NCBI RefSeq assembly: GCF_017104565.1
Contig: NZ_JAAGPD010000011.1
Coordinates: forward strand, 124,001-188,000
DNA: 64,000 nt
Origin: Paraburkholderia sp. Tr-20389
GTDB lineage: Bacteria > Pseudomonadota > Gammaproteobacteria > Burkholderiales > Burkholderiaceae
Direction of reading: 5' to 3'
Numbering within the stretch: position 1 is the first letter of the stretch; every line of letters starts with the position of its first letter. The notes beneath the pieces are model-generated. The model did no database searches, was not told the DNA's origin, and saw only the letters and a program-made list of their open reading frames with translations. The position numbers and the translations under genes are program-made. Of this stretch, positions 1-64,000 are shown piece after piece.

Positions 1-110
1 TGACAAGCGGCAACAACACGGTGCTTGCCGTGTCGCTGCTGTTGCTCGCGTTTGGTTTTGCGTTCGGTCCGGGCCGCGTGAGAAAGAACAAAAACAACGG
101 CAACGCCTGA
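1..110 (+). CDS. lnt: C-terminal end of probable apolipoprotein N-acyltransferase (partial)
   Basis: An open frame enters from the left edge and stops at TGA 108-110. The 35 visible residues are a hydrophobic stretch (VLAVSLLLLAFGFAFG) followed by a basic tail (RVRKNK), which fits the last membrane helix of a polytopic inner-membrane protein with its C-terminus in the cytoplasm. Lnt, which adds the third acyl chain to lipoproteins, ends this way and commonly lies just upstream of glyQ in Burkholderiaceae. The identity therefore rests on context plus topology, not on catalytic residues, which lie outside the window. Confidence 0.55.
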   Translation, partial: TSGNNTVLAVSLLLLAFGFAFGPGRVRKNKNNGNA

Positions 111-182
111 GATCTAAATAAAACGGGCGGCGCCGCGTGAACTGCGCAACGGCGTCCCCGTTCAACCACCAGGCCCCAGAAA

Positions 183-211
183 GTCTCAAGCCACCGGCAA
201 TCCGGTAAAAT
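183..211 (+). promoter_or_regulatory. candidate promoter for the glyQ operon
   Basis: A TAAAAT hexamer at 206-211 could be a -10 box; the matching -35 position (183-188, GTCTCA) is poor. It overlaps a small inverted repeat (GTAAAA ... TTTTAC, 205-222). The 227-bp stretch 111-337 contains no gene and nothing else that I recognise. Confidence 0.3.
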
Positions 212-337
212 TCAGGGTTTTACAGCACTGGGCCGCGCAACCGGCCGGCTACGGGGTGAACGGCCAGCACGGCCGGCGCGCCTCGCGAGCCGCACGGCAT
301 CCGCGTCCTGCCTGAAAGGCACCCTTCAAGGCACTTC

Positions 338-1345
338 ATGCTCACGTTTCAGCAAATCATCCTGACGCTGCAATCCTATTGGGACAAGCAGGGTTGCGCT
401 CTGCTCCAGCCGATCGACATGGAAGTCGGCGCGGGCACGTCCCACGTTCATACGTTCCTGCGCGCAGTCGGCCCCGAGCCGTGGCGCGCTGCGTACGTCC
501 AGCCGTCGCGCCGCCCGAAGGACGGCCGTTATGGCGAGAACCCGAACCGTCTGCAGCACTACTACCAGTATCAGGTCGTGCTGAAGCCGGCGCCGGAAAA
601 CATCCTCGACCTGTACCTCGGCTCGCTCGAAGCGCTCGGCTTCGATCTGCAGCAGAACGATGTGCGCTTCGTCGAAGACGACTGGGAAAACCCGACGCTC
701 GGCGCGTGGGGCCTCGGCTGGGAAGTGTGGCTCAACGGCATGGAAGTGACGCAGTTCACGTATTTCCAGCAGGTGGGCGGCCTCGACTGCAAGCCGGTAC
801 TCGGCGAAATCACGTACGGTCTCGAGCGTCTCGCGATGTATCTGCAGAAGGTCGAGAACGTCTATGACCTGATCTGGACCGAGTGGGAAGAACAAGGCCC
901 GAACGGTCCGGAAATGCGCCGCCTCACGTATGGCGACGTGTATCACCAGAACGAAGTCGAACAGTCCACATACAACTTCGAGCACGCGAACACCGACCTG
1001 CTGTTCACGTTCTTCAACAGCTACGAGAGCGAAGCGAAGCGCATGATCGAAGTGCCGCTCGCGCTGCCCGCTTACGAACTCGTGCTGAAAGCCGCACACA
1101 CCTTCAACCTGCTCGACGCACGCGGCGCTATTTCCGTGACGGAGCGCGCGGCGTATATCGGCCGCATTCGCGCGCTGTCGCGCCTCGTCGCGCAGGCCTA
1201 CTACGACTCGCGCGAAAAGCTCGGCTTCCCGATGCTCGGCAACCCCGTGCACGGCGTGCCCGGCCTCACCACCGACGAACAGGACGCCGCGATGCCCGCG
1301 TGGGCGCCGCCGCTCAAAGTCGAACGCAAGATCGACCAGGACTGA
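338..1345 (+). CDS. glyQ: glycyl-tRNA synthetase alpha subunit
   Basis: This is the catalytic alpha chain of the bacterial alpha2-beta2 class II glycyl-tRNA synthetase, which charges tRNA-Gly in the cytoplasm. The 335-residue protein opens with [20 protein letters not shown] and has the family blocks [31 protein letters not shown] and [11 protein letters not shown]. It is slightly longer than the roughly 300-residue E. coli chain because of an extended C-terminus. The start follows the non-coding leader and gives the canonical N-terminus. It lies 15 bp before glyS, so the subunits are almost certainly co-transcribed. Confidence 0.97.
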
Positions 1346-1360
1346 CGAGACCAAGAAGAC

Positions 1361-3460
1361 ATGACGCAATCCCATCAAGCCACCCTGCTCGTCGAACTGC
1401 TGACCGAAGAACTGCCGCCGAAAGCGCTCGCGCGTCTCGGCGATGCATTCGCGGAAGGCATCGCGCAACGCCTCGCGGCGCGCGACCTGATCGAAGGCGA
1501 ATTGCAGTTCGAACGTTACGCGACGCCGCGACGTCTCGCCGTGACCGTGAAGAACGTGCGCAACGTCGCGCCCGAAAAACACGTGCGCGAAAAAGTGTTG
1601 CCCGTGTCCGTCGCACTCGATGCGAACGGCCAGCCCACGCCGCCGCTCGCGAAGAAGCTCGCCGCGCTCGGCTTCCCCGACTTCTCGGTGAACGACCTCG
1701 AACGCGCGAACGACGGCAAGGCGGAAGCATTCTTCCTGCGCTACGCGGCGCCCGGCGCGACGCTCGCCGAAGGCCTGCAGGCCGCGCTCGACGAAACGCT
1801 CGCGAAGCTGCCCATTCCCAAGGTGATGACGTACCAGCGCCCGGACGGCTCGAACGTGCAGTTCGTGCGCCCGGTGCATCGTCTGACCGTGTTGCACGAC
1901 AAAGAGATCGTGCCCGTCACGGCCTTCGGCATCGATGCCGACGACACCACGCTCGGCCATCGCTTCCTGTCCGAAGGCTTCGTGCAGATCCAGCATGCGG
2001 ATCACTACGCCGACACGCTGGTGCACAAGGGCAAGGTCGTGCCGAATTTCGCCGATCGCAAGGAAACGATCCGCACGCATCTGCTCGCGCAGGCGAACGG
2101 CGATCAGGTCGTGATGCCCGAAGCGCTGCTCGACGAAGTGACGTCGCTGGTCGAATGGCCCGTCGTCTACGCGTGCAAGTTCGAGGACGAGTTCCTGCAA
2201 GTGCCGCAGGAATGCCTGATCCTCACGATGCAGACGAACCAGAAGTACTTCGCGCTCACCGACGCGAACGGCAAGCTGCGCTCGCGCTTCCTGATCGTGT
2301 CGAACATCGAGACGAAGACGCCGGGCGAAATCGTCGAAGGCAACGAGCGCGTGGTGCGTCCGCGTCTCGCCGACGCGAAATTCTTCTTCGAGCAGGACAA
2401 GAAGCGCCCGCTCGCCGACCGCGTGCCGCAACTCGCGAACGTTGTCTATCACAACAAGCTCGGCTCGGCGCTGCAACGCGTCGAGCGTGTCGAAGCGCTG
2501 GCAGGCGCGATTGCGCAGATGATCGGCGCCGACGTCGCACTCGCAAGGCGCGGCGCGCATCTCGCGAAGGCCGACCTCCTGACCGACATGGTCGGCGAAT
2601 TCCCCGAGCTGCAAGGCACGATGGGCACGTACTACTCGCGCCACGACGGCGAGCCGGAGGAAGTCGCGCTCGCATGCTCGGAGCATTACCAGCCGCGCTT
2701 CTCGGGCGATGCGTTGCCTTCCACGGCAACGGGCACCGTCGTCGCACTCGCCGACAAACTCGAAACGCTGGTCGGCATCTGGGGCATCGGCCTGCAACCG
2801 ACGGGCGAAAAAGATCCGTTCGCGCTGCGCCGTCACGCGCTCGGCGTGCTGCGCATTCTGGTCGAGAAGCAGTTGCCGATCGATCTCGTCGAACTGCTGC
2901 GCGTCGCCTACGCGCAATTCGCAGCCGTGCCGAACGTCGCCGATTCGACGCAGGCCATCTATGAGTTCTGCGTCGACCGTCTGCGCGGGCAGCTGCGCGA
3001 ACGCGGCTATTCGGCGGGCGAAGTGGATGCCGTGCTCGCGTTGAACCCGACGCGTTTCGACGACATCGTTGCGCGTCTCGATGCCGTGCGCGAATTCGCG
3101 GCACTCGCGGAAGCGGCATCGCTCGCGGCGGCGAACAAGCGCATTTCGAACATCTTGAAGAAGTCGGAAGGCGCGAACGCGAACGGCGTGCAGATCGCGC
3201 TGCTCATCGAAGCGGCCGAAAAGGCGCTGCATGCGCAGCTCGAACAGGTGGCGCCGCGCGTGCAGTCGCAGCTTGCCGAGCGCCAGTACACGGGTGCGCT
3301 GTCGGCGCTCGCGGCACTGCGCGAACCCGTCGACACGTTCTTCAACGACGTGATGGTCAACGCGGAAGACCCGGCGCTGCGCGCGAATCGTCTCGCGCTG
3401 CTCGGCGCGCTGCATCAACAGATGAACTGCGTCGCGGACATTTCGCGACTCGCAGCGTGA
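1361..3460 (+). CDS. glyS: glycyl-tRNA synthetase beta subunit
   Basis: This is the large beta chain of the tetrameric glycyl-tRNA synthetase; it binds tRNA and is required for charging. The 699 residues are full length for the family (E. coli about 690). It begins with the typical [16 protein letters not shown] block and contains [20 protein letters not shown] and [16 protein letters not shown], which are characteristic of GlyS. The ATG follows glyQ closely, and gmhB starts 10 bp downstream. An open frame covers the whole antisense strand but is a by-product of GC-rich codon use. Confidence 0.97.
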
Positions 3461-3470
3461 GCGACGCATC

Positions 3471-4028
3471 ATGCCGACTGCAAAGAAACTGGTGGTGCTC
3501 GACCGCGACGGCGTGATCAACGTCGACTCGGATGCGTTCATCAAAACGCCCGACGAGTGGGTCGCGCTGCCCGGCAGCCTCGAAGCGATCGCACGGCTCA
3601 ACCAGGCGGGTTATCGCGTGGCGATCGCGACGAATCAGTCGGGCATTGGCCGTGGTCTGTTCGACATGGATGCGCTCAACGCGATGCATCTGAAGATGCA
3701 TCGCGCGGCGGCCGCTGTCGGCGGGCGCATCGACGCCGTGTTCTTTTGCCCGCATACGGCCGACGACCACTGCGAATGCCGCAAGCCGAAGCCCGGCATG
3801 CTGAAGATGATTGCCGAGCGCTTCGAGATCGAGCCGGAAGAGACGCCATGTGTCGGCGATTCGCTGCGCGATCTGCAAGCGGGCGCCGCGCTCGGTTTCA
3901 TCCCGCATCTGGTGCTGACGGGCAAAGGCAAGAAGACACTCGAAGCAGGCGGTCTGCCAGAGGGCACACGTGTGCATGACGATCTGCGCGCGTTCGCTCT
4001 CGACTTTCTCGCCGAAGTACAAGAATGA
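3471..4028 (+). CDS. gmhB: D-glycero-beta-D-manno-heptose 1,7-bisphosphate 7-phosphatase
   Basis: A HAD-superfamily phosphatase of the ADP-heptose pathway that removes the C7 phosphate so that inner-core LPS heptose can be activated. The 185-residue protein shows HAD motif I (LDRDGVIN), TNQSGIGRG (motif II region) and VGDSLRDLQAG (motif IV). The Cys-rich CPHTADDHCECRKPKPGM segment is the structural zinc loop typical of GmhB. It is tightly coupled to glyS upstream and to the acyltransferase downstream, so the + strand run looks like one operon mixing translation and envelope genes. Confidence 0.95.
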   Translation: MPTAKKLVVLDRDGVINVDSDAFIKTPDEWVALPGSLEAIARLNQAGYRVAIATNQSGIGRGLFDMDALNAMHLKMHRAAAAVGGRIDAVFFCPHTADDHCECRKPKPGMLKMIAERFEIEPEETPCVGDSLRDLQAGAALGFIPHLVLTGKGKKTLEAGGLPEGTRVHDDLRAFALDFLAEVQE

Positions 4029-4065
4029 CGCGCGTAGAGCGCGCCCTCACTCACTGACCACGCCG

Positions 4066-4824
4066 ATGCGCTTCATCCGTTCGCTGTTGCTGCTGATCTT
4101 TCTTGCGGTCTTCACGATTCCGTACGCGACCGCATGCTTTATCGCGTTTCCGTTCATGCGCGCCGATAACCGCTACTGGATGGCTGTCGGCTGGTGCCGC
4201 GCGACGCTCGCCGTCGTGCGCATGCTGAACGGCATCCGCTACGAATTGCGCGGCATGGAGAATCTGCCGAACGGTCCCGCCGTGCTGCTGTCGAAGCATC
4301 AGTCCGCGTGGGAGACGCTCGCGTTTCCCGCGCTGATGCCGCGTCCGTTGTGCTACGTGTTCAAGCGCGAGCTGCTGTATGTGCCGTTCTTCGGCTGGGC
4401 GCTCGGTATGCTGAAGATGATTCATATCGACCGCAAGGAAGGCAAGCACGCGTTTGCGTCGGTCACGCGGCAAGGCGCGCGGCGCATGTCCGAAGGTGCG
4501 TGGGTGATCATGTTTCCGGAAGGCACGCGCACGCCGACGGGCAAGCAAGGGAAGTACAAGACAGGCGGTGCGCGCTTTGCCGTCGCGACGGGCGCACTCG
4601 TCGTTCCCATCGCGCACAACGCGGGGCGTGTGTGGCCGCGCAACTCGTTTACGAAATATCCGGGTATAGTCACAGTGTCGATCGGCAAACCGATCGACAC
4701 CACCGGGCTCACGCCCGACGAAGTGAACACGCGCGTCGAAACGTGGATCGAAGCCGAGATGCGTCGCATCGATCCAGCCGCTTATGGCGACGAGCAGAGC
4801 ACGCCCGCCGCCGCCCGAATCTGA
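4066..4824 (+). CDS. plsC: 1-acyl-sn-glycerol-3-phosphate acyltransferase family protein
   Basis: Likely makes phosphatidic acid by acylating lysophosphatidate at the inner membrane. The ATG at 4066 is preferred because MRFIRSLLLLIFLAVF then forms an N-terminal membrane helix; an upstream in-frame start at 3970 would lie inside gmhB. The 252-residue product has the PLSC motif III FPEGTRTPTG. Motif I reads HQSAWE, that is HX4E instead of the textbook HX4D, so the exact acyl acceptor is less certain than the family. It lies 37 bp after gmhB. Confidence 0.88.
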   Translation: MRFIRSLLLLIFLAVFTIPYATACFIAFPFMRADNRYWMAVGWCRATLAVVRMLNGIRYELRGMENLPNGPAVLLSKHQSAWETLAFPALMPRPLCYVFKRELLYVPFFGWALGMLKMIHIDRKEGKHAFASVTRQGARRMSEGAWVIMFPEGTRTPTGKQGKYKTGGARFAVATGALVVPIAHNAGRVWPRNSFTKYPGIVTVSIGKPIDTTGLTPDEVNTRVETWIEAEMRRIDPAAYGDEQSTPAAARI

Positions 4825-4883
4825 CGCGCCACGCTGCATGCGCACCTGTGCGCTTCGCAGCGTATCAGCGCGAAGTGAGTCCG

Positions 4884-5744
4884 ATGCAGAAGTCTTCCAA
4901 GCCGCAGCCTGCTGCGGCGCTCGATAGCCGGCAACTCGATCTGCCGCTCTTCGACGAGCCGGGCAAAACTGCGGCGCCGCCGCAGCAACCGAAGCCCGTT
5001 GCTCCCCTCGCACCCGATGGTTCGAAACTGCGCAGCGTCACGCTCGGCGCGCGCACGCTGCACTATGCGTTGAAGCGCTCGTCGCGACGCTCGATTGGAT
5101 TTGCGATCGACAGCACGGGGCTCACCATCACTGCACCGCGCTGGGTCACGCTTGCCGATATCGAAACCGCGATCGCAGAAAAGCAGCGCTGGATTTTCAC
5201 GAAGCTCACCGAATGGCAAACGCGTACCGAGCAGCGCGTGATGCCGCGCGTCGACTGGAAGGACGGTGCTGAAGTGCCTTATCTTGGGCACACGGTGCGT
5301 GTGACGCTTGCGGCGGCGAATGGACTGCTTGCGTACGATGGCGAGCAGAACGTGCTTGCCTTGCCGCTGCCGGCGCACGCCGATCCGCAGCAGATCAAGG
5401 ACCGCGTGCAGGGCTGGCTGCAAAGCGAGGCTAAGCGCATCTTTGGCGAGCGGCTCGCTGTGTATGCGGAGAAACTGGGGGTGACGTATCGCGCGTATGC
5501 GTTGTCGTCAGCGGCGACGCGCTGGGGTAGTTGTTCGAGCGACGGGAAGATCCGGCTCAACTGGCGGCTGATTCATTTTCCGCTATCGGTGATCGACTAT
5601 GTCGTCGCGCATGAACTCGCGCATTTGCGCGAGATGAACCATAGTCCGCGGTTCTGGCAGACCGTTGAATCCATCTTTCCTGAATTCCGCGAGGCGCGGC
5701 AGACGCTTAAGCATCATCCTCCGGAGCTTTTGCCTACGCTCTGA
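4884..5744 (+). CDS. YgjP/M48-like zinc metallohydrolase
   Basis: A 286-residue protein of the YgjP-like (DUF45, UPF0758-independent) metallopeptidase-like family. The zinc site is visible as HELAHLREMNHSPRFW near residue 245: HExxH plus a third His. Upstream of it is the family signature RWGSCSSDGKIRLNWRLI. The first 50 residues are a Pro/Ala-rich, probably disordered lead. The ATG at 4884 was chosen because earlier in-frame starts lie inside the acyltransferase gene. The physiological substrate of this family is not established. Its last third shows C-poor codon use that increases towards the repeat element downstream. Confidence 0.8.
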   Translation: MQKSSKPQPAAALDSRQLDLPLFDEPGKTAAPPQQPKPVAPLAPDGSKLRSVTLGARTLHYALKRSSRRSIGFAIDSTGLTITAPRWVTLADIETAIAEKQRWIFTKLTEWQTRTEQRVMPRVDWKDGAEVPYLGHTVRVTLAAANGLLAYDGEQNVLALPLPAHADPQQIKDRVQGWLQSEAKRIFGERLAVYAEKLGVTYRAYALSSAATRWGSCSSDGKIRLNWRLIHFPLSVIDYVVAHELAHLREMNHSPRFWQTVESIFPEFREARQTLKHHPPELLPTL

Positions 5745-5757
5745 AGTTCTTTTCTGT

Positions 5758-5813
5758 CTGCGACGCAGTCGCCATTCTGGCTTTTTTTGTCGGCGACGCA
5801 GTCGCGATTCTGG
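5758..5813 (+). repeat. pair of short direct repeats with hairpin core, left of element 1
   Basis: Two near-identical 23-bp units at 5758-5780 and 5791-5813 contain the small hairpin GCGACGCAGTCGC and end in ATTCTGG, each followed by a run of seven Ts. The same unit occurs once complete and once truncated at 47837-47879, again just outside the A arm of a large element. The hairpin followed by a T-run after the YgjP-like stop codon could also act as a weak terminator. Confidence 0.7.
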
Positions 5814-5831
5814 TTTTTTTCGCTGTTTTTC

Positions 5832-6479
5832 GCTGGCATCCGCGTTGTGTTGCTGGTTTGCTGGTGTTGCCCCTGTGCGGGGCGGCACTTACTTTCTTTG
5901 CCGCCGCAAAGAAAGTAAGCAAAGAAAGCGGGCTCACACCGCGAATGCTAGTTCTTGCCTGCGGGCTCCCAACAGTTCTTACGCTCCACGCGGCAACGCG
6001 CTGATTTGCGCTCGTTGCCAGCGTGCTAACTCAAGCATCACCCGCTTCACACTCTCGCGTCACGGGCCGCGTTACCAGACGTTCGCGGCCGCCCAGGTGG
6101 CAAACTGTGTGTAGGCCGTCGCGATCGAAGTGCACCACTCCGGACTGAAAAGCGGGATCGGTGTCGTAGAAGCGCGAACGCATATGGTGCGACAACCTAC
6201 ACACAGTTTGCCACCTGGGCGGCGCAGACGAGTCGCTGCCGCTGGCTGCTTGCGGGTGATTGGAGTGGGTGATGCGCCAGTTCAAGGCGCTGGCAACGGG
6301 CGCAAATCAGCGTGATGCCGTGTGGAGTGCGGGACCCGTTGGGGGCCCGCAGGCAAGAACAAGGGCTGGCGGTGTGAGCCCGCTTTCTTTGCTTACTTTC
6401 TTTGCGGCGGCAAAGAAAGTAAGTGCCGCCCCGCACAGGGGCAACGCCAGCAAACCAGCAACACAACGCGGATGCCAGC
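5832..6479. repeat. large foldback repeat element, copy 1 (A-B orientation)
   Basis: A 648-bp imperfect palindrome filling the gap between two convergent genes. The outer arms 5832-5941 and 6370-6479 are inverted copies with very few mismatches. The inner inverted repeat 6089-6115 / 6196-6222 is a perfect 27-bp match. The 80-bp core 6116-6195 is not palindromic. The segments between outer and inner repeats (5942-6088, arm A; 6223-6369, arm B; 147 bp each) are recognisably related inverted copies that have diverged. Each tip holds two hairpins: GCCCC-TGTGC-GGGGC, and a 14-bp stem CTTACTTTCTTTGC with a 4-nt loop. In this copy the B arm carries an A-type tip. Several short open frames cross it but none looks like a gene. 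Confidence 0.9.
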
Positions 6480-6523
6480 AGAAAAGCAAAGAAACCATCA
6501 ACGTCGCAGACAGCAAAAGCCCA

Positions 6524-6910
6524 TTAAGACTTCTTCTGAATAAACTCGATCTTATACCCGTCAGGGTCAGTAACAAACGCGATAACCGTCGTACCGTGCT
6601 TCATAGGCCCAGCTTCCCGCACAACATTACCGCCCTGCTGCTTGATCTTTTCACAAGCGGCATACGCATCATCCACCTCCACCGCGAGGTGGCCAAACGC
6701 GTTGCCCATGTCGTATGACTCGGTGTCCCAGTTGTGCGTCAGCTCGATCACCGTGCCATCCTTTTCGTCCTCATAGCCGACGAACGCGAGCGTGAACTTG
6801 CCTTCCGGATAGTCATGGCGGCGCAGCACTTTCATGCCGAGCAGCTCGGTGTAAAACTTGATCGAACGATCGAGATTGCCCACACGGAGCATGGTATGGA
6901 GAAGGCGCAT
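6524..6910 (-). CDS. gloA: lactoylglutathione lyase (glyoxalase I)
   Basis: Isomerises the methylglyoxal-glutathione hemithioacetal to S-lactoylglutathione in the cytoplasm. The 128-residue product has the usual length of Ni-type GloA. Its metal ligands fit the pattern: the opening [20 protein letters not shown] (His), VIELTHNW (Glu), GHLAVEV (His) and KIEFIQ (Glu). The ATG at 6910 follows a good ribosome site (GGGAG). The gene ends 44 bp from element 1, and its final codons (for example GGGTATAAG, TTTATT) are unusually T/G-rich compared with the rest of the gene. Confidence 0.95.
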
Positions 6911-6987
6911 CGTGTACTCCCTTGTTGCTTGATGATATCGAGGACGCCAATGTACAGAAAAAGCCGCGCGTCCGCAGAGCGACACCT

Positions 6988-8115
6988 TCAGAATAGATGA
7001 CGCAGCCCCGCCATCAAGCCAATCTGCGTTCCCTTCTGCGCCAGCCCGACACCGTTGACTCCCTGCAACTGCGCACCGATCAGGCCGTCGCGATACAACG
7101 CGTAATCGCCTTCCAGATAGACATCCGTGCGCTTCGAGAGGTTGTAGTCGGCCACGAGTTGATACTGCCATGCGGAACCGTCCTGCGCGGGCGTCTTGCC
7201 ATCCTGCAAAGTCCGCCATACATTCGCTGCGAAATGCCACGCGGCACCCACCTGCTGCGTGATGCCGCCCAGTATCATGCGTCGCCGTGAAAAATCGGTG
7301 TACTTGAGCGCGGCAAGCACGGGCGCCGTGAACGGCCCGTTCGCGAAGTTGGAAAAGCCCGCATCGTTCTGATTGACGATGTAGCCGAGCGCAAAACGCG
7401 TCTGGTTCCACGTGTACGATGCACCGAACGTCCATGCCTTCGCTGTGCTGCCGTTGACGGAATCGCGTGTCTCTTCATAGGCGCCGCCCAGGTTCACCGG
7501 TCCGCCGTTCGGCGCATACGCCGCCGCAGCGCCGAACTGCGAGCCATACGACGTGTGTCCCGCCACGCCGCCGAACGCATACGCGACAGACAACATCACG
7601 TCATGCGTGCGCGCCTGATACTGCACCTGATTGCTCGTCCAGATGCCGCCCGACATCGTCACTTCCGGCTGGAAGCTGAAGCTGTACGGAATCCAAGGGT
7701 TGCTGCCGTAACCGCCGATCGTAATGCCCTCGATCAGCACGTTCGGCATCCGACCGAAGATCAGCTTGCCGTACGACGACGATTGCACGCCGATCTGCGC
7801 CTCGTTGAAAAAGGGCAGCGTCGGATCGCTTTGTCCGCTGTTGATGTAGAAACGGTTTTCGAGCTTGAAGAAAGTAGACCAGCCGCCGCCCAGTTCCTCG
7901 ACACCGCGCAAGCCCCAGCGGCTCTCCGACATGCCGCCGTTGCCGAGGCCCACACTCGAATCGCCGTTCTTGTTCACATGCGTCATGTAGCGGATGCTTT
8001 CGTCGACGATGCCGTACAAGGTGACGCTCGATTGCGCATACGCCGTTCCACACGTCAATGCGGGCGACATCGCGGCCCACGCGCAGAACCTTAGCCTCTT
8101 GCTCACCTTCGTCAT
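6988..8115 (-). CDS. outer-membrane porin, Burkholderia classical (OmpC-like) type
   Basis: A 375-residue trimeric porin of the beta-proteobacterial general porin family. The start at 8115 follows GGAGAC. The signal peptide runs to AYA, with the mature protein starting [16 protein letters not shown], the family hallmark. Further family blocks are [25 protein letters not shown] and a C-terminal Phe (GLRHLF) for Bam-dependent assembly. It is a monocistronic-looking gene. Substrate preference cannot be read from the sequence. Confidence 0.93.
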
Positions 8116-8244
8116 ACCGTCTCCTGATTCATCCTGCATGCATATGAACTGCGTGGGAATGTCTTAAAGCGGTGCGGCGTCGCTGGCGCGCAAATGGGCA
8201 AACGCAAGCAAGCGTAAGAGTAATCTGTATGAAGAGTCAGGAAG

Positions 8245-8272
8245 ATAAAAGAAAGCCCGCGTGTTGCGGGCT
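8245..8272 (-). terminator. intrinsic terminator of the lptD-surA-pdxA-rsmA operon
   Basis: On the minus strand AGCCCGC-AACAC-GCGGGCT forms a 7-bp GC stem (8254-8272) and is followed by TTTCTTTT (8253 down to 8246). It lies 67 bp after the rsmA stop codon. Confidence 0.75.
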
Positions 8273-8338
8273 GTCTACAGTGATCTGTGCGGAGACAACG
8301 ATTTCACGTTGCCTGCCGATTGATGCACTAGCGATGCA

Positions 8339-9169
8339 CTAACTGCCCGATGCCGCCGATACGGCCTGCGCAACGGCCACATACTCTGCTACGGGCACGT
8401 CTTCGGCGCGGCGTTGCAGATCGAAGCCGAGCGCTTCGAAATCAATGGAGTCGCGATACGCGGACAACGTATTGCGCAACATCTTGCGACGCTGCGAGAA
8501 CGCCGCCGTCACGACTTCGCCGAGCTTGATTGTATCGACGGCAGGCAGTTCGTGCGGTGCGTACGGAATCATGCGAACGATGGCCGAGTCGACCTTCGGC
8601 GGCGGCTGGAACGACTCGGGCGGCACGTCGAGCAGCTTGTCGATCACATAGCGATACTGCAGCATCACCGATAGCCGGCTGAACGCCTTGCTGCCCGGTT
8701 CCGCGACCATGCGCTCCACCACTTCGTTCTGCAGCATGAAGTGCTGATCGATCACGCGTTCCGCGAAGGTGGCGAGATGGAACAGCAGCGGGCTCGAAAT
8801 GTTGTAGGGCAGATTGCCGACGATACGCAGCGTCGGCTTGTCGCCCTCGCCCGCGAGCGAAGCGAAGTCGAACGCAAGTGCATCGCCTTCATGCAATTCG
8901 AGCAGGTCACCGAATTTCTTCTTCAGACGCCCGATCAGGTCGCGGTCCAGCTCGACGGCGTGCAGCGGCGCTTCGGGCGTCGCGAGACGCTCGATCAGCG
9001 GTTCCGTGAGCGCGCCCAGCCCCGGACCGATTTCGACCATGCGCTCGCCGCGTTGCGGACGGATCACGTCGACAATCGAATCGATGATGCCCAGGTCGAC
9101 CAGAAAATTCTGTCCGAAGCGCTTGCGCGCGAAGTGGCCCTGGTGCTGTCTGCTTGAACTGTTGGACAT
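8339..9169 (-). CDS. rsmA: 16S rRNA (adenine(1518)-N6/adenine(1519)-N6)-dimethyltransferase
   Basis: Dimethylates two adjacent adenines in the helix-45 loop of 16S rRNA during 30S maturation. The 276-residue protein shows [11 protein letters not shown] at the N-terminus, the SAM-binding motif [11 protein letters not shown], and the catalytic NLPYNIS motif of the KsgA/Dim1 family. It is the last gene of the lptD-surA-pdxA-rsmA series and is followed by a terminator. This arrangement is conserved in many proteobacteria. Confidence 0.97.
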
Positions 9170-9189
9170 CGAAAGAAGCTACAAAAAAA

Positions 9190-10191
9190 TCATGCGGCGC
9201 GCCGGTTGCGCGCCATGAAAACAGCGGTGTCGATCGCGGCGATCAGGCTGCCCGCATCCGCGCGGCCCGTGCCGGCGAGATCGAGTGCCGTGCCGTGATC
9301 GACAGACGTACGGATGATCGGCAGACCCAGCGTCACGTTGATGCCTTCGCCGAACGTCGCATATTTGAGCACGGGCAGGCCCTGATCGTGAAACATCGCG
9401 AGCACGCAATCGGCTTCGTTCAGATAACGCGGCTGGAACAGCGTATCCGCCGGATACGGACCACGCGCGTCGATGCCGTGCCCATTCGCCAGCTTCAGCG
9501 CGGGCGAGATCACATCGATTTCCTCGCGCCCGAGATAGCCGTTTTCTCCCGCATGCGGGTTCAGGCCCGTGACGAGAATGCGCGGCGCGGGCAAGCCGAA
9601 ATGGTGACGCAGATCGTGGTCGATGATGCGCAGCGTGTCGACGATGCCGTCGACCGTCAATGCCGCCGATACGTCCTTCAGCGGCAGATGCGTGGTCGCC
9701 AGCGCGACGCGCAGCGGCCTTGCGCCCGTGCCCGCCAGCATCATCACGACGTGCGGCGTGCGGGTGCGCTCTGCCAGATATTCGGTGTGGCCGGTGAACG
9801 GCACGCCGGCATCGTTGATCGTGCTCTTCTGCAGCGGCGCGGTGACGATGGCGTCGAACGTGCCTGCAAGCGCGCCGTCGATCGCCGCATCGAGCAGTCC
9901 GAGCACATACGGGCCGTTCTGTGCATCCAGCTTGCCGGCCTGCGCGGGCACGGCAAGCGCATGATGCTGCGTCGTGATGCGATGGCCCTGCTGCGCCGCC
10001 CAGTCGATCCCGACGGCATTCGCGCGCTCCACTAGCAGACCGCTGTCGCCGAGCACAGTGAAATGCGCATCGGGCCAATGCGCGCCCGCCGCGGCGAGCG
10101 CCTGTGCCGTCAGTTCAGGACCGACGCCAGCCGGCTCGCCCGTGGTGATCGCGATGTTCAGCGGGTCGTTCGAGGGCTGGGCAGCGGTCAT
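9190..10191 (-). CDS. pdxA: 4-hydroxythreonine-4-phosphate dehydrogenase
   Basis: NAD-dependent oxidation of 4-phosphohydroxy-L-threonine in the DXP-dependent pyridoxal phosphate pathway. The 333-residue protein begins with the family block [20 protein letters not shown]. It has the metal-binding histidine regions GHTEYLAE and [12 protein letters not shown], and [19 protein letters not shown]. It lies 13 bp after surA and 20 bp before rsmA, inside the operon. Confidence 0.96.
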
Positions 10192-10204
10192 GACGATTCC
10201 AGAG

Positions 10205-11587
10205 TTATTGCGCGGAGCTGTCCGCGGACGTGCCCGTCATTGGGCTCGTCTTGTAATCGACATATGCGGTGTCGCGCAGTTCACGCAGCCAGTCGGCATA
10301 GGCCTGTTCCGCCTTGCGCTGACCGATCGCCTGACGCGCCAGATCCATCTGCTGCGAGACCGAACCTTCCGCTTCGCGGCGGCCGAGCACCTGGATCAGG
10401 TGGTAGCCGTACTCGCTTCGCACGGGCTGGCTGACCTGGTTGTCCTGCAGCGAATTCATCGCACGCTCGAACTCGGGCACCGTTTCGCCCGGGCTGATCC
10501 AGCCGAGATCGCCGCCTTGCGACGCCGAGCCGTCCTGCGAATACGTGCGCGCGAACTTGTCGAAGTCACCCTGGCCCGCTTCGATTTCCTGGCGGATTTC
10601 CAGCAGCTTCTGGCGTGCCTGCGGTTCCGACATGCCGTCGCCGACACGCAGCAGGATGTGGCGAACGTGCGTCTGCACGAGCTTCGTCGAGTCTGCGGAT
10701 GCCGAGCCCTGGCCCGAGCGGCGCTCGACCAGACGCACGATCTCGAAGCCGTCGTTGGTGCGGATCACGGACGGATTGACCTGGCCCGGACGCAGCGTCG
10801 AAGCCGCCGTCACGAATTCAGCCGGCAGTTTGGACGGCGCCTGAAAGCCCAGATCGCCGCCCTTCGACGCATCGGGAGCCTGCGAATTCGACTTCGCGAG
10901 CTTGCCGAAGTTATCGCCCTTCAAGGCTTCCTGAAGCAGCGAGTTCGCCTTGGCCTGGGCTGCTTCGATATCCGTTTGCGATGCATTGAGCGGCGCCTTC
11001 AGGAAAATGTGCTCCAGGTGCAGATCGTTCGAGAGACCTGCCGTCGGCCCACGCTGGCTGGCGATGTAGTTCGCCACTTCCGCGTCCGACACGGTGACCT
11101 TGCTGTCCACTTCCTTTTCACGCAGACGCGACAGGATCAGCTCCGTCTTCGCGTCGCCCATGAAGGTCGACCAGGGCACGCCTTGTGCCTCGATGCGTGC
11201 GCGGTACATCTCGAGCTGCATGTTGTTGGCCTGGGCGAGACGTTCGAGCGTGCGTTGCACCGTCGCGTCGTCGACCGTGATGCCGTCTTCGCGTGCCTTC
11301 TGCAGCTGGATGCGCTCCAGCACCATCTGGTTGAGCACCTGCTGGCGCAGCTGGTCGGCGGGCGGAATGGGCGCGTGCTGCTGGTTCAGCCGCTTCGTGA
11401 TCAGGCCGACGCGCATGTCCAGCTCGCGCTGCGTGATCACCCCGTTATTGACGACAGCCGCGATCGTATCGACCGTTTGGGCGCTGCCGCTGCCGTTCAG
11501 TGCCTGCGCATGCGCGGGTCCGGCCAGCAGAATGGAAGCGGCCGCAGCGAAGCCGGTCGCGAACGTTGCCAGGCGAAGCTTTTTCAT
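10205..11587 (-). CDS. surA: periplasmic peptidyl-prolyl isomerase and chaperone SurA
   Basis: Escorts unfolded outer-membrane proteins, including LptD and porins, to the Bam complex. The start at 11587 gives a signal peptide [20 protein letters not shown]... ending in AHA. The 460-residue protein has the SurA N-terminal domain ([21 protein letters not shown]) and two parvulin domains, near residues 185-285 ([11 protein letters not shown]) and 300-400 ([26 protein letters not shown]). A longer open frame upstream is non-coding leader. It lies between lptD and pdxA, the standard operon position. Confidence 0.96.
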
Positions 11588-11736
11588 GATTGCCACAGAT
11601 ACTCCAAAGATGTCGGGCACGCTCGGCCCGTCTTTTCGATCCAGATGCGCTTTGGCGCGCACCCGGATCCCATGCAACAAGTTGCGTTTCCGTTCTGCGA
11701 ACGACGCGGTGTCAATCTGCTCCCCCGCGACCCCGA

Positions 11737-14103
11737 TCATTCGTAGTTGTTGAACTGCGATTCCGGCGGCGGCGGCGGCGGCAGCGGCTGATAGCCCGCC
11801 ACGCTTGCGCGGAACGCCGACATCAGACCGTTGTCGACGCTCGACAGCCCCTTGAACGTCAGCTGCGCGAGCACCCGCGTGCCGGCCGTCTGACTGCCCG
11901 TCGAGTTGACCCCGTTTGCGTAACGCTGGAAGCCGACGCCGAGCGTCCAGCAATCCGCGTCGTATTGCACGCCGAGAAGCGCGTCGACGGCGCGATGTCC
12001 TTTCAGGTCGTAATTGATCCGCCCGACGCCGAAAACACGGTGCATCAGCGGCCATTGTCCCGAGATCAGCAGCTGGTTGATCGGCTGATTGTCGAGCGTC
12101 GTGTTGGCGCGCGTGTACCGATAGCCGACGTTGATGACCTTGCCGGACGCGGGGCTGTATCCGAAGCCGACACTGGTCTTGACCAGCTGATTGTTGTCCG
12201 CATTATATTGGAACGCAGTTTCCGACGCGAAACCGGCCCCGAGCTTCAGCGACGCGCCGAGAATCAGGTCCGAATGCGTCGCCTGTTCCGTGGTCTGCGT
12301 CTGATTCAGCGTGACGCGCTGATCGCGGAAATAGTACTGCTGCGCAATCACGAAACGCGCGCGTTCGTCACCCGTCGCCGGGTTCAGGAAACGCGTGGTC
12401 AGTGCTGCCGTCAGGCGGTTCGCGTCGGCGATCCGGTCGTTACCGACGAACGTGTTCGGCGTGAAGATTTCCGCGAGACCGAAGTCAGATTCCGCCGTGT
12501 CGAACAGCGGCGCGAAGCTCTGATTGCGATACGGCGTGTAGACGTAGTACAGACGCGGTTCCAGCGTCTGGATATAGTCCTCGCCGAACACCCGTACCGA
12601 ACGGTCGAAGATCAGGCCGGTGTCGAACGTGAACGTCGGCACCGATTCCGTGAAGTTCTTCGGCTGGTTCGCCGGCGCGCCCGTGCCGATGTTGCTCAGA
12701 TCGTACGACGCGAAGTGCCATTGCACCTTCGGCGTGACGAAGTAACCCGGACCGACGACGGAGTACGACAGGTACGGATTGAAGACGACGCGATCGCCTT
12801 CCGTCGCGTCAGCCGTCGTGATGCGAAAACGCGTGTAGTCCGCTTCTGCGCCGAAGTCGAAGCCGCTGACGTTGTACTTCGTGTACTTCACGTTCAACTG
12901 CGGCTCGCGGCCGTACGGCGCAGTGGACGGCGACAGCGTCTGCCAGTGCTGCTCGCGCGCGAGCACGGACCACGGCCCGTTGTTGTACGTGAGACCTGCT
13001 TCCTGCTGATACAGCAGCTGCGTGCCGTTCAGGAACTGGTTGGTCGTCGACGCCAGGTCTTCCGGATAGGTGTTGTCCGAGACCTTGTTGTAGTAGATGT
13101 ACCCGCCGAAGCCCGAACCGAAATTCTGGTTGTGCTGGATGTACAGCGCGTAGCGGTTCGTGTGCGTGATCTTGTCGTCGGGCAGGAACTCGCCTGTGAT
13201 CGAACCGCTATACGTCGGCGACAGATACCGGAAGGTCGACTGCAACTGCACGCCGCGCTTCGACAGGATACGCGGCGTGAACGTCAGATCGCGATTCGGC
13301 GCGATGTTGAAGTAGTACGGCAGCGACAGCTCGAAACCATTGGTCGAACTGAGCGATGCCGTCGGCGGCAACAGGCCGCTGCGCCGCACGCCCGACAGCG
13401 GGAACGACAGCCATGGGCTTGCGAACACGGGCACACCCTGAAAGAACAGCACGCCGTTGTGCGCGACGCCGTCGTCGGCGCCCGTATCGAAGTCGAACTC
13501 GCTGCCCTTGATGTACCACGCGGGATCTTCCGCGCACTCGCACGCCGTGTAGGTGCCGCGCGTGAACACCGAGCGCTCGTTGTCGAGCAGATCGACGCGC
13601 TCCGCGCTGCCCGAGCCGCCCGTCACATTGAAGTGGTACTTCGGCGTGGTCATGAAGCCTTCGCTCGACTCCAGCTTCATGTGCGCTTCGGGGCCCGTGA
13701 AGCGGGCGCCGTTACCGGACAGATGGACATTGCCGTATGCATCGGCCATGTCCGTATCCTGATCGTAATGAAGCGCGTCGGCCTTAAGCGCGGAGGTGCC
13801 GCGGCGGACTTCTGCCGAACCCTTCGCGGCGAGGTCCTGATCGGCCGTGCCCGTGGTCGAGTCGCCCAGCACGAACGTGGCGGGACTCTGGCCGTTGGGC
13901 GTCGAATGTTCTTCGAGTTGTGGGGCCAGCCGCAGGCCCCACGGCGCGTCTATCGGCTGCGCCTGCGCCGCCTCCCCCGCCAGCTGCGCGTGCGAGAGCG
14001 CGGGCAGCAGACCCGGCACGGCGATCAGCGCCGCTGCGAGCCGCCTTCTGCGCGGCAGGCCGTCAGAGGAGGGAGTGATTGGGAAAAGCTGTCTGGGCGG
14101 CAT
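11737..14103 (-). CDS. lptD: LPS-assembly outer-membrane protein LptD
   Basis: The beta-barrel subunit of the LptDE complex that inserts LPS into the outer leaflet. The 788-residue protein has a signal-peptide-like start ([23 protein letters not shown]), an LptA-like jellyroll ([29 protein letters not shown]) and a long barrel. Cysteines are present in the N-terminal region (TACECAED) and near the C-terminus (DADCW), so inter-domain disulfides as in E. coli are possible with fewer Cys. It heads the minus-strand operon and is divergent from amgK. The 227-bp gap 14104-14330 shows no clear promoter to my eye. Confidence 0.96.
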
Positions 14104-14330
14104 GTATCGTTTGGCGTATCGGCCCTGCTGTCAGTTCATGTGCCCGGTTCATCAGTCACGAGTTGCCGCCTGTGCAATCGGGCATCGAATGCACAACTAT
14201 TGACGATTCATGCAGCGGTAAGGCGGGCGATCCAGCGAGATGCGCGAGAACTGACGCGAGTCGCGTCAAAAAAGTCGTGGGGTATTATATGGCAAGACGT
14301 TGCCCACCCCGATTTTGTCGCCTGCTTTTC

Positions 14331-15419
14331 ATGACGCATTCCTCTGCCTCTTCCCTTACATCCGCTTCTTCGACGACGGATACCCGTCTCGAGCTTCTCA
14401 ACCACTGGCTGCGCACGCACGCTGAGCGCTACGGTCTCGACCTCGCCACCCTCAGGCCCGCTTCCGCCGACGCGAGCTTTCGCCGCTATTTCCGCCTCGC
14501 GGGCAGCGGCGCCGGGCTTGTCGCCGCGCCTGATGCCGGCAGCGCGACGGTGATCGCGGTCGATGCGCCGCCGCCCGAAAAGTGCCGCGAGTTCGTCCAG
14601 GTAGCCGGTTTGCTGGCCGACGCGGGCGTGCATGTGCCGCGTGTGCTCGAAGTCGATCTGGACGCCGGCTTCATGCTCGTCACCGATCTCGGCACGCAGT
14701 CGTACCTGTCGACGCTTCGCGACAGCGGCCCCGCGGAAGCGAAACAGCTGATGCGCGCCGCGCTCGATGCGCTGATCTGCTGGCAACTCGCGTCGCGCGA
14801 CGACGTGCTGCCGCCTTTCGACGAAGCCTTCCTGCGCCGCGAGATGGAGCTGATGCCGGAATGGTTCATCGGCCGGCATCTGGGCCGCGAGGTCGACGAG
14901 AACACGCGCGGCGTGCTCGATCGCACGTTTGCGCTGCTGGTTGCGAGCGCGATGGCGCAGCCGCAGGTCTTCATGCTGCGCGATTTCATGCCGCGCAATC
15001 TGATGATTGCCAGCCCGAATCCCGGCGTGCTCGACTTTCAGGACGCGGTGTACGGCCCCATCACGTACGACGTCGCGTCGCTGTTGCGCGATGCGTTCAT
15101 CGGCTGGGACGAAGAGTTCGAACTCGATTGCTTCGCGTACTACTGGGAGCACGCGAAAAAAGCGGGACTGCCCGTCGATGCCGACTTCGGCGAGTTTTAT
15201 CGACAGCTCGAATGGATGGGCCTGCAGCGGCACATCAAGGTACTGGGTCTGTTCTGCCGGATCAACTATCGCGACAGCAAGCCGCATTACATGGCGGACC
15301 TGCCGCGTTTCATCGGCTATGCGCGCAAGGTGTGCGAACGCTACCGGCCGCTCGCGCCGTTTGCCAGACTGCTCGATGACCTCGAAGGCCGCGCGGCCGA
15401 AGTCGGCTACACGTTCTGA
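14331..15419 (+). CDS. amgK: N-acetylmuramate/N-acetylglucosamine anomeric kinase
   Basis: An aminoglycoside-phosphotransferase-fold kinase that phosphorylates MurNAc or GlcNAc at C1 in the anabolic peptidoglycan recycling route. The 362-residue protein (start ATG 14331) has the fold's catalytic loop as LRDFMPRNLM and the metal-binding DFQDAVYGP. The loop's usual His (HRD) is Leu here. Assignment as AmgK rests on murU lying 11 bp downstream, which supplies the next step, and on its place divergent from lptD, seen also in pseudomonads and other Burkholderiales. A generic phosphotransferase remains possible. Confidence 0.85.
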   Translation: MTHSSASSLTSASSTTDTRLELLNHWLRTHAERYGLDLATLRPASADASFRRYFRLAGSGAGLVAAPDAGSATVIAVDAPPPEKCREFVQVAGLLADAGVHVPRVLEVDLDAGFMLVTDLGTQSYLSTLRDSGPAEAKQLMRAALDALICWQLASRDDVLPPFDEAFLRREMELMPEWFIGRHLGREVDENTRGVLDRTFALLVASAMAQPQVFMLRDFMPRNLMIASPNPGVLDFQDAVYGPITYDVASLLRDAFIGWDEEFELDCFAYYWEHAKKAGLPVDADFGEFYRQLEWMGLQRHIKVLGLFCRINYRDSKPHYMADLPRFIGYARKVCERYRPLAPFARLLDDLEGRAAEVGYTF

Positions 15420-15430
15420 CGGGTGAAAAC

Positions 15431-16129
15431 TTGAACAAAGCGATGATCTTCGCCGCAGGGCGCGGCGACCGGATGCGCCCGTTGACGGACACGTGTCCGA
15501 AGCCGTTGTTGAAAGTGGGCGGCAAGGCATTGATCGAATGGCAGATCGAGCGGCTGGCGCGTGCGGGTTTCACGACGATCGTGATCAATCATGCGTGGCT
15601 CGGCGAGCAGTTCGAAGCCACGCTCGGCGATGGCTCGCGGTATGGCGTGTCGTTGCGGTACTCCGCGGAGAACGATGCGCTCGAAACGGCGGGCGGCATT
15701 GCGCAGGCGTTGCCGTTGCTGGAAGACGCCGGCAAGCCGGAGGTGTTCGTGGCCGTCGCCGGCGATGTGTATGCGGATTTCGACTATTCCGCGTTGCGGG
15801 GGAAGATCGCGGGTCTTGCCGCGATGGATGAGCCAGGCATGCATCTGGTGATGGTGCCGAATCCTTCGTTTCATCCTGATGGGGATTTCGTGCTGACCGC
15901 CGATGGTGGATTGGCGCTCGAAGGCGCGCCGCGGTATACGTTCGGGAGTATCGGTGTTTATGACACGCGGATGTTTCGGGATGTGGCGCCTGGTATGCGG
16001 CGGGCTCTCACTCCTTATTATCGCGAGGCGATTGCTATGGGGCGCGCTACCGGTGAGCTCTATGATGGGCTGTGGGAGAACGTTGGGACGCCCGCGCAGC
16101 TTCATGCGCTCGATGAGGTTTTGAAGTAG
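15431..16129 (+). CDS. murU: N-acetylmuramate 1-phosphate uridylyltransferase
   Basis: Couples MurNAc-1-phosphate to UTP, giving UDP-MurNAc and bypassing the fosfomycin-sensitive MurA step. The 232-residue nucleotidyltransferase opens MNKAMIFAAGRGDRMRPLTD, with the GxGxRMxPLT pyrophosphorylase signature and KPLLKVGGKALIEW. TTG 15431 is the likely start because it gives the normal N-terminus; ATG 15443 is the alternative. The 3' quarter changes codon use: CGG, GGG, GAT, CCT and TAT replace the C-ending codons used upstream. It ends 62 bp before a tandem repeat array. Confidence 0.9.
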   Translation: MNKAMIFAAGRGDRMRPLTDTCPKPLLKVGGKALIEWQIERLARAGFTTIVINHAWLGEQFEATLGDGSRYGVSLRYSAENDALETAGGIAQALPLLEDAGKPEVFVAVAGDVYADFDYSALRGKIAGLAAMDEPGMHLVMVPNPSFHPDGDFVLTADGGLALEGAPRYTFGSIGVYDTRMFRDVAPGMRRALTPYYREAIAMGRATGELYDGLWENVGTPAQLHALDEVLK

Positions 16130-16190
16130 TTTGGTTTTTTTGCGCCTGCGCGGCGGGGGCGGTTTTTGGTTTTTGCGGTTTGTGCTTCGC

Positions 16191-16550
16191 GCTGGCATCC
16201 GCGTTTTGCTTCTGGTTTGCTGGCGTTGCCCCTGTGCAGGGCGGCACTCACTTGCGCTTCGCGCTGGCATCCGCGTTTTGCCTTCGTACTTCACGCGTTG
16301 CCCTTGTTCGGGGCGGCACTCACTTGTGCTTCGCGCTGGCATCCGCGTTTTGCCTTCGTACTTCACGCGTTGCCCCTGTTCGGGGCGGCACTCACTTGTG
16401 CTTCGCGCTGGCATCCGCGTTTTGCCTTCGTACTTCACGCGTTGCCCCTGTGCGGTGCGGCACTCACTTGCGCTTCGCGCTGGCATCCGCGTTTTGCCTT
16501 CGTACTTCACGCGTTGCCCCTGTGCGGGGCGGCACCTACTTTTCTTTGCA
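16191..16550. repeat. 72-bp tandem repeat array (five units) at the B tip of element 2
   Basis: The start of each unit, GCTGGCATCCGCG, recurs at 16191, 16263, 16335, 16407 and 16479, an exact 72-bp period. Each unit carries GTTGCCCCTG and GGGGCGGCAC, so it is the outer tip of the large element copied in tandem. The last unit is the tip of element 2 itself. Because 72 is a multiple of three and no unit holds a stop in several frames, long repetitive open frames appear in more than one frame. These are artefacts, not a repeat protein. Confidence 0.93.
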
Positions 16551-17127
16551 GCGGCAAAGAAAAGTAGGCAAAAGAAAGCCGCTCACACCGCCAATCCTTG
16601 TTCCTGCCTGCGGGCCCCCTACGGGTCCCGCACTCCACACGGCAACACATTGTTTTGCGCCCGTTGCCAGCGCCTTGAGCAGGCTCATCACCCACTCCAA
16701 TCACCCGCAGGCAGCCAGCGGCAGCGACTCGTCTGCGCCGCCCAGGTGGCAAACTGTGTGTAGCTTGTCGCGCCATATGCGTTGACGATCCTACGACACC
16801 GATCCGCTTTTCAGTCCGGAGTGGTGCATCTACGTCGAGACGGCCTACACACAGTTTGCCACCTGGGCGGCCGTCGACTCCTGGTAACGCGGTCCGTGAC
16901 GCGGGAATGTGAAGCGGGTGATGCGTGAGTTAGCACGCTGGCAACGCGCGCAAGCAGGCGCGTTGCCGCGCGGAGCGTAAGAACTGTTGGGGGCCCGCAG
17001 GCAACAACTAGCACTGGCGGTGTGAGCCCGCTTTCTTTGCTTACTTTCTTTGCGGCGGCAAAGAAAGTAAGTGCCGCCCCGCACAGGGGCAACGCATGAA
17101 GCAAGACAACATAACGCGGATGCCAGC
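16479..17127. repeat. large foldback repeat element, copy 2 (B-A orientation)
   Basis: A 649-bp copy between convergent murU and the ABC exporter gene. The inner inverted repeats are 16738-16763 and 16845-16870. The B-arm tip hairpin has a 15-bp stem, CCTACTTTTCTTTGC, with a 4-nt loop; the A-arm tip has the 14-bp CTTACTTTCTTTGC stem. The core reads in the opposite direction to copy 1, as expected for the reversed arms. From about 16551 to the end it is almost identical to copy 3. It ends 21 bp from the stop codon of the exporter. Confidence 0.92.
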
Positions 17128-17148
17128 AGAACCCGCTAGCGAGCAGCC

Positions 17149-19044
17149 CTAGCCAACACCCTCGCCCCGAGCCTCAACACCAACATCCTCCACATGCGCA
17201 GCAGCAGCCCGCTCCTGCTGAAGAGCCCACATCTGGGCAAACAGCCCCCCCGCCTGCACAAGAGCAGCAAAATCACCGCGCTCGACGATGCGCCCCCTAT
17301 CCATGACGATGATCTGCTCCGCATGCACAACGGTAGAAAGCCGATGCGCAATAATCAACGTCGTACGATCCCGCGCGATCTGATCGAGTTCATGCTGGAT
17401 AGCCCGCTCAGAGCGAGAGTCGAGCGCTGACGTCGCTTCGTCGAACAGCAGCACAGGTGGATTCTTCAACAACGTCCGCGCAATCGCGACGCGCTGCTTC
17501 TCGCCACCCGACAACTTCAATCCGCGCTCGCCGACAGGCGTCTCAAACCCCTTCGGCAAGCTCTCGATGAACTCGTAAATGTGCGCCGCACGCGCCGCCG
17601 CGATCACCTCGTCGCGCGTCGCCGAAGGGCGTCCATACGCAATGTTGTAGTAGATCGTGTCGTTGAATAGCACGGTGTCCTGCGGCACGATGCCAATCGA
17701 CGCACGCAGCGAATCCTGCGTGACATCGCGAATGTCCTGCCCGTCGATGCGTATCGCGCCACCCGTCGCACGGTCCAGATCGTAAAAGCGAAACAGCAGC
17801 CGCGCGAGCGTCGATTTACCCGAGCCGCTATGTCCGACGACGGCCGTCGTCGTGCCCGCGGCAATCGTGAAGCTCACGTCGTGCAGGATCGGACGCGATG
17901 GCTCGTAAGCGAAGTTCACATGATCGAAACTGACCTGTGCACCCTGCACGGCAAGCGGCGCTGCATCCGGCGCGTCGGGCACTTCGCGCGCGGCGCCGAG
18001 CAGCGTGAACATGCGGTCCATGTCGGTGAGACTCTGCTTCAACTCGCGATACACGACGCCGAGAAAATTCAGCGGGATATACAGCTGCAGCATGAACGTG
18101 TTGATCAACACCAGATCGCCGAGCGTGAGCCGCCCCGCCATCACGCCTTGCGTCGCGCGCCACAGGATGAACACGAGCCCCGTGCCGATGATCGCCTGCT
18201 GCCCGAAATTCAGCGCCGACAGCGAGTTCTGCGACTTGATCGCGGCAGCCCGATAACGCTTCAGGTTTTCGTCGTAGCGCTGCGCTTCCCACTCTTCGTT
18301 GTTGAAGTATTTGACCGTCTCGTAGTTCAACAGCGAATCGATCGCGCGCGAATTCGCCTTCGAATCCAGCTCGTTCATCGTGCGACGAAAATGCGTGCGC
18401 CACTCGGTCACCTTCACCGTGTACGTGATGTATGCCACCAGCGCGATCGCCGTGACGATCGCGTAGTACGCCTCGTATTTGACGATGAAGAAGCCGAGCA
18501 CGAGTCCAAATTCGACGAGCGTCGGGAGGATGCTGTACAGCGAATACGAGATCAGTTGCGTAATGCCGCGCGTGCCGCGCTCGATATCGCGCGACATGCC
18601 GCCCGTCTGCCGCTCGAGATGAAAGCGCAGCGACAACGAATGCAGATGCCGGAACACCTTCAGCGCAAGCTGCCGCACCGCGCTTTCCGTGACCTTCGAG
18701 AAGAGAATTTCGCGCAGCTCGGTAAAGAGCGACGTCGACAGACGCACGACGGCATACGCGATCACCAGCAGCCCCACGCCGCCGAGCAGCACGATGCCGG
18801 GCGCGTTCGTCGCGCGCCCGAGCGCCGTCAGACGCTGCACGGACGCAAGATTGTCGACGATGTGCTTCATCACGATCGGCACACCGAGATTGGCGACCTT
18901 CGCGCCGATCAGGCAGCTGAGCGCGAACACGACGCGCCACTTGTACGTCGCGAGATAAGGCAGCAGCGAAACGATGGTTTGCCAGTCGTTGCGCGGCAGA
19001 TTCGAGATCGGCGACGGTTCTGACGAAGCGGAATAACGACGCAT
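17149..19044 (-). CDS. ABCB/Atm1-type ABC exporter (fused membrane and ATPase domains)
   Basis: A half-size exporter of the Atm1/ABCB7/HMT1 family; bacterial members export glutathione-linked metal or sulfur compounds. The 631-residue protein has six membrane helices in residues 30-330 and an ATPase domain with Walker A GHSGSGKST, signature LSGGEKQR, Walker B VLLFDEATSALD and H-loop IAHRLSTV. The block LNYETVKYFNNEEWE is typical of the Atm1 subfamily. The start MRRYSASSEP at 19044 was chosen; the upstream in-frame extension lies in the divergent intergenic region. The last 40 codons become G/T-rich (GTTGGTGTTGAG) next to element 2. Confidence 0.9.
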   Translation of the reverse strand: MRRYSASSEPSPISNLPRNDWQTIVSLLPYLATYKWRVVFALSCLIGAKVANLGVPIVMKHIVDNLASVQRLTALGRATNAPGIVLLGGVGLLVIAYAVVRLSTSLFTELREILFSKVTESAVRQLALKVFRHLHSLSLRFHLERQTGGMSRDIERGTRGITQLISYSLYSILPTLVEFGLVLGFFIVKYEAYYAIVTAIALVAYITYTVKVTEWRTHFRRTMNELDSKANSRAIDSLLNYETVKYFNNEEWEAQRYDENLKRYRAAAIKSQNSLSALNFGQQAIIGTGLVFILWRATQGVMAGRLTLGDLVLINTFMLQLYIPLNFLGVVYRELKQSLTDMDRMFTLLGAAREVPDAPDAAPLAVQGAQVSFDHVNFAYEPSRPILHDVSFTIAAGTTTAVVGHSGSGKSTLARLLFRFYDLDRATGGAIRIDGQDIRDVTQDSLRASIGIVPQDTVLFNDTIYYNIAYGRPSATRDEVIAAARAAHIYEFIESLPKGFETPVGERGLKLSGGEKQRVAIARTLLKNPPVLLFDEATSALDSRSERAIQHELDQIARDRTTLIIAHRLSTVVHAEQIIVMDRGRIVERGDFAALVQAGGLFAQMWALQQERAAAAHVEDVGVEARGEGVG

Positions 19045-19332
19045 GATTTGTATTGTGGGATTGCCTGCACGCTTGACGCGTGACTCGTAGGGAATGTGAC
19101 GGGCGCTTTCGCCAAAAACGTCGGGGCGATCGATCAGACATGATCGGAACACTCCGAACGCGACGCGCTCGCAGAAACTCGCAATAAGTTCGAGCGTACG
19201 CTTTCCCGTACAATTCCTGATCAAGCAATATTGTCGCAGAAGCCGGCTGGCGCCGCTTTCGCCGCGCTGACCCTTCGAAGTCACGGTCATGCCGTCGTCG
19301 TGCAACCGCTCGCTGCTGGCTCAATTGATTCT

Positions 19333-19740
19333 ATGGATGCCCCGATGACCCAGACTCTCCAACTCCCGCAGAAACCGTGCGCGCTGCGCGTCGTCCCGCA
19401 ACCGTCGGATGCGAACGTTCATGGCGATGTGTTCGGCGGCTGGATCATGGCGCAAGTCGACATTGCCGGCTCGATTCCCGCGAGCCGCCGCGCGAACGGC
19501 CGCGTCGCGACCATCGCCGTCAATTCGTTCGTGTTCAAGCAGCCGGTGTTCGTCGGCGATCTGCTGAGCTTTTACGCCGATATCGTGAAGACGGGCAACA
19601 CGTCGGTGACGATCTCCGTCGAGGTCTACGCGCAGCGCATGAGCCTCGCGGAAGAAACGGTGAAGGTCACGGAAGCGACCCTCACGTATGTCGCGACGGA
19701 TACCGACCGCCGACCGCGCGCATTGCCGCCGCTGGAATGA
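19333..19740 (+). CDS. acyl-CoA thioesterase, YciA-like hotdog protein
   Basis: A 135-residue single-hotdog thioesterase that hydrolyses acyl-CoA in the cytoplasm. The family motif DANVHGDVFGGWIM matches the catalytic Asp-containing helix region of YciA/BACH enzymes, and FVFKQPVFVGDLLSFYADIVKTGNTS is the second conserved block. ATG 19333 is used; ATG 19345 is equally possible. It is transcribed away from the exporter gene. The 288-bp region between them holds no gene, and no convincing promoter was seen. Confidence 0.88.
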   Translation: MDAPMTQTLQLPQKPCALRVVPQPSDANVHGDVFGGWIMAQVDIAGSIPASRRANGRVATIAVNSFVFKQPVFVGDLLSFYADIVKTGNTSVTISVEVYAQRMSLAEETVKVTEATLTYVATDTDRRPRALPPLE

Positions 19741-19748
19741 TGTCGCGT

Positions 19749-19771
19749 GCCGCGCCCGTTGCAGGCGCGGC
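19749..19771. terminator. possible GC-rich terminator hairpin
   Basis: GCCGCGCC-CGTTGCA-GGCGCGGC forms a perfect 8-bp stem between the convergent thioesterase and diguanylate cyclase/phosphodiesterase genes. There is no T-run, so intrinsic termination is uncertain. Confidence 0.35.
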
Positions 19772-19799
19772 CTTCAAACTTGACGGGTAAGTCCGGCGC

Positions 19800-22700
19800 T
19801 CAGGCGTCCGCCGTCTCCATTGCCGCACTTTCCGCGCCACGCTGCAGCATGCCGGGAATCGCATGGTGCGGCAGCGGCTTCGCGAAGAAATAGCCCTGCA
19901 TCTCGTCGCACGCGCGCTCCTTCAGGAAGTCGAGTTGCGTCGACGTCTCCACGCCTTCCGCGATCACCTGGAGATTCAGCGAGTGGGCGAGCGCGATGAT
20001 CGCGGACGTGATCGTCTCGTCATCTGACGATTCGCCGATATCCGACACAAACGATCTGTCGATCTTCAAGCGGTCCACCGGAAAGCGCTTCAGGTAGCTC
20101 AGGCTCGAATAGCCCGTGCCGAAGTCGTCGATCGCGAGGCCGATGCCGAGCGCGTGCAACTCGTTGAGCATCGACACGGCTTCTTCCGCGTTGCGCATGA
20201 TGGTGCTCTCAGTCAGTTCGAGTTCCAGGTATTGCGGATCGAGGCCGGTTTCCTCCAGCACCTGCATCACGAGCTTCGCGATATCGCGCTGCTGGAACTG
20301 TCTCGCTGACAGGTTCACCGACACACGCGCAGGCGGCAGACCTTCGTCCTGCCACGCCTTGTTCTGTCGGCACGCTTCGCGCAGCACCCATTCCGACAGC
20401 GGCCCGATCAGCCCGCTTTCCTCGGCCACGGGGATGAACTGCGACGGCGGAATCAGGCCCACTTCGGGATCGTGCCAACGCACGAGCGCTTCCATGCCGA
20501 CCACCTGGCCGGTTTCGATATCCACCTGAGGCTGGTAGTGCAACAGGAATTCGTTGTCACGCAGCGCGCGGCGCAAGCGCCGCTCCAGGTTCAGCCGCGC
20601 GCCCGCCGACACGTTCATCTCCGGCTGATAGAACTGGAACGTGTTGCGGCCCATGTCCTTGGCGCGGTACATCGCGAGATCGGCCTTCTTCATCAGCGTT
20701 TCGGCGTCGTCGCCGTCCTGCGGGAAGAGGCTCGCGCCCATGCTGCAGCCGACGTACAGCTCCGTGCCGTCGAGCCACACCGGTTCCGAAATCGACGCGC
20801 GCACGCGCTCCATCCACGCGATCAGCGACTGCTCGTCGACGGTATCCGTCATCACGATCACGAACTCGTCGCCGCCATGACGCGCAACGGTGTCGCTGGC
20901 CCGCGCGCAACGCGCGAGACGATCCGCGACCACCGACAGCAGCCGGTCGCCCACGCTATGACCCAAGCTGTCGTTGACGTTCTTGAAGCCGTCGAGATCG
21001 ATGAACACGACGGCGACGCCCTTGTGATGCCGCTGCGAAACGATCAGCGCATGCTGCAAGCGGTCGCGCAGCAGGTTGCGGTTCGGCAGACGCGTGAGGC
21101 TGTCGTAGTTCGCCTGATATTCGAGCTGTTCCTGATAGCGGATCAGCGCAGTCACGTCGTTGATGACAGCGATGTGGTGCGTGGTCTGTCCGTCGGCATC
21201 AGGCACGGGCGCGATATACAGCTGATTCCAGAACAGCGCACCGTCCTTGCGGTAATTGCGCAGCACCGCGCTCACTTCGCGGTTCGCCGCGAGCGCCTGA
21301 CGGATCGCCGCAATGCCTTCCTGATCGCGGTCGTCGCGCTGCAGCAGACGGCAGTCCTGGCCGATCACTTCCTGCGGATCGTAACCCGTGATGCGCTTGA
21401 ACGCCGGGTTCACGTATTCGATCAGATTGCCGTCCTTCGAAGGCCCCGTGATCAGGATCGCGTTGACGCTCGCATCGAGCGCGCGGCTTTGCAGGCGCAG
21501 CGCGAGATCGGCGCGCTTGCGCTCGGTGATGTCGGTGTACGAACCGAGCACGCCGATCACGCGACCGTCGCTGTCGGTGAACGGCAGCTTGCTCGTGACC
21601 GTCGTGCGATGCACGCCGTCGATCACCAGGTCGGTTTCGTAGTTCATCTTCGGCACGCCGGACACCATGACCTCGGTATCCTGGCGGCCCAGCGGATCGG
21701 CGAATGCGCGCCACGGCATGTCCTCGTCGCGCTTGCCGATCACCTGCTCCGGATAGGCAAGGCCCGCGTCGCGCGCGAACGCCATGTTGCAGCCGAGATA
21801 GCGCAGTTCCTTGTCCTTCCAGAAAATGCGCTGCGGAATATTGTCGATCACCGTTTCCAGCATCTGGTTGGAACGCTGCGCTTCGGCTTCCGCGTTGATC
21901 TGCTCGGTGACGTCGTCGGCGAGCACGAACAGGGAGGGCCGGCCCATGAAGGTCATCGCGTGATACGAGATGTCGGCGCTGATCTGGGAGCCGTCCTTGC
22001 GCCGGTGATGCCAGACGCCCGCCATCGTGCGCGGCCCGCCGGGCGTCACGTCGCTGCGCTGCAAGTGCGTTTCGAGCCGCGCGACTTCGGAGTGCGGGCG
22101 GATCGCGCGCACCGTCATCGCCAGAAACTCGTTCTCCGAGTAGCCGTATTGCTGGACGGCCGCGGTGTTCACGGCGAGAAAACGCAACGTGTCGCGATCG
22201 AAGATATACATCGGCACAGGATGCTGCTCGAACAACCCGCGAAAGCGCTCGTCGTTCCGGTGCAGCGCCTTGGCGATGCGCAGCTTCTCCCGCGCGACGT
22301 TTTCCCGCGCGCCAAACGTGTAGATGAGGAGCCCGCTGCCAGCGAGCATCGTGACGACGAGAAACAGCATCGCGTAGCGCGAGTCGCGCATCGACGCGTC
22401 GAGCGCCGCCTTCAGCGCGCGGTCTTCCTGCGCGCGCAGCTGATCCATGTGCGCTTCGAGGCGGTCGATGTCCATGCCGAGCCGCGTATAGGTCTGCGCG
22501 GCCCAGGCACGCGAGGCGTCCTGCTCGGGGGCCGTGGTTTTCGCGAGGGCGACCGCGATGTCCTGCTGCAGGCGGTTGCCATTGACCGTGAGCTCGTCGA
22601 GCGCGCCGCCGACGCCCGGCTGGCCCGCAAGCTGCTGATGCAGCGCCCGGTCGATCTGCGCGAGCGACGCGGACATATTCGTCACCGCATTCCCCGGGGC

Positions 22701-22922
22701 TGGCTCAGCCGACGCCTCGTAGCGCCCGAGCACGTCGAGACCGTCCTCGAGCGTCGAGCGATAGGCTTCCAGGTTCTGACGGATGGCCGTCGAACGGGCC
22801 GTGCGCGCATCGGCGTCGCGCTGTCCGCAAATCTGCGTGTACGCGACGAACGCGTTCGCGCCGACGGCAGCCGCGACGACGGCCAGATTGATCAGCAGCC
22901 GCTTCGATAGAAAAGAGATCAT
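19800..22922 (-). CDS. membrane PAS-GGDEF-EAL cyclic-di-GMP signalling protein
   Basis: A 1040-residue protein combining diguanylate cyclase and phosphodiesterase domains. Start ATG 22922 places a membrane helix at residues 9-29; a second is near 183-203, enclosing a periplasmic helical sensor region. Three PAS domains follow (about 226-340, 350-468, 478-594). The third is LOV-like: GQDCRLLQ with a cysteine at residue 524, then NYRKDGALFWNQLYIAPV. The GGDEF motif is intact (HGGDEF, 683-687), with DLDGFKNVND upstream. The EAL domain has EALVRW (811) and DDFGTGYSSLSYL, so both activities may be present. It ends convergent with the thioesterase gene. Confidence 0.92.
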   Translation of the reverse strand: MISFLSKRLLINLAVVAAAVGANAFVAYTQICGQRDADARTARSTAIRQNLEAYRSTLEDGLDVLGRYEASAEPAPGNAVTNMSASLAQIDRALHQQLAGQPGVGGALDELTVNGNRLQQDIAVALAKTTAPEQDASRAWAAQTYTRLGMDIDRLEAHMDQLRAQEDRALKAALDASMRDSRYAMLFLVVTMLAGSGLLIYTFGARENVAREKLRIAKALHRNDERFRGLFEQHPVPMYIFDRDTLRFLAVNTAAVQQYGYSENEFLAMTVRAIRPHSEVARLETHLQRSDVTPGGPRTMAGVWHHRRKDGSQISADISYHAMTFMGRPSLFVLADDVTEQINAEAEAQRSNQMLETVIDNIPQRIFWKDKELRYLGCNMAFARDAGLAYPEQVIGKRDEDMPWRAFADPLGRQDTEVMVSGVPKMNYETDLVIDGVHRTTVTSKLPFTDSDGRVIGVLGSYTDITERKRADLALRLQSRALDASVNAILITGPSKDGNLIEYVNPAFKRITGYDPQEVIGQDCRLLQRDDRDQEGIAAIRQALAANREVSAVLRNYRKDGALFWNQLYIAPVPDADGQTTHHIAVINDVTALIRYQEQLEYQANYDSLTRLPNRNLLRDRLQHALIVSQRHHKGVAVVFIDLDGFKNVNDSLGHSVGDRLLSVVADRLARCARASDTVARHGGDEFVIVMTDTVDEQSLIAWMERVRASISEPVWLDGTELYVGCSMGASLFPQDGDDAETLMKKADLAMYRAKDMGRNTFQFYQPEMNVSAGARLNLERRLRRALRDNEFLLHYQPQVDIETGQVVGMEALVRWHDPEVGLIPPSQFIPVAEESGLIGPLSEWVLREACRQNKAWQDEGLPPARVSVNLSARQFQQRDIAKLVMQVLEETGLDPQYLELELTESTIMRNAEEAVSMLNELHALGIGLAIDDFGTGYSSLSYLKRFPVDRLKIDRSFVSDIGESSDDETITSAIIALAHSLNLQVIAEGVETSTQLDFLKERACDEMQGYFFAKPLPHHAIPGMLQRGAESAAMETADA

Positions 22923-23103
22923 AGGTTCCGAACGTCGTTCGATCCTGCAGGCGGGGCGCGCGACAAAGCCGTTTACGGGGCGGCGCACGCGCGACGCGAT
23001 CGAAACAGGCGCTGCCGGGCGCAGCGCTTTACGCGCCAACCTTTGGATAACGGCAGCGTTCGGAAGAGATTGAGGGTAAAACCGAAAAAATCTTGCGCCC
23101 GAT

Positions 23104-23580
23104 TCAGCCTGCGAGCCCGAATTCCTTCATCGCCGGCACGAAATCGTGGTTGCTCGCCGCCTTGCGCGACAGTTTCGCGAGCACGTAACGCTGAAACGGC
23201 GCCAGTTGCGCCCATTGCGCCGCGCTCGGGGCAGCGAGATCCGCAAGCTCCGCCTGGTTCAGCACGGTCTCCGGCACGACTGCCGTGTCCCGCCATGCCG
23301 GGTTATCCTCGGGCGTAAACCATTCGGGCTCGACGTTCGCGTGCGTGCGCATCATCTCGAACAGGGCATGATCGAAGTTCGGCTCGATCGCCGTGTCGTC
23401 CTCGACGGGAAAGCGCGCCAGCAGCGCGCGGTCTTCGTGCGGCAGCATCTGCCATTGTTCGAGCGAAATCCGCAGCCCGAAACGGTCGAGATTGAATCGA
23501 ACGACCATCGGGATATATTTCAAATTCTCTGAAGATTCAATCTCGAAGTTGAACAGCAGGGGCGCATCATTGAGTCCCAT
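23104..23580 (-). CDS. nitrate-reductase-associated (NarM-like) protein
   Basis: A 158-residue protein resembling the conserved nitrate-reductase-associated family, whose cyanobacterial member NarM is needed for assimilatory nitrate reductase activity. Recognisable blocks are LLFNFEIESSENLKYIPMVVRFNLD, GLRISLEQWQMLP and LAPFQRYVLAKLSR. There is no signal peptide or membrane segment. It is divergent from fdhD across 117 bp. No nitrate reductase lies in the window, so a role in molybdoenzyme maturation is inferred from family and neighbour only. Confidence 0.75.
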   Translation of the reverse strand: MGLNDAPLLFNFEIESSENLKYIPMVVRFNLDRFGLRISLEQWQMLPHEDRALLARFPVEDDTAIEPNFDHALFEMMRTHANVEPEWFTPEDNPAWRDTAVVPETVLNQAELADLAAPSAAQWAQLAPFQRYVLAKLSRKAASNHDFVPAMKEFGLAG

Positions 23581-23697
23581 GACAGATTCCTCTTATTCGG
23601 CGGCCAACGCGCTATGCCGGTCTGAGGTATTTTAGAACCTTATTCGCGGCATGGCGGCCTTGGGGCCGGGTCGCTCCATTAGTGCAGGAGTCAGCAG

Positions 23698-24519
23698 GTG
23701 AACGAACTGGATACGGGCGAACAGCCGGGCATCGTCGAGCAGGCGGTGCGCCGTCACCGCGGCGGCGCGGTCGAAAGCGTCGCCGATCATGTCGGCCAGG
23801 AATGGCCTGTCGCGCTCGTCTTCAACGGCATTTCGCATGCGGTGATGATGTGTACGCCGCGCGATCTGGAAGAGTTCGCGGTCGGCTTTGCGATTTCGGA
23901 AGGGATCGTCGAGCGCGGCGCGCACATTCAGGACATCGAGGTCGAGTTCCGCGACGGCAAGTTGCCGCATGCTGAAGTGCAGTTGACCGTCGTGCAGCAG
24001 GCGTTCGCCGCCTTGAAGGAAAAGCGCCGCGCGCTGTCGGGACGCACGGGCTGTGGCGTGTGCGGGATCGAGAGCATCGACCTGCTCGATCTGGCGCCGG
24101 AACGCGTGCCCGACACCGGCTTCCTGGCGCGCCTCGCGCCCGATGCTATCGCCCGAGCCGCGAGGGAACTGCCCGCGCACCAGGCGCTCACGAAGATGAC
24201 GGGTGGCCTGCACGCGGCCGCGTGGTGCGACGCGACGGGCGCGATCCGTTATGCGTTCGAGGACGTCGGCCGTCACAACGCACTCGACAAGCTGATCGGG
24301 CGTCTGTCGCTGGACCGCGTCGACACGCGGGACGGATTCGTTTTCCTGTCGAGCCGCGCGAGCTACGAGCTGGTGCGCAAGGCGGCGCGAGTCGACATTC
24401 CGATGGTCGCGACGATTTCGGCACCGTCGTCGCTGGCCATCACGATTGCGCGCGAAGCAGGTGTGAGGCTGGTGAGCTTCTGCCGCGAGTCGAGTTACGT
24501 CGATTACGACACCGTCTGA
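23698..24519 (+). CDS. fdhD: formate dehydrogenase accessory sulfurtransferase FdhD
   Basis: Transfers sulfur from IscS-type desulfurases to the molybdenum cofactor of formate dehydrogenase. The 273-residue protein shows the essential CxxC loop in TGCGVCGIES, the block EEFAVGFAISEGIV and FEDVGRHNALDKLIG. GTG 23698 is the start; it gives the normal FdhD length. The gene is divergent from the NarM-like gene and converges on the enoyl-CoA hydratase gene 18 bp later. No formate dehydrogenase structural gene is present here. Confidence 0.93.
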   Translation: MNELDTGEQPGIVEQAVRRHRGGAVESVADHVGQEWPVALVFNGISHAVMMCTPRDLEEFAVGFAISEGIVERGAHIQDIEVEFRDGKLPHAEVQLTVVQQAFAALKEKRRALSGRTGCGVCGIESIDLLDLAPERVPDTGFLARLAPDAIARAARELPAHQALTKMTGGLHAAAWCDATGAIRYAFEDVGRHNALDKLIGRLSLDRVDTRDGFVFLSSRASYELVRKAARVDIPMVATISAPSSLAITIAREAGVRLVSFCRESSYVDYDTV

Positions 24520-24537
24520 CGCCTGCTTCTTTCACGT

Positions 24538-25302
24538 TCAGCTGAACTGGCGGAAGTCGGGCTTGCGCTTCTCGAAGAACGCCTTGAACGCTTCCTTCGC
24601 CTCGGGCGCGAGCAGCATCTTTGCGAAGTGCACGGCTTCGTCGGTCATTTGGGTCTGGATTTCGTGCTGCGCGGCGCGCTTCATCATTTGCTTGGTGAGG
24701 CGCAGCGACGAAGCAGGCAGTGCTGCGAGCTTCTGCGCCTGCTGGAGCGCGAACGCATCGACTTCGGCGGCGGGCAGCAGACGGTTCACGAAGCCCATGC
24801 GATGCGCTTCTTTCGCGTCGAACGGTTCGCCGAGCATCAGCTTTTCGGCCGCCGCCTGATAGCCGGCCACGCGCTGCAACAGCAGTGACGACGCGGCTTC
24901 CGGGCACAGGCCGAGTTGCGAGAAAGGCAGCGAGAACGTCGCGGTGTCGGCAGCGTAGACGAGATCGCAATGCAGGAGCAGCGTCGTGCCGATGCCGACG
25001 GCGGCACCCGCCACCGATGCCACCAGAGGCTTCTCCGCCGAACTGATTGCGCGCAGGAACTGGAACACGGGTGCGTCTTCGCCGACGGGCGGCTGCTTCA
25101 TGAAATCTTCGAGATCGTTGCCAGCGCTGAAAATGCCCGCGCTTCCGCGGATGAGCACCGCACGGATGGCGGTGTCCGTTTGCGCTTCGACCAGCGCGTC
25201 GGCCATCGTCTGGTACATCGCCGCCGTGATCGCGTTTTTCTTTTCCGCGCGGTTGAAGGCGATCGTTAGCACGTCGTGCGTGCGGGTTAGTTCGATTTCC
25301 AC
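24538..25302 (-). CDS. enoyl-CoA hydratase/isomerase (crotonase) family protein
   Basis: A 254-residue crotonase-fold protein expected to hydrate 2-enoyl-CoA in beta-oxidation. The oxyanion-hole segments are FNRAEKKNAIT and GSAGIFSAGNDLEDF, followed by VAGAAVGIGTTLLLHCDLVYAA. GTG 25302 is the start: it follows GGAAGGAGA with good spacing and removes an N-terminal extension (from 25413) that would read into repeat element 3. It lies downstream of thiolase on the same strand, separated from it by element 3, so its transcription may be uncoupled from the rest of the beta-oxidation set. Confidence 0.88.
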   Translation of the reverse strand: MEIELTRTHDVLTIAFNRAEKKNAITAAMYQTMADALVEAQTDTAIRAVLIRGSAGIFSAGNDLEDFMKQPPVGEDAPVFQFLRAISSAEKPLVASVAGAAVGIGTTLLLHCDLVYAADTATFSLPFSQLGLCPEAASSLLLQRVAGYQAAAEKLMLGEPFDAKEAHRMGFVNRLLPAAEVDAFALQQAQKLAALPASSLRLTKQMMKRAAQHEIQTQMTDEAVHFAKMLLAPEAKEAFKAFFEKRKPDFRQFS

Positions 25303-25380
25303 TGTTTGTCTCCTTCCAGGTTGCTGCTTTCCGCGAAGCGGGTGATTTGCCTGCGGCGCGGCTTTGCCGGGTTTTTCTGC

Positions 25381-26030
25381 GCTGGCATCCGCGCTTTCGT
25401 AGTGGTTGTTCATGCGTTGCCCCTGTGCGGGGCGGCACCTACTTTTCTTTGCAGCGGCAAAGAAAAGTAGGCAAAAGAAAGCCGCTCACACCGCTAGCTT
25501 TTGTACTTGCCTGCGGGCCCCCTACGGGTCCCGCACTCCACACGGCAACACATCGTTTTGCGCCCGTTGCCAGCGCCTTGAGCAGGCTCATCACCCACTC
25601 CAATCACCCGCAGGCAGCCAGCGGCAGCGACTCGTCTGCGCCGCCCAGGTGGCAAACTGTGTGTAGCTTGTCGCGCCATATGCGTTGACGATCCTACGAC
25701 ACCGATCCGCTTTTCAGTCCGGAGTGGTGCATCTACGTCGAGACGGCCTACACACAGTTTGCCACCTGGGCGGCCGTCGACTCCTGGTAACGCGGTCCGT
25801 GACGCGGGAATGTGAAGCGGGTGATGCGTGAGTTAGCACGCTGGCAACGCGCGCAAGCAGGCGCGTTGCCGCGCGGAGCGTAAGAACTGTTGGGGGCCCG
25901 CAGGCAACAACTAGCACTGGCGGTGTGAGCCCGCTTTCTTTGCTTACTTTCTTTGCGGCGGCAAAGAAAGTAAGTGCCGCCCCGCACAGGGGCAACGCAT
26001 GAAGCAAGACAACATAACGCGGATGCCCGC
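25381..26030. repeat. large foldback repeat element, copy 3 (B-A orientation)
   Basis: A 650-bp copy between two genes on the same strand: it begins 78 bp upstream of the enoyl-CoA hydratase start and ends 39 bp from the thiolase stop. The inner inverted repeats are 25641-25666 and 25748-25773. It matches copy 2 nearly base for base over about 580 bp; the main visible difference is a short stretch around 25496-25510. Tip hairpins, core direction and arm order are the same as in copy 2. Confidence 0.92.
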
Positions 26031-26069
26031 GAAGAAAAAAACGGCAAAGCCGCGCCGCAGGCAAAAACC

Positions 26070-27269
26070 TTAAACCCGCTCAATAATCCCAGCGGCACCC
26101 ATGCCGGTCCCCACACACATAGTGACCATCCCGTACTTCAAATTCCTGCGCCGCAGGCCATGAACAACGGTTGCAGCACGAATCGCACCCGTCGCCCCGA
26201 GCGGGTGACCCAACGCGATAGCGCCGCCAAGCGGATTGACCTTGGACACATCGAGCCCAAGATCGTTAATAACCGCCAGCGACTGTGCGGCAAACGCCTC
26301 ATTGAGTTCGATCCAGTCGATATCGTCCTGCTTCAGACCCGCTGCCTTCAGCGCAGCCGGAATCGCTTCCTTGGGCCCGATGCCCATGATCTCCGGCGGC
26401 ACCCCACGCACGGCGAAACTCACGAATCGAGCCAGCGGCGTCAGATTGAACTGCTTGAGAATCTTCTCCGACACGACGATCAACGCGCCCGCGCCATCCG
26501 ACGTCTGCGAGCTGTTACCCGCCGTCACCGTGCCCTTGTTCGCAAACACGGTGCGCAACTTCGCCAGCCCTTCCATCGACGTGTCCGCGCGCGGACCTTC
26601 ATCGAGCGCCACCTCACGCGTCTTCACGCGCACTTCGCCCGTCGCGAGATCGGGGAAACGCTCGGTGATCGTGTACGGTGCGATCTCGTCGGCAAACTCG
26701 CCCGCCTGTTGCGCGGCAAACGCCTTGCGGTGCGATTCGACCGAAAACTGATCCTGCTGTTCGCGGCTCACCTTCCAGCGCTCGGCGACCTTCTCGGCCG
26801 TCAGACCCATCCCGTACGCGATGCCGACGTCCTCATTGCGATCGAAGATATGCGGCGACAGCGACGGCTTGTTGCCCATCATCGGCACCATGCTCATCGA
26901 TTCGCAGCCGCCCGCGATCATCACATCCGATTCGCCGACGCGAATGCGATCCGCCGCCATCGCGAGCGCCGTCACGCCCGACGCGCAGAAGCGGTTCACC
27001 GTCACGCCGCCGACGGTGCTCGGCAGACCGGCGAGCAGCGCGCCCATCCGCGCGACGTTCAGGCCCTGCTCGGCTTCGGGAATCGCACAGCCGATGATCG
27101 CGTCTTCGATCAACGATGTATCGAGACCGGGCACCTGCGCCACAGCCGACTTGATCGCGTGCACCAGCAGTTCGTCCGGGCGCGTGTTCCGGAACATGCC
27201 GCGCGGCGCCTTGCCGATCGGCGTGCGGCTCGCGGCAACGATATATGCGTCCTGCAATTGCTTTGTCAT
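26070..27269 (-). CDS. acetyl-CoA C-acyltransferase (thiolase)
   Basis: Cleaves 3-ketoacyl-CoA in the last step of fatty-acid beta-oxidation. The 399-residue protein has the nucleophile cysteine in VNRFCASGVTALAMAA (about residue 91), the His motif GGAIALGHPLGATGA and the second Cys in CVGTGMGAAGI. It lies 11 bp after the FadB-type gene and is surely co-transcribed with it. Its final codons (GGG, ATT, ATT, CGG, GTT) contrast with C-ending codons upstream and abut repeat element 3. Confidence 0.95.
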   Translation of the reverse strand: MTKQLQDAYIVAASRTPIGKAPRGMFRNTRPDELLVHAIKSAVAQVPGLDTSLIEDAIIGCAIPEAEQGLNVARMGALLAGLPSTVGGVTVNRFCASGVTALAMAADRIRVGESDVMIAGGCESMSMVPMMGNKPSLSPHIFDRNEDVGIAYGMGLTAEKVAERWKVSREQQDQFSVESHRKAFAAQQAGEFADEIAPYTITERFPDLATGEVRVKTREVALDEGPRADTSMEGLAKLRTVFANKGTVTAGNSSQTSDGAGALIVVSEKILKQFNLTPLARFVSFAVRGVPPEIMGIGPKEAIPAALKAAGLKQDDIDWIELNEAFAAQSLAVINDLGLDVSKVNPLGGAIALGHPLGATGAIRAATVVHGLRRRNLKYGMVTMCVGTGMGAAGIIERV

Positions 27270-27280
27270 TTGAGGCTCCC

Positions 27281-29716
27281 TCAGTTGCGCACCGGCTTAC
27301 CCGTTTGCAGCATGCCCATGATCCGTTCCTGCGTCTTCTGCGTGCCGAGCAACTCGACGAACGCACGACGCTCCAGCGCCAGCAGCCATTCCTCATCGAC
27401 GAGACTGCCCGCTTCGACGTCGCCGCCACACACCGCTTCCGCGATGCGGCTCGCGATCAGGTAGTCGTGGTCGCTGATGAAGCGGCCGTCGCGCATGTTG
27501 ACGAGCGATGCCTTGATCGTCGAAATCGCCGAGCGTCCCGCGACGGGCACCTGCGTCACGCGCAGCGGCGCGCGATACCCCGCGGCGGCCAGCGCGCGGG
27601 CTTCCTTCTTCGCGGTGTCGAGCAGTTCGAAGACGTTGAAGACGATCGTGTCCGACGGCTTCAGATAGCCCATCGCACGGGCATCGAGCGCGGATGCCGA
27701 GACCTTCGCCATCGCCGCGTTCTCGAACGACTTCTGCACGAACTTGAGCAGATCGTTCGTTGCGCCGACTTGCGTCGCGGCTTCGGCGGCACGCAATGCG
27801 GCTTCCTTCAGACCGCCGCCCGCCGGCACGAGACCGACGCCCACTTCGACGAGACCGATATAGCTCTCGATGTGCGCGACGCGCTTCGCGCTATGCAGCA
27901 GCAGTTCGCACCCGCCGCCGAGCGCAATGCCCGACACGGCCGCAACCACGGGCACGTTCGAATACTTCACGCGCAGCATGCCCTGCTGAAACTTCTTCAC
28001 GAACGGCTCGATGCCCTTCGCGCCGCCCATCATGAACGCGGGCATCGCCTCTTCGAGATTCGCACCCGCCGAGAACGGGCCGCCCGGCGCGCCGAGCTTG
28101 AGCGACGTCGGCTGCCAGATCACGACGGCCTTGTAGTCCTTCTCGGCCGTATCGATTGCCTTCTCGATGCCGTCGATCACCGACGGTCCGATCGTGTTCA
28201 TCTTGCTCTTGAACGACACGATCAGCACGTCGTTCTCGCCCGCGCGATCGTCGACCCATGCGCGCACGGCGTCCGTTTCGAACACGGTCTTGCCGTAGGT
28301 CTTCGGATCGGCGCCCGTCTCGCCTGCGAGCGGGGCGCGGAACACCTGCCTGTCATACACGGACAGCGACGAGCGCGGCACGAAGCGCTTCTCAGCCGGC
28401 GACCACGAGCCTTCGTTCGTATGCACGCCGCCCTTCTCCGCAACGGCGCCTTCGAGCACCCACGCAGGCAGCGGCGCGTTCGACAGCGCCTTGCCTGCCG
28501 CGATGTCTTCCTGCACCCACTCGGCGATCTGCTTCCAGCCCGCCGTCTGCCAGCCCTCGAACGGACCTTCGTTCCAGCCGAAGCCCCAGCGGATCGCGAG
28601 ATCGACATCGCGCGCGTTGTCGGCGATCGACTCCAGATGCACGCCGATGTAATGGAACACGTCGCGGAAGATCGCCCACAGGAACTGCGCTTGAGGATGC
28701 TGCGATTCGCGCAACAGCTTCAGACGCTCGGCGGGCGGACGCTTCAGAATGCGGCCGACCAGTTCGTCCGCCTTCGCGCCGCCGTCGACGTAGCTGCCCG
28801 ACTTCGCGTCGAGCACCTTGATCGCCTTGCCTTCCTTCTTGTAGAAGCCCGCGCCCGTCTTCTGTCCGAGCGCGCCTTGCTGCACGAGTCCGGCAAGCAC
28901 GGCGGGCGTTTCGTAGACGGCGAAGAACGGATCGCCGGCGAGGTTGTCCTGCATCGTCTTGATCACATGCGCCATCGTGTCGAGACCGACCACGTCCGCC
29001 GTGCGGAACGTCGCCGACTTCGCGCGGCCCAGACGGCTGCCCGTCAGATCGTCGACTTCATCGAAGCGCAGGCCGAATTTCTCTGCTTCCTTGATGACGG
29101 CGAGGATCGAGAAAATGCCGACGCGGTTCGCGATGAAGTTCGGCGTGTCCTTCGCGCGGACGACGCCCTTGCCGACCACGCTCGTCAGGAACGTTTCGAG
29201 TTGATCGAGGATTTCCGGGCGCGTCGTCGCGGTCGGGATCAGTTCGACCAGATGCATGTAGCGCGGCGGATTGAAGAAGTGCACGCCGCAGAAGCGTGCC
29301 TTCAGTTCGTCGGAGAAACCCTTCGAGAGTTCGGTGATCGACAGGCCCGACGTGTTCGTCGCGAAGATCGCGTTCGCGCCGATGTGCGGCGAAACCTTCT
29401 TGTACAGATCGTGCTTCCAGTCCATGCGCTCGGCGATCGCTTCGATCACCACATCACATTCGGCGAGCTTTTCGATGTCGTCGTCGTAGTTGGCGGGCTG
29501 GATGTATTGCGCGTCGTCCTTCACGCCGAATGGCGCGGGCGACAGCTTCTTGAGGTTCTCGATCGCCTTCAGCGCGATGCCGTTCTTCGGGCCTTCCTTT
29601 GCGGGCAGGTCGAACAGCAGCACGGGCACCTTGGCGTTGATCAGGTGCGCAGCGATCTGCGCGCCCATCACGCCGGCGCCGAGCACGGCGACCTTGCGAA
29701 TGATCAGATTGCTCAC
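27281..29716 (-). CDS. 3-hydroxyacyl-CoA dehydrogenase / enoyl-CoA hydratase bifunctional protein
   Basis: An 811-residue FadB/FadN-type enzyme with the dehydrogenase first. Residues 1-320 carry the NAD-binding GAGVMGAQIAAHLINA, the CGVHFFNPPRYMHLVELI block and KDTPNFIANRVG. The crotonase-like part follows (about 480-700), with the oxyanion segments GGPFSAGANLEEAM and GIALGGGCELLLHSA. This order matches the Burkholderia/Bacillus FadN type, not E. coli FadB. It is co-linear with acyl-CoA dehydrogenase upstream and thiolase downstream. Confidence 0.93.
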   Translation of the reverse strand: MSNLIIRKVAVLGAGVMGAQIAAHLINAKVPVLLFDLPAKEGPKNGIALKAIENLKKLSPAPFGVKDDAQYIQPANYDDDIEKLAECDVVIEAIAERMDWKHDLYKKVSPHIGANAIFATNTSGLSITELSKGFSDELKARFCGVHFFNPPRYMHLVELIPTATTRPEILDQLETFLTSVVGKGVVRAKDTPNFIANRVGIFSILAVIKEAEKFGLRFDEVDDLTGSRLGRAKSATFRTADVVGLDTMAHVIKTMQDNLAGDPFFAVYETPAVLAGLVQQGALGQKTGAGFYKKEGKAIKVLDAKSGSYVDGGAKADELVGRILKRPPAERLKLLRESQHPQAQFLWAIFRDVFHYIGVHLESIADNARDVDLAIRWGFGWNEGPFEGWQTAGWKQIAEWVQEDIAAGKALSNAPLPAWVLEGAVAEKGGVHTNEGSWSPAEKRFVPRSSLSVYDRQVFRAPLAGETGADPKTYGKTVFETDAVRAWVDDRAGENDVLIVSFKSKMNTIGPSVIDGIEKAIDTAEKDYKAVVIWQPTSLKLGAPGGPFSAGANLEEAMPAFMMGGAKGIEPFVKKFQQGMLRVKYSNVPVVAAVSGIALGGGCELLLHSAKRVAHIESYIGLVEVGVGLVPAGGGLKEAALRAAEAATQVGATNDLLKFVQKSFENAAMAKVSASALDARAMGYLKPSDTIVFNVFELLDTAKKEARALAAAGYRAPLRVTQVPVAGRSAISTIKASLVNMRDGRFISDHDYLIASRIAEAVCGGDVEAGSLVDEEWLLALERRAFVELLGTQKTQERIMGMLQTGKPVRN

Positions 29717-29840
29717 GTCGTTCCTCCGGGGCGTTATGCGGTGTCGCGAGTCGCCGCGCGCGGGCTAAGACGAGCGGCGCGCGGCATGGGTGTGTGAGAG
29801 CGTGGGCGGCGCATGGCACGCATGCGCCGCTTTCGATGGC

Positions 29841-31640
29841 TTAGAACAGCGCTTCGTCGATTTCCATCAACGTCTTCGAGCCGGCGCGCGCGGCGCGGAT
29901 CGTCGAGGCCGTTTCGGGCAGCAGCTTCGCGAAGTAGAAGCGTGCCGTGGCGAGCTTCGACTTGTAGAACGGATCGCCGGAAGCTTCGTTGTCGAGCGCG
30001 ATGCGCGCCATGCGGGCCCAGAAGTACGAGAACACCAGATGGCCGACGGTGCGCAGATACGGCACGGCTGCCGCGCCGACTTCGTCCGGGTTCTGCATGG
30101 CCTTCATGCCGATTTCCATCGTCAGCTTCTGCACCTTGTCGCCGATATCCGCAAGCGGATTGACGAACTCCTGCATCTCCGGCTTGATCCCTTCTTCCTC
30201 GACGAAATCCGTCACCAGCTTGCCGAACTTCTTCAGCTTCGCGCCCATGTCGCCGAGCACCTTGCGGCCCAGCAGATCGAGCGACTGAATCGAGTTCGTG
30301 CCTTCGTAGATCATGTTGATGCGTGCGTCGCGCACGTACTGCTCCATGCCCCATTCAGCGATGAAGCCATGGCCGCCGTAGATCTGCATCGCCATGTTCG
30401 TGCCTTCGAACGCGTTGTCCGTCAGGAACGCCTTGATGATCGGCGTGAGCAGCGCGACGAGGTCGGCGGCATCCTTGCGCACGGCTTCGTCGGCGTGCGA
30501 CAGCTCCTTGTCGATATGCAGCGCCGACCAGTATGTGAAGGCGCGTGCGCCTTCCGCATAAGCCTTCTGCGTGAGCAGCATGCGGCGCACGTCGGGATGC
30601 ACGATGATCGGGTCGGCCGCCTTTTCAGGCGCCTTCGGGCCCGTCAGCGAGCGCATCTGCAGACGCTCCTTCGCATAGACGAGCGAGTTCTGATACGCGA
30701 CTTCCGTCAGGCCGAGGCCCTGCATGCCGACGCCCAGACGCGCCGCGTTCATCATCACGAACATCGCGTTGAGGCCCTTGTTCGGCTCGCCGACGAGCCA
30801 GCCCTTCGCGTTGTCGAGATTGATCACGCACGTCGCGTTGCCGTGAATGCCCATCTTGTGTTCGATCGAACCGCACTTCACGCCGTTGCGCTCGCCGGGG
30901 TTGCCGCTTGCATCGGGGATGAACTTGGGCACGACGAACAGCGAAATGCCCTTCGTGCCTTGCGGCGCATCCGGCAGACGCGCGAGCACGAGGTGAACGA
31001 TGTTGTCGGCGAGATCGTGCTCGCCGCTGGAGATGAAAATCTTCGTGCCGCTGATCGCGTACGAGCCGTCGCTGTTCGGCTCGGCCTTCGTGCGCAGGAT
31101 GCCGAGGTCGGTGCCGCAATGCGGCTCGGTCAGGCACATCGTGCCCGTCCATTCGCCCGACACGAGCTTCGGCAGATACGCCTGCTGCAGCTCCGGCGTG
31201 CCGTGCGCGTGCAGACACTCGTAAGCGCCGTGCGACAGGCCGGGGTACATCGTCCAGGCCTGGTTCGCCGAGTTCAGCATCTCGTACAGCGCGTTGTTGA
31301 CGAACGCGGGCAGGCCCTGGCCGCCGTAGTCGGGATCGCAGCCGAGCGCGGGCCAGCCCGCCTCGACGTATTGTTTATAGGCTTCCTTGAAGCCCTTCGG
31401 CGTGGTGACGACGCCATCGCCTTCGTATGTGCAGCCCTCCTGGTCGCCGCTCTGGTTCAGCGGGAACAGCACTTCCGAGCAGAACTTGCCGGCTTCCTCG
31501 AGCACCTGGTTGATCGTGTCGGCATCGAGATCGGCGTGCTTAGGCATCTGTTTGATCTCGGCTTCGACGTTCAGCAGCTCGTGCAATACGAATTGCATGT
31601 CGCGCAACGGCGCGGCGTACTGTCCCATGAGTCTCTCCAA
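29841..31640 (-). CDS. acyl-CoA dehydrogenase (FadE-like, long form)
   Basis: FAD-dependent first step of beta-oxidation. The 599-residue protein has the long-form architecture with an N-terminal cap (MGQYAAPLRDMQFVLHELLNV) and an extended C-terminus. The FAD/substrate blocks are GTMCLTEPHCGTDLG and GTKIFISSGEHDLADNIVHLVLAR. The catalytic-base region is QIYGGHGFIAEWGMEQYVRDARINMIYEGTN. It is the first enzyme gene after the TetR regulator, 82 bp away, on the same strand. Confidence 0.93.
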   Translation of the reverse strand: MERLMGQYAAPLRDMQFVLHELLNVEAEIKQMPKHADLDADTINQVLEEAGKFCSEVLFPLNQSGDQEGCTYEGDGVVTTPKGFKEAYKQYVEAGWPALGCDPDYGGQGLPAFVNNALYEMLNSANQAWTMYPGLSHGAYECLHAHGTPELQQAYLPKLVSGEWTGTMCLTEPHCGTDLGILRTKAEPNSDGSYAISGTKIFISSGEHDLADNIVHLVLARLPDAPQGTKGISLFVVPKFIPDASGNPGERNGVKCGSIEHKMGIHGNATCVINLDNAKGWLVGEPNKGLNAMFVMMNAARLGVGMQGLGLTEVAYQNSLVYAKERLQMRSLTGPKAPEKAADPIIVHPDVRRMLLTQKAYAEGARAFTYWSALHIDKELSHADEAVRKDAADLVALLTPIIKAFLTDNAFEGTNMAMQIYGGHGFIAEWGMEQYVRDARINMIYEGTNSIQSLDLLGRKVLGDMGAKLKKFGKLVTDFVEEEGIKPEMQEFVNPLADIGDKVQKLTMEIGMKAMQNPDEVGAAAVPYLRTVGHLVFSYFWARMARIALDNEASGDPFYKSKLATARFYFAKLLPETASTIRAARAGSKTLMEIDEALF

Positions 31641-31722
31641 TCAATCCAAAGGTGTCGGCTCGAGCCCCGCTGCCAGCCTCCCCGCCGTCTGGATCCATCC
31701 GATGAGGACCCCGTCAGCCTCG

Positions 31723-32328
31723 CTAGCGGCTTGTGCTCTCGCTCTGATACGAAACAATCAGTTTTTCCAGTGCGGCCCACGTAAGGCGCACGGCATCGGG
31801 CAGATGCAGGAAGCGTGCGTCATGATGCAGGCCGAGCGTGAAGCTATACAGTTCGAAAAGCATCAGTTGCGGATCGGTGTCCGCGCGCAGATGCCCTTCT
31901 GCCATCGCCTGCGAAATGGCTCGCGTGAGCGCCGCGCGCCACATCGTGACGCTCGCGACGAGCTGCTCGCGCACCGCGCTCTCCGCGCGATCGTCATACT
32001 CGACCGCGCCGCTGATGTAGATGCACCCGGTCGTCACCTCCTGGATGCGCTTCTCGATCCAGCGCGAGATCATCGCGCGCAAGCGCGGCAAGCCACGGGG
32101 CTCGCGCAGACTCGGGAAGAACACCTCGTCCTCGAAGCGACGGTGATATTCGCGCACCACTTCGACCTGCAGGTCTTCGCGCGACCCGAAATGCGCGAAC
32201 ACTCCGCTCTTGCTCATCTGCATGCGCTCGGCGAGCAGACCGATCGTCAGACCTTCCAGTCCGTCGCGGCTTGCCAGATCGAGTGCTGCATCGAGAATCG
32301 CGGCTCGCGTTTGTTCGCCTTTTCGCAT
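31723..32328 (-). CDS. TetR-family regulator of the beta-oxidation genes
   Basis: A 201-residue repressor-type protein. The N-terminal HTH is clear: TRAAILDAALDLASRDGLEGLTIGLLAERMQMSKSGVFAHFGSREDL, followed by a ligand-binding helical domain. ATG 32328 was chosen because MRKGEQTRAAIL starts the domain at the usual distance; an upstream in-frame start at 32454 would place coding sequence over the promoter. It is the first gene of the run tetR - acyl-CoA dehydrogenase - FadB type - thiolase. By analogy with PsrA/FadR-type TetR proteins it probably senses acyl-CoA, but that is inferred. Confidence 0.9.
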   Translation of the reverse strand: MRKGEQTRAAILDAALDLASRDGLEGLTIGLLAERMQMSKSGVFAHFGSREDLQVEVVREYHRRFEDEVFFPSLREPRGLPRLRAMISRWIEKRIQEVTTGCIYISGAVEYDDRAESAVREQLVASVTMWRAALTRAISQAMAEGHLRADTDPQLMLFELYSFTLGLHHDARFLHLPDAVRLTWAALEKLIVSYQSESTSR

Positions 32329-32366
32329 AGCTGTGTACCGTCTGATTTGATCGAAAGAAAAATCGA

Positions 32367-32432
32367 ACGGTCGTACCATTATTGAGGGCGACCGTCCGCG
32401 AAACAAGAAATTTATTAGAAACGGGTTTCTAA
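32367..32432 (-). promoter_or_regulatory. promoter with two inverted repeats (candidate operators) upstream of tetR
   Basis: Read on the minus strand, TTGTTT (32406-32401) and AATAAT (32383-32378) are separated by 17 bp and form a plausible promoter. An inverted repeat ACGGTCG ... CGACCGT (32367-32373 / 32389-32395) spans the -10 box. A second, perfect palindrome TTAGAAACGGGTTTCTAA lies just upstream (32415-32432); its GAAAC-N2-GTTTC core resembles the reported PsrA binding pattern. Either could bind the adjacent TetR protein and control the beta-oxidation operon. The rest of 32433-32566 shows nothing recognisable. Confidence 0.6.
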
Positions 32433-32566
32433 CCAGGATTTGATTTTCCGTCATTCGCCAATCAGACGATGCGGAATTTTTAGAATCATTTGCCAGAAAT
32501 GCGCAAGGTTGTCTCCGAATTTTGATTGTTATGACTGGATTTCGTCTGCGTTATTCGGTCAGCTTC

Positions 32567-33847
32567 TTAATCGTAGCCGCCGACGGTCAGCAATTTCATC
32601 GCGAGCCGATAGGTGTTGTACGCGATCCAGTTCAGAGCGCGCTCGCCTGCGGGACGCGACTCGTAGTGTTTTTCGTCGATACGGCGCGACTCGTCGAAGG
32701 CGGCCAGAATCGAATTGCGCAACTGATCGATCTCCGGATGCAGCACGAGCACGACATTGGCCTCGTTGTTCAGCATCAGGCTCAAGGCGTCGAGATTCGA
32801 CGAGCCGACCGTGCCCCAGTTCGAATCGACGACGGCGACCTTGCCGTGCAGCATGGTCTTCTCGTACTCGGCGATCTTCACGCCCGCTTTGAGCAGCTGG
32901 CGATACAGGAACGGCACCGCGTAGTCCAGCACGGCGAATTCCTTTCTGCCGATCACGAGCCGCACGTCGACGCCGCGCTGCGCCGCCAGCATCAGCGCCC
33001 GCCGGAGCTTGCGCCCTGGCATGAAGTACGGATTGGCGAGCAGCACTTCGGAGCGCGCCTGACCGATCGCGGTCAGATACGCTTTTTCGATCGCGCGACG
33101 GTTGACGAAGTTGTCGCGCGCGACGAACGCGATGCAGGGCTCGGCCATCGCGCGCATGTCCGCGCTTCGTCCGCTGGTCGTCGTGCCCGCGCTACGCCGC
33201 GCGCGCACGAAACGCGCGGTCGCGGCCTGCGGCGTCGACCCGCCGACGGCAGGCGGCGCGAGCGCCGGGCGGTGTCCGATGCGGATGCGCTCCCACTGCA
33301 CGTCGATCGCTTCGAGCACGTCGGCCACGACTGGCCCATCCAGCTCGACGGCGAAATCCCAGCGCGCGTACGGCAGGCGCGTGCCGTTCTGATCGTAGTC
33401 GTCGACGACATTGATCCCGCCGCAATACGCGAACTCGCCATCGACGACGGCGAGCTTGCGGTGCGTGCGCGAGAAACCGAAACGGCCAAAGATATGAGGG
33501 TTGTAAATGCGATGCTCGATGCCCGCCGCCTGCCAGTCGTTGAACATCGGCAGACGCTCGGTGCCGATGCCGTCCGTGATCACGCGCACGTGCACGCCGC
33601 GCGAGGCGGCGCGGATCAGCGCGTCGGAGACGGGACGGCCCGCGGCGTCGTCGCAAAAGATGTAGGTTTCGAGCGCGACGTCATTCTGCGCGGCGTCGAT
33701 GCGTTCGATCAGCGCGGCAAAGTACGTCTCGCCGGCCGTGAAGAGCCGCACCGTGTTGCCGGAACAAAAGCGATACCTGGACCAGTAGCGCCGGCCGGGC
33801 AGATGCTGAGTCAGCCGGTCGAAGCGGCGGCGGCCGCCGCCGCTCAT
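32567..33847 (-). CDS. clsB: cardiolipin synthase B (phospholipase D family)
   Basis: A 426-residue protein with two HKD motifs, HRKLAVVD in the first half and HGKVAVVD in the second, each followed by the expected GG/SSN residues (AYCGGIN, GTVGSSNLD). Size and lack of N-terminal membrane helices match ClsB, which makes cardiolipin from phosphatidylglycerol and can use phosphatidylethanolamine. Its ATG at 33847 overlaps the stop of nudB by 4 bp (ATGA), so the two are translationally coupled. Confidence 0.9.
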   Translation of the reverse strand: MSGGGRRRFDRLTQHLPGRRYWSRYRFCSGNTVRLFTAGETYFAALIERIDAAQNDVALETYIFCDDAAGRPVSDALIRAASRGVHVRVITDGIGTERLPMFNDWQAAGIEHRIYNPHIFGRFGFSRTHRKLAVVDGEFAYCGGINVVDDYDQNGTRLPYARWDFAVELDGPVVADVLEAIDVQWERIRIGHRPALAPPAVGGSTPQAATARFVRARRSAGTTTSGRSADMRAMAEPCIAFVARDNFVNRRAIEKAYLTAIGQARSEVLLANPYFMPGRKLRRALMLAAQRGVDVRLVIGRKEFAVLDYAVPFLYRQLLKAGVKIAEYEKTMLHGKVAVVDSNWGTVGSSNLDALSLMLNNEANVVLVLHPEIDQLRNSILAAFDESRRIDEKHYESRPAGERALNWIAYNTYRLAMKLLTVGGYD

Positions 33848-34320
33848 CGGCGACGCTCCTTCACACACTGCGGCAGTTGCAGGATCGCGTCGCGGTTGGA
33901 CCAGGAGAAGCAGCGCTCGGCGGCCTCCTGCCAGGGCAGCCACAGATGCGCGGTGTGTTCGAGCGGCGCGAGCGTCACTTCGAGGCGCTGCGGCACCTGC
34001 AGGCTGAACCAGTGCTCGGTGTTGTGTGTGACGCCGTCGTCATAGCGATGGCGCCACGTCGGGAAAATTTCGAACTCGATCTGATGATGCCAGTCGACGA
34101 GCGCCTCGCGCGGCACGAGTTCGCCGCCGACGATGATGCCCGTCTCTTCCGCCACTTCGCGGATCGCCGTTTCAACGAGCGGTTCGTCGATATGTTCCTT
34201 CGAACCCGTGACGGATTGCCAGAACGCTTCCCGGTCGGCTCGTTCGATGAGCAGCACGTCGAGTTCGGGCGTGTGGATGACGACGAGAACGGATTCCGGA
34301 ATCTTCGGCGGTTTCGGCAT
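33844..34320 (-). CDS. nudB: dihydroneopterin triphosphate diphosphatase (Nudix)
   Basis: Removes pyrophosphate from dihydroneopterin triphosphate in folate synthesis. The 158-residue protein (start MPKPPKIPESVLVVIH, ATG 34320) carries the Nudix box, ending in REVAEETGI. The glycine segment is one residue longer than the strict consensus (TGSKEHIDE). The NudB block DWHHQIEFEIFPTWRHRY follows, with HWFSLQVP. Family naming is firm at the Nudix level and good at the NudB level. It is followed without gap by clsB. Confidence 0.88.
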   Translation of the reverse strand: MPKPPKIPESVLVVIHTPELDVLLIERADREAFWQSVTGSKEHIDEPLVETAIREVAEETGIIVGGELVPREALVDWHHQIEFEIFPTWRHRYDDGVTHNTEHWFSLQVPQRLEVTLAPLEHTAHLWLPWQEAAERCFSWSNRDAILQLPQCVKERRR

Positions 34321-34407
34321 GGTGATAAAGCGTGTACGACGTCGAGTCACGAACGACGCGATTGCATGTCGGACTGCGGAGCTTACAGCGACTTTATCGC
34401 AAAAAGC

Positions 34408-34434
34408 GAAAAAGGCGCATAACGCGCCTTTTTC
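34408..34434 (-). terminator. intrinsic terminator after aspS (may act in both directions)
   Basis: GAAAAAGGCGC-ATAAC-GCGCCTTTTTC gives an 11-bp stem with a T-run on either strand. It lies 58 bp after the aspS stop codon and 88 bp before the nudB start, so it should end the fmdB-DUF502-aspS transcript. Confidence 0.8.
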
Positions 34435-34491
34435 GTTGGTTCTTTGCACACTCGCCACCACTTTGGCGGCGAGTGAAGCAGCGGGTCACAT

Positions 34492-36291
34492 TTACGCCTT
34501 CTGCTCGGGCTGACGCAGGCGGATGTGCAGTTCGCGCAGTTGACGCTCGTCGACTTCGCTCGGCGCCTGCGTGAGCAGATCCTGTGCGCGTTGCGTCTTC
34601 GGGAACGCGATCACGTCGCGGATCGAGTCTGCGCCCGCCATCATCGTGACGATGCGGTCGAGACCGAAAGCGATACCGCCGTGCGGAGGCGCGCCGTACT
34701 GCAGCGCGTCCAGCAGGAAGCCGAACTTCAGGCGCGCTTCTTCCGCACCGATCTTCAGCGCGCGGAACACCTTGCTCTGCACGTCTTCCTGGAAGATACG
34801 CACCGAGCCGCCGCCGATTTCCCAGCCGTTCAGCACGATGTCATAAGCCTTCGCGAGACAGCGGCCCGGATCCGTTTCCAGATACTCGAGGTGCTCGTCC
34901 TTCGGGCTCGTGAACGGGTGGTGAGCGGCGACGTAGCGGTTTTCCTCTTCGTCGTATTCGAACATCGGGAAGTCGACGACCCACAGCGGCTTCCAGCCCG
35001 CTTCGACCAGACCGTTCGCCTTGCCGAATTCCGAATGGCCGATCTTCAGACGCAGCGCACCGAGGCTGTCGTTCACGACCTTCGCGCGGTCCGCCGCGAA
35101 GAAGATGATGTCGCCGTCTTGCGCGCCCGTGCGCTCGACGATCGCCGCGATGGCCGCGTCGTGCAGATTCTTGACGATCGGGCTTTGCAGACCGTCACGG
35201 CCCTTCGCCACTTCGTTGACCTTGATCCACGCGAGACCCTTCGCGCCGTAGATGCGCACGAATTCCGTGTAGCTGTCGATGTCGCCGCGCGAAAGCTCGC
35301 TGCCCTTCGGCACGCGCAGTGCCGCGACGCGGCCGTCCTTCGTGTTGGCGGGCGTGCTGAACACCTTGAAGTCGACGTCCTTCATCGCGTCCGTCAGTTC
35401 CGTGAATTCGAGCTTCACGCGCAGGTCGGGCTTGTCCGAACCGAAGCGGCGCATTGCTTCCGAATACGGCATCACGGCGAACTTCGGGTCGAGTTCGACG
35501 CCGATCGTTTCCTTGAACACATGACGCGTCATGTCTTCGAACAGATCGCGGATTTCCTGCTCGCCGAGGAACGACGTTTCGCAGTCGATCTGCGTGAATT
35601 CCGGCTGACGGTCGGCGCGCAGGTCTTCGTCGCGGAAGCACTTGGTGATCTGGTAGTAGCGGTCGAAGTTCGCGACCATCAGCAGCTGCTTGAAGAGCTG
35701 CGGCGACTGCGGCAACGCGAAGAACTGGCCGGCGTTCACACGCGACGGCACGAGGTAGTCGCGCGCGCCTTCCGGCGTGCTCTTGGTCAGCATCGGCGTT
35801 TCGATGTCGATGAAGCCGCGCGAGTCGAGATACTTGCGCACTTCCATCGCCACGCGATAGCGCAGACGCAGGTTGTGCTGCATCTGCGGACGGCGCAGAT
35901 CCAGCACGCGATGCGTGAGGCGCGTGGTTTCCGACAGGTTGTCGTCGTCGAGCTGGAACGGCGGCGTCACCGACGCGTTCAGCACGGTCAGCTCGTGACA
36001 CAGCACTTCGATCTTGCCGCTCTTCAGGCCGGCGTTGGTCGTGCCTTCCGGACGGTTGCGCACGACGCCCTTCACCTGCACGCAGAACTCGTTGCGCACG
36101 CCTTCAGCCGTCTTGAACATCTCTGCGCGATCCGGGTCGCAGACGACCTGAACGAGGCCTTCGCGGTCGCGCAGGTCGATGAAGATAACGCCGCCGTGGT
36201 CGCGGCGCCGGCTCACCCAGCCGCACAGCGACACGGTTTGACCCAGCAGGTGTTCGGTCACCAGACCGCAGTATTCAGATCTCATCGACAT
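34492..36291 (-). CDS. aspS: aspartyl-tRNA synthetase
   Basis: A class II synthetase, 599 residues, of the bacterial type with the GAD insertion. Visible parts: N-terminal OB fold ([42 protein letters not shown]), motif 2 ([18 protein letters not shown]) and motif 3 ([13 protein letters not shown]). ATG 36291 gives the usual beta-proteobacterial N-terminus. Whether it also charges tRNA-Asn cannot be decided here. It is the last gene after fmdB and DUF502 on this strand and is followed by a terminator. Confidence 0.97.
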
Positions 36292-36363
36292 GATGTTTGT
36301 CTTTCGTTTTGCATTAGTTGAACGGCGCACGCCACACCATGTTGCGGGCGGCGCGAGCCGGCA

Positions 36364-37020
36364 TTACAGCGGTGGCTCGACCGGCGTGCGGCGCTCCGGC
36401 AGCGGCTGATTGGCCGGCGGAGCGACAACGCCCATCGAGACGATGTACTTGAGTGCGGCATCGACAGTCATGTCGAGCTCGATCACTTCGGCTTTCGGCA
36501 CCATCAGGAAGAAGCCGGACGTCGGGTTCGGCGTGGTCGGCACGTACACGCTGACGTGGTCTTCCTGGAGATGATTGACCACGTCGCCGCCGGGGATGCC
36601 CGTCAGAAACCCGATGGTGTAGGACCCTTTGCGCGGATATTCGATCAGCAGCGCCTTGCGGAACGCATTGCCGCTCGACGACAGCAGCGTGTCGGACACC
36701 TGTTTGACGCTGGTATAGATCGGGCCGACGACGGGAATACGCGCAACGATCAGTTCCCACCAGCCGACCAGCTTCTGCCCAACGAAGTTCTGCGTCAATA
36801 GTCCGACGACAAAAATGAAAGCAAGTGTCAACACGGCGCCGAGGCCAGGCAGGCGGAAGCCGAGCAGCCGTTCGGGTTGCCACGAACGGGGCAGCAACAG
36901 CAGCGTCTGATCCATCGTGCCGATGATCAGGCCCAGCACCCACAACGTGATGGCGAGAGGCACCAGCACCAGCAGGCCAGTCAGAAACACCGATTTGAGC
37001 GTCGTCTTTTTCGTCGTCAT
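36364..37020 (-). CDS. DUF502 family inner-membrane protein
   Basis: A 218-residue protein with two strong membrane helices (about residues 10-33, VFLTGLLVLVPLAITLWVLGLIIG, and 60-80, GAVLTLAFIFVVGLLTQNF). The family block follows: ARIPVVGPIYTSVKQVSDTLL ... FRKALLIEYPRKGSYTIGFLTG ... VYVPTTPNPTSGFFLMVPK. The family is widespread but has no agreed function. It sits between fmdB and aspS, a common arrangement in beta-proteobacteria. Confidence 0.88.
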   Translation of the reverse strand: MTTKKTTLKSVFLTGLLVLVPLAITLWVLGLIIGTMDQTLLLLPRSWQPERLLGFRLPGLGAVLTLAFIFVVGLLTQNFVGQKLVGWWELIVARIPVVGPIYTSVKQVSDTLLSSSGNAFRKALLIEYPRKGSYTIGFLTGIPGGDVVNHLQEDHVSVYVPTTPNPTSGFFLMVPKAEVIELDMTVDAALKYIVSMGVVAPPANQPLPERRTPVEPPL

Positions 37021-37090
37021 GTGTACCGCCAGAAATCCGCGCGACTACGTTGCGCGGCGTCTACGTCACCTCGTCGAGGCGGCGAAACTG

Positions 37091-37438
37091 CTAGGTGCCC
37101 GAGCTGCTGGCGGGAGCAGGCGCCGGTGCGGGAGCGGCGGCCGGCGCGCTCGTGGAGGCGGCGGCGCTGTCGGACGAACCGGCGGCGTCCGGCTTGCTCT
37201 CGGCTGGCTTAGAGCCCGCCGCGGCCGGAGCATTGCTGGGCGCACCGCCCGAATTGCCGCCACGGAAATCCGTGACGTACCAGCCCGAGCCCTTCAGCTG
37301 AAAGCCGGCGGCGGTAACCTGCTTGCGGAATGCATCGGTTCCGCATTCCGGGCATTGCGTCAACGGGGCGTCGCTCATTTTCTGGAGCACGTCCTTCGCG
37401 AAGCCGCATGACTCGCAACGATAAGCGTAGATCGGCAT
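37091..37438 (-). CDS. FmdB-type zinc-ribbon protein
   Basis: A 115-residue protein with an N-terminal zinc ribbon: CESCG at residues 8-12 and CPEC at 29-32, then the family ending KGSGWYVTDFRGG. The C-terminal half is an Ala/Ser/Pro-rich, probably disordered tail (APAPAPAPASSSGT). The family is named after a formamidase-operon regulator in Methylophilus, but general function is unknown. It is followed by DUF502 70 bp later. Confidence 0.88.
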   Translation of the reverse strand: MPIYAYRCESCGFAKDVLQKMSDAPLTQCPECGTDAFRKQVTAAGFQLKGSGWYVTDFRGGNSGGAPSNAPAAAGSKPAESKPDAAGSSDSAAASTSAPAAAPAPAPAPASSSGT

Positions 37439-37484
37439 GACCTTGTCCCTACTGAAAACTCTTTGAGCGCTTGCAAAGCCTTGA

Positions 37485-37490
37485 ATTATA
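37485..37490 (-). promoter_or_regulatory. candidate -10 box for fmdB-DUF502-aspS
   Basis: A consensus TATAAT on the minus strand, 47 bp upstream of the fmdB start. The -35 position (CAGGGC at a 17-bp spacing) is not conserved, so the promoter call rests on the -10 alone. Confidence 0.45.
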
Positions 37491-37577
37491 GCCGCAAACG
37501 ATGGCCGGCCCTGGAATTCCCGGGGAAACGGCCGGCACAGCGACCGCTCTATCAGATGCGGACGCCGCAGCCGAAGA

Positions 37578-38219
37578 TCAAGCCTTTGCTGGGCCGCGTC
37601 GACGCCACGTCAGCCAGCGCTCCCGCCCGGCGAAGACAGCGATTGAATCGTCGACGGGTTCGTCTTCGACCAGTTCGAAATGGGTCGACATGAGCGCATC
37701 GAGTTCGGCCCCCTCGATGCCGAACGGCGGCCCTTTTTGTGTCGCGCCGATGAAAAAGAAACCGGCGAGCAGTCCGCCCGGCGGCATGAGTTCCGCCATC
37801 CGCGCCAGCCAGTCCGCGCGCCGAGCGGGCGGCAGTGCGCACAGGAACGCCCGTTCGTAGATCCAGCCGGGCTCGAACGGCGGCTGATAAGTGAAGAAGT
37901 CCGCCTCTTCCACCAGACCGGCGTGCGCGCCGAGTTGCGCACGCGCGGCCTCGACGGCATTCGGCGCGAAATCGATCGCGCGGACGGTCCAGCCTTTTTC
38001 CGCGAGCCACCATGCTTCGTACGCGCTCCCGCAACCGGGGATCAGTACGGGCACCGGTGCATGTCGCTCGATGAACGCCTTGAACGCGGACGGCACGCCC
38101 GCCTGATCCCACGGCGTGAAGCCACGCCCGAATCGCTCGTCCCAGAAACCGGGTGCGTTCGGATCGCGGTTTTCAAAGTCGGCCGCCGAAGGAGGAACGG
38201 ACGGACTCTTGTCGCTCAT
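37578..38219 (-). CDS. TPMT-like SAM-dependent methyltransferase
   Basis: A 213-residue class I methyltransferase related to thiopurine S-methyltransferases. The family N-terminus is seen as FWDERFGRGFTPWDQAGVPSAF, motif I as VLIPGCGSAYEAWWLAEKGWTVRAIDFAP, and VEEADFFTY follows. ATG 38219 has a GAGGTG ribosome site. The substrate is unknown. It lies 22 bp after ubiB on the same strand, so it may share the ubiJ-ubiB transcript, but a link to quinone synthesis is not implied by sequence. Confidence 0.82.
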   Translation of the reverse strand: MSDKSPSVPPSAADFENRDPNAPGFWDERFGRGFTPWDQAGVPSAFKAFIERHAPVPVLIPGCGSAYEAWWLAEKGWTVRAIDFAPNAVEAARAQLGAHAGLVEEADFFTYQPPFEPGWIYERAFLCALPPARRADWLARMAELMPPGGLLAGFFFIGATQKGPPFGIEGAELDALMSTHFELVEDEPVDDSIAVFAGRERWLTWRRRGPAKA

Positions 38220-38241
38220 GGAAACACCTCGGGAAATGTGC

Positions 38242-39825
38242 TCAATAGCCGCCGTACGCAATGGCGAGCCACGCGCGAGCCAGCACCGCGCCGATGCCCA
38301 CCGCCACGCCGAACATCAGCAGCCCTTGCAGCAGCCGGTTGGTGCGCTTCTGTTCGAGCAGGATCTGGCGGATCGTTTCGTCGTTGATGCCGCGCTGCTG
38401 CGCATCGTGACGCTGCGCCAGCACGTGATGAATCAGCCGCGGCAGCTGCGGCAGCGTCTTGCTCCACTGCGGCGCCTCGATCTTGAGCCGCTCGTACCAG
38501 CCCTTCGCGCCGATCTGCTCGTTCATCCAGCGCTCGAGGTACGGCTTCGCGGTCTTCCACAAATCGAGTTCCGGATCGAGCGAGCGGCCCAGACCTTCGA
38601 CGTTCAGCATCGTCTTCTGCAGCAGCACGAGCTGCGGCTGGATTTCGACATTGAAACGGCGCGATGTCGAGAAGAGACGCATCAGCACCTGACCGAGCGA
38701 AATGTCTTTCAGCGCGCGATCGAAGTACGGCTCGCACACCGCGCGGATCGCGCTTTCGAGTTCTTCGACGCGCGTTGTTGCCGGCACCCAGCCCGACTCG
38801 AGGTGCAGCGTCGCGACACGGTGATAGTCGCGCTTGAAAAACGCGAGAAAGTTCTGCGCGAGATAGTTCTTATCGAAGTCCGACAAGGCGCCGATGATGC
38901 CGAAATCCAGCGCGATATAACGCCCGAAATGCGCTGGATCGAGACTCACCTGAATGTTGCCGGGGTGCATGTCCGCGTGGAAAAAGCCGTCGCGGAACAC
39001 CTGCGTGAAGAAAATCTCGACGCCCTCGCGCGCCAGCTTCGGAATATCGACGCCCGCCGCGCGCAGCGTATCGACCTGGCTGATCGGCACGCCGACCATC
39101 CGCTCCATGACCAGCACGTTCGCCGTACAGTATTCCCAATACATCTCGGGCACGAGCAGCAGATCGAGACCCGCGAAGTTGCGCCGCAACTGGCTGCCGT
39201 TCGCGGCTTCGCGCATCAGGTCCAGTTCGTCGTGCAAATACTTGTCGAATTCCGCGACCACTTCGCGCGGCTTCAGGCGCTTGCCGTCCGCCCACAGACG
39301 CTCGGCCCACAAGGCGATGTCACGCAACAAGGCCAGATCGGAATCGATCACGGGCAGCATGTTCGGTCGCAACACCTTCACAGCGACCTGCTTGCCTGCG
39401 TGCTGCCCCGTCTTCAGGGTCGCGAAATGGACCTGTGCGATCGATGCGCTCGCCACGGGCACACGTTCGAAGTCGTCGAAAATCGTGTCGACGGGCGCAC
39501 CCAACGACTTTTCGATGATGGCGATCGCCACCGCGGAATCGAAGGGCGGCACCTGGTCTTGCAGCTTCGCGAGTTCGCTGGCGATGTCCGGGCGCAGCAA
39601 ATCGCGGCGCGTGGACAGCACCTGGCCGAACTTCACGAAGATCGGCCCGAGGCTTTCGAGCGCGAGACGCAGCCGCACGCCCGGCGGCTGGTCGAACTTA
39701 CGGCCGATCGTGGTAATGCGCAGCAACAAACGCACGCGGCGGTCGTTGATACGGCTCAGCATCATTTCGTCCAGGCCGAACCGGATGACGGTAAAGAAAA
39801 TCTTGAGAAAACGCAGGAAACGCAT
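38242..39825 (-). CDS. ubiB: ubiquinone biosynthesis ATPase/kinase-like protein UbiB
   Basis: An ADCK/COQ8-type atypical kinase needed for aerobic ubiquinone synthesis. The 527-residue protein has the KxGQ motif in [15 protein letters not shown], the Ala-rich loop [12 protein letters not shown], the catalytic [11 protein letters not shown] and metal-binding [10 protein letters not shown]-terminal membrane anchor follows ([22 protein letters not shown]). It lies 15 bp after ubiJ, its partner gene. Confidence 0.96.
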
Positions 39826-39840
39826 GGTTGAGCCCGGTGA

Positions 39841-40485
39841 CTAGCGCGTGCCGCGCGGCGTGGCGGCGGCGCCCGGCGCACGAGCGCCACGGGCTACGAC
39901 CTTCTGTTCAAGACGCTCGATGCGCTTCTCGACCCGCGCCAGCGCATCGCGGGCACGCGCCAGTTCGGCGTTGAAATCGTCGAGTGCGGCGCGCCGCACG
40001 AGCTGCGGGTTTTCGTCCAACAGATACTCGGCGACCGATTCGAGCAGATTGCGGCCCGTACGCAGTGCATGATCGCCGACCGTGCGCGCCGCCGACGCAA
40101 TCCGCCATGCGGGCCCATCGCCCACCAGCTTCGCCAGATCTTCTTCGGGCTCCCACCGCAGATGCTCTGCCAGCTTTGCAATGGCCGTAGCGAACTCGGC
40201 GTCGCCTTCGATCTTCACGTGCTTCATCACGGCCGCCTGGCCGCCTTGCAGAAACGCGGGAACGGCGTCCGAGGGCACGGCGACCGTGACGTCGAACGTG
40301 TGCGCTTCGCTTTCGTCGACAGCGCTCAGATAGCCGTCCGGCTGAACCAGCAGGATCAGCGTGATGGGAGGACAGGACAGCCGTGCGGTCTTGCCGGCAT
40401 ATGGGGTGAGACGTTCGCGCGCCCACGTTTCGCGAGCGAGCAGATGGTTGACGGCAGCAGCGAAGGGCTTGGCGGCAAGGGTCAT
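39841..40485 (-). CDS. ubiJ: ubiquinone biosynthesis accessory factor UbiJ (SCP2 domain)
   Basis: A lipid-binding scaffold of the aerobic Ubi complex. The 214-residue protein has an SCP2-like domain (residues 5-110, with QGGQAAVMKHVKIEGDAEFATAIAKLAEHL) and a C-terminal coiled coil (FNAELARARDALARVEKRIERLEQKV), the normal UbiJ layout. It is directly followed by ubiB. A terminator immediately upstream separates it from the Tim44-like gene, so it probably has its own promoter. Confidence 0.92.
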   Translation of the reverse strand: MTLAAKPFAAAVNHLLARETWARERLTPYAGKTARLSCPPITLILLVQPDGYLSAVDESEAHTFDVTVAVPSDAVPAFLQGGQAAVMKHVKIEGDAEFATAIAKLAEHLRWEPEEDLAKLVGDGPAWRIASAARTVGDHALRTGRNLLESVAEYLLDENPQLVRRAALDDFNAELARARDALARVEKRIERLEQKVVARGARAPGAAATPRGTR

Positions 40486-40492
40486 CGGCAGT

Positions 40493-40532
40493 GGAAAGAG
40501 AAAACCCGCGCCGGCGACTGCCGACGCGGGTT
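40493..40532 (-). terminator. intrinsic terminator after the Tim44-like gene
   Basis: The arms AACCCGCG (40503-40510) and CGCGGGTT (40525-40532) enclose a smaller GGC/GCC hairpin. Read on the minus strand the stem is followed by TTTTCTCTTT (40504 down to 40493). It separates ubiE-Tim44 from ubiJ-ubiB. Confidence 0.7.
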
Positions 40533-40593
40533 CCTATTGTAACGTCCGTTCGCTTCGAGCCTGGCTCTGCCGAACGGCTAATCCTTTACGGGA

Positions 40594-41589
40594 TCAGTGG
40601 AGGTTCACCTGCTGGATACCGGCGAGCAGCCAGCCTTCGCCATTGCGCTTCGACAGGTTCCAGATTTCTTCGAACGGTTCTGCCGACCCGCCCGACGTTT
40701 CGCGGATCAGACCGTGGAAGCGCACGCTGGCCAGGTACTCGCTGCCGCGATCCTCGACGCCCAGCAGATTGGCGTCGAGCTTCACGACGTCGGTCTGGTT
40801 TTTCTCGGCGCCGCGCGAACTCAGGTCGACTCTCACTTCCGCGAACATTTCAGGCGTCGTGAACTCGCGGATGTCGTCCATGTTGCCTGCGTCCCACGCG
40901 GCCTGCAGGCGCACGAAGTAGACCTTCGCGTTGCGCAGGAAGGCTTCCGAGTCGAAACCAGCCGGAACTGCCGGCGTCGCGGCGACGTCGGGCGTCGTCA
41001 GCGGATTGCCCTGCGGTCCGAGGTACGAGCCCGTCGGCGGCGCGGTGTAGCGCGGTTCCTGCGAGTAGCCCGTGCCGCCCGCGTTCAGCGTCGGCGAGCC
41101 GCCTGCATAGGCCGGCGTCTGCGCGTCGCGCTTGCGGCCGACGAACTTGCGGATCAGCCAGATGGCGACGAACGCGATCAGCGCGATCACGATCATGTTC
41201 GCCATCATGCCGGCGAACGCCTCGCCCAGACCAAAGTGCGACAGCAACGCGGCGATGCCGAGGCCAGCCGCGAGACCGGCGATCGGCCCGAGCCAGCGCG
41301 AACGATTAGGCTGCGCGGCAGGCGTGGGCGGCGGCGTGGCGGGACGCTGCTGCTGCATGGCCTGCGACGGCGCGCCCGGCGACTGCGAAGGCGACGGTGC
41401 CGTCTGCTGACTCGGTTGGGTGACGTTCGACTGACGCCCGATACTGCGGCCGCCGCCCATGCGTTTCGCTTCGGCGTCGAGCGAGGCCAGCGTGCCGACT
41501 GAGATCAGGCCGACCATCGCGATCAGTCCGATTCTCCTCGCCCAAGCCCCCTTAACCTTACAACGAGATGACAGATTCGAATCAGACAT
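40594..41589 (-). CDS. Tim44-like domain membrane protein
   Basis: A 331-residue protein with an N-terminal signal-like helix (IGLIAMVGLISVGTLASLDAEA), a Gln/Pro/Ser-rich linker, two helices (about residues 98-150, including IAGLAAGLGIAALLSHFG and ANMIVIALIAFVAIWLI) and a C-terminal Tim44-like domain (FDSEAFLRNAKVYFVRLQAAWDAGNMDDIREFTTPEMFAEV). The ATG at about 41589 follows an AAAGGAAAT ribosome site. Bacterial Tim44-like proteins are poorly characterised. Its position between ubiE and ubiJ is notable. Confidence 0.85.
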   Translation of the reverse strand: MSDSNLSSRCKVKGAWARRIGLIAMVGLISVGTLASLDAEAKRMGGGRSIGRQSNVTQPSQQTAPSPSQSPGAPSQAMQQQRPATPPPTPAAQPNRSRWLGPIAGLAAGLGIAALLSHFGLGEAFAGMMANMIVIALIAFVAIWLIRKFVGRKRDAQTPAYAGGSPTLNAGGTGYSQEPRYTAPPTGSYLGPQGNPLTTPDVAATPAVPAGFDSEAFLRNAKVYFVRLQAAWDAGNMDDIREFTTPEMFAEVRVDLSSRGAEKNQTDVVKLDANLLGVEDRGSEYLASVRFHGLIRETSGGSAEPFEEIWNLSKRNGEGWLLAGIQQVNLH

Positions 41590-41626
41590 TTTCTCAATTT
41601 CCTTTAAAAACGAGAGGTTAGAGACA

Positions 41627-42358
41627 TTAGTATTTCGTCCCCACATGCAAGGCTACCACGCCAGCTGACAAATTGTAATATTTGACGGCATCGAGGCCAG
41701 CTTGTTCCATCATCGTCTTCAAAGTTTCCTGGTCCGGATGCATCCGGATCGATTCCGCGAGGTAGCGATAGCTCTCGGCGTCCTTGGCGAAGCGATCGCC
41801 GAGCCACGGAAGCACCTTAAAAGAATAGACGTCGTAGGCCTTTTTGAGCGGATCCCAGACCTTCGAGAATTCCAGCACGAGCAGGCGCCCGGCCGGTTTC
41901 AGCACGCGGCGCATTTCGGCGAGCGCGGCGTCCTTGTGCGTCATGTTCCGTAAGCCGAATGCCACCGTGACCACGTCGAAGTAGTTGTCGGGAAACGGGA
42001 TCTTTTCGGCGTCGCACAGCAGTGTCGGCGTGATGACGCCTTTGTCGATCAGGCGATCGCGGCCCACGCGCAGCATCGATTCGTTGATGTCCGTGTGCCA
42101 CACTTCGCCCGTCTCCCCCGCCCGCTTCGCGAACGCCTTCGACAGGTCGCCCGTGCCGCCCGCGATGTCGAGCACCTTGAAGCCCGGCCGCACGTTGGCC
42201 TGCGCAATCGTGAACGCCTTCCACGCGCGGTGCAGCCCGCCCGACATCAGGTCGTTCATCAGGTCATAGTTGGAGGCGACCGAGTGGAACACACCGGCCA
42301 CTTTCTTCGCTTTTTCCTGTTCGTCGACTGTCTGATAGCCGAAGTGGGTTTTGGTCAT
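41627..42358 (-). CDS. ubiE: ubiquinone/menaquinone C-methyltransferase UbiE
   Basis: Methylates the demethylated benzoquinol ring in ubiquinone synthesis. The 243-residue protein starts [39 protein letters not shown], carries SAM motif I in [16 protein letters not shown], and has the UbiE block [27 protein letters not shown]. There is a good ribosome site (AAAGGACGAAG). It heads the ubiE-Tim44 pair and follows the DUF971 and HIT genes on the same strand. Confidence 0.97.
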
Positions 42359-42427
42359 CGCGCTTCGTCCTTTCGCGTATTCTGAAAATTGTTGCGCCGC
42401 ACCCAGGCGGCGCGCCGCCGAATCGTA

Positions 42428-42841
42428 TCAGTGTCTGTGGCCGTGCGCTGGACTGGATACGGACATCGGCGCATCGCGGTCGACGCCCGCCGCCTGAAGT
42501 TTGTCGAAATACTCGGCCCAGAGTTCGTCCTGGCGGGTCGCGAGATCCCACAGCAAATCCCACGAGTAGATGCCCGTGTTGTGGCCGTCGGAGAAAGTGG
42601 GCTGCAGCGCATAGTTGCCGACGCCCTCGAGCGCCGTGATCGTCACTTCGCGCTTACCCGTCTGCAACGTTTCCTGGCCGGGACCGTGGCCGCGCACTTC
42701 CGCCGACGGCGAATAGACGCGCATCAGCTCGAACGGCACGCGGTAACTGTTGCCGTTCGCATACTGCAGTTCCAGCACGCGCGATACGGCATGAACGACG
42801 ACGCCGGTGGGCACCGGCGTGTCGGGTGTCAATCCACTCAT
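42428..42841 (-). CDS. DUF971 (gamma-butyrobetaine hydroxylase-like N-terminal) protein
   Basis: A 137-residue stand-alone DUF971 protein. Recognisable segments: RVLELQYANGNSYRVPFELMRVYSPSAEVRGHG and the ending VGNYALQPTFSDGHNTGIYSWDLLWDL. This domain binds zinc or iron at the N-terminus of gamma-butyrobetaine hydroxylase, and stand-alone copies have been linked to Fe-S assembly. The protein ends in a His-rich tail (HGHRH). It sits 7 bp downstream of the HIT gene and upstream of ubiE. Confidence 0.85.
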   Translation of the reverse strand: MSGLTPDTPVPTGVVVHAVSRVLELQYANGNSYRVPFELMRVYSPSAEVRGHGPGQETLQTGKREVTITALEGVGNYALQPTFSDGHNTGIYSWDLLWDLATRQDELWAEYFDKLQAAGVDRDAPMSVSSPAHGHRH

Positions 42842-42848
42842 GATGACC

Positions 42849-43277
42849 TCAGGCGAGAGCGTGTTCGATTTCGCCGCGCACCGCTTCGCGCAGCAGCGTC
42901 GCCTGCGCGCGCCGCTGCGACAGCATCGCCTCGGAGACGGTGCGCTGGCGTGGTGCCCAGATGGGCAGCGGGAAATGCGCGTCGTTGGAGAAGCGCGGGA
43001 TCACGTGCCAGTGCACGTGCGGTACCTGGTTGCCGAGGCTTGCCAGGTTTACCTTGACGGGGTGCAGGATGCGCCGGATCGCGCGCTCGACCGCGTACAC
43101 CACGCGCATCACGCGATCGCGCTCGGCATCGCCCAGATCGGAGAACTCGGCGACGTGCCGATTCCAGATCACGCGGCAAAAGCCGGGGTAGTCGTGTTCG
43201 TCGGCGAGGACGACACGCAGCGTGTCGTCCTGCCACAGCACATCGCCGCCGTCCTCACGGCAGAAGATACAGTCCAT
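42849..43277 (-). CDS. HIT-family nucleotide-binding protein
   Basis: A 142-residue histidine-triad protein. The catalytic motif is HVHWHVIP, and CIFCREDGG at the N-terminus is a usual opening. Members hydrolyse nucleotide phosphoramidates or dinucleoside polyphosphates; the exact substrate is not clear. ATG 43277 with a GAGGACG ribosome site is preferred over a TTG 12 bp upstream. It is followed by the DUF971 gene 7 bp later. Confidence 0.88.
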   Translation of the reverse strand: MDCIFCREDGGDVLWQDDTLRVVLADEHDYPGFCRVIWNRHVAEFSDLGDAERDRVMRVVYAVERAIRRILHPVKVNLASLGNQVPHVHWHVIPRFSNDAHFPLPIWAPRQRTVSEAMLSQRRAQATLLREAVRGEIEHALA

Positions 43278-43309
43278 CGTCGTCCTCAAGCGGAACCTTT
43301 ATCGTGCCA

Positions 43310-46300
43310 TTAGACCAGCACGCGCTCGATTCCGCCATTGTTCGCATGCTGAACGTAATCGGCCATCCAGTTCTCGCCGAGCACGTGTCGCGCGATTTCG
43401 ACGACGATGTAGTCCGCTTCGACGTTCGCGTCTTCGTTGTAGCGCGACAGGCCTTGCAGGCAGGACGGGCAGCTCGTCAGGATCTTGACGTCCGTCGTTG
43501 CGCCGTTCCCGCCATTCGCACCGTTCGGCTGCGGACCGTCGCCTGCCTTGAGCACCGAACCCGCCGGCGCACCGGCTGCGCCTGCCGCCGCGTTCGCCAT
43601 GTTGGTCGCGTTCGCGCCTGCGTCGGCGACGACGGGAATACCGCGCAGCTTTGCCGCACCCTTGCGGATTTCCTCTTCCTTACGGAAGCGCACCTGCGTC
43701 GATATGTCGGGGCGCGTGACGGCCAGCGTGCCCGACTCGCCGCAGCAGCGGTCGTTCTTCTCGATCTTGTAGCCGTCGTTCTTCTCGGTGCCCATCAGTT
43801 CGTTGACGAGCTTGACTGGGTCGATCGTCTTGATCGGCGTGTGGCATGGGTCGTGGTACATGTAGCGCGTGCCCGTCACGCCATCGAGCTTGATGCCCTT
43901 CTCCAGCAGGAATTCGTGGATGTCGATGATCCGGCAGCCCGGGAAGATCTTCTCGAATTCGTAGCCGGCCAGCTGGTCGTAACACGTGCCGCACGACACC
44001 ACCACCGTCTTGATGTCGAGATAGTTCAGCGTGTTCGCGACGCGGTGGAACAGCACGCGGTTATCCGTGACGATCTGCTCGGCCTTGTCGAACTGGCCCG
44101 AGCCGCGCTGCGGATAGCCGCAGCACAGATAGCCCGGCGGCAACACCGTTTGCACACCCGCTTCCCACAGCATCGCCTGCGTCGCGAGACCGACCTGCGA
44201 GAACAGGCGCTCGGAACCACAGCCGGGGAAGTAGAACACCGCTTCCGAATCGACGGTCGTCGTTTTCGGATTGCGGATGATCGGGACGATCTTGTTGTCC
44301 TCGATGTCGAGCAGCGCGCGCGCCGTTTTCTTCGGCAGGTTGCCCGGCATCTTCTTGTTGACGAAGTGAATCACCTGCTCGACGACGGGCGGCTTGCCCG
44401 TCGTTGCGGGCGGATGCGCCGTCTGCTTCTTGACGAGTTTCTTCAGCACCTCATTGCCGAGGCGTTGCGCCTTGTAGCCGACGCCCATCATCGCGGTGCG
44501 CGCGAGATTGATGGTCTGCGGATTCGTCGCGTTGAGGAAGAACATGCCCGCCGCGTTGCCCGCGTTGAACTTCTTCTTGCCCATCTTGCGCAGCAGGTTG
44601 CGCATGTTCATCGTGACGTCGCCGAAGTCGATCTTCACCGGGCACGGCGTCACGCACTTGTGGCAGACAGTGCAGTGATCGGCGACATCGTTGAATTCGT
44701 CCCAATGCTTGATCGACACGCCACGGCGCGTTTGCTCTTCATACAGGAACGCCTCGACCAGCAGGGAGGTGGCGAGAATCTTGTTGCGCGGGCTGTAGAG
44801 CAGGTTCGCACGCGGCACGTGCGTCGCGCAGACGGGCTTGCACTTGCCGCAGCGCAGGCAGTCCTTCACCGAATCGGCGATCGCGCCGATATCGGACTGC
44901 TGCATGATCAGCGATTCATAGCCCATCAGCCCGAACGACGGCGTGTACGCGTTGCGCAGGTCCGCGCCTTCGAGCAGCTTGCCCTTGTTGAAGCGGCCAT
45001 GCGGGTCGACGCGCTGCTTGTACGCGCGGAATTCGCCGATCTCGTCTTCCGTCAGGAACTCGAGCTTCGTAATGCCGATGCCGTGCTCGCCGGAAATCAC
45101 GCCGTCAAGCGAACGCGCGAGCTTCATGATGCGCGCCACTGCGACGTGCGCGTCCTGCAGCATTTCGTAGTTGTCGGAGTTGACGGGGATGTTCGTGTGA
45201 ACATTGCCGTCGCCCGCGTGCATGTGCAGCGCGACGAACACACGGCCACGCAGCACCTGTTTGTGGATGGCCTGCGCTTCATCGAGGATCGGCTTGAACT
45301 CGCCGCCATTGAAGATCTGACGCAGTTCCGCGCGGATCTCCTGCTTCCACGACACACGCACCGTGCGGTCCTGCACGATATGGAAGACGTTCGCGTCCGG
45401 CTGGTCGTCGACGCGGTCCGCGAACTTCTCCGCGAGGGCCGCGTAGCCGAGTTGCACCAGATAGTGCTGCGCTTCGCGCAACGACAGGTCGAGCTTGTCG
45501 CGCAGGAATTCCCAGCGCTTCTTCACATGGCCGAGCAGTTCGAGCGCTTGATGCACGCGGTCTTCGAGCAGTTCGGCGCTCGGGATTTCGTTCGCGTCGT
45601 CGCTCTTGCCGAGCGGCAGCTTGCCGCTCTTGAAGAACGCTTCGAGGGCGTCGACCAGTTGCAGCTTGTTCTTGATCGACAGCTCGATGTTGATGCGCTC
45701 GATGCCGTCCGTGTATTCGCCCATACGGTTCAGGGGAATCACGACGTCTTCGTTGATCTTGAACGCGTTGGTGTGCTTCGCGATCGCGGCCGTGCGGCTG
45801 CGATCGAGCCAGAAGCGCTTGCGCGCCTCGGCGCTCACGGCCACGAAGCCTTCGCCGCTCTTGCCGTTGGCCATGCGGATCACTTCGGAGGTCGCCGTGG
45901 CGACCGCGTCCGCGTCGTTGCCGACGATGTCGCCGATCAGCACCATCTTCGGAAACGCATTGCGCTTGCTCTTCGTCGCGTAGCCGACGGCACGCAGATA
46001 ACGTTCGTCGAGGTGCTCGAGACCCGCGAGAATCGCGCCGCCTTGCTTCGACGTCTCGAACAGATAGTCCTTGATTTCGACGATGCTCGGAATCGCCTCG
46101 CGCGCCTGGCCGAAGAACTCCAGGCAAACCGTGCGCGTGTGCGCGGGCATCTTATGCAGCACCCAGCGCGCCGACGTGATGAGGCCGTCGCAGCCTTCCT
46201 TCTGGATGCCCGGCAGACCCGCGAGGAATTTGTCCGTCACGTCCTTGCCGAGACCTTCCTTGCGGAAGCGCCGGCCTTCGATGTCGAGCAGTTCCGTGCG

Positions 46301-47428
46301 CAGCAGCTTTTCGCCCGGCGCGTACTCGCCGTCGAACCACTTCAGTTCGAAGCGCGCGACGGGGATGTCGTGAATCTTGCCGAGGTTGTGATCGAGACGC
46401 GTGACTTCGAGCCAGTTGCCTTCCGGGTCGACCATCCGCCACCAGGCGAGATTGTCGAGCGCCGTGCCCCACAGCACGGCCTTCTTGCCGCCCGCGTTCA
46501 TCGCGACGTTGCCGCCGATGCACGAAGCGTCCAGCGAGGTGGGATCGACGGCGAACACATAGCCCGCCTGCTCGGCCGCTTCCGTCACACGGCGCGTGAC
46601 GACGCCCGCGCCGGAGAAGATGGTCGGCACCTTGTGCGCGACGCCGGGCAGCTCCGTCAGTTCGACGGCGCCGAGTTGTTCGAGCTTTTCCGTGTTGATG
46701 ACGGCGGAGAACGGCGTGAGCGGCACCGCGCCGCCCGTGTAACCCGTGCCGCCGCCACGCGGAATCACGGTCAGACCGAGTTCGAAACACGCCTTGATGA
46801 GACCGGCGATCTCGGCTTCCGTGTCCGGCGTCAGCACGACGAACGGGTATTCGACACGCCAGTCGGTCGCGTCCGTCACATGCGAGACACGCGCGATACC
46901 GTCGAAGCGGATGTTGTCCTTCTGCGTCTGGCGGCCCAGCACTTTGGTCGCGCGGCGGCGCAGTTCTGCCATCTTGTCGAACTCGCTGGCGAACGCATCG
47001 ACGGCGCGGCGGGCAGCGGCGACCAGCGTTTCGACGCGCGCGGCACGGCCGACGCCCGCTTCGTCGGTATGTTCGACGAGGTCGGCGCGGCGGCGCTTTT
47101 CGATTTCCGTGAGACGGTGGTTCAACGCTTCGATCAGCAGCGCGCGACGTTTCGGGTTGTCGAGCAGGTCGTCCTGCAGGTAGGGATTACGACGCACGAC
47201 CCAGATATCGCCGAGGACTTCGTACAACATACGCGCCGAGCGGCCGGTACGGCGCTCGCTGCGCAGTTCGTCGAGCGCGGCCCATGCTTCGTCGCCGAGC
47301 AGGCGGATGACGATTTCGCGGTCGGAGAACGACGTGTAGTTGTACGGGATTTCGCGCAGACGCGGTTCGGCGTCGGCGGCAACGGTGGCGGCGGCGCCGT
47401 GCGGATCGAAAACTTGAGGTGCGTTCAT
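43310..47428 (-). CDS. giant FAD-linked oxidase with Fe-S and CCG domains (DUF3683 type)
   Basis: A 1372-residue oxidoreductase related to D-2-hydroxyacid dehydrogenases (YdiJ/Dld3-like). Order: an N-terminal region of about 180 residues (DUF3683-like), an FAD-binding domain with the phosphate loop [16 protein letters not shown] (about 223-237), the FAD-oxidase C domain ([15 protein letters not shown]), two 4Fe-4S motifs ([11 protein letters not shown] near 855, [12 protein letters not shown] near 916), and two CCG modules ([11 protein letters not shown] near 1100, CCGESGT near 1225). It is a natural fusion of subunits that are separate in glycolate oxidase. A Gly/Ala/Asn-rich insert sits between the last CCG and CPSC. 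Substrate unknown; probably an L- or D-2-hydroxyacid. Confidence 0.88.
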
Positions 47429-47836
47429 GTTTGGACGACTCGGTAGGTCAGCGGCGCGCGCTCATTACTGAGGCCCGCTGACAGTGCGCGTGGGGCGCAA
47501 TGCTGGAAATCTTTCTAGTGTGCGAAGCCGCAACCGGCAGGCCAGCGCCCGGGATCGCCGGGGAAATGGCTGGAACGTGGGTGGCCGGTCGCCTCGCCGC
47601 GCTCAGATATAGCTACGCGATCGTGCGTGCCGCACATGCCGCTGCGCCGCGGGGCGAGCCTCACGCGGGACGGGCATCAAATGGGCGATCCGAGGCTGCC
47701 AATGCATCTTCCGATCTTCCGATCCTTGTTCCAAAATAGGATTCTACCGCAGGATGCCGGCGTGCGTTCGCCGGCCGATGTCGGCGCGGTAAGCCTTTGC
47801 GAGTTGGCTTTTGCGAATTCGTCGTTGAGATGTCTT
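47429..47836. other. intergenic region upstream of the FAD oxidase, no gene seen
   Basis: About 400 bp between the FAD oxidase start and the repeats near element 4. On the minus strand TAGAAT (47746-47741) followed by a T-rich stretch could be a -10 box for the oxidase gene, with no good -35 and a long leader of about 300 nt. Nothing else is recognised. Confidence 0.35.
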
Positions 47837-47879
47837 TCTGCGACGCAGTTTTTTTGTCTGCGACGCAGTCGCCATTCTG
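47837..47879 (+). repeat. short direct repeats with hairpin core, left of element 4
   Basis: A truncated (47837-47848) and a complete (47857-47879) copy of the 23-bp unit seen beside element 1, containing GCGACGCAGTCGC and ending ATTCTGG. A T-run separates the two. Both elements with this flank have the A arm on the left. Confidence 0.7.
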
Positions 47880-47897
47880 GGTTTTCTTTTTTTCTTC

Positions 47898-48547
47898 GCG
47901 GGCATCCGCGCTATGTCTCTGGTTGGCTGGCGTTGCCCCTGTGCGGGGCGGCACTTACTTTCTTTGCCGCCGCAAAGAAAGTAAGCAAAGAAAGCGGGCT
48001 AACCCCGCCAGTGCTAGTGATTGCCTGCGGGCCCCCATCAGTTCTTACGCTCCACGCGGCAACGCGCCATTTCATGCGCGTTGCCAGCGTGCTAACTGGA
48101 TGCATCACCGGCTTCACACACCCGCGTCACGGACCGCGTTACCAGGAGTCGACGGCCGCCCAGGTGGCAAACTGTGTGTAGGCCGTCTCGACGTAGATGC
48201 ACCACTCCGGACTGAAAAGCGGATCGGTGTCGTAGGATCGCCAACGCATATGGTGCGACAAGCTACACACAGTTTGCCGCCTGGGCGGCGCTGACGATTC
48301 GCTGCCGCTGGCTGCCTGCGGGTGATTGGAGTGGGTGATGCGCCGGTTCAAGGCGCTGGCAACGGGCGCAAATCAGCGTGATGCCGAGTGGAGTGCGGGA
48401 CCCGTTGGGGGCCCGCAGGCAGGAAGAAGAATTGGCGGTGTGAGCGGCTTTCTTTTGCCTACTTTTCTTTGCCGCGGCAAAGAAAAGTAGGTGCCGCCCC
48501 GCACAGGGGCAACGCCAGCAAACCAGAAGCAAACCGCGTATGCCAGC
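47898..48547. repeat. large foldback repeat element, copy 4 (A-B orientation)
   Basis: A 650-bp copy and the only one in a divergent intergenic region: FAD oxidase is transcribed to the left and ilvA to the right, 119 bp away. The inner inverted repeats are 48156-48181 and 48263-48288, with one mismatch. The A tip has the CTTACTTTCTTTGC hairpin; the B tip has CCTACTTTTCTTTGC and its complement meeting in a fully palindromic 34-bp stem. The core points the same way relative to arm A as in copies 1-3. Confidence 0.92.
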
Positions 48548-48666
48548 GAAGGCCCGACAGCAAAACCACCTGCAACCACGTCCGCCAGGACACATAAGCG
48601 CTATCATTACCCCTTCCCGTCAGTAAACAACCAGTAATCAACCGCGCCTTGCGCGCGCCCCTCCGT

Positions 48667-50190
48667 ATGGCTTCCCACGACTATCTGAAGAAAATCCTCA
48701 CCGCCCGCGTCTACGACGTCGCGCGTGAGACCGAACTCGAATATGCGCGGAATCTGTCCGCACGGCTGCGCAACCCGATTTACCTGAAGCGCGAAGACAA
48801 TCAGCCCGTCTTCTCCTTCAAGCTGCGCGGCGCGTACAACAAGATGGCGCATATTCCCGCCGACGCGCTCGCGCGCGGTGTGATTACGGCTTCAGCGGGC
48901 AACCATGCGCAGGGCGTTGCGCTGTCGGCGGCACGCATGGGCGTGAAGGCAATCATCGTCGTCCCCGTGACGACTCCGCAGGTGAAAGTCGACGCGGTGC
49001 GCGCGCACGGCGGCCCGACCGTCGAGATCGTGCAGGTGGGCGAGTCTTATAGCGACGCCTACGCGCACGCCGTCAAGCTGCAAGAACAGCACGGCCTGAC
49101 CTTCGTTCACCCGTTCGACGACCCATACGTGATCGCCGGTCAAGGCACCGTCGCGATGGAAATGCTCAGCCAACATCAGGCGCCTATCCACGCGATCTTC
49201 GTACCCATCGGCGGCGGCGGTCTCGCGGCCGGCATTGCGGCGTACGTGAAATCGGTTCGTCCCGAGATCAAGGTCATCGGCGTGCAGACGGACGACTCGT
49301 GCGCGATGGCGCAATCGATCAAGGCCGGCAAGCGCGTGACGCTCAATGAAGTCGGCCTGTTCTCGGACGGCACCGCCGTCAAGCTCGTCGGCGAAGAGAC
49401 GTTCCGCCTGTGTCAGGAATATCTCGACGAAGTGCTGACGGTGAACACCGACGCACTGTGCGCCGCGATCAAGGACGTCTTCCAGGACACGCGCAGCGTG
49501 CTGGAGCCAGCGGGCTCGCTAGCCGTCGCGGGCGCGAAGCAATATGCCGAGCGCGAAGGCATCGAAAACCAGACGCTGATCGCCGTCACGTCGGGCGCGA
49601 ACATGAATTTCGACCGCATGCGCTTCGTCGCCGAGCGCGCGGAAGTCGGTGAAGCCCGCGAAGCTGTGTTCGCGGTGACGATTCCCGAAGAGCGCGGCAG
49701 CTTCAAGCGCTTCTGCGAGCTGGTCGGCACGCGCAGTGTCACCGAGTTCAACTACCGCATTGCAGACGCGAATTCCGCCCATATCTTCGTCGGCGTGCAG
49801 ATCCGCAATCGCGGCGAGTCCGCGCAGATCGCCGGCGCGTTCGAAGACCACGGCTTCGCGACCGTCGACCTGACGGGCGACGAACTGTCGAAGCAGCATA
49901 TCCGCTACATGGTCGGCGGCCGCTCGCCTCTTGCGCACGACGAGCGCCTGTTCCGTTTCGAGTTTCCGGAGCGGCCGGGCGCGCTGATGAAGTTCCTGTC
50001 GTCGATGGCGCCGAACTGGAACATCAGCCTGTTCCATTACCGCAACCAGGGCGCGGACTATAGTTCGATCCTTGTCGGCATTCAGGTGCCGTCGGCGGAA
50101 GATGCGGAATTCGCGCGCTTCCTCGCGACGCTCGGCTATCCGTATTGGGAAGAGACGTCGAACCCGGTGTATCGCCTGTTCCTCGCGTAA
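48667..50190 (+). CDS. ilvA: biosynthetic threonine ammonia-lyase
   Basis: PLP-dependent conversion of threonine to 2-oxobutanoate, the first step of isoleucine synthesis. The 507-residue protein has the PLP lysine in FSFKLRGAYN, the phosphate-binding GGGGLAAG, and two C-terminal ACT-like regulatory domains (about 330-505, for example RFEFPERPGALMKFL), so isoleucine feedback control is expected. ATG 48667 gives MASHDYLKKILTARVYDVA, the normal start. The reaction releases reactive 2-aminocrotonate/aminoacrylate intermediates, the substrates of RidA encoded 4 kb downstream. Confidence 0.96.
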   Translation: MASHDYLKKILTARVYDVARETELEYARNLSARLRNPIYLKREDNQPVFSFKLRGAYNKMAHIPADALARGVITASAGNHAQGVALSAARMGVKAIIVVPVTTPQVKVDAVRAHGGPTVEIVQVGESYSDAYAHAVKLQEQHGLTFVHPFDDPYVIAGQGTVAMEMLSQHQAPIHAIFVPIGGGGLAAGIAAYVKSVRPEIKVIGVQTDDSCAMAQSIKAGKRVTLNEVGLFSDGTAVKLVGEETFRLCQEYLDEVLTVNTDALCAAIKDVFQDTRSVLEPAGSLAVAGAKQYAEREGIENQTLIAVTSGANMNFDRMRFVAERAEVGEAREAVFAVTIPEERGSFKRFCELVGTRSVTEFNYRIADANSAHIFVGVQIRNRGESAQIAGAFEDHGFATVDLTGDELSKQHIRYMVGGRSPLAHDERLFRFEFPERPGALMKFLSSMAPNWNISLFHYRNQGADYSSILVGIQVPSAEDAEFARFLATLGYPYWEETSNPVYRLFLA

Positions 50191-50199
50191 ATATCGCGC

Positions 50200-51102
50200 A
50201 TGGCTTTTTCGCTCAACGACAAGCTGGTGGTGGCGATCTCCTCGCGCGCGCTGTTCGATTTCGAGGAAGAGAACGGCGTGTACGAGGCAGGCAATCTGCG
50301 TGCGTATGAAACGCTGCAGCGCGACCGGCTGAATGTGCCTGCGAAGCCCGGCGTCGCGTTTCCACTGATTCGCAAGCTGCTGGCGCTGAACACGGAAGCG
50401 CATCGCGTCGAAGTGGTGATTCTGTCGCGCAGCGATCCCATTAGCGGTTTGCGCGCGTTCAGTTCGTGCCGCGAGCATGGACTGTCGATCGAGCGCGGCG
50501 TGTTCACGCGCGGCCGCGCGCCGTTTGCGTATCTGAAGCCGTTGAATGCGTCGCTGTTCCTGTCCGCGAATCAGGACGACGTGCGCGACGCACTGGCCGC
50601 CGGATTCCCCGCCGCACGCGTGTTGCCCGAATCGGCGAAAATGGCGGGCAAGTACCCGGACGAAATCCGCATTGCGTTCGATGGCGACGCGGTGTTGTTT
50701 TCCGACGAAGCGGAGCGCGTATTTCAGAAGGACGGGCTGGGAGCATTCGTCGGTCACGAGATCGACAACAAGGATCTGCCTCTGGCCGACGGACCGCTTA
50801 AGCCTTTACTCAAGGCGCTGCACCGTTTGCAGACGCTCGCCGACGAAGCCGCGCCGATGCATATCCGCACCGCGCTGGTGACAGCGCGTTCGGCGCCTGC
50901 GCATGAGCGGGCGATCCGCACATTGATGGCCTGGAACATCGAAATCGACGAAGCGATGTTTCTTGGCGGGCTGGACAAGGGCGCATTTCTGCGCGAGTTC
51001 GAGCCGGACTTTTTCTTCGACGACCAAATTCGCCACTGCGAATCGGCCCGTGACGTGACAGCGATCGGGCATGTCGTGAGTGGCATCGTGAACGCATCAT
51101 GA
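50200..51102 (+). CDS. cytosolic 5'-nucleotidase (type I family)
   Basis: A 300-residue protein of the cytosolic 5'-nucleotidase family that dephosphorylates nucleoside monophosphates. Recognisable blocks: [59 protein letters not shown] (HAD-like Asp motif) and [15 protein letters not shown]. It starts 9 bp after ilvA and overlaps queF by 4 bp (ATGA), so ilvA-nucleotidase-queF looks like one operon. Confidence 0.88.
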
Positions 51103-51923
51103 CACCCGAACAATCCCCGTTGGGCAAGCCGTCCAGCTACACCGAACAATACGACGCATCGCTGCTCTTTCCGATCGCGCGCAAGAACGCGCGCGACCAG
51201 ATCGGTATTGGCGCGACGCTGCCGTTCTTCGGCACCGACATCTGGAACGCGTACGAGCTGTCGTGGCTGAATGCGCGCGGCAAGCCGCAGATCGCCATTG
51301 CGACGTTCTATGTTCCTGCCGATTCGCCGAATATCGTCGAGTCGAAGTCGTTCAAGCTTTATCTCGGTTCGTTTGCGCAGACTTCGTTTGAATCGATCGA
51401 TATTGTGCGCGACACGATCAAGCGCGATGTTTCCGCTGCGTGCGGCGCGTCGGTGTCGTTGCATCTTTATCCGCCGGCGGAGTTTTCCAAGCTTGCGCTG
51501 GATGAGTTCGAAGGGACGTCGCTGGATCGCCTCGATCTCGATGCCGAGGTCTATCAGCCGGATGCTTCGTTGCTGAAGGCGGCGCTCGATGAGGCGCCTG
51601 TTGAAGAGACCTTGTTCTCCAATCTCTTGAAGTCGAATTGCCCGGTGACCGGGCAGCCTGATTGGGGTTCAGTGCAGATTCAGTACGTCGGGCCGCAGAT
51701 CGATCACGCAGCGCTGCTGCGGTACATCATTTCTTATCGGAACCATACTGGGTTCCACGAGCAGTGTGTCGAGAAGATTTTTCTCGATGTGATGAAGGTT
51801 TGTCAGCCCGTTAAACTGGCTGTGTATGCGCGGTATACGCGGCGCGGAGGGCTTGATATCAATCCGTTCCGGACGAACTTTAATCTGCCTATGCCGGATA
51901 ATTTGCGGACTGCGCGGCAGTAG
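51099..51923 (+). CDS. queF: NADPH-dependent 7-cyano-7-deazaguanine reductase QueF
   Basis: Reduces preQ0 to preQ1 in queuosine synthesis. The 274-residue, two-domain (E. coli-like) enzyme has the QueF motif [12 protein letters not shown], the catalytic Cys in [14 protein letters not shown] and [13 protein letters not shown] 51099 overlaps the 5'-nucleotidase stop codon. No preQ1 riboswitch was seen upstream. The last 60 or so codons change to TTG, CGG, GAT, AAT and CCT, unlike the first half, as the gene approaches repeat element 5. Confidence 0.96.
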
Positions 51924-51981
51924 TCGTTATTCTTGCCTTCTCGGCGCGGGCTTCGCCTTTTGATTTTCGCTCTGCGCTTTT

Positions 51982-52044
51982 GCTGGCATACGCGGTTTGC
52001 TCGCTGGCATACGCGGTTTGCTCGCTGGCATACGCGTGATGTTG
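51982..52044. repeat. 21-bp tandem repeat (three units) at the B tip of element 5
   Basis: GCTGGCATACGCG starts at 51982, 52003 and 52024, an exact 21-bp period; the third unit is the tip of element 5. It is a second case of tip duplication, with a shorter unit than the 72-bp array at element 2. Confidence 0.85.
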
Positions 52045-52674
52045 TCTTGCTTCACGCGTTGCCCCTGTGCGGGGCGGCACCTACTTTTCTTTGCAGCGGC
52101 AAAGAAAAGTAGGCAAAAGAAAGCCGCTAACACCGCCAATCCTTCTTGTTGCCTGCGGGCCCCCGACGGGTCCCGCACTCCACACGGCAACACATCGTGT
52201 TGCGCCCGTTGCCGCCGCCTCGAACAGGCGCATCACCCACTCCAGTCACCCGCAGCCCAGCCATCGGCAGCGAATCGTCTATGCCGCCCAGGTGGCAAAC
52301 TGTGTGTAGGCTGTCGCGATGGAAGTGCACCACTCCGGACTGAAAAGCGGATCGGTGTCGTAGTATCGCCAACGCATACGGCGCGACAAGCTACACACAG
52401 TTTGCCACCTGGGCGGCCGCAAACGTCTGGTAACGCGGTCCGTGACGCGGGTGTGTGAAGCAGGTGATGCATCCGGTTAGCACGCTGGCAACGCGCATGA
52501 AATGGCGCGTTGCCGCGTGGAGCGTAAGAACTGTTGGGGGCCCGCAGGCAACAACTAGCACTGGCGGTGTGAGCCCGCTTTCTTTGCTTGCTTTCTTTGC
52601 GGCGGCAAAGAAAGTAAGTGCCGCCCCGCACAGGGGCAACGCATGAAGCAAGACAACATCACGCGGATGCCAGC
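52024..52674. repeat. large foldback repeat element, copy 5 (B-A arms, inverted core)
   Basis: A 651-bp copy between convergent queF and ridA, ending 10 bp from the ridA stop. The arms are in B-A order like copies 2 and 3, but the core (52310-52390) reads in the + direction as in the A-B copies, so core and arms are out of phase. The inner inverted repeats that bound the flipped core are 52284-52309 and 52391-52416. Confidence 0.92.
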
Positions 52675-52684
52675 GAAAAAAGAA

Positions 52685-53071
52685 TCAAGCCGCAGGCTTC
52701 TTATAGGCAACACAATCAACTTCGACTCTACAGTCGATCACCATCGACGACACAACACATGCCCGCGCAGGCGGATTCGCCCCGAAGTACTCCTTGAACA
52801 CCTTGTTGAAGGAAGCAAAATCACGCGGGTCGTCGAGCCACACACCACACCGGACGACATGCTCCGGCCCATACCCGGCCTCGGTCAAAATCGCCATCAC
52901 GTTCTGAATCGCCTTGTGCGACTGCTCGACGATTCCGCCGTTGATCACTTCGCCGTTTTCCATCGGCGTCTGCCCCGACACGAACAGCCAGCCATCCGCT
53001 TCGACCGCACGCGCAAACGGCATCACCTGACCGCCCGTGCCCTTGCCACCTTCAACGCCATAACGCTTCAT
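52685..53071 (-). CDS. ridA: RidA-family enamine/imine deaminase
   Basis: Hydrolyses 2-aminoacrylate and related imines released by PLP enzymes. The 128-residue protein has the YjgF/RidA layout: GTGGQVMPFARAVEADGWLFVSGQTPM, HKAIQNVMAILTEAGYG, and the C-terminal conserved Arg in PPARACVVSSMVIDCRVEVDCVAY. It follows the D-aminoacylase gene on the same strand, so it most likely detoxifies products of the D-amino-acid module. Its last codons (GTTGATTGTGTTGCC) show the G/T-rich drift seen next to the elements. Confidence 0.9.
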   Translation of the reverse strand: MKRYGVEGGKGTGGQVMPFARAVEADGWLFVSGQTPMENGEVINGGIVEQSHKAIQNVMAILTEAGYGPEHVVRCGVWLDDPRDFASFNKVFKEYFGANPPARACVVSSMVIDCRVEVDCVAYKKPAA

Positions 53072-53130
53072 CGTTCAACTCCTGTCATATAAGCGCGCCC
53101 ACACCCAACGCGAACGCATCAAAATCAAAT

Positions 53131-54618
53131 TCAAAAAACTTCAGCCAGCTCGGCCCGCGACGCCGCCGTCGCCCCACGCGCGACAAACCTCCCCGCACGC
53201 TCTCCCGTGTGCGTCCCATCGCGATACGACAACACGCCATTCACCCACACGGCATCGATGCCGTCGGCTGCCTGCCGCGGCTTGTCGAACGTCGCCGCAT
53301 CGCGCACCCGCAACGGATCGAACAACACGAGATCCGCGTGATAACCGATATGCACCTCGCCGCGCTCCTTCAACCCGAAGCGTCGCGCGGACAGGCTCGT
53401 CATCTTGCGAATCGCTTCCTCCAGCGGAATCAGCTTCTGATCGCGCGCATAGTGACCCAGCACGCGCGGAAATGCGCCCCACAAACGCGGGTGCGGCAAC
53501 GGATCGTTCGGCAAGCCGTCCGAGCCGACCATCGTCGCGGGATGCGAGAGGATGCGCCGCACGTCGTCCTCGGACATGTTGTGATACACGACGCCCGCCG
53601 GCTGCAGACGCTTGCCCGCTTCCTGTTGCGTGACGCCCCATTCGGCGGCAATGTCCTTGATCAACTTCCCCGCCATCTCGGGATGTGGCGTAGACCATGT
53701 CACCGTGATGTCGATATCGCCCGTCACCTGCTTGAGGTCGAGCGTCGACGAACTGCGGTTGTACGGATAACAGTCGCATCCGACAGGATGAAACTGCCGC
53801 GCGCCTTCGAGCGACGCAAGCACCTCGACGCTGCGCCCCCAGTTCGACGGCCCCGCACACTTCAGATGCGAAATGATCACGGGCACGCGCGCGTGCTTGC
53901 CGATGCGGTACGCCTCGTCCATCGCATCGAGAATCGCGTCGAACTCGGTGCGCATGTGCGTCGTGTACAACGCGCCCGACGCCGCGAGCGGTTCGGCAAG
54001 CGCCATCACTTCTTCCGTCGGCGCGGCGAATGCGGAGCCATACGCAAGACCCGAACTCAAGCCGAGCGCGCCATTCGCCAGCGCTTCTTCGAGCTGCGCG
54101 CGCATGCCGTCGATTTCCCTCGCCGTCGCCGCGCGGTCCAGCCGATCCATATGATTGTTGCGCAGCGCCGTGTGCCCGATCAGCGCGCCGACGTTCACCG
54201 ACGGCTTCGCCGCATTCACGGCAGCGACATACGCGGCGAAGGTCGGATACTGGAACGCGTCGCGCGGCCCAAGCAGATTCATCGGATCGGGTGGATCGCC
54301 TTGCAGCGAAACGGGCGACGCGCTGATACCGCAATTGCCGACGATCACCGTCGTCACGCCCTGCGTGATCTTCGGCAGCATCTCCGGCGAGCGGATCACG
54401 TGCGTGTCGTCGTGCGTATGCACGTCGATGAAACCGGGCGCGAGCGCGCGGCCGTTCGCCTCGATCACCTCTTCAGCCAGCCAGTTCGACAGATTGCCGA
54501 TCGCGGCAATCTTCCCATTGCGCAACGCGACGTCGCGTTCGACGGGCGGCGCGCCCGTGCCGTCGTACAGTTGCGCGCCGACGATCAGCGTATCGGCGGC
54601 TTCGGGGTGCGAATGCAT
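53131..54618 (-). CDS. N-acyl-D-amino-acid deacylase (D-aminoacylase)
   Basis: An amidohydrolase that frees D-amino acids from N-acyl-D-amino acids. The 495-residue protein shows the metal site VHTHDDTH, the bridging Cys in VGNCGIS, further ligands IGHTALR, TTHMRTE and ISHLKC, and the catalytic Asp in VGSDGLPND. This set matches the Alcaligenes D-aminoacylase family. Its start overlaps the end of the RpiR regulator region by only 3 bp of spacing, so both come from one transcript, with ridA behind. Confidence 0.92.
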   Translation of the reverse strand: MHSHPEAADTLIVGAQLYDGTGAPPVERDVALRNGKIAAIGNLSNWLAEEVIEANGRALAPGFIDVHTHDDTHVIRSPEMLPKITQGVTTVIVGNCGISASPVSLQGDPPDPMNLLGPRDAFQYPTFAAYVAAVNAAKPSVNVGALIGHTALRNNHMDRLDRAATAREIDGMRAQLEEALANGALGLSSGLAYGSAFAAPTEEVMALAEPLAASGALYTTHMRTEFDAILDAMDEAYRIGKHARVPVIISHLKCAGPSNWGRSVEVLASLEGARQFHPVGCDCYPYNRSSSTLDLKQVTGDIDITVTWSTPHPEMAGKLIKDIAAEWGVTQQEAGKRLQPAGVVYHNMSEDDVRRILSHPATMVGSDGLPNDPLPHPRLWGAFPRVLGHYARDQKLIPLEEAIRKMTSLSARRFGLKERGEVHIGYHADLVLFDPLRVRDAATFDKPRQAADGIDAVWVNGVLSYRDGTHTGERAGRFVARGATAASRAELAEVF

Positions 54619-54621
54619 GGA

Positions 54622-55515
54622 TCAGTCTCCTAGCGGTTGTCGGTCGCCGCCGCCGCGATGCGCGTCGAGCGCATGCTTCATGCGGCGCAGCAATTCGCGG
54701 CTCTCGTCGCCGAGACTCAATGCGAGTTCGGTGACGAGCACGTCGAGCGCCATCATCATCGCGTAGCGCGACGACGACGGCTTGTAGATGAAGTCGGTTT
54801 CGAACGCGACCATGGGAATCACCCAGTCGGCCATCTTCGCGAGCGGCGACGCGGGCGCGGTCACCGTGATCAGCGTCGCGCCGTAACTGCGCGCTATCTT
54901 GCAGCTGTCCACCATTTCCGGCACTCGGCCCGTCGTCGACAGCGCGATCACTACGGTGTCGCGCGAAACCGTGGATGCGACCATGCGCTGCAACAAAGCG
55001 TCCTGATACGTCGCGACAGGCCGCCCCAGGCGGACGAGACGAAAGCGCATTTCGTCGGCGAGCGCAGTGGAGCCGCCGCCCATACCGAACACATAGATCA
55101 TGCGCGCTTCACGCAGCGCGGCCGCCGCCTGCGCAATGGGCGCCTGACACAGCAACTGATGGTTGTGCGTGAGCGCCGTCTGCAACTCGTCGAAGACACG
55201 CGTCGCCAATGGCTCGGGCGTGTCGTCGTTTTGCGCGTTCGTCTGCAGGAAGCGCTGGCCAACGGCGGCCGCCTGCGCGAGCCGCAACTTCAGTTCGCGC
55301 ACGTCGCGGCAACCGACGGCCTTGGCAAACCGCGTGACCGTCGCGACGCTCACTTCCGCCCGCTCCGCCAATGCGCCGATGCTCGCGCGCGACGCGCCGG
55401 TCAGGTCGTCGAGAATCAGCGCCGCGACCTTGCGCTCGGCCGAACGCAACTCGGGCGCGCATTCGGCAATGCGAGCGACGATGTCGAAAGCAACGGGTTC
55501 GGCGGTGGAATTCAT
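54622..55515 (-). CDS. MurR/RpiR-family transcriptional regulator
   Basis: A 297-residue regulator with an N-terminal HTH_6 domain (ASIGALAERAEVSVATVTRFAKAVGCRDVRELKLRLAQ) and a C-terminal SIS domain (about 130-265, VFGMGGGSTALADEMRFRLVRLG, ALSTTGRVPEMVDSC). SIS domains usually bind phosphosugars, so an amino-acid-derived or sugar ligand is possible here. ATG 55515 is used; a TTG 9 bp upstream is an alternative. It is divergent from the D-amino-acid dehydratase-like gene and lies first in the regulator-deacylase-ridA transcript. Confidence 0.92.
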   Translation of the reverse strand: MNSTAEPVAFDIVARIAECAPELRSAERKVAALILDDLTGASRASIGALAERAEVSVATVTRFAKAVGCRDVRELKLRLAQAAAVGQRFLQTNAQNDDTPEPLATRVFDELQTALTHNHQLLCQAPIAQAAAALREARMIYVFGMGGGSTALADEMRFRLVRLGRPVATYQDALLQRMVASTVSRDTVVIALSTTGRVPEMVDSCKIARSYGATLITVTAPASPLAKMADWVIPMVAFETDFIYKPSSSRYAMMMALDVLVTELALSLGDESRELLRRMKHALDAHRGGGDRQPLGD

Positions 55516-55587
55516 GGCTCGCAAGTCCCCGCGCGGCCGGTAACATCGGTCGCGGCAGGCGTGGTACTAAATAACATTTCATCAACC

Positions 55588-55617
55588 ATCGTACTTTCGG
55601 TAACATACGAAAGTCAA
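55588..55617 (-). promoter_or_regulatory. promoter with embedded operator for the RpiR operon
   Basis: On the minus strand TTGACT (55617-55612) and TACGAT (55593-55588) are spaced by 18 bp, a near-consensus sigma-70 promoter. The spacer holds a perfect inverted repeat ACTTTCG-N8-CGAAAGT (55593-55614). A protein bound here would block the promoter, and the site lies 42 bp upstream of the divergent gene start, so it could control both directions. The adjacent RpiR protein is the obvious candidate. Confidence 0.7.
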
Positions 55618-55655
55618 CTTCGATTCGATTTAACTGGCCGATGGAGCAGGATGAC

Positions 55656-56933
55656 ATGAAAGTTACAAACTATCAGGGAGCCACGATCGACCCTTATAGC
55701 AAGGGCTTGGGCAACGTGCCCGGCACGAGCATCCAGTTGGCGGACGCGTCGCGTCTCGAATGGAATCTGCTCGACGAGGACGTGAGTCTGCCCGCTGCTG
55801 TTTTGTACACGGACCGCATCGAGCACAACCTGAACTGGATGCAGAAGTTCGTCGCCGAGTACGGCGTGAAGCTCGCGCCTCATGGCAAGACCACGATGGC
55901 GCCGCAATTGTTCCGCCGCCAGATCGAAACGGGTGCATGGGGCATCACGCTGGCTACCGCGCATCAGGTTCGCGCGGCGTATCACGGCGGTGTATCGCGT
56001 GTACTGATGGCGAATCAGCTGGTCGGCAAGCGCAACATGCTGATGATCGCGGAACTGCTGAGCGATCCCGACTTCGAATTCTTCTGTCTCGTCGACTCCG
56101 TCGAAGGCGTCGAGCAACTCGGCAAGTTCTTCGGCTCGGTGAAGAAAGAGTTGCAGGTGCTGGTCGAACTCGGCGTGCCGGGCGGCCGCACGGGTGTGCG
56201 CGATGACGCGCAGACGCAAGCCGTGCTCGACGCGATCGCGCGTTATCCCAACTCGTTGAAACTCGCGGGTATCGAACTGTATGAAGGCGTATTGAAGGAA
56301 GAGCAGGAAGTGCGCGACTTCCTGCGCAGCGCCGTGAAGCTCACGCTCGAACTGTCGGACAAGGGCCGCTTCGCGCGCACGCCGGCCGTGCTGTCGGGCG
56401 CGGGCTCGGCATGGTACGACGTCGTCGCCGAAGAATTCCAGAAGGCATCGCGCAAGGACCGCATCGAAATCGTGCTGCGTCCAGGTTGCTATCTGACGCA
56501 CGACGTCGGCATCTATCGCAAGGCGCAGACGGACATCTTCAAGCGCAATCCCGTCGCGAAGCGCATGGGCGAAGGCCTGCTGCCCGCACTGCATCTGTGG
56601 GCCTACGTGCAATCGATTCCCGAACCGGACCGCGCGATCATCGGTCTCGGAAAGCGCGATTCAGCATTCGATGCGGGCTATCCGGAACCCGCGAAGCACT
56701 ATCGGCCGGGCACAGAAAAACCGCGCGACATCGCTGCCGACGAAGGCTGGGAAATTTTCGGCATGATGGATCAGCATGCGTATCTGCGGATTCCCGCAGG
56801 CGCCGACCTCAAGGTCGGCGACATGATCGCGTTCGACATCTCGCATCCGTGCCTGACGTTCGACAAATGGCGCCAGGTGCTGGTGGTCGATCCGTCGTAT
56901 CGCGTGACGGAAGTGATCGAAACGTTTTTCTGA
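55656..56933 (+). CDS. fold-type III PLP D-amino-acid dehydratase/aldolase-like enzyme
   Basis: A 425-residue enzyme of the D-serine dehydratase (DSD1) / D-threonine aldolase family. The PLP lysine is in KLAPHGKTTMAPQLF near residue 76. The C-terminal zinc pair His-x-Cys is present as ISHPCLTFDKW, the metal site known from chicken D-serine dehydratase. ATG 55656 follows GGAG 9 bp upstream. It is divergent from the RpiR-deacylase-ridA operon, and the pathway order deacylase, dehydratase, imine hydrolase suggests complete use of N-acyl-D-amino acids. The substrate (D-Ser, D-Thr or other) is not resolved. Confidence 0.85.
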   Translation: MKVTNYQGATIDPYSKGLGNVPGTSIQLADASRLEWNLLDEDVSLPAAVLYTDRIEHNLNWMQKFVAEYGVKLAPHGKTTMAPQLFRRQIETGAWGITLATAHQVRAAYHGGVSRVLMANQLVGKRNMLMIAELLSDPDFEFFCLVDSVEGVEQLGKFFGSVKKELQVLVELGVPGGRTGVRDDAQTQAVLDAIARYPNSLKLAGIELYEGVLKEEQEVRDFLRSAVKLTLELSDKGRFARTPAVLSGAGSAWYDVVAEEFQKASRKDRIEIVLRPGCYLTHDVGIYRKAQTDIFKRNPVAKRMGEGLLPALHLWAYVQSIPEPDRAIIGLGKRDSAFDAGYPEPAKHYRPGTEKPRDIAADEGWEIFGMMDQHAYLRIPAGADLKVGDMIAFDISHPCLTFDKWRQVLVVDPSYRVTEVIETFF

Positions 56934-56958
56934 TTGTTCTTGGATCGCTTCGTCAGGC

Positions 56959-56995
56959 AAAGCGGCGCTGTGTGAACTGCACAGCGCCGCTTTTT
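56959..56995 (+). terminator. strong intrinsic terminator
   Basis: AAAGCGGCGCTGTG-TGAACTG-CACAGCGCCGCTTT is a perfect 14-bp stem followed by T-rich sequence on the + strand, 25 bp after the dehydratase-like stop codon. It also lies just before the end of the oppositely transcribed marR gene. Confidence 0.88.
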
Positions 56996-57001
56996 GTTAG
57001 T

Positions 57002-57472
57002 TCAACGCCCTGCTTGCGCAGCCTCGGCATCCGTCGACGCGGCTGCCGCCACTTCGCCGATGCGGGCTTCGAGCATCGTCAGTGCGCCCGACAGGCCAGC
57101 GAGCACATCGTCCGGCAATGCCGCCATCGTGTCGTGCAGGAACGCGTTCCGGTTCGGCAGGCTCGTTTCGATTGCCGCGCGGCCTTCCGCGGTGAGTTTC
57201 ACGTTGGTGATGCGATTGTCGCGCTCGTCCATGCTGCGCGCGATCCAGCCCATCGCTTCCAGCGATTTCAGCTGACGCGTAAGCGCGCCCGGATCGATGC
57301 GCAGACGCTCGACCAGCTTCTTCTGCGAGGACTCGCCCGCCTGCTCGTACAGCGCGAGCAGAATGCGCCAGCGGGGCATCGGATGCCCGACGCGTCCCTC
57401 GAACGCCGACATGAACGCGCGATACGTGCGCCCAAACTGATGAAGGATAGCGACGCGGTCCTGTTCTTCCAT
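57002..57472 (-). CDS. MarR-family transcriptional regulator
   Basis: A 156-residue winged-helix regulator: MPRWRILLALYEQAGESSQKKLVERLRIDPGALTRQLKSLEAMGWIARSMDERDNRITNVKLTAEGRAAIE contains the HTH and the DxRxxxxxLT wing. It lies 36 bp downstream of the MFS transporter gene on the same strand, so the pair forms a typical repressor-controlled efflux unit with the transporter first. ATG 57472 is used; a short upstream extension is possible. Confidence 0.9.
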   Translation of the reverse strand: MEEQDRVAILHQFGRTYRAFMSAFEGRVGHPMPRWRILLALYEQAGESSQKKLVERLRIDPGALTRQLKSLEAMGWIARSMDERDNRITNVKLTAEGRAAIETSLPNRNAFLHDTMAALPDDVLAGLSGALTMLEARIGEVAAAASTDAEAAQAGR

Positions 57473-57508
57473 GATCTTTCTACACATTCCGAAGCGCTAA
57501 AACGACCG

Positions 57509-59104
57509 TCAGTCTACATGGACGACCGGCTCGACCTGCTTGCGCAGCTTGACGGGCGGCACGCGCCGGCTCTGCCAGACCGCGAACAGCGACACCAGCG
57601 CACCGAGCGCCAGGCCGATATGGATCGCGCCCACCAGCGATTCGCGCGCCGACTCCAGCAGCAGCGCGCCGTTGTGCCCGGCCCGCGCCAGCTCGCCTAA
57701 AAGCGTCTGCTGGGCGTCGCGATTCACGAGAATCTGCGGATCGCCGAGATCGGCGAACCACTTGCTCGCGTGATCGCCGTCGAGCGCGCTACGCACGCCG
57801 CTCGCGTACATATGCGCGACGAGCGTGCCCGTCAACGCCGTGCCGATCATCCCGCCGATCATGCGCAGCGACTGCAGAAGCGCCGTCGCGATGCCGAGAT
57901 GCTCTCGGCCCGCCGTCTGTTGCGCGAAGACGGTGAGGTTCGGCAGCACGAAACCGAGGCCGAGACCGCCGAACGTCATGAACAGCATCAGCAGCCAATG
58001 CGGCATCGAGCGCGTCGCGATCACCACGCCGAGCGACGCCGCCGCGAACAGCGCGAAACCGACGAACAGCATCACGTTCGGATTCGGAATGCGCGACACA
58101 ATGCGCCCGTTCGCGATGCTGCCGATCGTGATGAACACGACGAGCGGCGTGATCACGAGCCCCGCCTCGTTCGGCATCATGCCGAAGCCGCCCTGGAACA
58201 GCAGCGGCGCGTAGAACAGCAGCGAGAACATCGCGAAGCCGCCGAGCACGGCCAGCACGAAGAGCGCCGACAGACTCCGGTTGCGGAACATGTCGACGGG
58301 AAGAATGGCTTGCGGGAAGCGCTTTTCCCATTGCCACAGCGCGATCGCGCTCGCGACGCTCAACACCAGCAAGCCGGCCGCCGACGCCGTCACGCCATGC
58401 TTCGGCAACAGTTCCACGAACATCTGCAAGCTGCCGAGCGACAGCGCGATCAGCAACGCGCCGGGCCAGTCGAGCCGCATCTTGCCTTCATGAACGACAT
58501 GCCGAAGGTGCGGCAGATAGCGCCACACGAAAAACAGCGACAGCAGGCCGACGGGCAGATTCACGTAGAACACCGAGCGCCAGCCGTAATACTGAGTGAG
58601 AAAACCGCCGAGCGACGGTCCCACCGCGTTGGCAATGCCGAACGCCGTGCTCATCAGCACCTGCCAGCGCAGGCGCACCACGGAATCAGGGAAGAGATCG
58701 GGAATGCAGGCGAACGCCGTGCCGACCAGCATGCCGCCGCCGATGCCCTGCAAGCCGCGCGCGATCACCAGAAACAGCATGTTGTTGGCCGCGCCGCAGA
58801 GCACGGACGCTGCCGTGAACACGATGATCGACGCGATCACGAACGGCTTGCGCCCGTAGTAGTCGCCGAGCCGCCCAAAGATCGGCACGGTGATCACGGA
58901 GGTCAGCAGATACGAGGTCGCGACCCACGCGTATAGCTCGAAACCCTTGAGATCCGCGACGATCGTCGGCAGCGCGGTGCCGACCACCGTCTGGTCGAGC
59001 GCGACGAGCATCGACACGAACGAGACGCCGAGCATCGCCAGCAGCGACTCCCGGAACGGTAATACTTGCCCACTCGAATGGTGGGCGGCGGTATGCACGG
59101 CCAT
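57509..59104 (-). CDS. DHA2-family (EmrB/QacA) 14-helix MFS drug transporter
   Basis: A 531-residue proton antiporter. Motif A is seen as GRLGDYYGRKPF, and the family motif D1 as VALDQTVVGTALPTIVADL. The repeated hydrophobic segments fit 14 membrane helices, and GPSLGGFLTQYYGWRSVFYVNLPVG is the DHA2 motif C region. ATG 59104 is used. It is co-transcribed with marR. The substrate is not predictable; homologues export drugs or aromatic compounds. Confidence 0.9.
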   Translation of the reverse strand: MAVHTAAHHSSGQVLPFRESLLAMLGVSFVSMLVALDQTVVGTALPTIVADLKGFELYAWVATSYLLTSVITVPIFGRLGDYYGRKPFVIASIIVFTAASVLCGAANNMLFLVIARGLQGIGGGMLVGTAFACIPDLFPDSVVRLRWQVLMSTAFGIANAVGPSLGGFLTQYYGWRSVFYVNLPVGLLSLFFVWRYLPHLRHVVHEGKMRLDWPGALLIALSLGSLQMFVELLPKHGVTASAAGLLVLSVASAIALWQWEKRFPQAILPVDMFRNRSLSALFVLAVLGGFAMFSLLFYAPLLFQGGFGMMPNEAGLVITPLVVFITIGSIANGRIVSRIPNPNVMLFVGFALFAAASLGVVIATRSMPHWLLMLFMTFGGLGLGFVLPNLTVFAQQTAGREHLGIATALLQSLRMIGGMIGTALTGTLVAHMYASGVRSALDGDHASKWFADLGDPQILVNRDAQQTLLGELARAGHNGALLLESARESLVGAIHIGLALGALVSLFAVWQSRRVPPVKLRKQVEPVVHVD

Positions 59105-59121
59105 TTTTTGATGAAACAACT

Positions 59122-59135
59122 GTTGACGCGTCAAC
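59122..59135. promoter_or_regulatory. 14-bp perfect palindrome, candidate MarR operator
   Basis: GTTGACGCGTCAAC lies 18 bp upstream of the MFS start. A minus-strand TATGAT (59149-59144) just upstream is a plausible -10, which would put the palindrome at or directly after the transcription start. The pattern suits repression by the MarR protein of the same operon. Confidence 0.6.
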
Positions 59136-59242
59136 GATACGGAATCATACCACGCAGGATGGCTCTAAATGTGCGTGCATTCGACGGCAGCCGCCGCGTC
59201 GGACGCGCTCAAAAATGCAATCTGTCGAAGTCAGGGAGACTC

Positions 59243-60085
59243 ATGGAACCAGCTACGCTCGCCGCCTCGCCGCTTTCCGACGACGATCTCGCGGCCCTGC
59301 GCCGCGCCAGACACGAACTCGAAAGCCCCGCGCTGGCGATGAAGCTCGCCAGCATCGTCGGCTCGCCGATGGAAAAGCTGATCTCACGTATGCCGGCCAT
59401 CGCCAGCGACAAGGTCAACGACGCGACACAGCTCGCGCTGCGCAAATGCCTGCAGATCGCGCTGCGTACGCTCGGGCGCCCGATGGGCGGCGCGCCGCTC
59501 GGAGTCAACGACCGGCCGAGCAATCTGCTGCACAAGTTCGCCGTCGCGACGACGGGCGCCGCGGGCGGCGCATTCGGACTGTTCGCGCTGCCCGTCGAAC
59601 TGCCCGTCACGACGACGCTGATGTTCCGCTCGATCTGCGATATCGCGCGCAGCGAGGGCGAGGATCTGACGTCCGTCGATACCCAGCTGCAATGCCTGAC
59701 GGTGCTCGGCATGGGCGGAACGTCGAAAGCCGACGACGATGCCGACTACGGCTACTTCATCATGCGCGGCGCACTGGCGCAGGCAGTATCGAAGGCGTCA
59801 TCGGAAATCGCGACGAAGGGCTTCTCGGCCCATGGCTCTGCCGCGTTGCTGCGTCTGTTGAACACGATCGCTTCGCGCTTTTCGGTGCAAGTGAGCGAAC
59901 AGATCGCCGCGAAGTCGATACCCGCCATCGGCGCAGTGCTCGGCGCGATGGTCAACACCGTGTTCATCGATCACTTCCAGCAGGTCGCGCACGGGCACTT
60001 CACGGTGCGCCGGCTCGAACGCCAGTACGGCGCGGACGTCGTCCAGGCCGCGTATCAGGCGATCGAGGTCTCGCTCGACGGCTGA
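59243..60085 (+). CDS. EcsC family protein
   Basis: A 280-residue protein of the EcsC family, named after a Bacillus ABC-system protein of unclear role. Family features: the Gly/Ala-rich hydrophobic segment TTGAAGGAFGLFALPVELPVTTTLMFRSICDIARSEGEDL and the C-terminal IGAVLGAMVNTVFIDHFQQVAHGHFTVRRLE. ATG 59243 with AGGGAG is the start. It is divergent from the MFS gene, and its last 31 bp overlap the end of the convergent esterase gene. No function is assigned. Confidence 0.88.
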   Translation: MEPATLAASPLSDDDLAALRRARHELESPALAMKLASIVGSPMEKLISRMPAIASDKVNDATQLALRKCLQIALRTLGRPMGGAPLGVNDRPSNLLHKFAVATTGAAGGAFGLFALPVELPVTTTLMFRSICDIARSEGEDLTSVDTQLQCLTVLGMGGTSKADDDADYGYFIMRGALAQAVSKASSEIATKGFSAHGSAALLRLLNTIASRFSVQVSEQIAAKSIPAIGAVLGAMVNTVFIDHFQQVAHGHFTVRRLERQYGADVVQAAYQAIEVSLDG

Positions 60086-61020
60086 ACGTTGCGCGACTCA
60101 CCCGTCACACGCAGAACGAAACGCGCGGCGAGATCGAGCGCGCGGCGCGCTTCGGGAATGAACGGCACCCAGAGCTGCCACACGTGCGGCATCTTGCGCC
60201 AGATTTCGAAGTCGAGTTCGACGCCCGCCGCGCGCGCCTTGTCGGCGACGCGGCGCGAGTCGTCGAGCAGGACTTCCGTGCTGCTCACCTGCATGAAGAG
60301 CGGCGGCAGGCCTTTCAGATCCGCGTAAAGAGGTGAAGCGTAGGGATGCGTCGCGGGCGTGTCGCCCAGATACAGCTTCGCGGCACGCGCGACGGACGGG
60401 CCATGGAACATCGGATCGACGCCGTCGTTGGTCTGCAGCGACGCGCCCGTCGCCGCGAGATCGGTCCACGGCGAAAACAGGATCGCACCCGCCGGCATCG
60501 GCTCGCCTGCATCGCGGAGCGCGACGAGCGTCGCGAGCGCCAGGCCGCCGCCCGCCGAATCGCCGGCGATCACGATCGACGCCGGCTTCGCGCCTTCTTC
60601 GATCAGCCGTCGATACGCGGCAAGCGCATCGTCGAGTGCGGCGGGAAACGGGTGTTCGGGTGCGAGCCGGTAGTCGAGCGAAAAGACGCGCGCTCCGCTA
60701 CGCGCTGCGAGACCGAACGACGCCGCGCGATGCGTCTGGGGCGAGCAGAAGTAATAGCCACCACCATGCAGATAGAGGATCGTCGCCGCGTGCCTGCCAT
60801 CGACGCGCGTCAGCCATTCACCGCGCAGCGGCCCGTCATGCGCTCCATATCGTTCGTGCAAGGCCCAGCCCGCTGGCACGCGCGGCGTATAGGCGCGCTT
60901 CGCGGTCATCTTGCGCGCGCGCTGCGCGTCGATGACAGGGTGTCGTGTCTGCGGATGAAACTGACGGCGCAGGAACCAGCACGCGAGGGCGCTTTGCCAA
61001 CTCATCGGAGCATTCTCCAT
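60055..61020 (-). CDS. HSL-family alpha/beta hydrolase (esterase)
   Basis: A 321-residue carboxylesterase of the hormone-sensitive-lipase group. The oxyanion motif is YLHGGGYYF, the nucleophile elbow GDSAGGG (Ser near 156), and the acid/base come from LLDDSR and MPHVWQLW. There is no convincing signal peptide, so it is probably cytoplasmic. It converges on the EcsC gene with a 31-bp overlap of coding regions. Confidence 0.9.
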   Translation of the reverse strand: MENAPMSWQSALACWFLRRQFHPQTRHPVIDAQRARKMTAKRAYTPRVPAGWALHERYGAHDGPLRGEWLTRVDGRHAATILYLHGGGYYFCSPQTHRAASFGLAARSGARVFSLDYRLAPEHPFPAALDDALAAYRRLIEEGAKPASIVIAGDSAGGGLALATLVALRDAGEPMPAGAILFSPWTDLAATGASLQTNDGVDPMFHGPSVARAAKLYLGDTPATHPYASPLYADLKGLPPLFMQVSSTEVLLDDSRRVADKARAAGVELDFEIWRKMPHVWQLWVPFIPEARRALDLAARFVLRVTGESRNVQPSSETSIA

Positions 61021-61114
61021 CGACGGTCAAGCGCTCATGGTACGTGGGTTTAGGTCCGGCCAGGTCGGCAGCGCCTTCAACCGAAGGCGTGCATCACGCC
61101 TGTTCGTTTGAAAC

Positions 61115-61149
61115 GAAAACGGCCGGAACCGCTGCTGACGGTTCCGGCC
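61115..61149 (-). terminator. intrinsic terminator after the CHRD gene
   Basis: GGCCGGAACCG and CGGTTCCGGCC (61121-61131 / 61139-61149) form an 11-bp stem; on the minus strand it is followed by GTTTTC. It lies 25 bp after the CHRD stop codon. Confidence 0.8.
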
Positions 61150-61173
61150 ATCGTGTTGTCACGCTCGCTTCGT

Positions 61174-61608
61174 TCAATTCGCCGGCAGCACCTGACCGCG
61201 AATCTCGCCTGACGGGTTTTGCGCGGTATGAATGTTGAAGTACCACTGGCCCGCCATCAGGTCCGTGACCTGTTGCTCCGTGAGTGTCGCGGAACCCTTC
61301 ATCGGGCTCGCCAGCGCACTTTTCTCGATTGGCACCTGCACTTTCGCGTTCTGGCCGACGGGCGCCGGACCGTGGAAGTGCGCCATCGTCACCGGCCCCG
61401 ACAAACCCTCGTACGTGGTCGTCCACTTGAGTGTGCGGGTCGACGTGTCGAAGGTTGCCTCCAAGGCACCGTGTCCGTGGCTCACGCGCGGAGGCACTTC
61501 GCTCGACGGCTCGAGGTCGGCCTTCAGTTCGACCGTATCCGCCAGCGCGACACCCGACGCCAGCGCCCACATCACAGCCACCATGCTCAGCTTTCGAATC
61601 GCAATCAT
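61174..61608 (-). CDS. secreted CHRD-domain protein
   Basis: A 144-residue exported protein: signal peptide MIAIRKLSMVAVMWALASGVALA, then a single CHRD (chordin-like) domain. Domain features are LEPSSEVPPRVSHGHGALEATFD, MAHFHGPAPVGQNA and the ending QWYFNIHTAQNPSGEIRGQV. Bacterial CHRD proteins have no firm function. It stands alone with its own terminator and is transcribed in the same direction as its neighbours. Confidence 0.9.
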   Translation of the reverse strand: MIAIRKLSMVAVMWALASGVALADTVELKADLEPSSEVPPRVSHGHGALEATFDTSTRTLKWTTTYEGLSGPVTMAHFHGPAPVGQNAKVQVPIEKSALASPMKGSATLTEQQVTDLMAGQWYFNIHTAQNPSGEIRGQVLPAN

Positions 61609-61786
61609 TGTTCTCTCCGAGTCTTTGTGCGCCGCGCCGGCATCGCTTCAATGTGCAATGCCCGGACCGTGCCGACGCATGCGCCAGCACATACTAGTGC
61701 AATTCGAAGCACCGCGCGTGATGCAAGCGCAGTCACGCAAAGCCTTGCGAAGCGGGCGAGCTGGAAGAAGTGGAGAAGCAGCGACG

Positions 61787-64000
61787 TCAGGCCAGCAACG
61801 CCGCCTGCTCTTCGATGCCGTCGAGCATCGTGTTGCAGTGGCGGACGAGCGCGATGCCCTCGCTGCGCAATGTCTCCGACGGCGCGTCGGCGAACTGGTG
61901 CCGGTAGTCTTCGAGGGCGCCGAGCAATGGCGGATACTGCAACACGCCCACGGCACCCGCGACGCGATGGTGCCATTGACGCAAAGCGGCGACATCCGGC
62001 TCGTTCAAAAGCGGCGGCAATGCACGCAGATCGTCGCGCACCGCCGACACGAACGCATCGAGCAACGACTTGACCGTCGATTCGCTGCCCCAGATCTGCG
62101 TCAACTTGCTGAGATCGACGGGCACGAACGCGTTGCTGTCGGCGTGTTCAGGCTCGGCGTCTTGCGCTGTAACGGCCGCCATTTCGGTTTGCCCGACGGG
62201 CCGCGCGTTGTCCGCGCCGAACCATCGGCTGAGATACTCGCGCAAGGTAGCGAGGCGCGTCGGCTTGACCAGGCAATCGTCCATGCCGGCTTCGCGGCAC
62301 GCGTTCAGATCTTCCGGCGCGGTGTTCGCGGTGATACCGAGTATCGGCAGACGCGCGCCCGTCGCGCGCTCTTTCTCGCGAACCGACCGTGCCAGTTCGT
62401 AGCCCGACATTCTCGGCATGTGGCAGTCGGTGATCAGGAAACCATACGGTGTCGCTTCGAGTGCTTCGAGTGCTTCGAGTGCCTCGAGTGCCTCGGCGCC
62501 GTCGTTGACGACGTCGCACGCAAAACCGAGCAGTGCCAGTTGATGACGGATCAGTTCCTGATTGACGGGATGATCTTCGGCCACGAGTACGAGCCGCCCG
62601 CCTGCGATCGCGCGTTCGCGATCGGGCGGCGCCGTGACGGCTTCCGCCGCGCCGGACTGACGCGCGGGTGTGGGCGAAAGGCCCGTCAGCGCGGCGGCAC
62701 ACGCGGCACTCAAACCCCGCCAGGAAATCGGATTGATACTGACGCGCACGGCGTTATCGACGATCCGGTAGCCGGTCGGCTTGGGCTTCTCCGTGAGGCT
62801 GATGATTTTCGCACCCGATTGCGCGACAGCCTCGGGCAGATCGACGCCCTCGCCGACGAAAACCAGGTCCACGCCCTCTAGCGTTTGTGCATCGGATAAT
62901 CCGGCGGCCCGCGCGCAACCCAGCTCGAGGCCGAGCGCCGCGCCGAAATGAACGAGCGCAGTTGCGACGGGCGTATCGGATGTGTAGACGATTCCGCGCT
63001 TGCCGCGCAGCCCGCCGGCCTTGAAATGCTGCACGTCGACCGGCATCAGCAGACGCAACGTCATGCGCGTGCCTTCGCCCGGCGTGCTGTACAGCGACAG
63101 CGTGCCGCCCATCAGCGCAACAAGCTTGCGGCAGATGGTCAGCCCAAGACCCGTGCCGCCGAATCGCCGCGTGGTCGACGACTCCGCCTGCGTGAACGGT
63201 TCGAACAGCCGCGCCTGGACGTCGGGCGCGATGCCGATGCCGGTATCGTCGACGGTGATCTCGACCGTTTGCCCCGACGCGGTCTGCTCAGCGACCTGCA
63301 CCTGAACATCGACCTCACCCTGAGGCGTGAACTTGATCGCGTTGCCGAGCAGATTGAACAGGATTTGCCGTAAGCGCACGCTGTCGCCGCGCAGCGTGGC
63401 TGCAACCTGCGGGTCGACGTCGACGCGCACTTTCAGACCTTTCTCATGCGCACGCCCCGCCAACAGGCCGACCGCGGTGTCGACGAGATCGCGCAAGTCG
63501 ATCGGCTCGGATTCGATCGTCAACCGTCCCGCCTCGATCTTCGAATAGTCGAGCAGGTCGTCGAGAATCTGCAGCAACGCGCCCGCCGATTCATGAATCA
63601 TCCCAAGCATCTCGCCCTGGTCGGCGTCGAGCCGTGTGCGCTCGAGCACTTCGACGAGCCCCAGCACGCCGTTCATCGGCGTGCGGATTTCGTGGCTCAT
63701 CATTGCGAGGAAGTCGTCTTTTGCGCGCGACGCCGCTTCGGCCAGATCGCGGGCATGCGCCAGTTCGTCGGCGCGTAGCCGTTCGATGCTCGCGTCTACC
63801 CAATAGCCGCTCCACACCGTCGCGCCGCTCGGCTCGCGGCGCGGCACGAGTTCAGCGCGAACCCAGCGCTGCTCGGTGGGACAGTCGATCCGAAACTCCA
63901 GGTGCAGCGGCTCGGACAACTCCGCGGAACGCCCGAGCGCGGCCACGACGCCCGGCCGGTCGTCCGCGCAAATCGTGCCGAAGTCGAGCGCAGCGCTGCG
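61787..64000 (-). CDS. BvgS/EvgS-like hybrid sensor histidine kinase (5' end cut by the window)
   Basis: The frame stays open to the right edge; the visible 737 residues begin inside a PAS-like domain (LHLEFRIDCPTEQRWVRAELV). Next come HisKA with the phosphorylated His in MMSHEIRTPMNGVLGLVEVL, an ATPase domain (DDTGIGIAPDVQARLFEPF, FGGTGLGLTICRKL), a degenerate receiver-like region without the Asp triad, an intact receiver (LVLVAEDHPVNQEL ... LITDCHMPRMSGYELA), and a C-terminal Hpt domain (WHHRVAGAVGVL). This is a full phosphorelay chain. The receiver contains a short coding repeat (EAL four times). No partner response regulator is seen within the window. Confidence 0.93.
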   Translation of the reverse strand, partial: RSAALDFGTICADDRPGVVAALGRSAELSEPLHLEFRIDCPTEQRWVRAELVPRREPSGATVWSGYWVDASIERLRADELAHARDLAEAASRAKDDFLAMMSHEIRTPMNGVLGLVEVLERTRLDADQGEMLGMIHESAGALLQILDDLLDYSKIEAGRLTIESEPIDLRDLVDTAVGLLAGRAHEKGLKVRVDVDPQVAATLRGDSVRLRQILFNLLGNAIKFTPQGEVDVQVQVAEQTASGQTVEITVDDTGIGIAPDVQARLFEPFTQAESSTTRRFGGTGLGLTICRKLVALMGGTLSLYSTPGEGTRMTLRLLMPVDVQHFKAGGLRGKRGIVYTSDTPVATALVHFGAALGLELGCARAAGLSDAQTLEGVDLVFVGEGVDLPEAVAQSGAKIISLTEKPKPTGYRIVDNAVRVSINPISWRGLSAACAAALTGLSPTPARQSGAAEAVTAPPDRERAIAGGRLVLVAEDHPVNQELIRHQLALLGFACDVVNDGAEALEALEALEALEATPYGFLITDCHMPRMSGYELARSVREKERATGARLPILGITANTAPEDLNACREAGMDDCLVKPTRLATLREYLSRWFGADNARPVGQTEMAAVTAQDAEPEHADSNAFVPVDLSKLTQIWGSESTVKSLLDAFVSAVRDDLRALPPLLNEPDVAALRQWHHRVAGAVGVLQYPPLLGALEDYRHQFADAPSETLRSEGIALVRHCNTMLDGIEEQAALLA

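Follow-up and report, generated by a model that had tools for sequence, protein, structure and literature searches.

A family of palindromic intergenic repeats of about 650 bp with structured ends in Paraburkholderia and its relatives

The window analysed here is a stretch of 64,000 nucleotides from Paraburkholderia sp. Tr-20389 (contig NZ_JAAGPD010000011.1, positions 124,001 to 188,000). According to our gene calls, each of its five longest intergenic gaps (761-1238 bp) holds one copy of a palindromic element (Table 1), as the sequence-only reading of this DNA had noticed; no copy is found in two gaps of 530 and 557 bp. The positions and the nearly constant length described in that reading are borne out: the five copies measure 648-651 bp, and copies 2-5 align with copy 1 over their full length at 82.6-89.7% identity. 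For copies 2 and 3, the closest match within the genome reaches 97%. In copy 1, the outer arms pair at 90% over 198 nt, and the inner inverted repeats (35 nt, 94%) enclose 66 nt. The arms of copy 5 match copy 1 one way round and its core the other way. A search of the window against Rfam gave no match at or above the gathering score. The element is inverted and palindromic, and does not consist of CRISPR-type direct repeats with spacers; only the array beside copy 2 is tandem.

Table 1. Copies of the element in the window and parts of copy 1 (positions are those of the window)
Feature	Position	Strand	Remarks
Copy 1	5832..6479	+	648 bp; flanking genes convergent
Copy 2	16479..17127	- (by core orientation)	flanking genes convergent
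Copy 3	25381..26030	-	flanking genes tandem
Copy 4	47898..48547	+	flanking genes divergent
Copy 5	52024..52674	+ (core)	arms in the opposite sense, a mosaic; flanking genes convergent
13-bp inverted repeat GCTGGCATCCGCG at the terminus of copy 1	5832..5844	+	partner 6467-6479
Left-end GC-rich hairpin, inward-facing, predicted terminator-like	5869..5883	+	partner 6428-6442
Left end hairpin (type X) and its third stretch, putative triplex type	5888..5929	+	
Right end hairpin (type X) and its third stretch, putative triplex type	6382..6423	+	
Left arm of inner inverted repeat	6088..6122	+	partner 6189-6223
Core, ~82 nt, between inner repeats	6115..6196	+	
Array of four ~72-bp units from the element's terminal ~63 bp, beside copy 2	16191..16469	+	

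The inner repeat was searched against the whole genome (9.0 Mb, 129 contigs), as the earlier reading had proposed. At up to three mismatches it gives 121 forward and 121 reverse matches, against 2 + 2 for the control, and this corresponds to about 121 copies. The copies are thus not confined to this locus, an outcome that would have spoken against a family; all five copies of the window are real, and five is the count of the window only. Reading of 83 copies (three more inner-repeat matches were dropped, their partner being absent) reveals a rigid plan. Measured over both inner repeats, 81 of the 83 copies span 113 or 114 nt. In total length, 78 of the 81 copies whose two boundaries were found fall within 645-655 bp, the other three measuring 480, 576 and 674 bp. 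The boundaries are sharp, with GCTGGCATCCGCG at one end and its reverse complement at the other, and the conserved end of the element is ~83 bp long. Arms A and B form two standing classes, which are ~70% identical. One arm of each class is present in 79 of 82 copies in the genome of the window (G000), in 24/24 in the relative G020 and in 23/25 in the relative G001; a core turned against its arms is seen in 5, 4 and 4 copies of these genomes, respectively. In Burkholderia sp. Ac-20365, for which the axis fitted on G000 was used, the split is less clean (67/78 copies with one of each, 11 with both A, none turned). The core is 81 nt long in some copies and 82 nt in others, a change in length that speaks against a conserved reading frame and a coding core.

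The inverted arms had been thought to let the whole unit fold as a long stem. This is correct for the predicted fold, which lies far below those of shuffled sequences (single strand of copy 1, -538 kcal/mol, z -41; copy 4, -440, z -20). An upkeep of the stem by pairing finds no support in covariation: the identity of the arm interiors is 0.688 within a copy and 0.694 between copies in G000, 0.685 and 0.685 in Ac-20365, 0.703 and 0.744 in G020, and 0.672 and 0.696 in G001, the lower values within copies of the last two genomes being due to the presence of one A and one B arm in each copy. Covariation of the long arms likewise gives no support to the long-hairpin RNA that had been suggested as an alternative; the end hairpins are where co-variation is seen.

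The flanks of the copies hold further repeat shells, namely CTGCGACGC, GGCGCGGGCT, GCTGGCGAGCGCC and simple T/G- or A/C-rich repeats, and in some copies these are almost perfectly palindromic across the element. The outer shells were considered as parts of one fixed larger element, which was rejected: for 3 of the 5 motifs, left and right classes are not significantly associated (uncorrected p 0.11, 0.63 and 0.80), the other two giving uncorrected p of 0.04 and 0.02. Flanks score higher against their own partner than expected by chance (mean 17.0 against 13.1, with 16.08 as the largest of 2000 permutations), and the own partner is the best flank match in only 8 of 77.

Each end of the element carries a hairpin with a third stretch, which together may fold into an intrastrand triplex, in DNA or RNA. 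The third stretch mirrors the paired stem strand, in the Hoogsteen register, in 530 of the 538 hairpins and in 275 of the 283 informative ones, and none of these 283 has a third stretch of the direct type. A fourth asymmetric variant of the hairpin, which was also found, keeps the mirror register too. In each asymmetric variant, a change at the mirror position accompanies a change in both paired stem strands. Stems of the Y type end in GTAGG. A search for asymmetric hairpins in 23 genomes of a second genus gave one defective match. The mirror relation could instead reflect a protein-binding constraint or a historical accident, and this is a serious possibility, although we lean against it. Only about four asymmetric variants are available, each possibly of single origin, which would suit an accident; the joint shift of the mirror position with the paired stem strands and the complete lack of direct-type stretches among the informative hairpins speak against it.

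RNA secondary structures are established by comparative evidence from matching positions, and for intramolecular triplexes of DNA or RNA the evidence from nature consists, to our knowledge, mostly of motif counting. The four asymmetric variants differ at matching positions in all three strands, which is the type of evidence that stands behind RNA structures, and the system can be tested with short oligonucleotides. Such comparative evidence for a putative triplex-type end is the new part of this family.

The element is mostly placed at the 3′ sides of genes. None of the 83 genome copies lies inside a gene, in agreement with the earlier claim that no gene is interrupted. With genes called by a simple codon model (Pfam matches on the called strand support 10/10 genes beside the window copies), 81 of the 83 copies could be placed, 38 between convergent, 40 between tandem and 3 between divergent genes, and the remaining 2 lie at locus edges. 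The control gaps, longer than 60 bp and from the same loci, comprise 14 convergent, 98 tandem and 37 divergent ones. This amounts to an excess of copies between convergent genes (38/81 against 14/149, Fisher p 4e-10) and a deficit between divergent genes (3/81 against 37/149, Fisher p 2e-5). The median distance of the copies is 83 bp to the 3′ ends of genes and 178 bp to the 5′ ends. The core shows no clear directional bias relative to tandem genes (24 opposite, 16 same).

Each end could work as an inward-facing terminator, so that a copy between convergent genes would halt transcription from both sides; such two-sided termination would explain why copies are tolerated there. The elements might even be selected as bidirectional terminators or 3′-end stabilisers, with their repeat nature being secondary. 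The position of the copies after gene ends, their excess between convergent genes and the GC-rich inward-facing hairpins at both ends fit this proposal, as do the ordinary terminator-like hairpins seen by eye at the empty site 1 of G005 and the empty site 3 of G027 and G031. It is nevertheless unlikely as the primary explanation: 40 of the 81 placed copies lie between tandem genes, the tails of the hairpins are T-poor, and the same bias is expected if insertion is harmless only after gene ends.

Matches to the element are found in 32 of 60 relatives. Among the matches listed, the near-full-length ones come from G020, G001, G005 and G021, and the others share the ends only; Burkholderia sp. Ac-20365 has at least 73 matches, all of the matches listed in the scan. 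The element is also carried by 16 records of a plasmid collection (11 Paraburkholderia, 5 Caballeronia), 8 of which hold at least 80% of it in one place. Among 200 genomes from 25 genera of the wider bacterial family, 31 genomes and 3 genera have the end hairpin at up to two mismatches, and the end motif was counted 0 to 196 times per strand in 13 genomes. Both ends are present in 17 of 20 compared loci of relatives, spaced 438-652 bp, and 16 of these 17 (all but that of G005) have arms and centres of other types. The g34 loci follow the same architectural plan. Related elements in other Paraburkholderia and in Caballeronia have the same ends with different interiors.

The five sites of the window were compared with those of relatives, in which the genes are ~92% (G020), ~89% (G001), ~88% (G005) and ~80% (G027, G031) identical to the window; coverage is partial, some sites not being covered in some relatives. 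Site 1 is filled in G020 and G001, empty in G005 and occupied by a shorter element in G021 (ends 417 bp apart). Site 2 is filled in G020 and G001 and empty in G005, G021, G027 and G031, and site 3 is filled in G020 and G001 and empty in G027 and G031. Site 4, present in G000, is shortened in G020 and empty in G001, G005, G027 and G031. At site 5, element ends occur in all five relatives examined there: G020, G001 and G005 hold the element, G031 a different interior and G027 one end. Empty sites, which the earlier reading had suggested counting in relatives, are thus seen at sites 1-4. Occupancy, judged by gene identity to the window without a species tree, follows relatedness with one exception (site 1 in G021), and the copies were therefore inserted and later passed on. 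This is the pattern that rare insertion followed by long inheritance would give.

No target duplication was found at the copies, whose flanks are repeats, partly palindromic, and the empty sites are too diverged for the junction to be read. No transposase of the element's own was identified. The possibility that the element is an insertion sequence with its own transposase, which would have overturned the earlier reading, was rejected, as the transposases inside some relatives' copies belong to later IS5 and IS30 insertions.

The copies of one genome resemble each other more than their counterparts elsewhere. The mean copy identity is 0.842 within G000, 0.814 to G020 and 0.752 to G001, in contrast to the flanking genes (~92% to G020, ~89% to G001), and for 206 of 209 copies the nearest neighbour is another copy of the same genome. 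Four sites could be tested in three genomes, and at none of them does the orthologue match best among the other genome's copies; its rank varies from 5 of 82 to 25 of 25, although some stretches compared at sites 2 and 5 contain insertion-sequence DNA. Sites 1 and 3, free of inserted sequence, give a mean rank fraction of 0.36, and a weak trace of descent may remain there. A copy is hardly, if at all, closer to its orthologue than to the remaining copies of the other genome; the family thus evolves in concert.

The mobility attributed to the element holds only on the scale of species divergence. In the 350 kb compared between two 99%-identical strains (98.5-99.5% over most of this length), there are five copies per strain; three are collinear, and the other two lie where an inversion ends. 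Two of the collinear copies are identical (0 of 655 and 0 of 659 differences), and the third differs at 60 of 660 positions (9%) between flanks that differ by only 0.5-1.5%. At the diverged copy, a third strain departs from both by 8-9%, and at another copy it differs at 24 of 659 positions. Of the 61 and 24 substitutions, 44 and 21, respectively, have both alleles in at least two other copies, where 25.0 and 11.0 would be expected; none of the copies compared is the exact donor. Repeated hits of orthologous sites, i.e., loss and re-insertion at a hot spot with old copies not being converted, would also make same-site copies differ between genomes about as much as unrelated ones, and would agree with the differing core orientation at 2 of 4 sites and with a site 1 that is filled in G021 and empty in G005. 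Such a history is improbable, given that occupancy otherwise tracks relatedness and that, in the close strains, the shared-site copy has diverged far more than its flanks, the differences following alleles present in other copies.

The copies also act as ends of a rearrangement and as landing sites of insertion sequences. A block of ~10.6 kb, inverted between Paraburkholderia largidicola PGU16 (NZ_AP023176.1) and 22B1P, ends at two copies; in the alignment of AP023176 with AP028998, this inversion and an unmatched stretch of ~14 kb both adjoin copies. The inverted block comes within 60 bp of copies at both ends in 22B1P and at the left end in PGU16, and at the right end of PGU16 it halts ~1.5 kb before the copy, beside the ~14 kb for which no match is listed in the other strain. 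The copies pair crosswise over the inversion, with 41 of 662 and 64 of 657 positions differing; pairs at the same place differ at 115 of 660 and 120 of 658 positions. An IS5-family element lies within the end hairpin at sites 2 and 5 of G020, an IS30-family element within that at site 2 of G001, and a copy in AP028202 contains an annotated IS5-family transposase. The inserted element at site 2 of G020 appears to be flanked by TAAG. Seven more listed end pairs of G020 are ~1.7 kb apart instead of the usual 0.56 kb, a spacing consistent with the same IS5-family insertion.

Overall, the element is best described as a non-autonomous intergenic repeat like an oversized REPIN or MITE, with inverted structured ends, diverged inverted arms and a core (probability about 0.6). 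The non-autonomous family of conserved architecture put forward by the sequence-only reading agrees with the copies found across the genome, their constant length and arm order, the relatives elsewhere and the empty sites. Confidence in this explanation is slightly reduced by site 1 in G021 and by the weak trace of descent between orthologues at sites 1 and 3. Most likely, the element works like a REPIN- or MITE-like passenger, with recombination between copies as the main force that shapes it today. Ectopic gene conversion or recombination would homogenise the copies, and the palindromic, triplex-prone ends could stall replication and thereby help such recombination. In a more far-reaching and rather speculative version, which we would not expect to hold in full, these genus-wide structured palindromes would keep by selection an intrastrand triplex at each end, acting as an initiator of recombination or conversion and as a two-way terminator at gene ends.

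The genome has a single Y1_Tnp (RAYT-like) gene, with what is presumably the gene for the large subunit of glutamate synthase downstream, and the 3.3 kb examined around it contain only short chance matches to the element, so that no cognate RAYT gene flanked by the element was found. A REPIN mobilised by such a REP-associated tyrosine transposase is therefore very improbable, in spite of the inverted structured ends, less conserved spacer, intergenic position, high copy number and the one Y1_Tnp gene, as the length of the ends also misfits the REPs described in passages of PMC3116915.

In this family, dispersed non-coding repeats of bacteria evolve in concert, in a way that can be followed even between near-identical strains, and its inversions and insertion-sequence landings bear on the rearrangement of the large multi-replicon genomes of these bacteria. 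MITEs are non-coding, have short terminal inverted repeats and many copies, and lack their own transposase. The element shares all of these features; it differs in that no target duplication was found, in that no parent transposon sharing its ends was noticed and in that its interior varies between most species while the ends stay. By architecture alone, two inverted REP-type hairpins around a spacer, it also agrees with a REPIN. Membership in either family is not established, because neither a cognate RAYT nor a target duplication was found and no parent transposon was noticed.

In the literature searched, which excludes most subscription journals, no recognised description of the family was found, and Burkholderia is not mentioned in passages of PMC3733652, PMC2267715 and PMC12306157. 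REPINs, or REP doublets, are described in passages of Bertels and Rainey (2011, PMC3116915) as intergenic and multicopy, with inverted hairpin ends, a variable spacer and one predicted hairpin. The present element is equally intergenic and multicopy, and a spacer of lower conservation likewise separates its two conserved, inverted hairpins. It is, however, ~650 bp long, comprises arms of two classes, a core and an additional mirror stretch, and is absent beside the sole RAYT-like gene. The REPs themselves are given as 20-40 bp with a GTAG or CGTC tag (PMC3733652). The intrastrand triplex motifs, such as BoxC/TMECO (Holder 2015, main text of PMC4666352, where Burkholderia is not mentioned), combine a stem and a third stretch in one strand and are dispersed and associated with rearrangement. 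The element resembles TMECO in its ends with paired stem and third stretch, its dispersal and its tie to rearrangement; TMECO is G/C-rich, whereas the motif seen here is A/T-rich, forms each end of a 650-bp palindrome and, between species, co-varies in all three strands. REPs are also targets of insertion sequences, which land in the hairpins (Tobes and Pareja 2006, PMC1525189); the end hairpins of the element take insertion sequences in the same way, here of the IS5 and IS30 families. The array beside copy 2 resembles tip repeats of Paraburkholderia terrae that are tabulated as CRISPR without cas genes (table in PMC5968390). In that table, the terminal sequence CGCGGATGCCAGC appears as a CRISPR repeat without cas genes, whereas here it is the terminus of a palindromic element.
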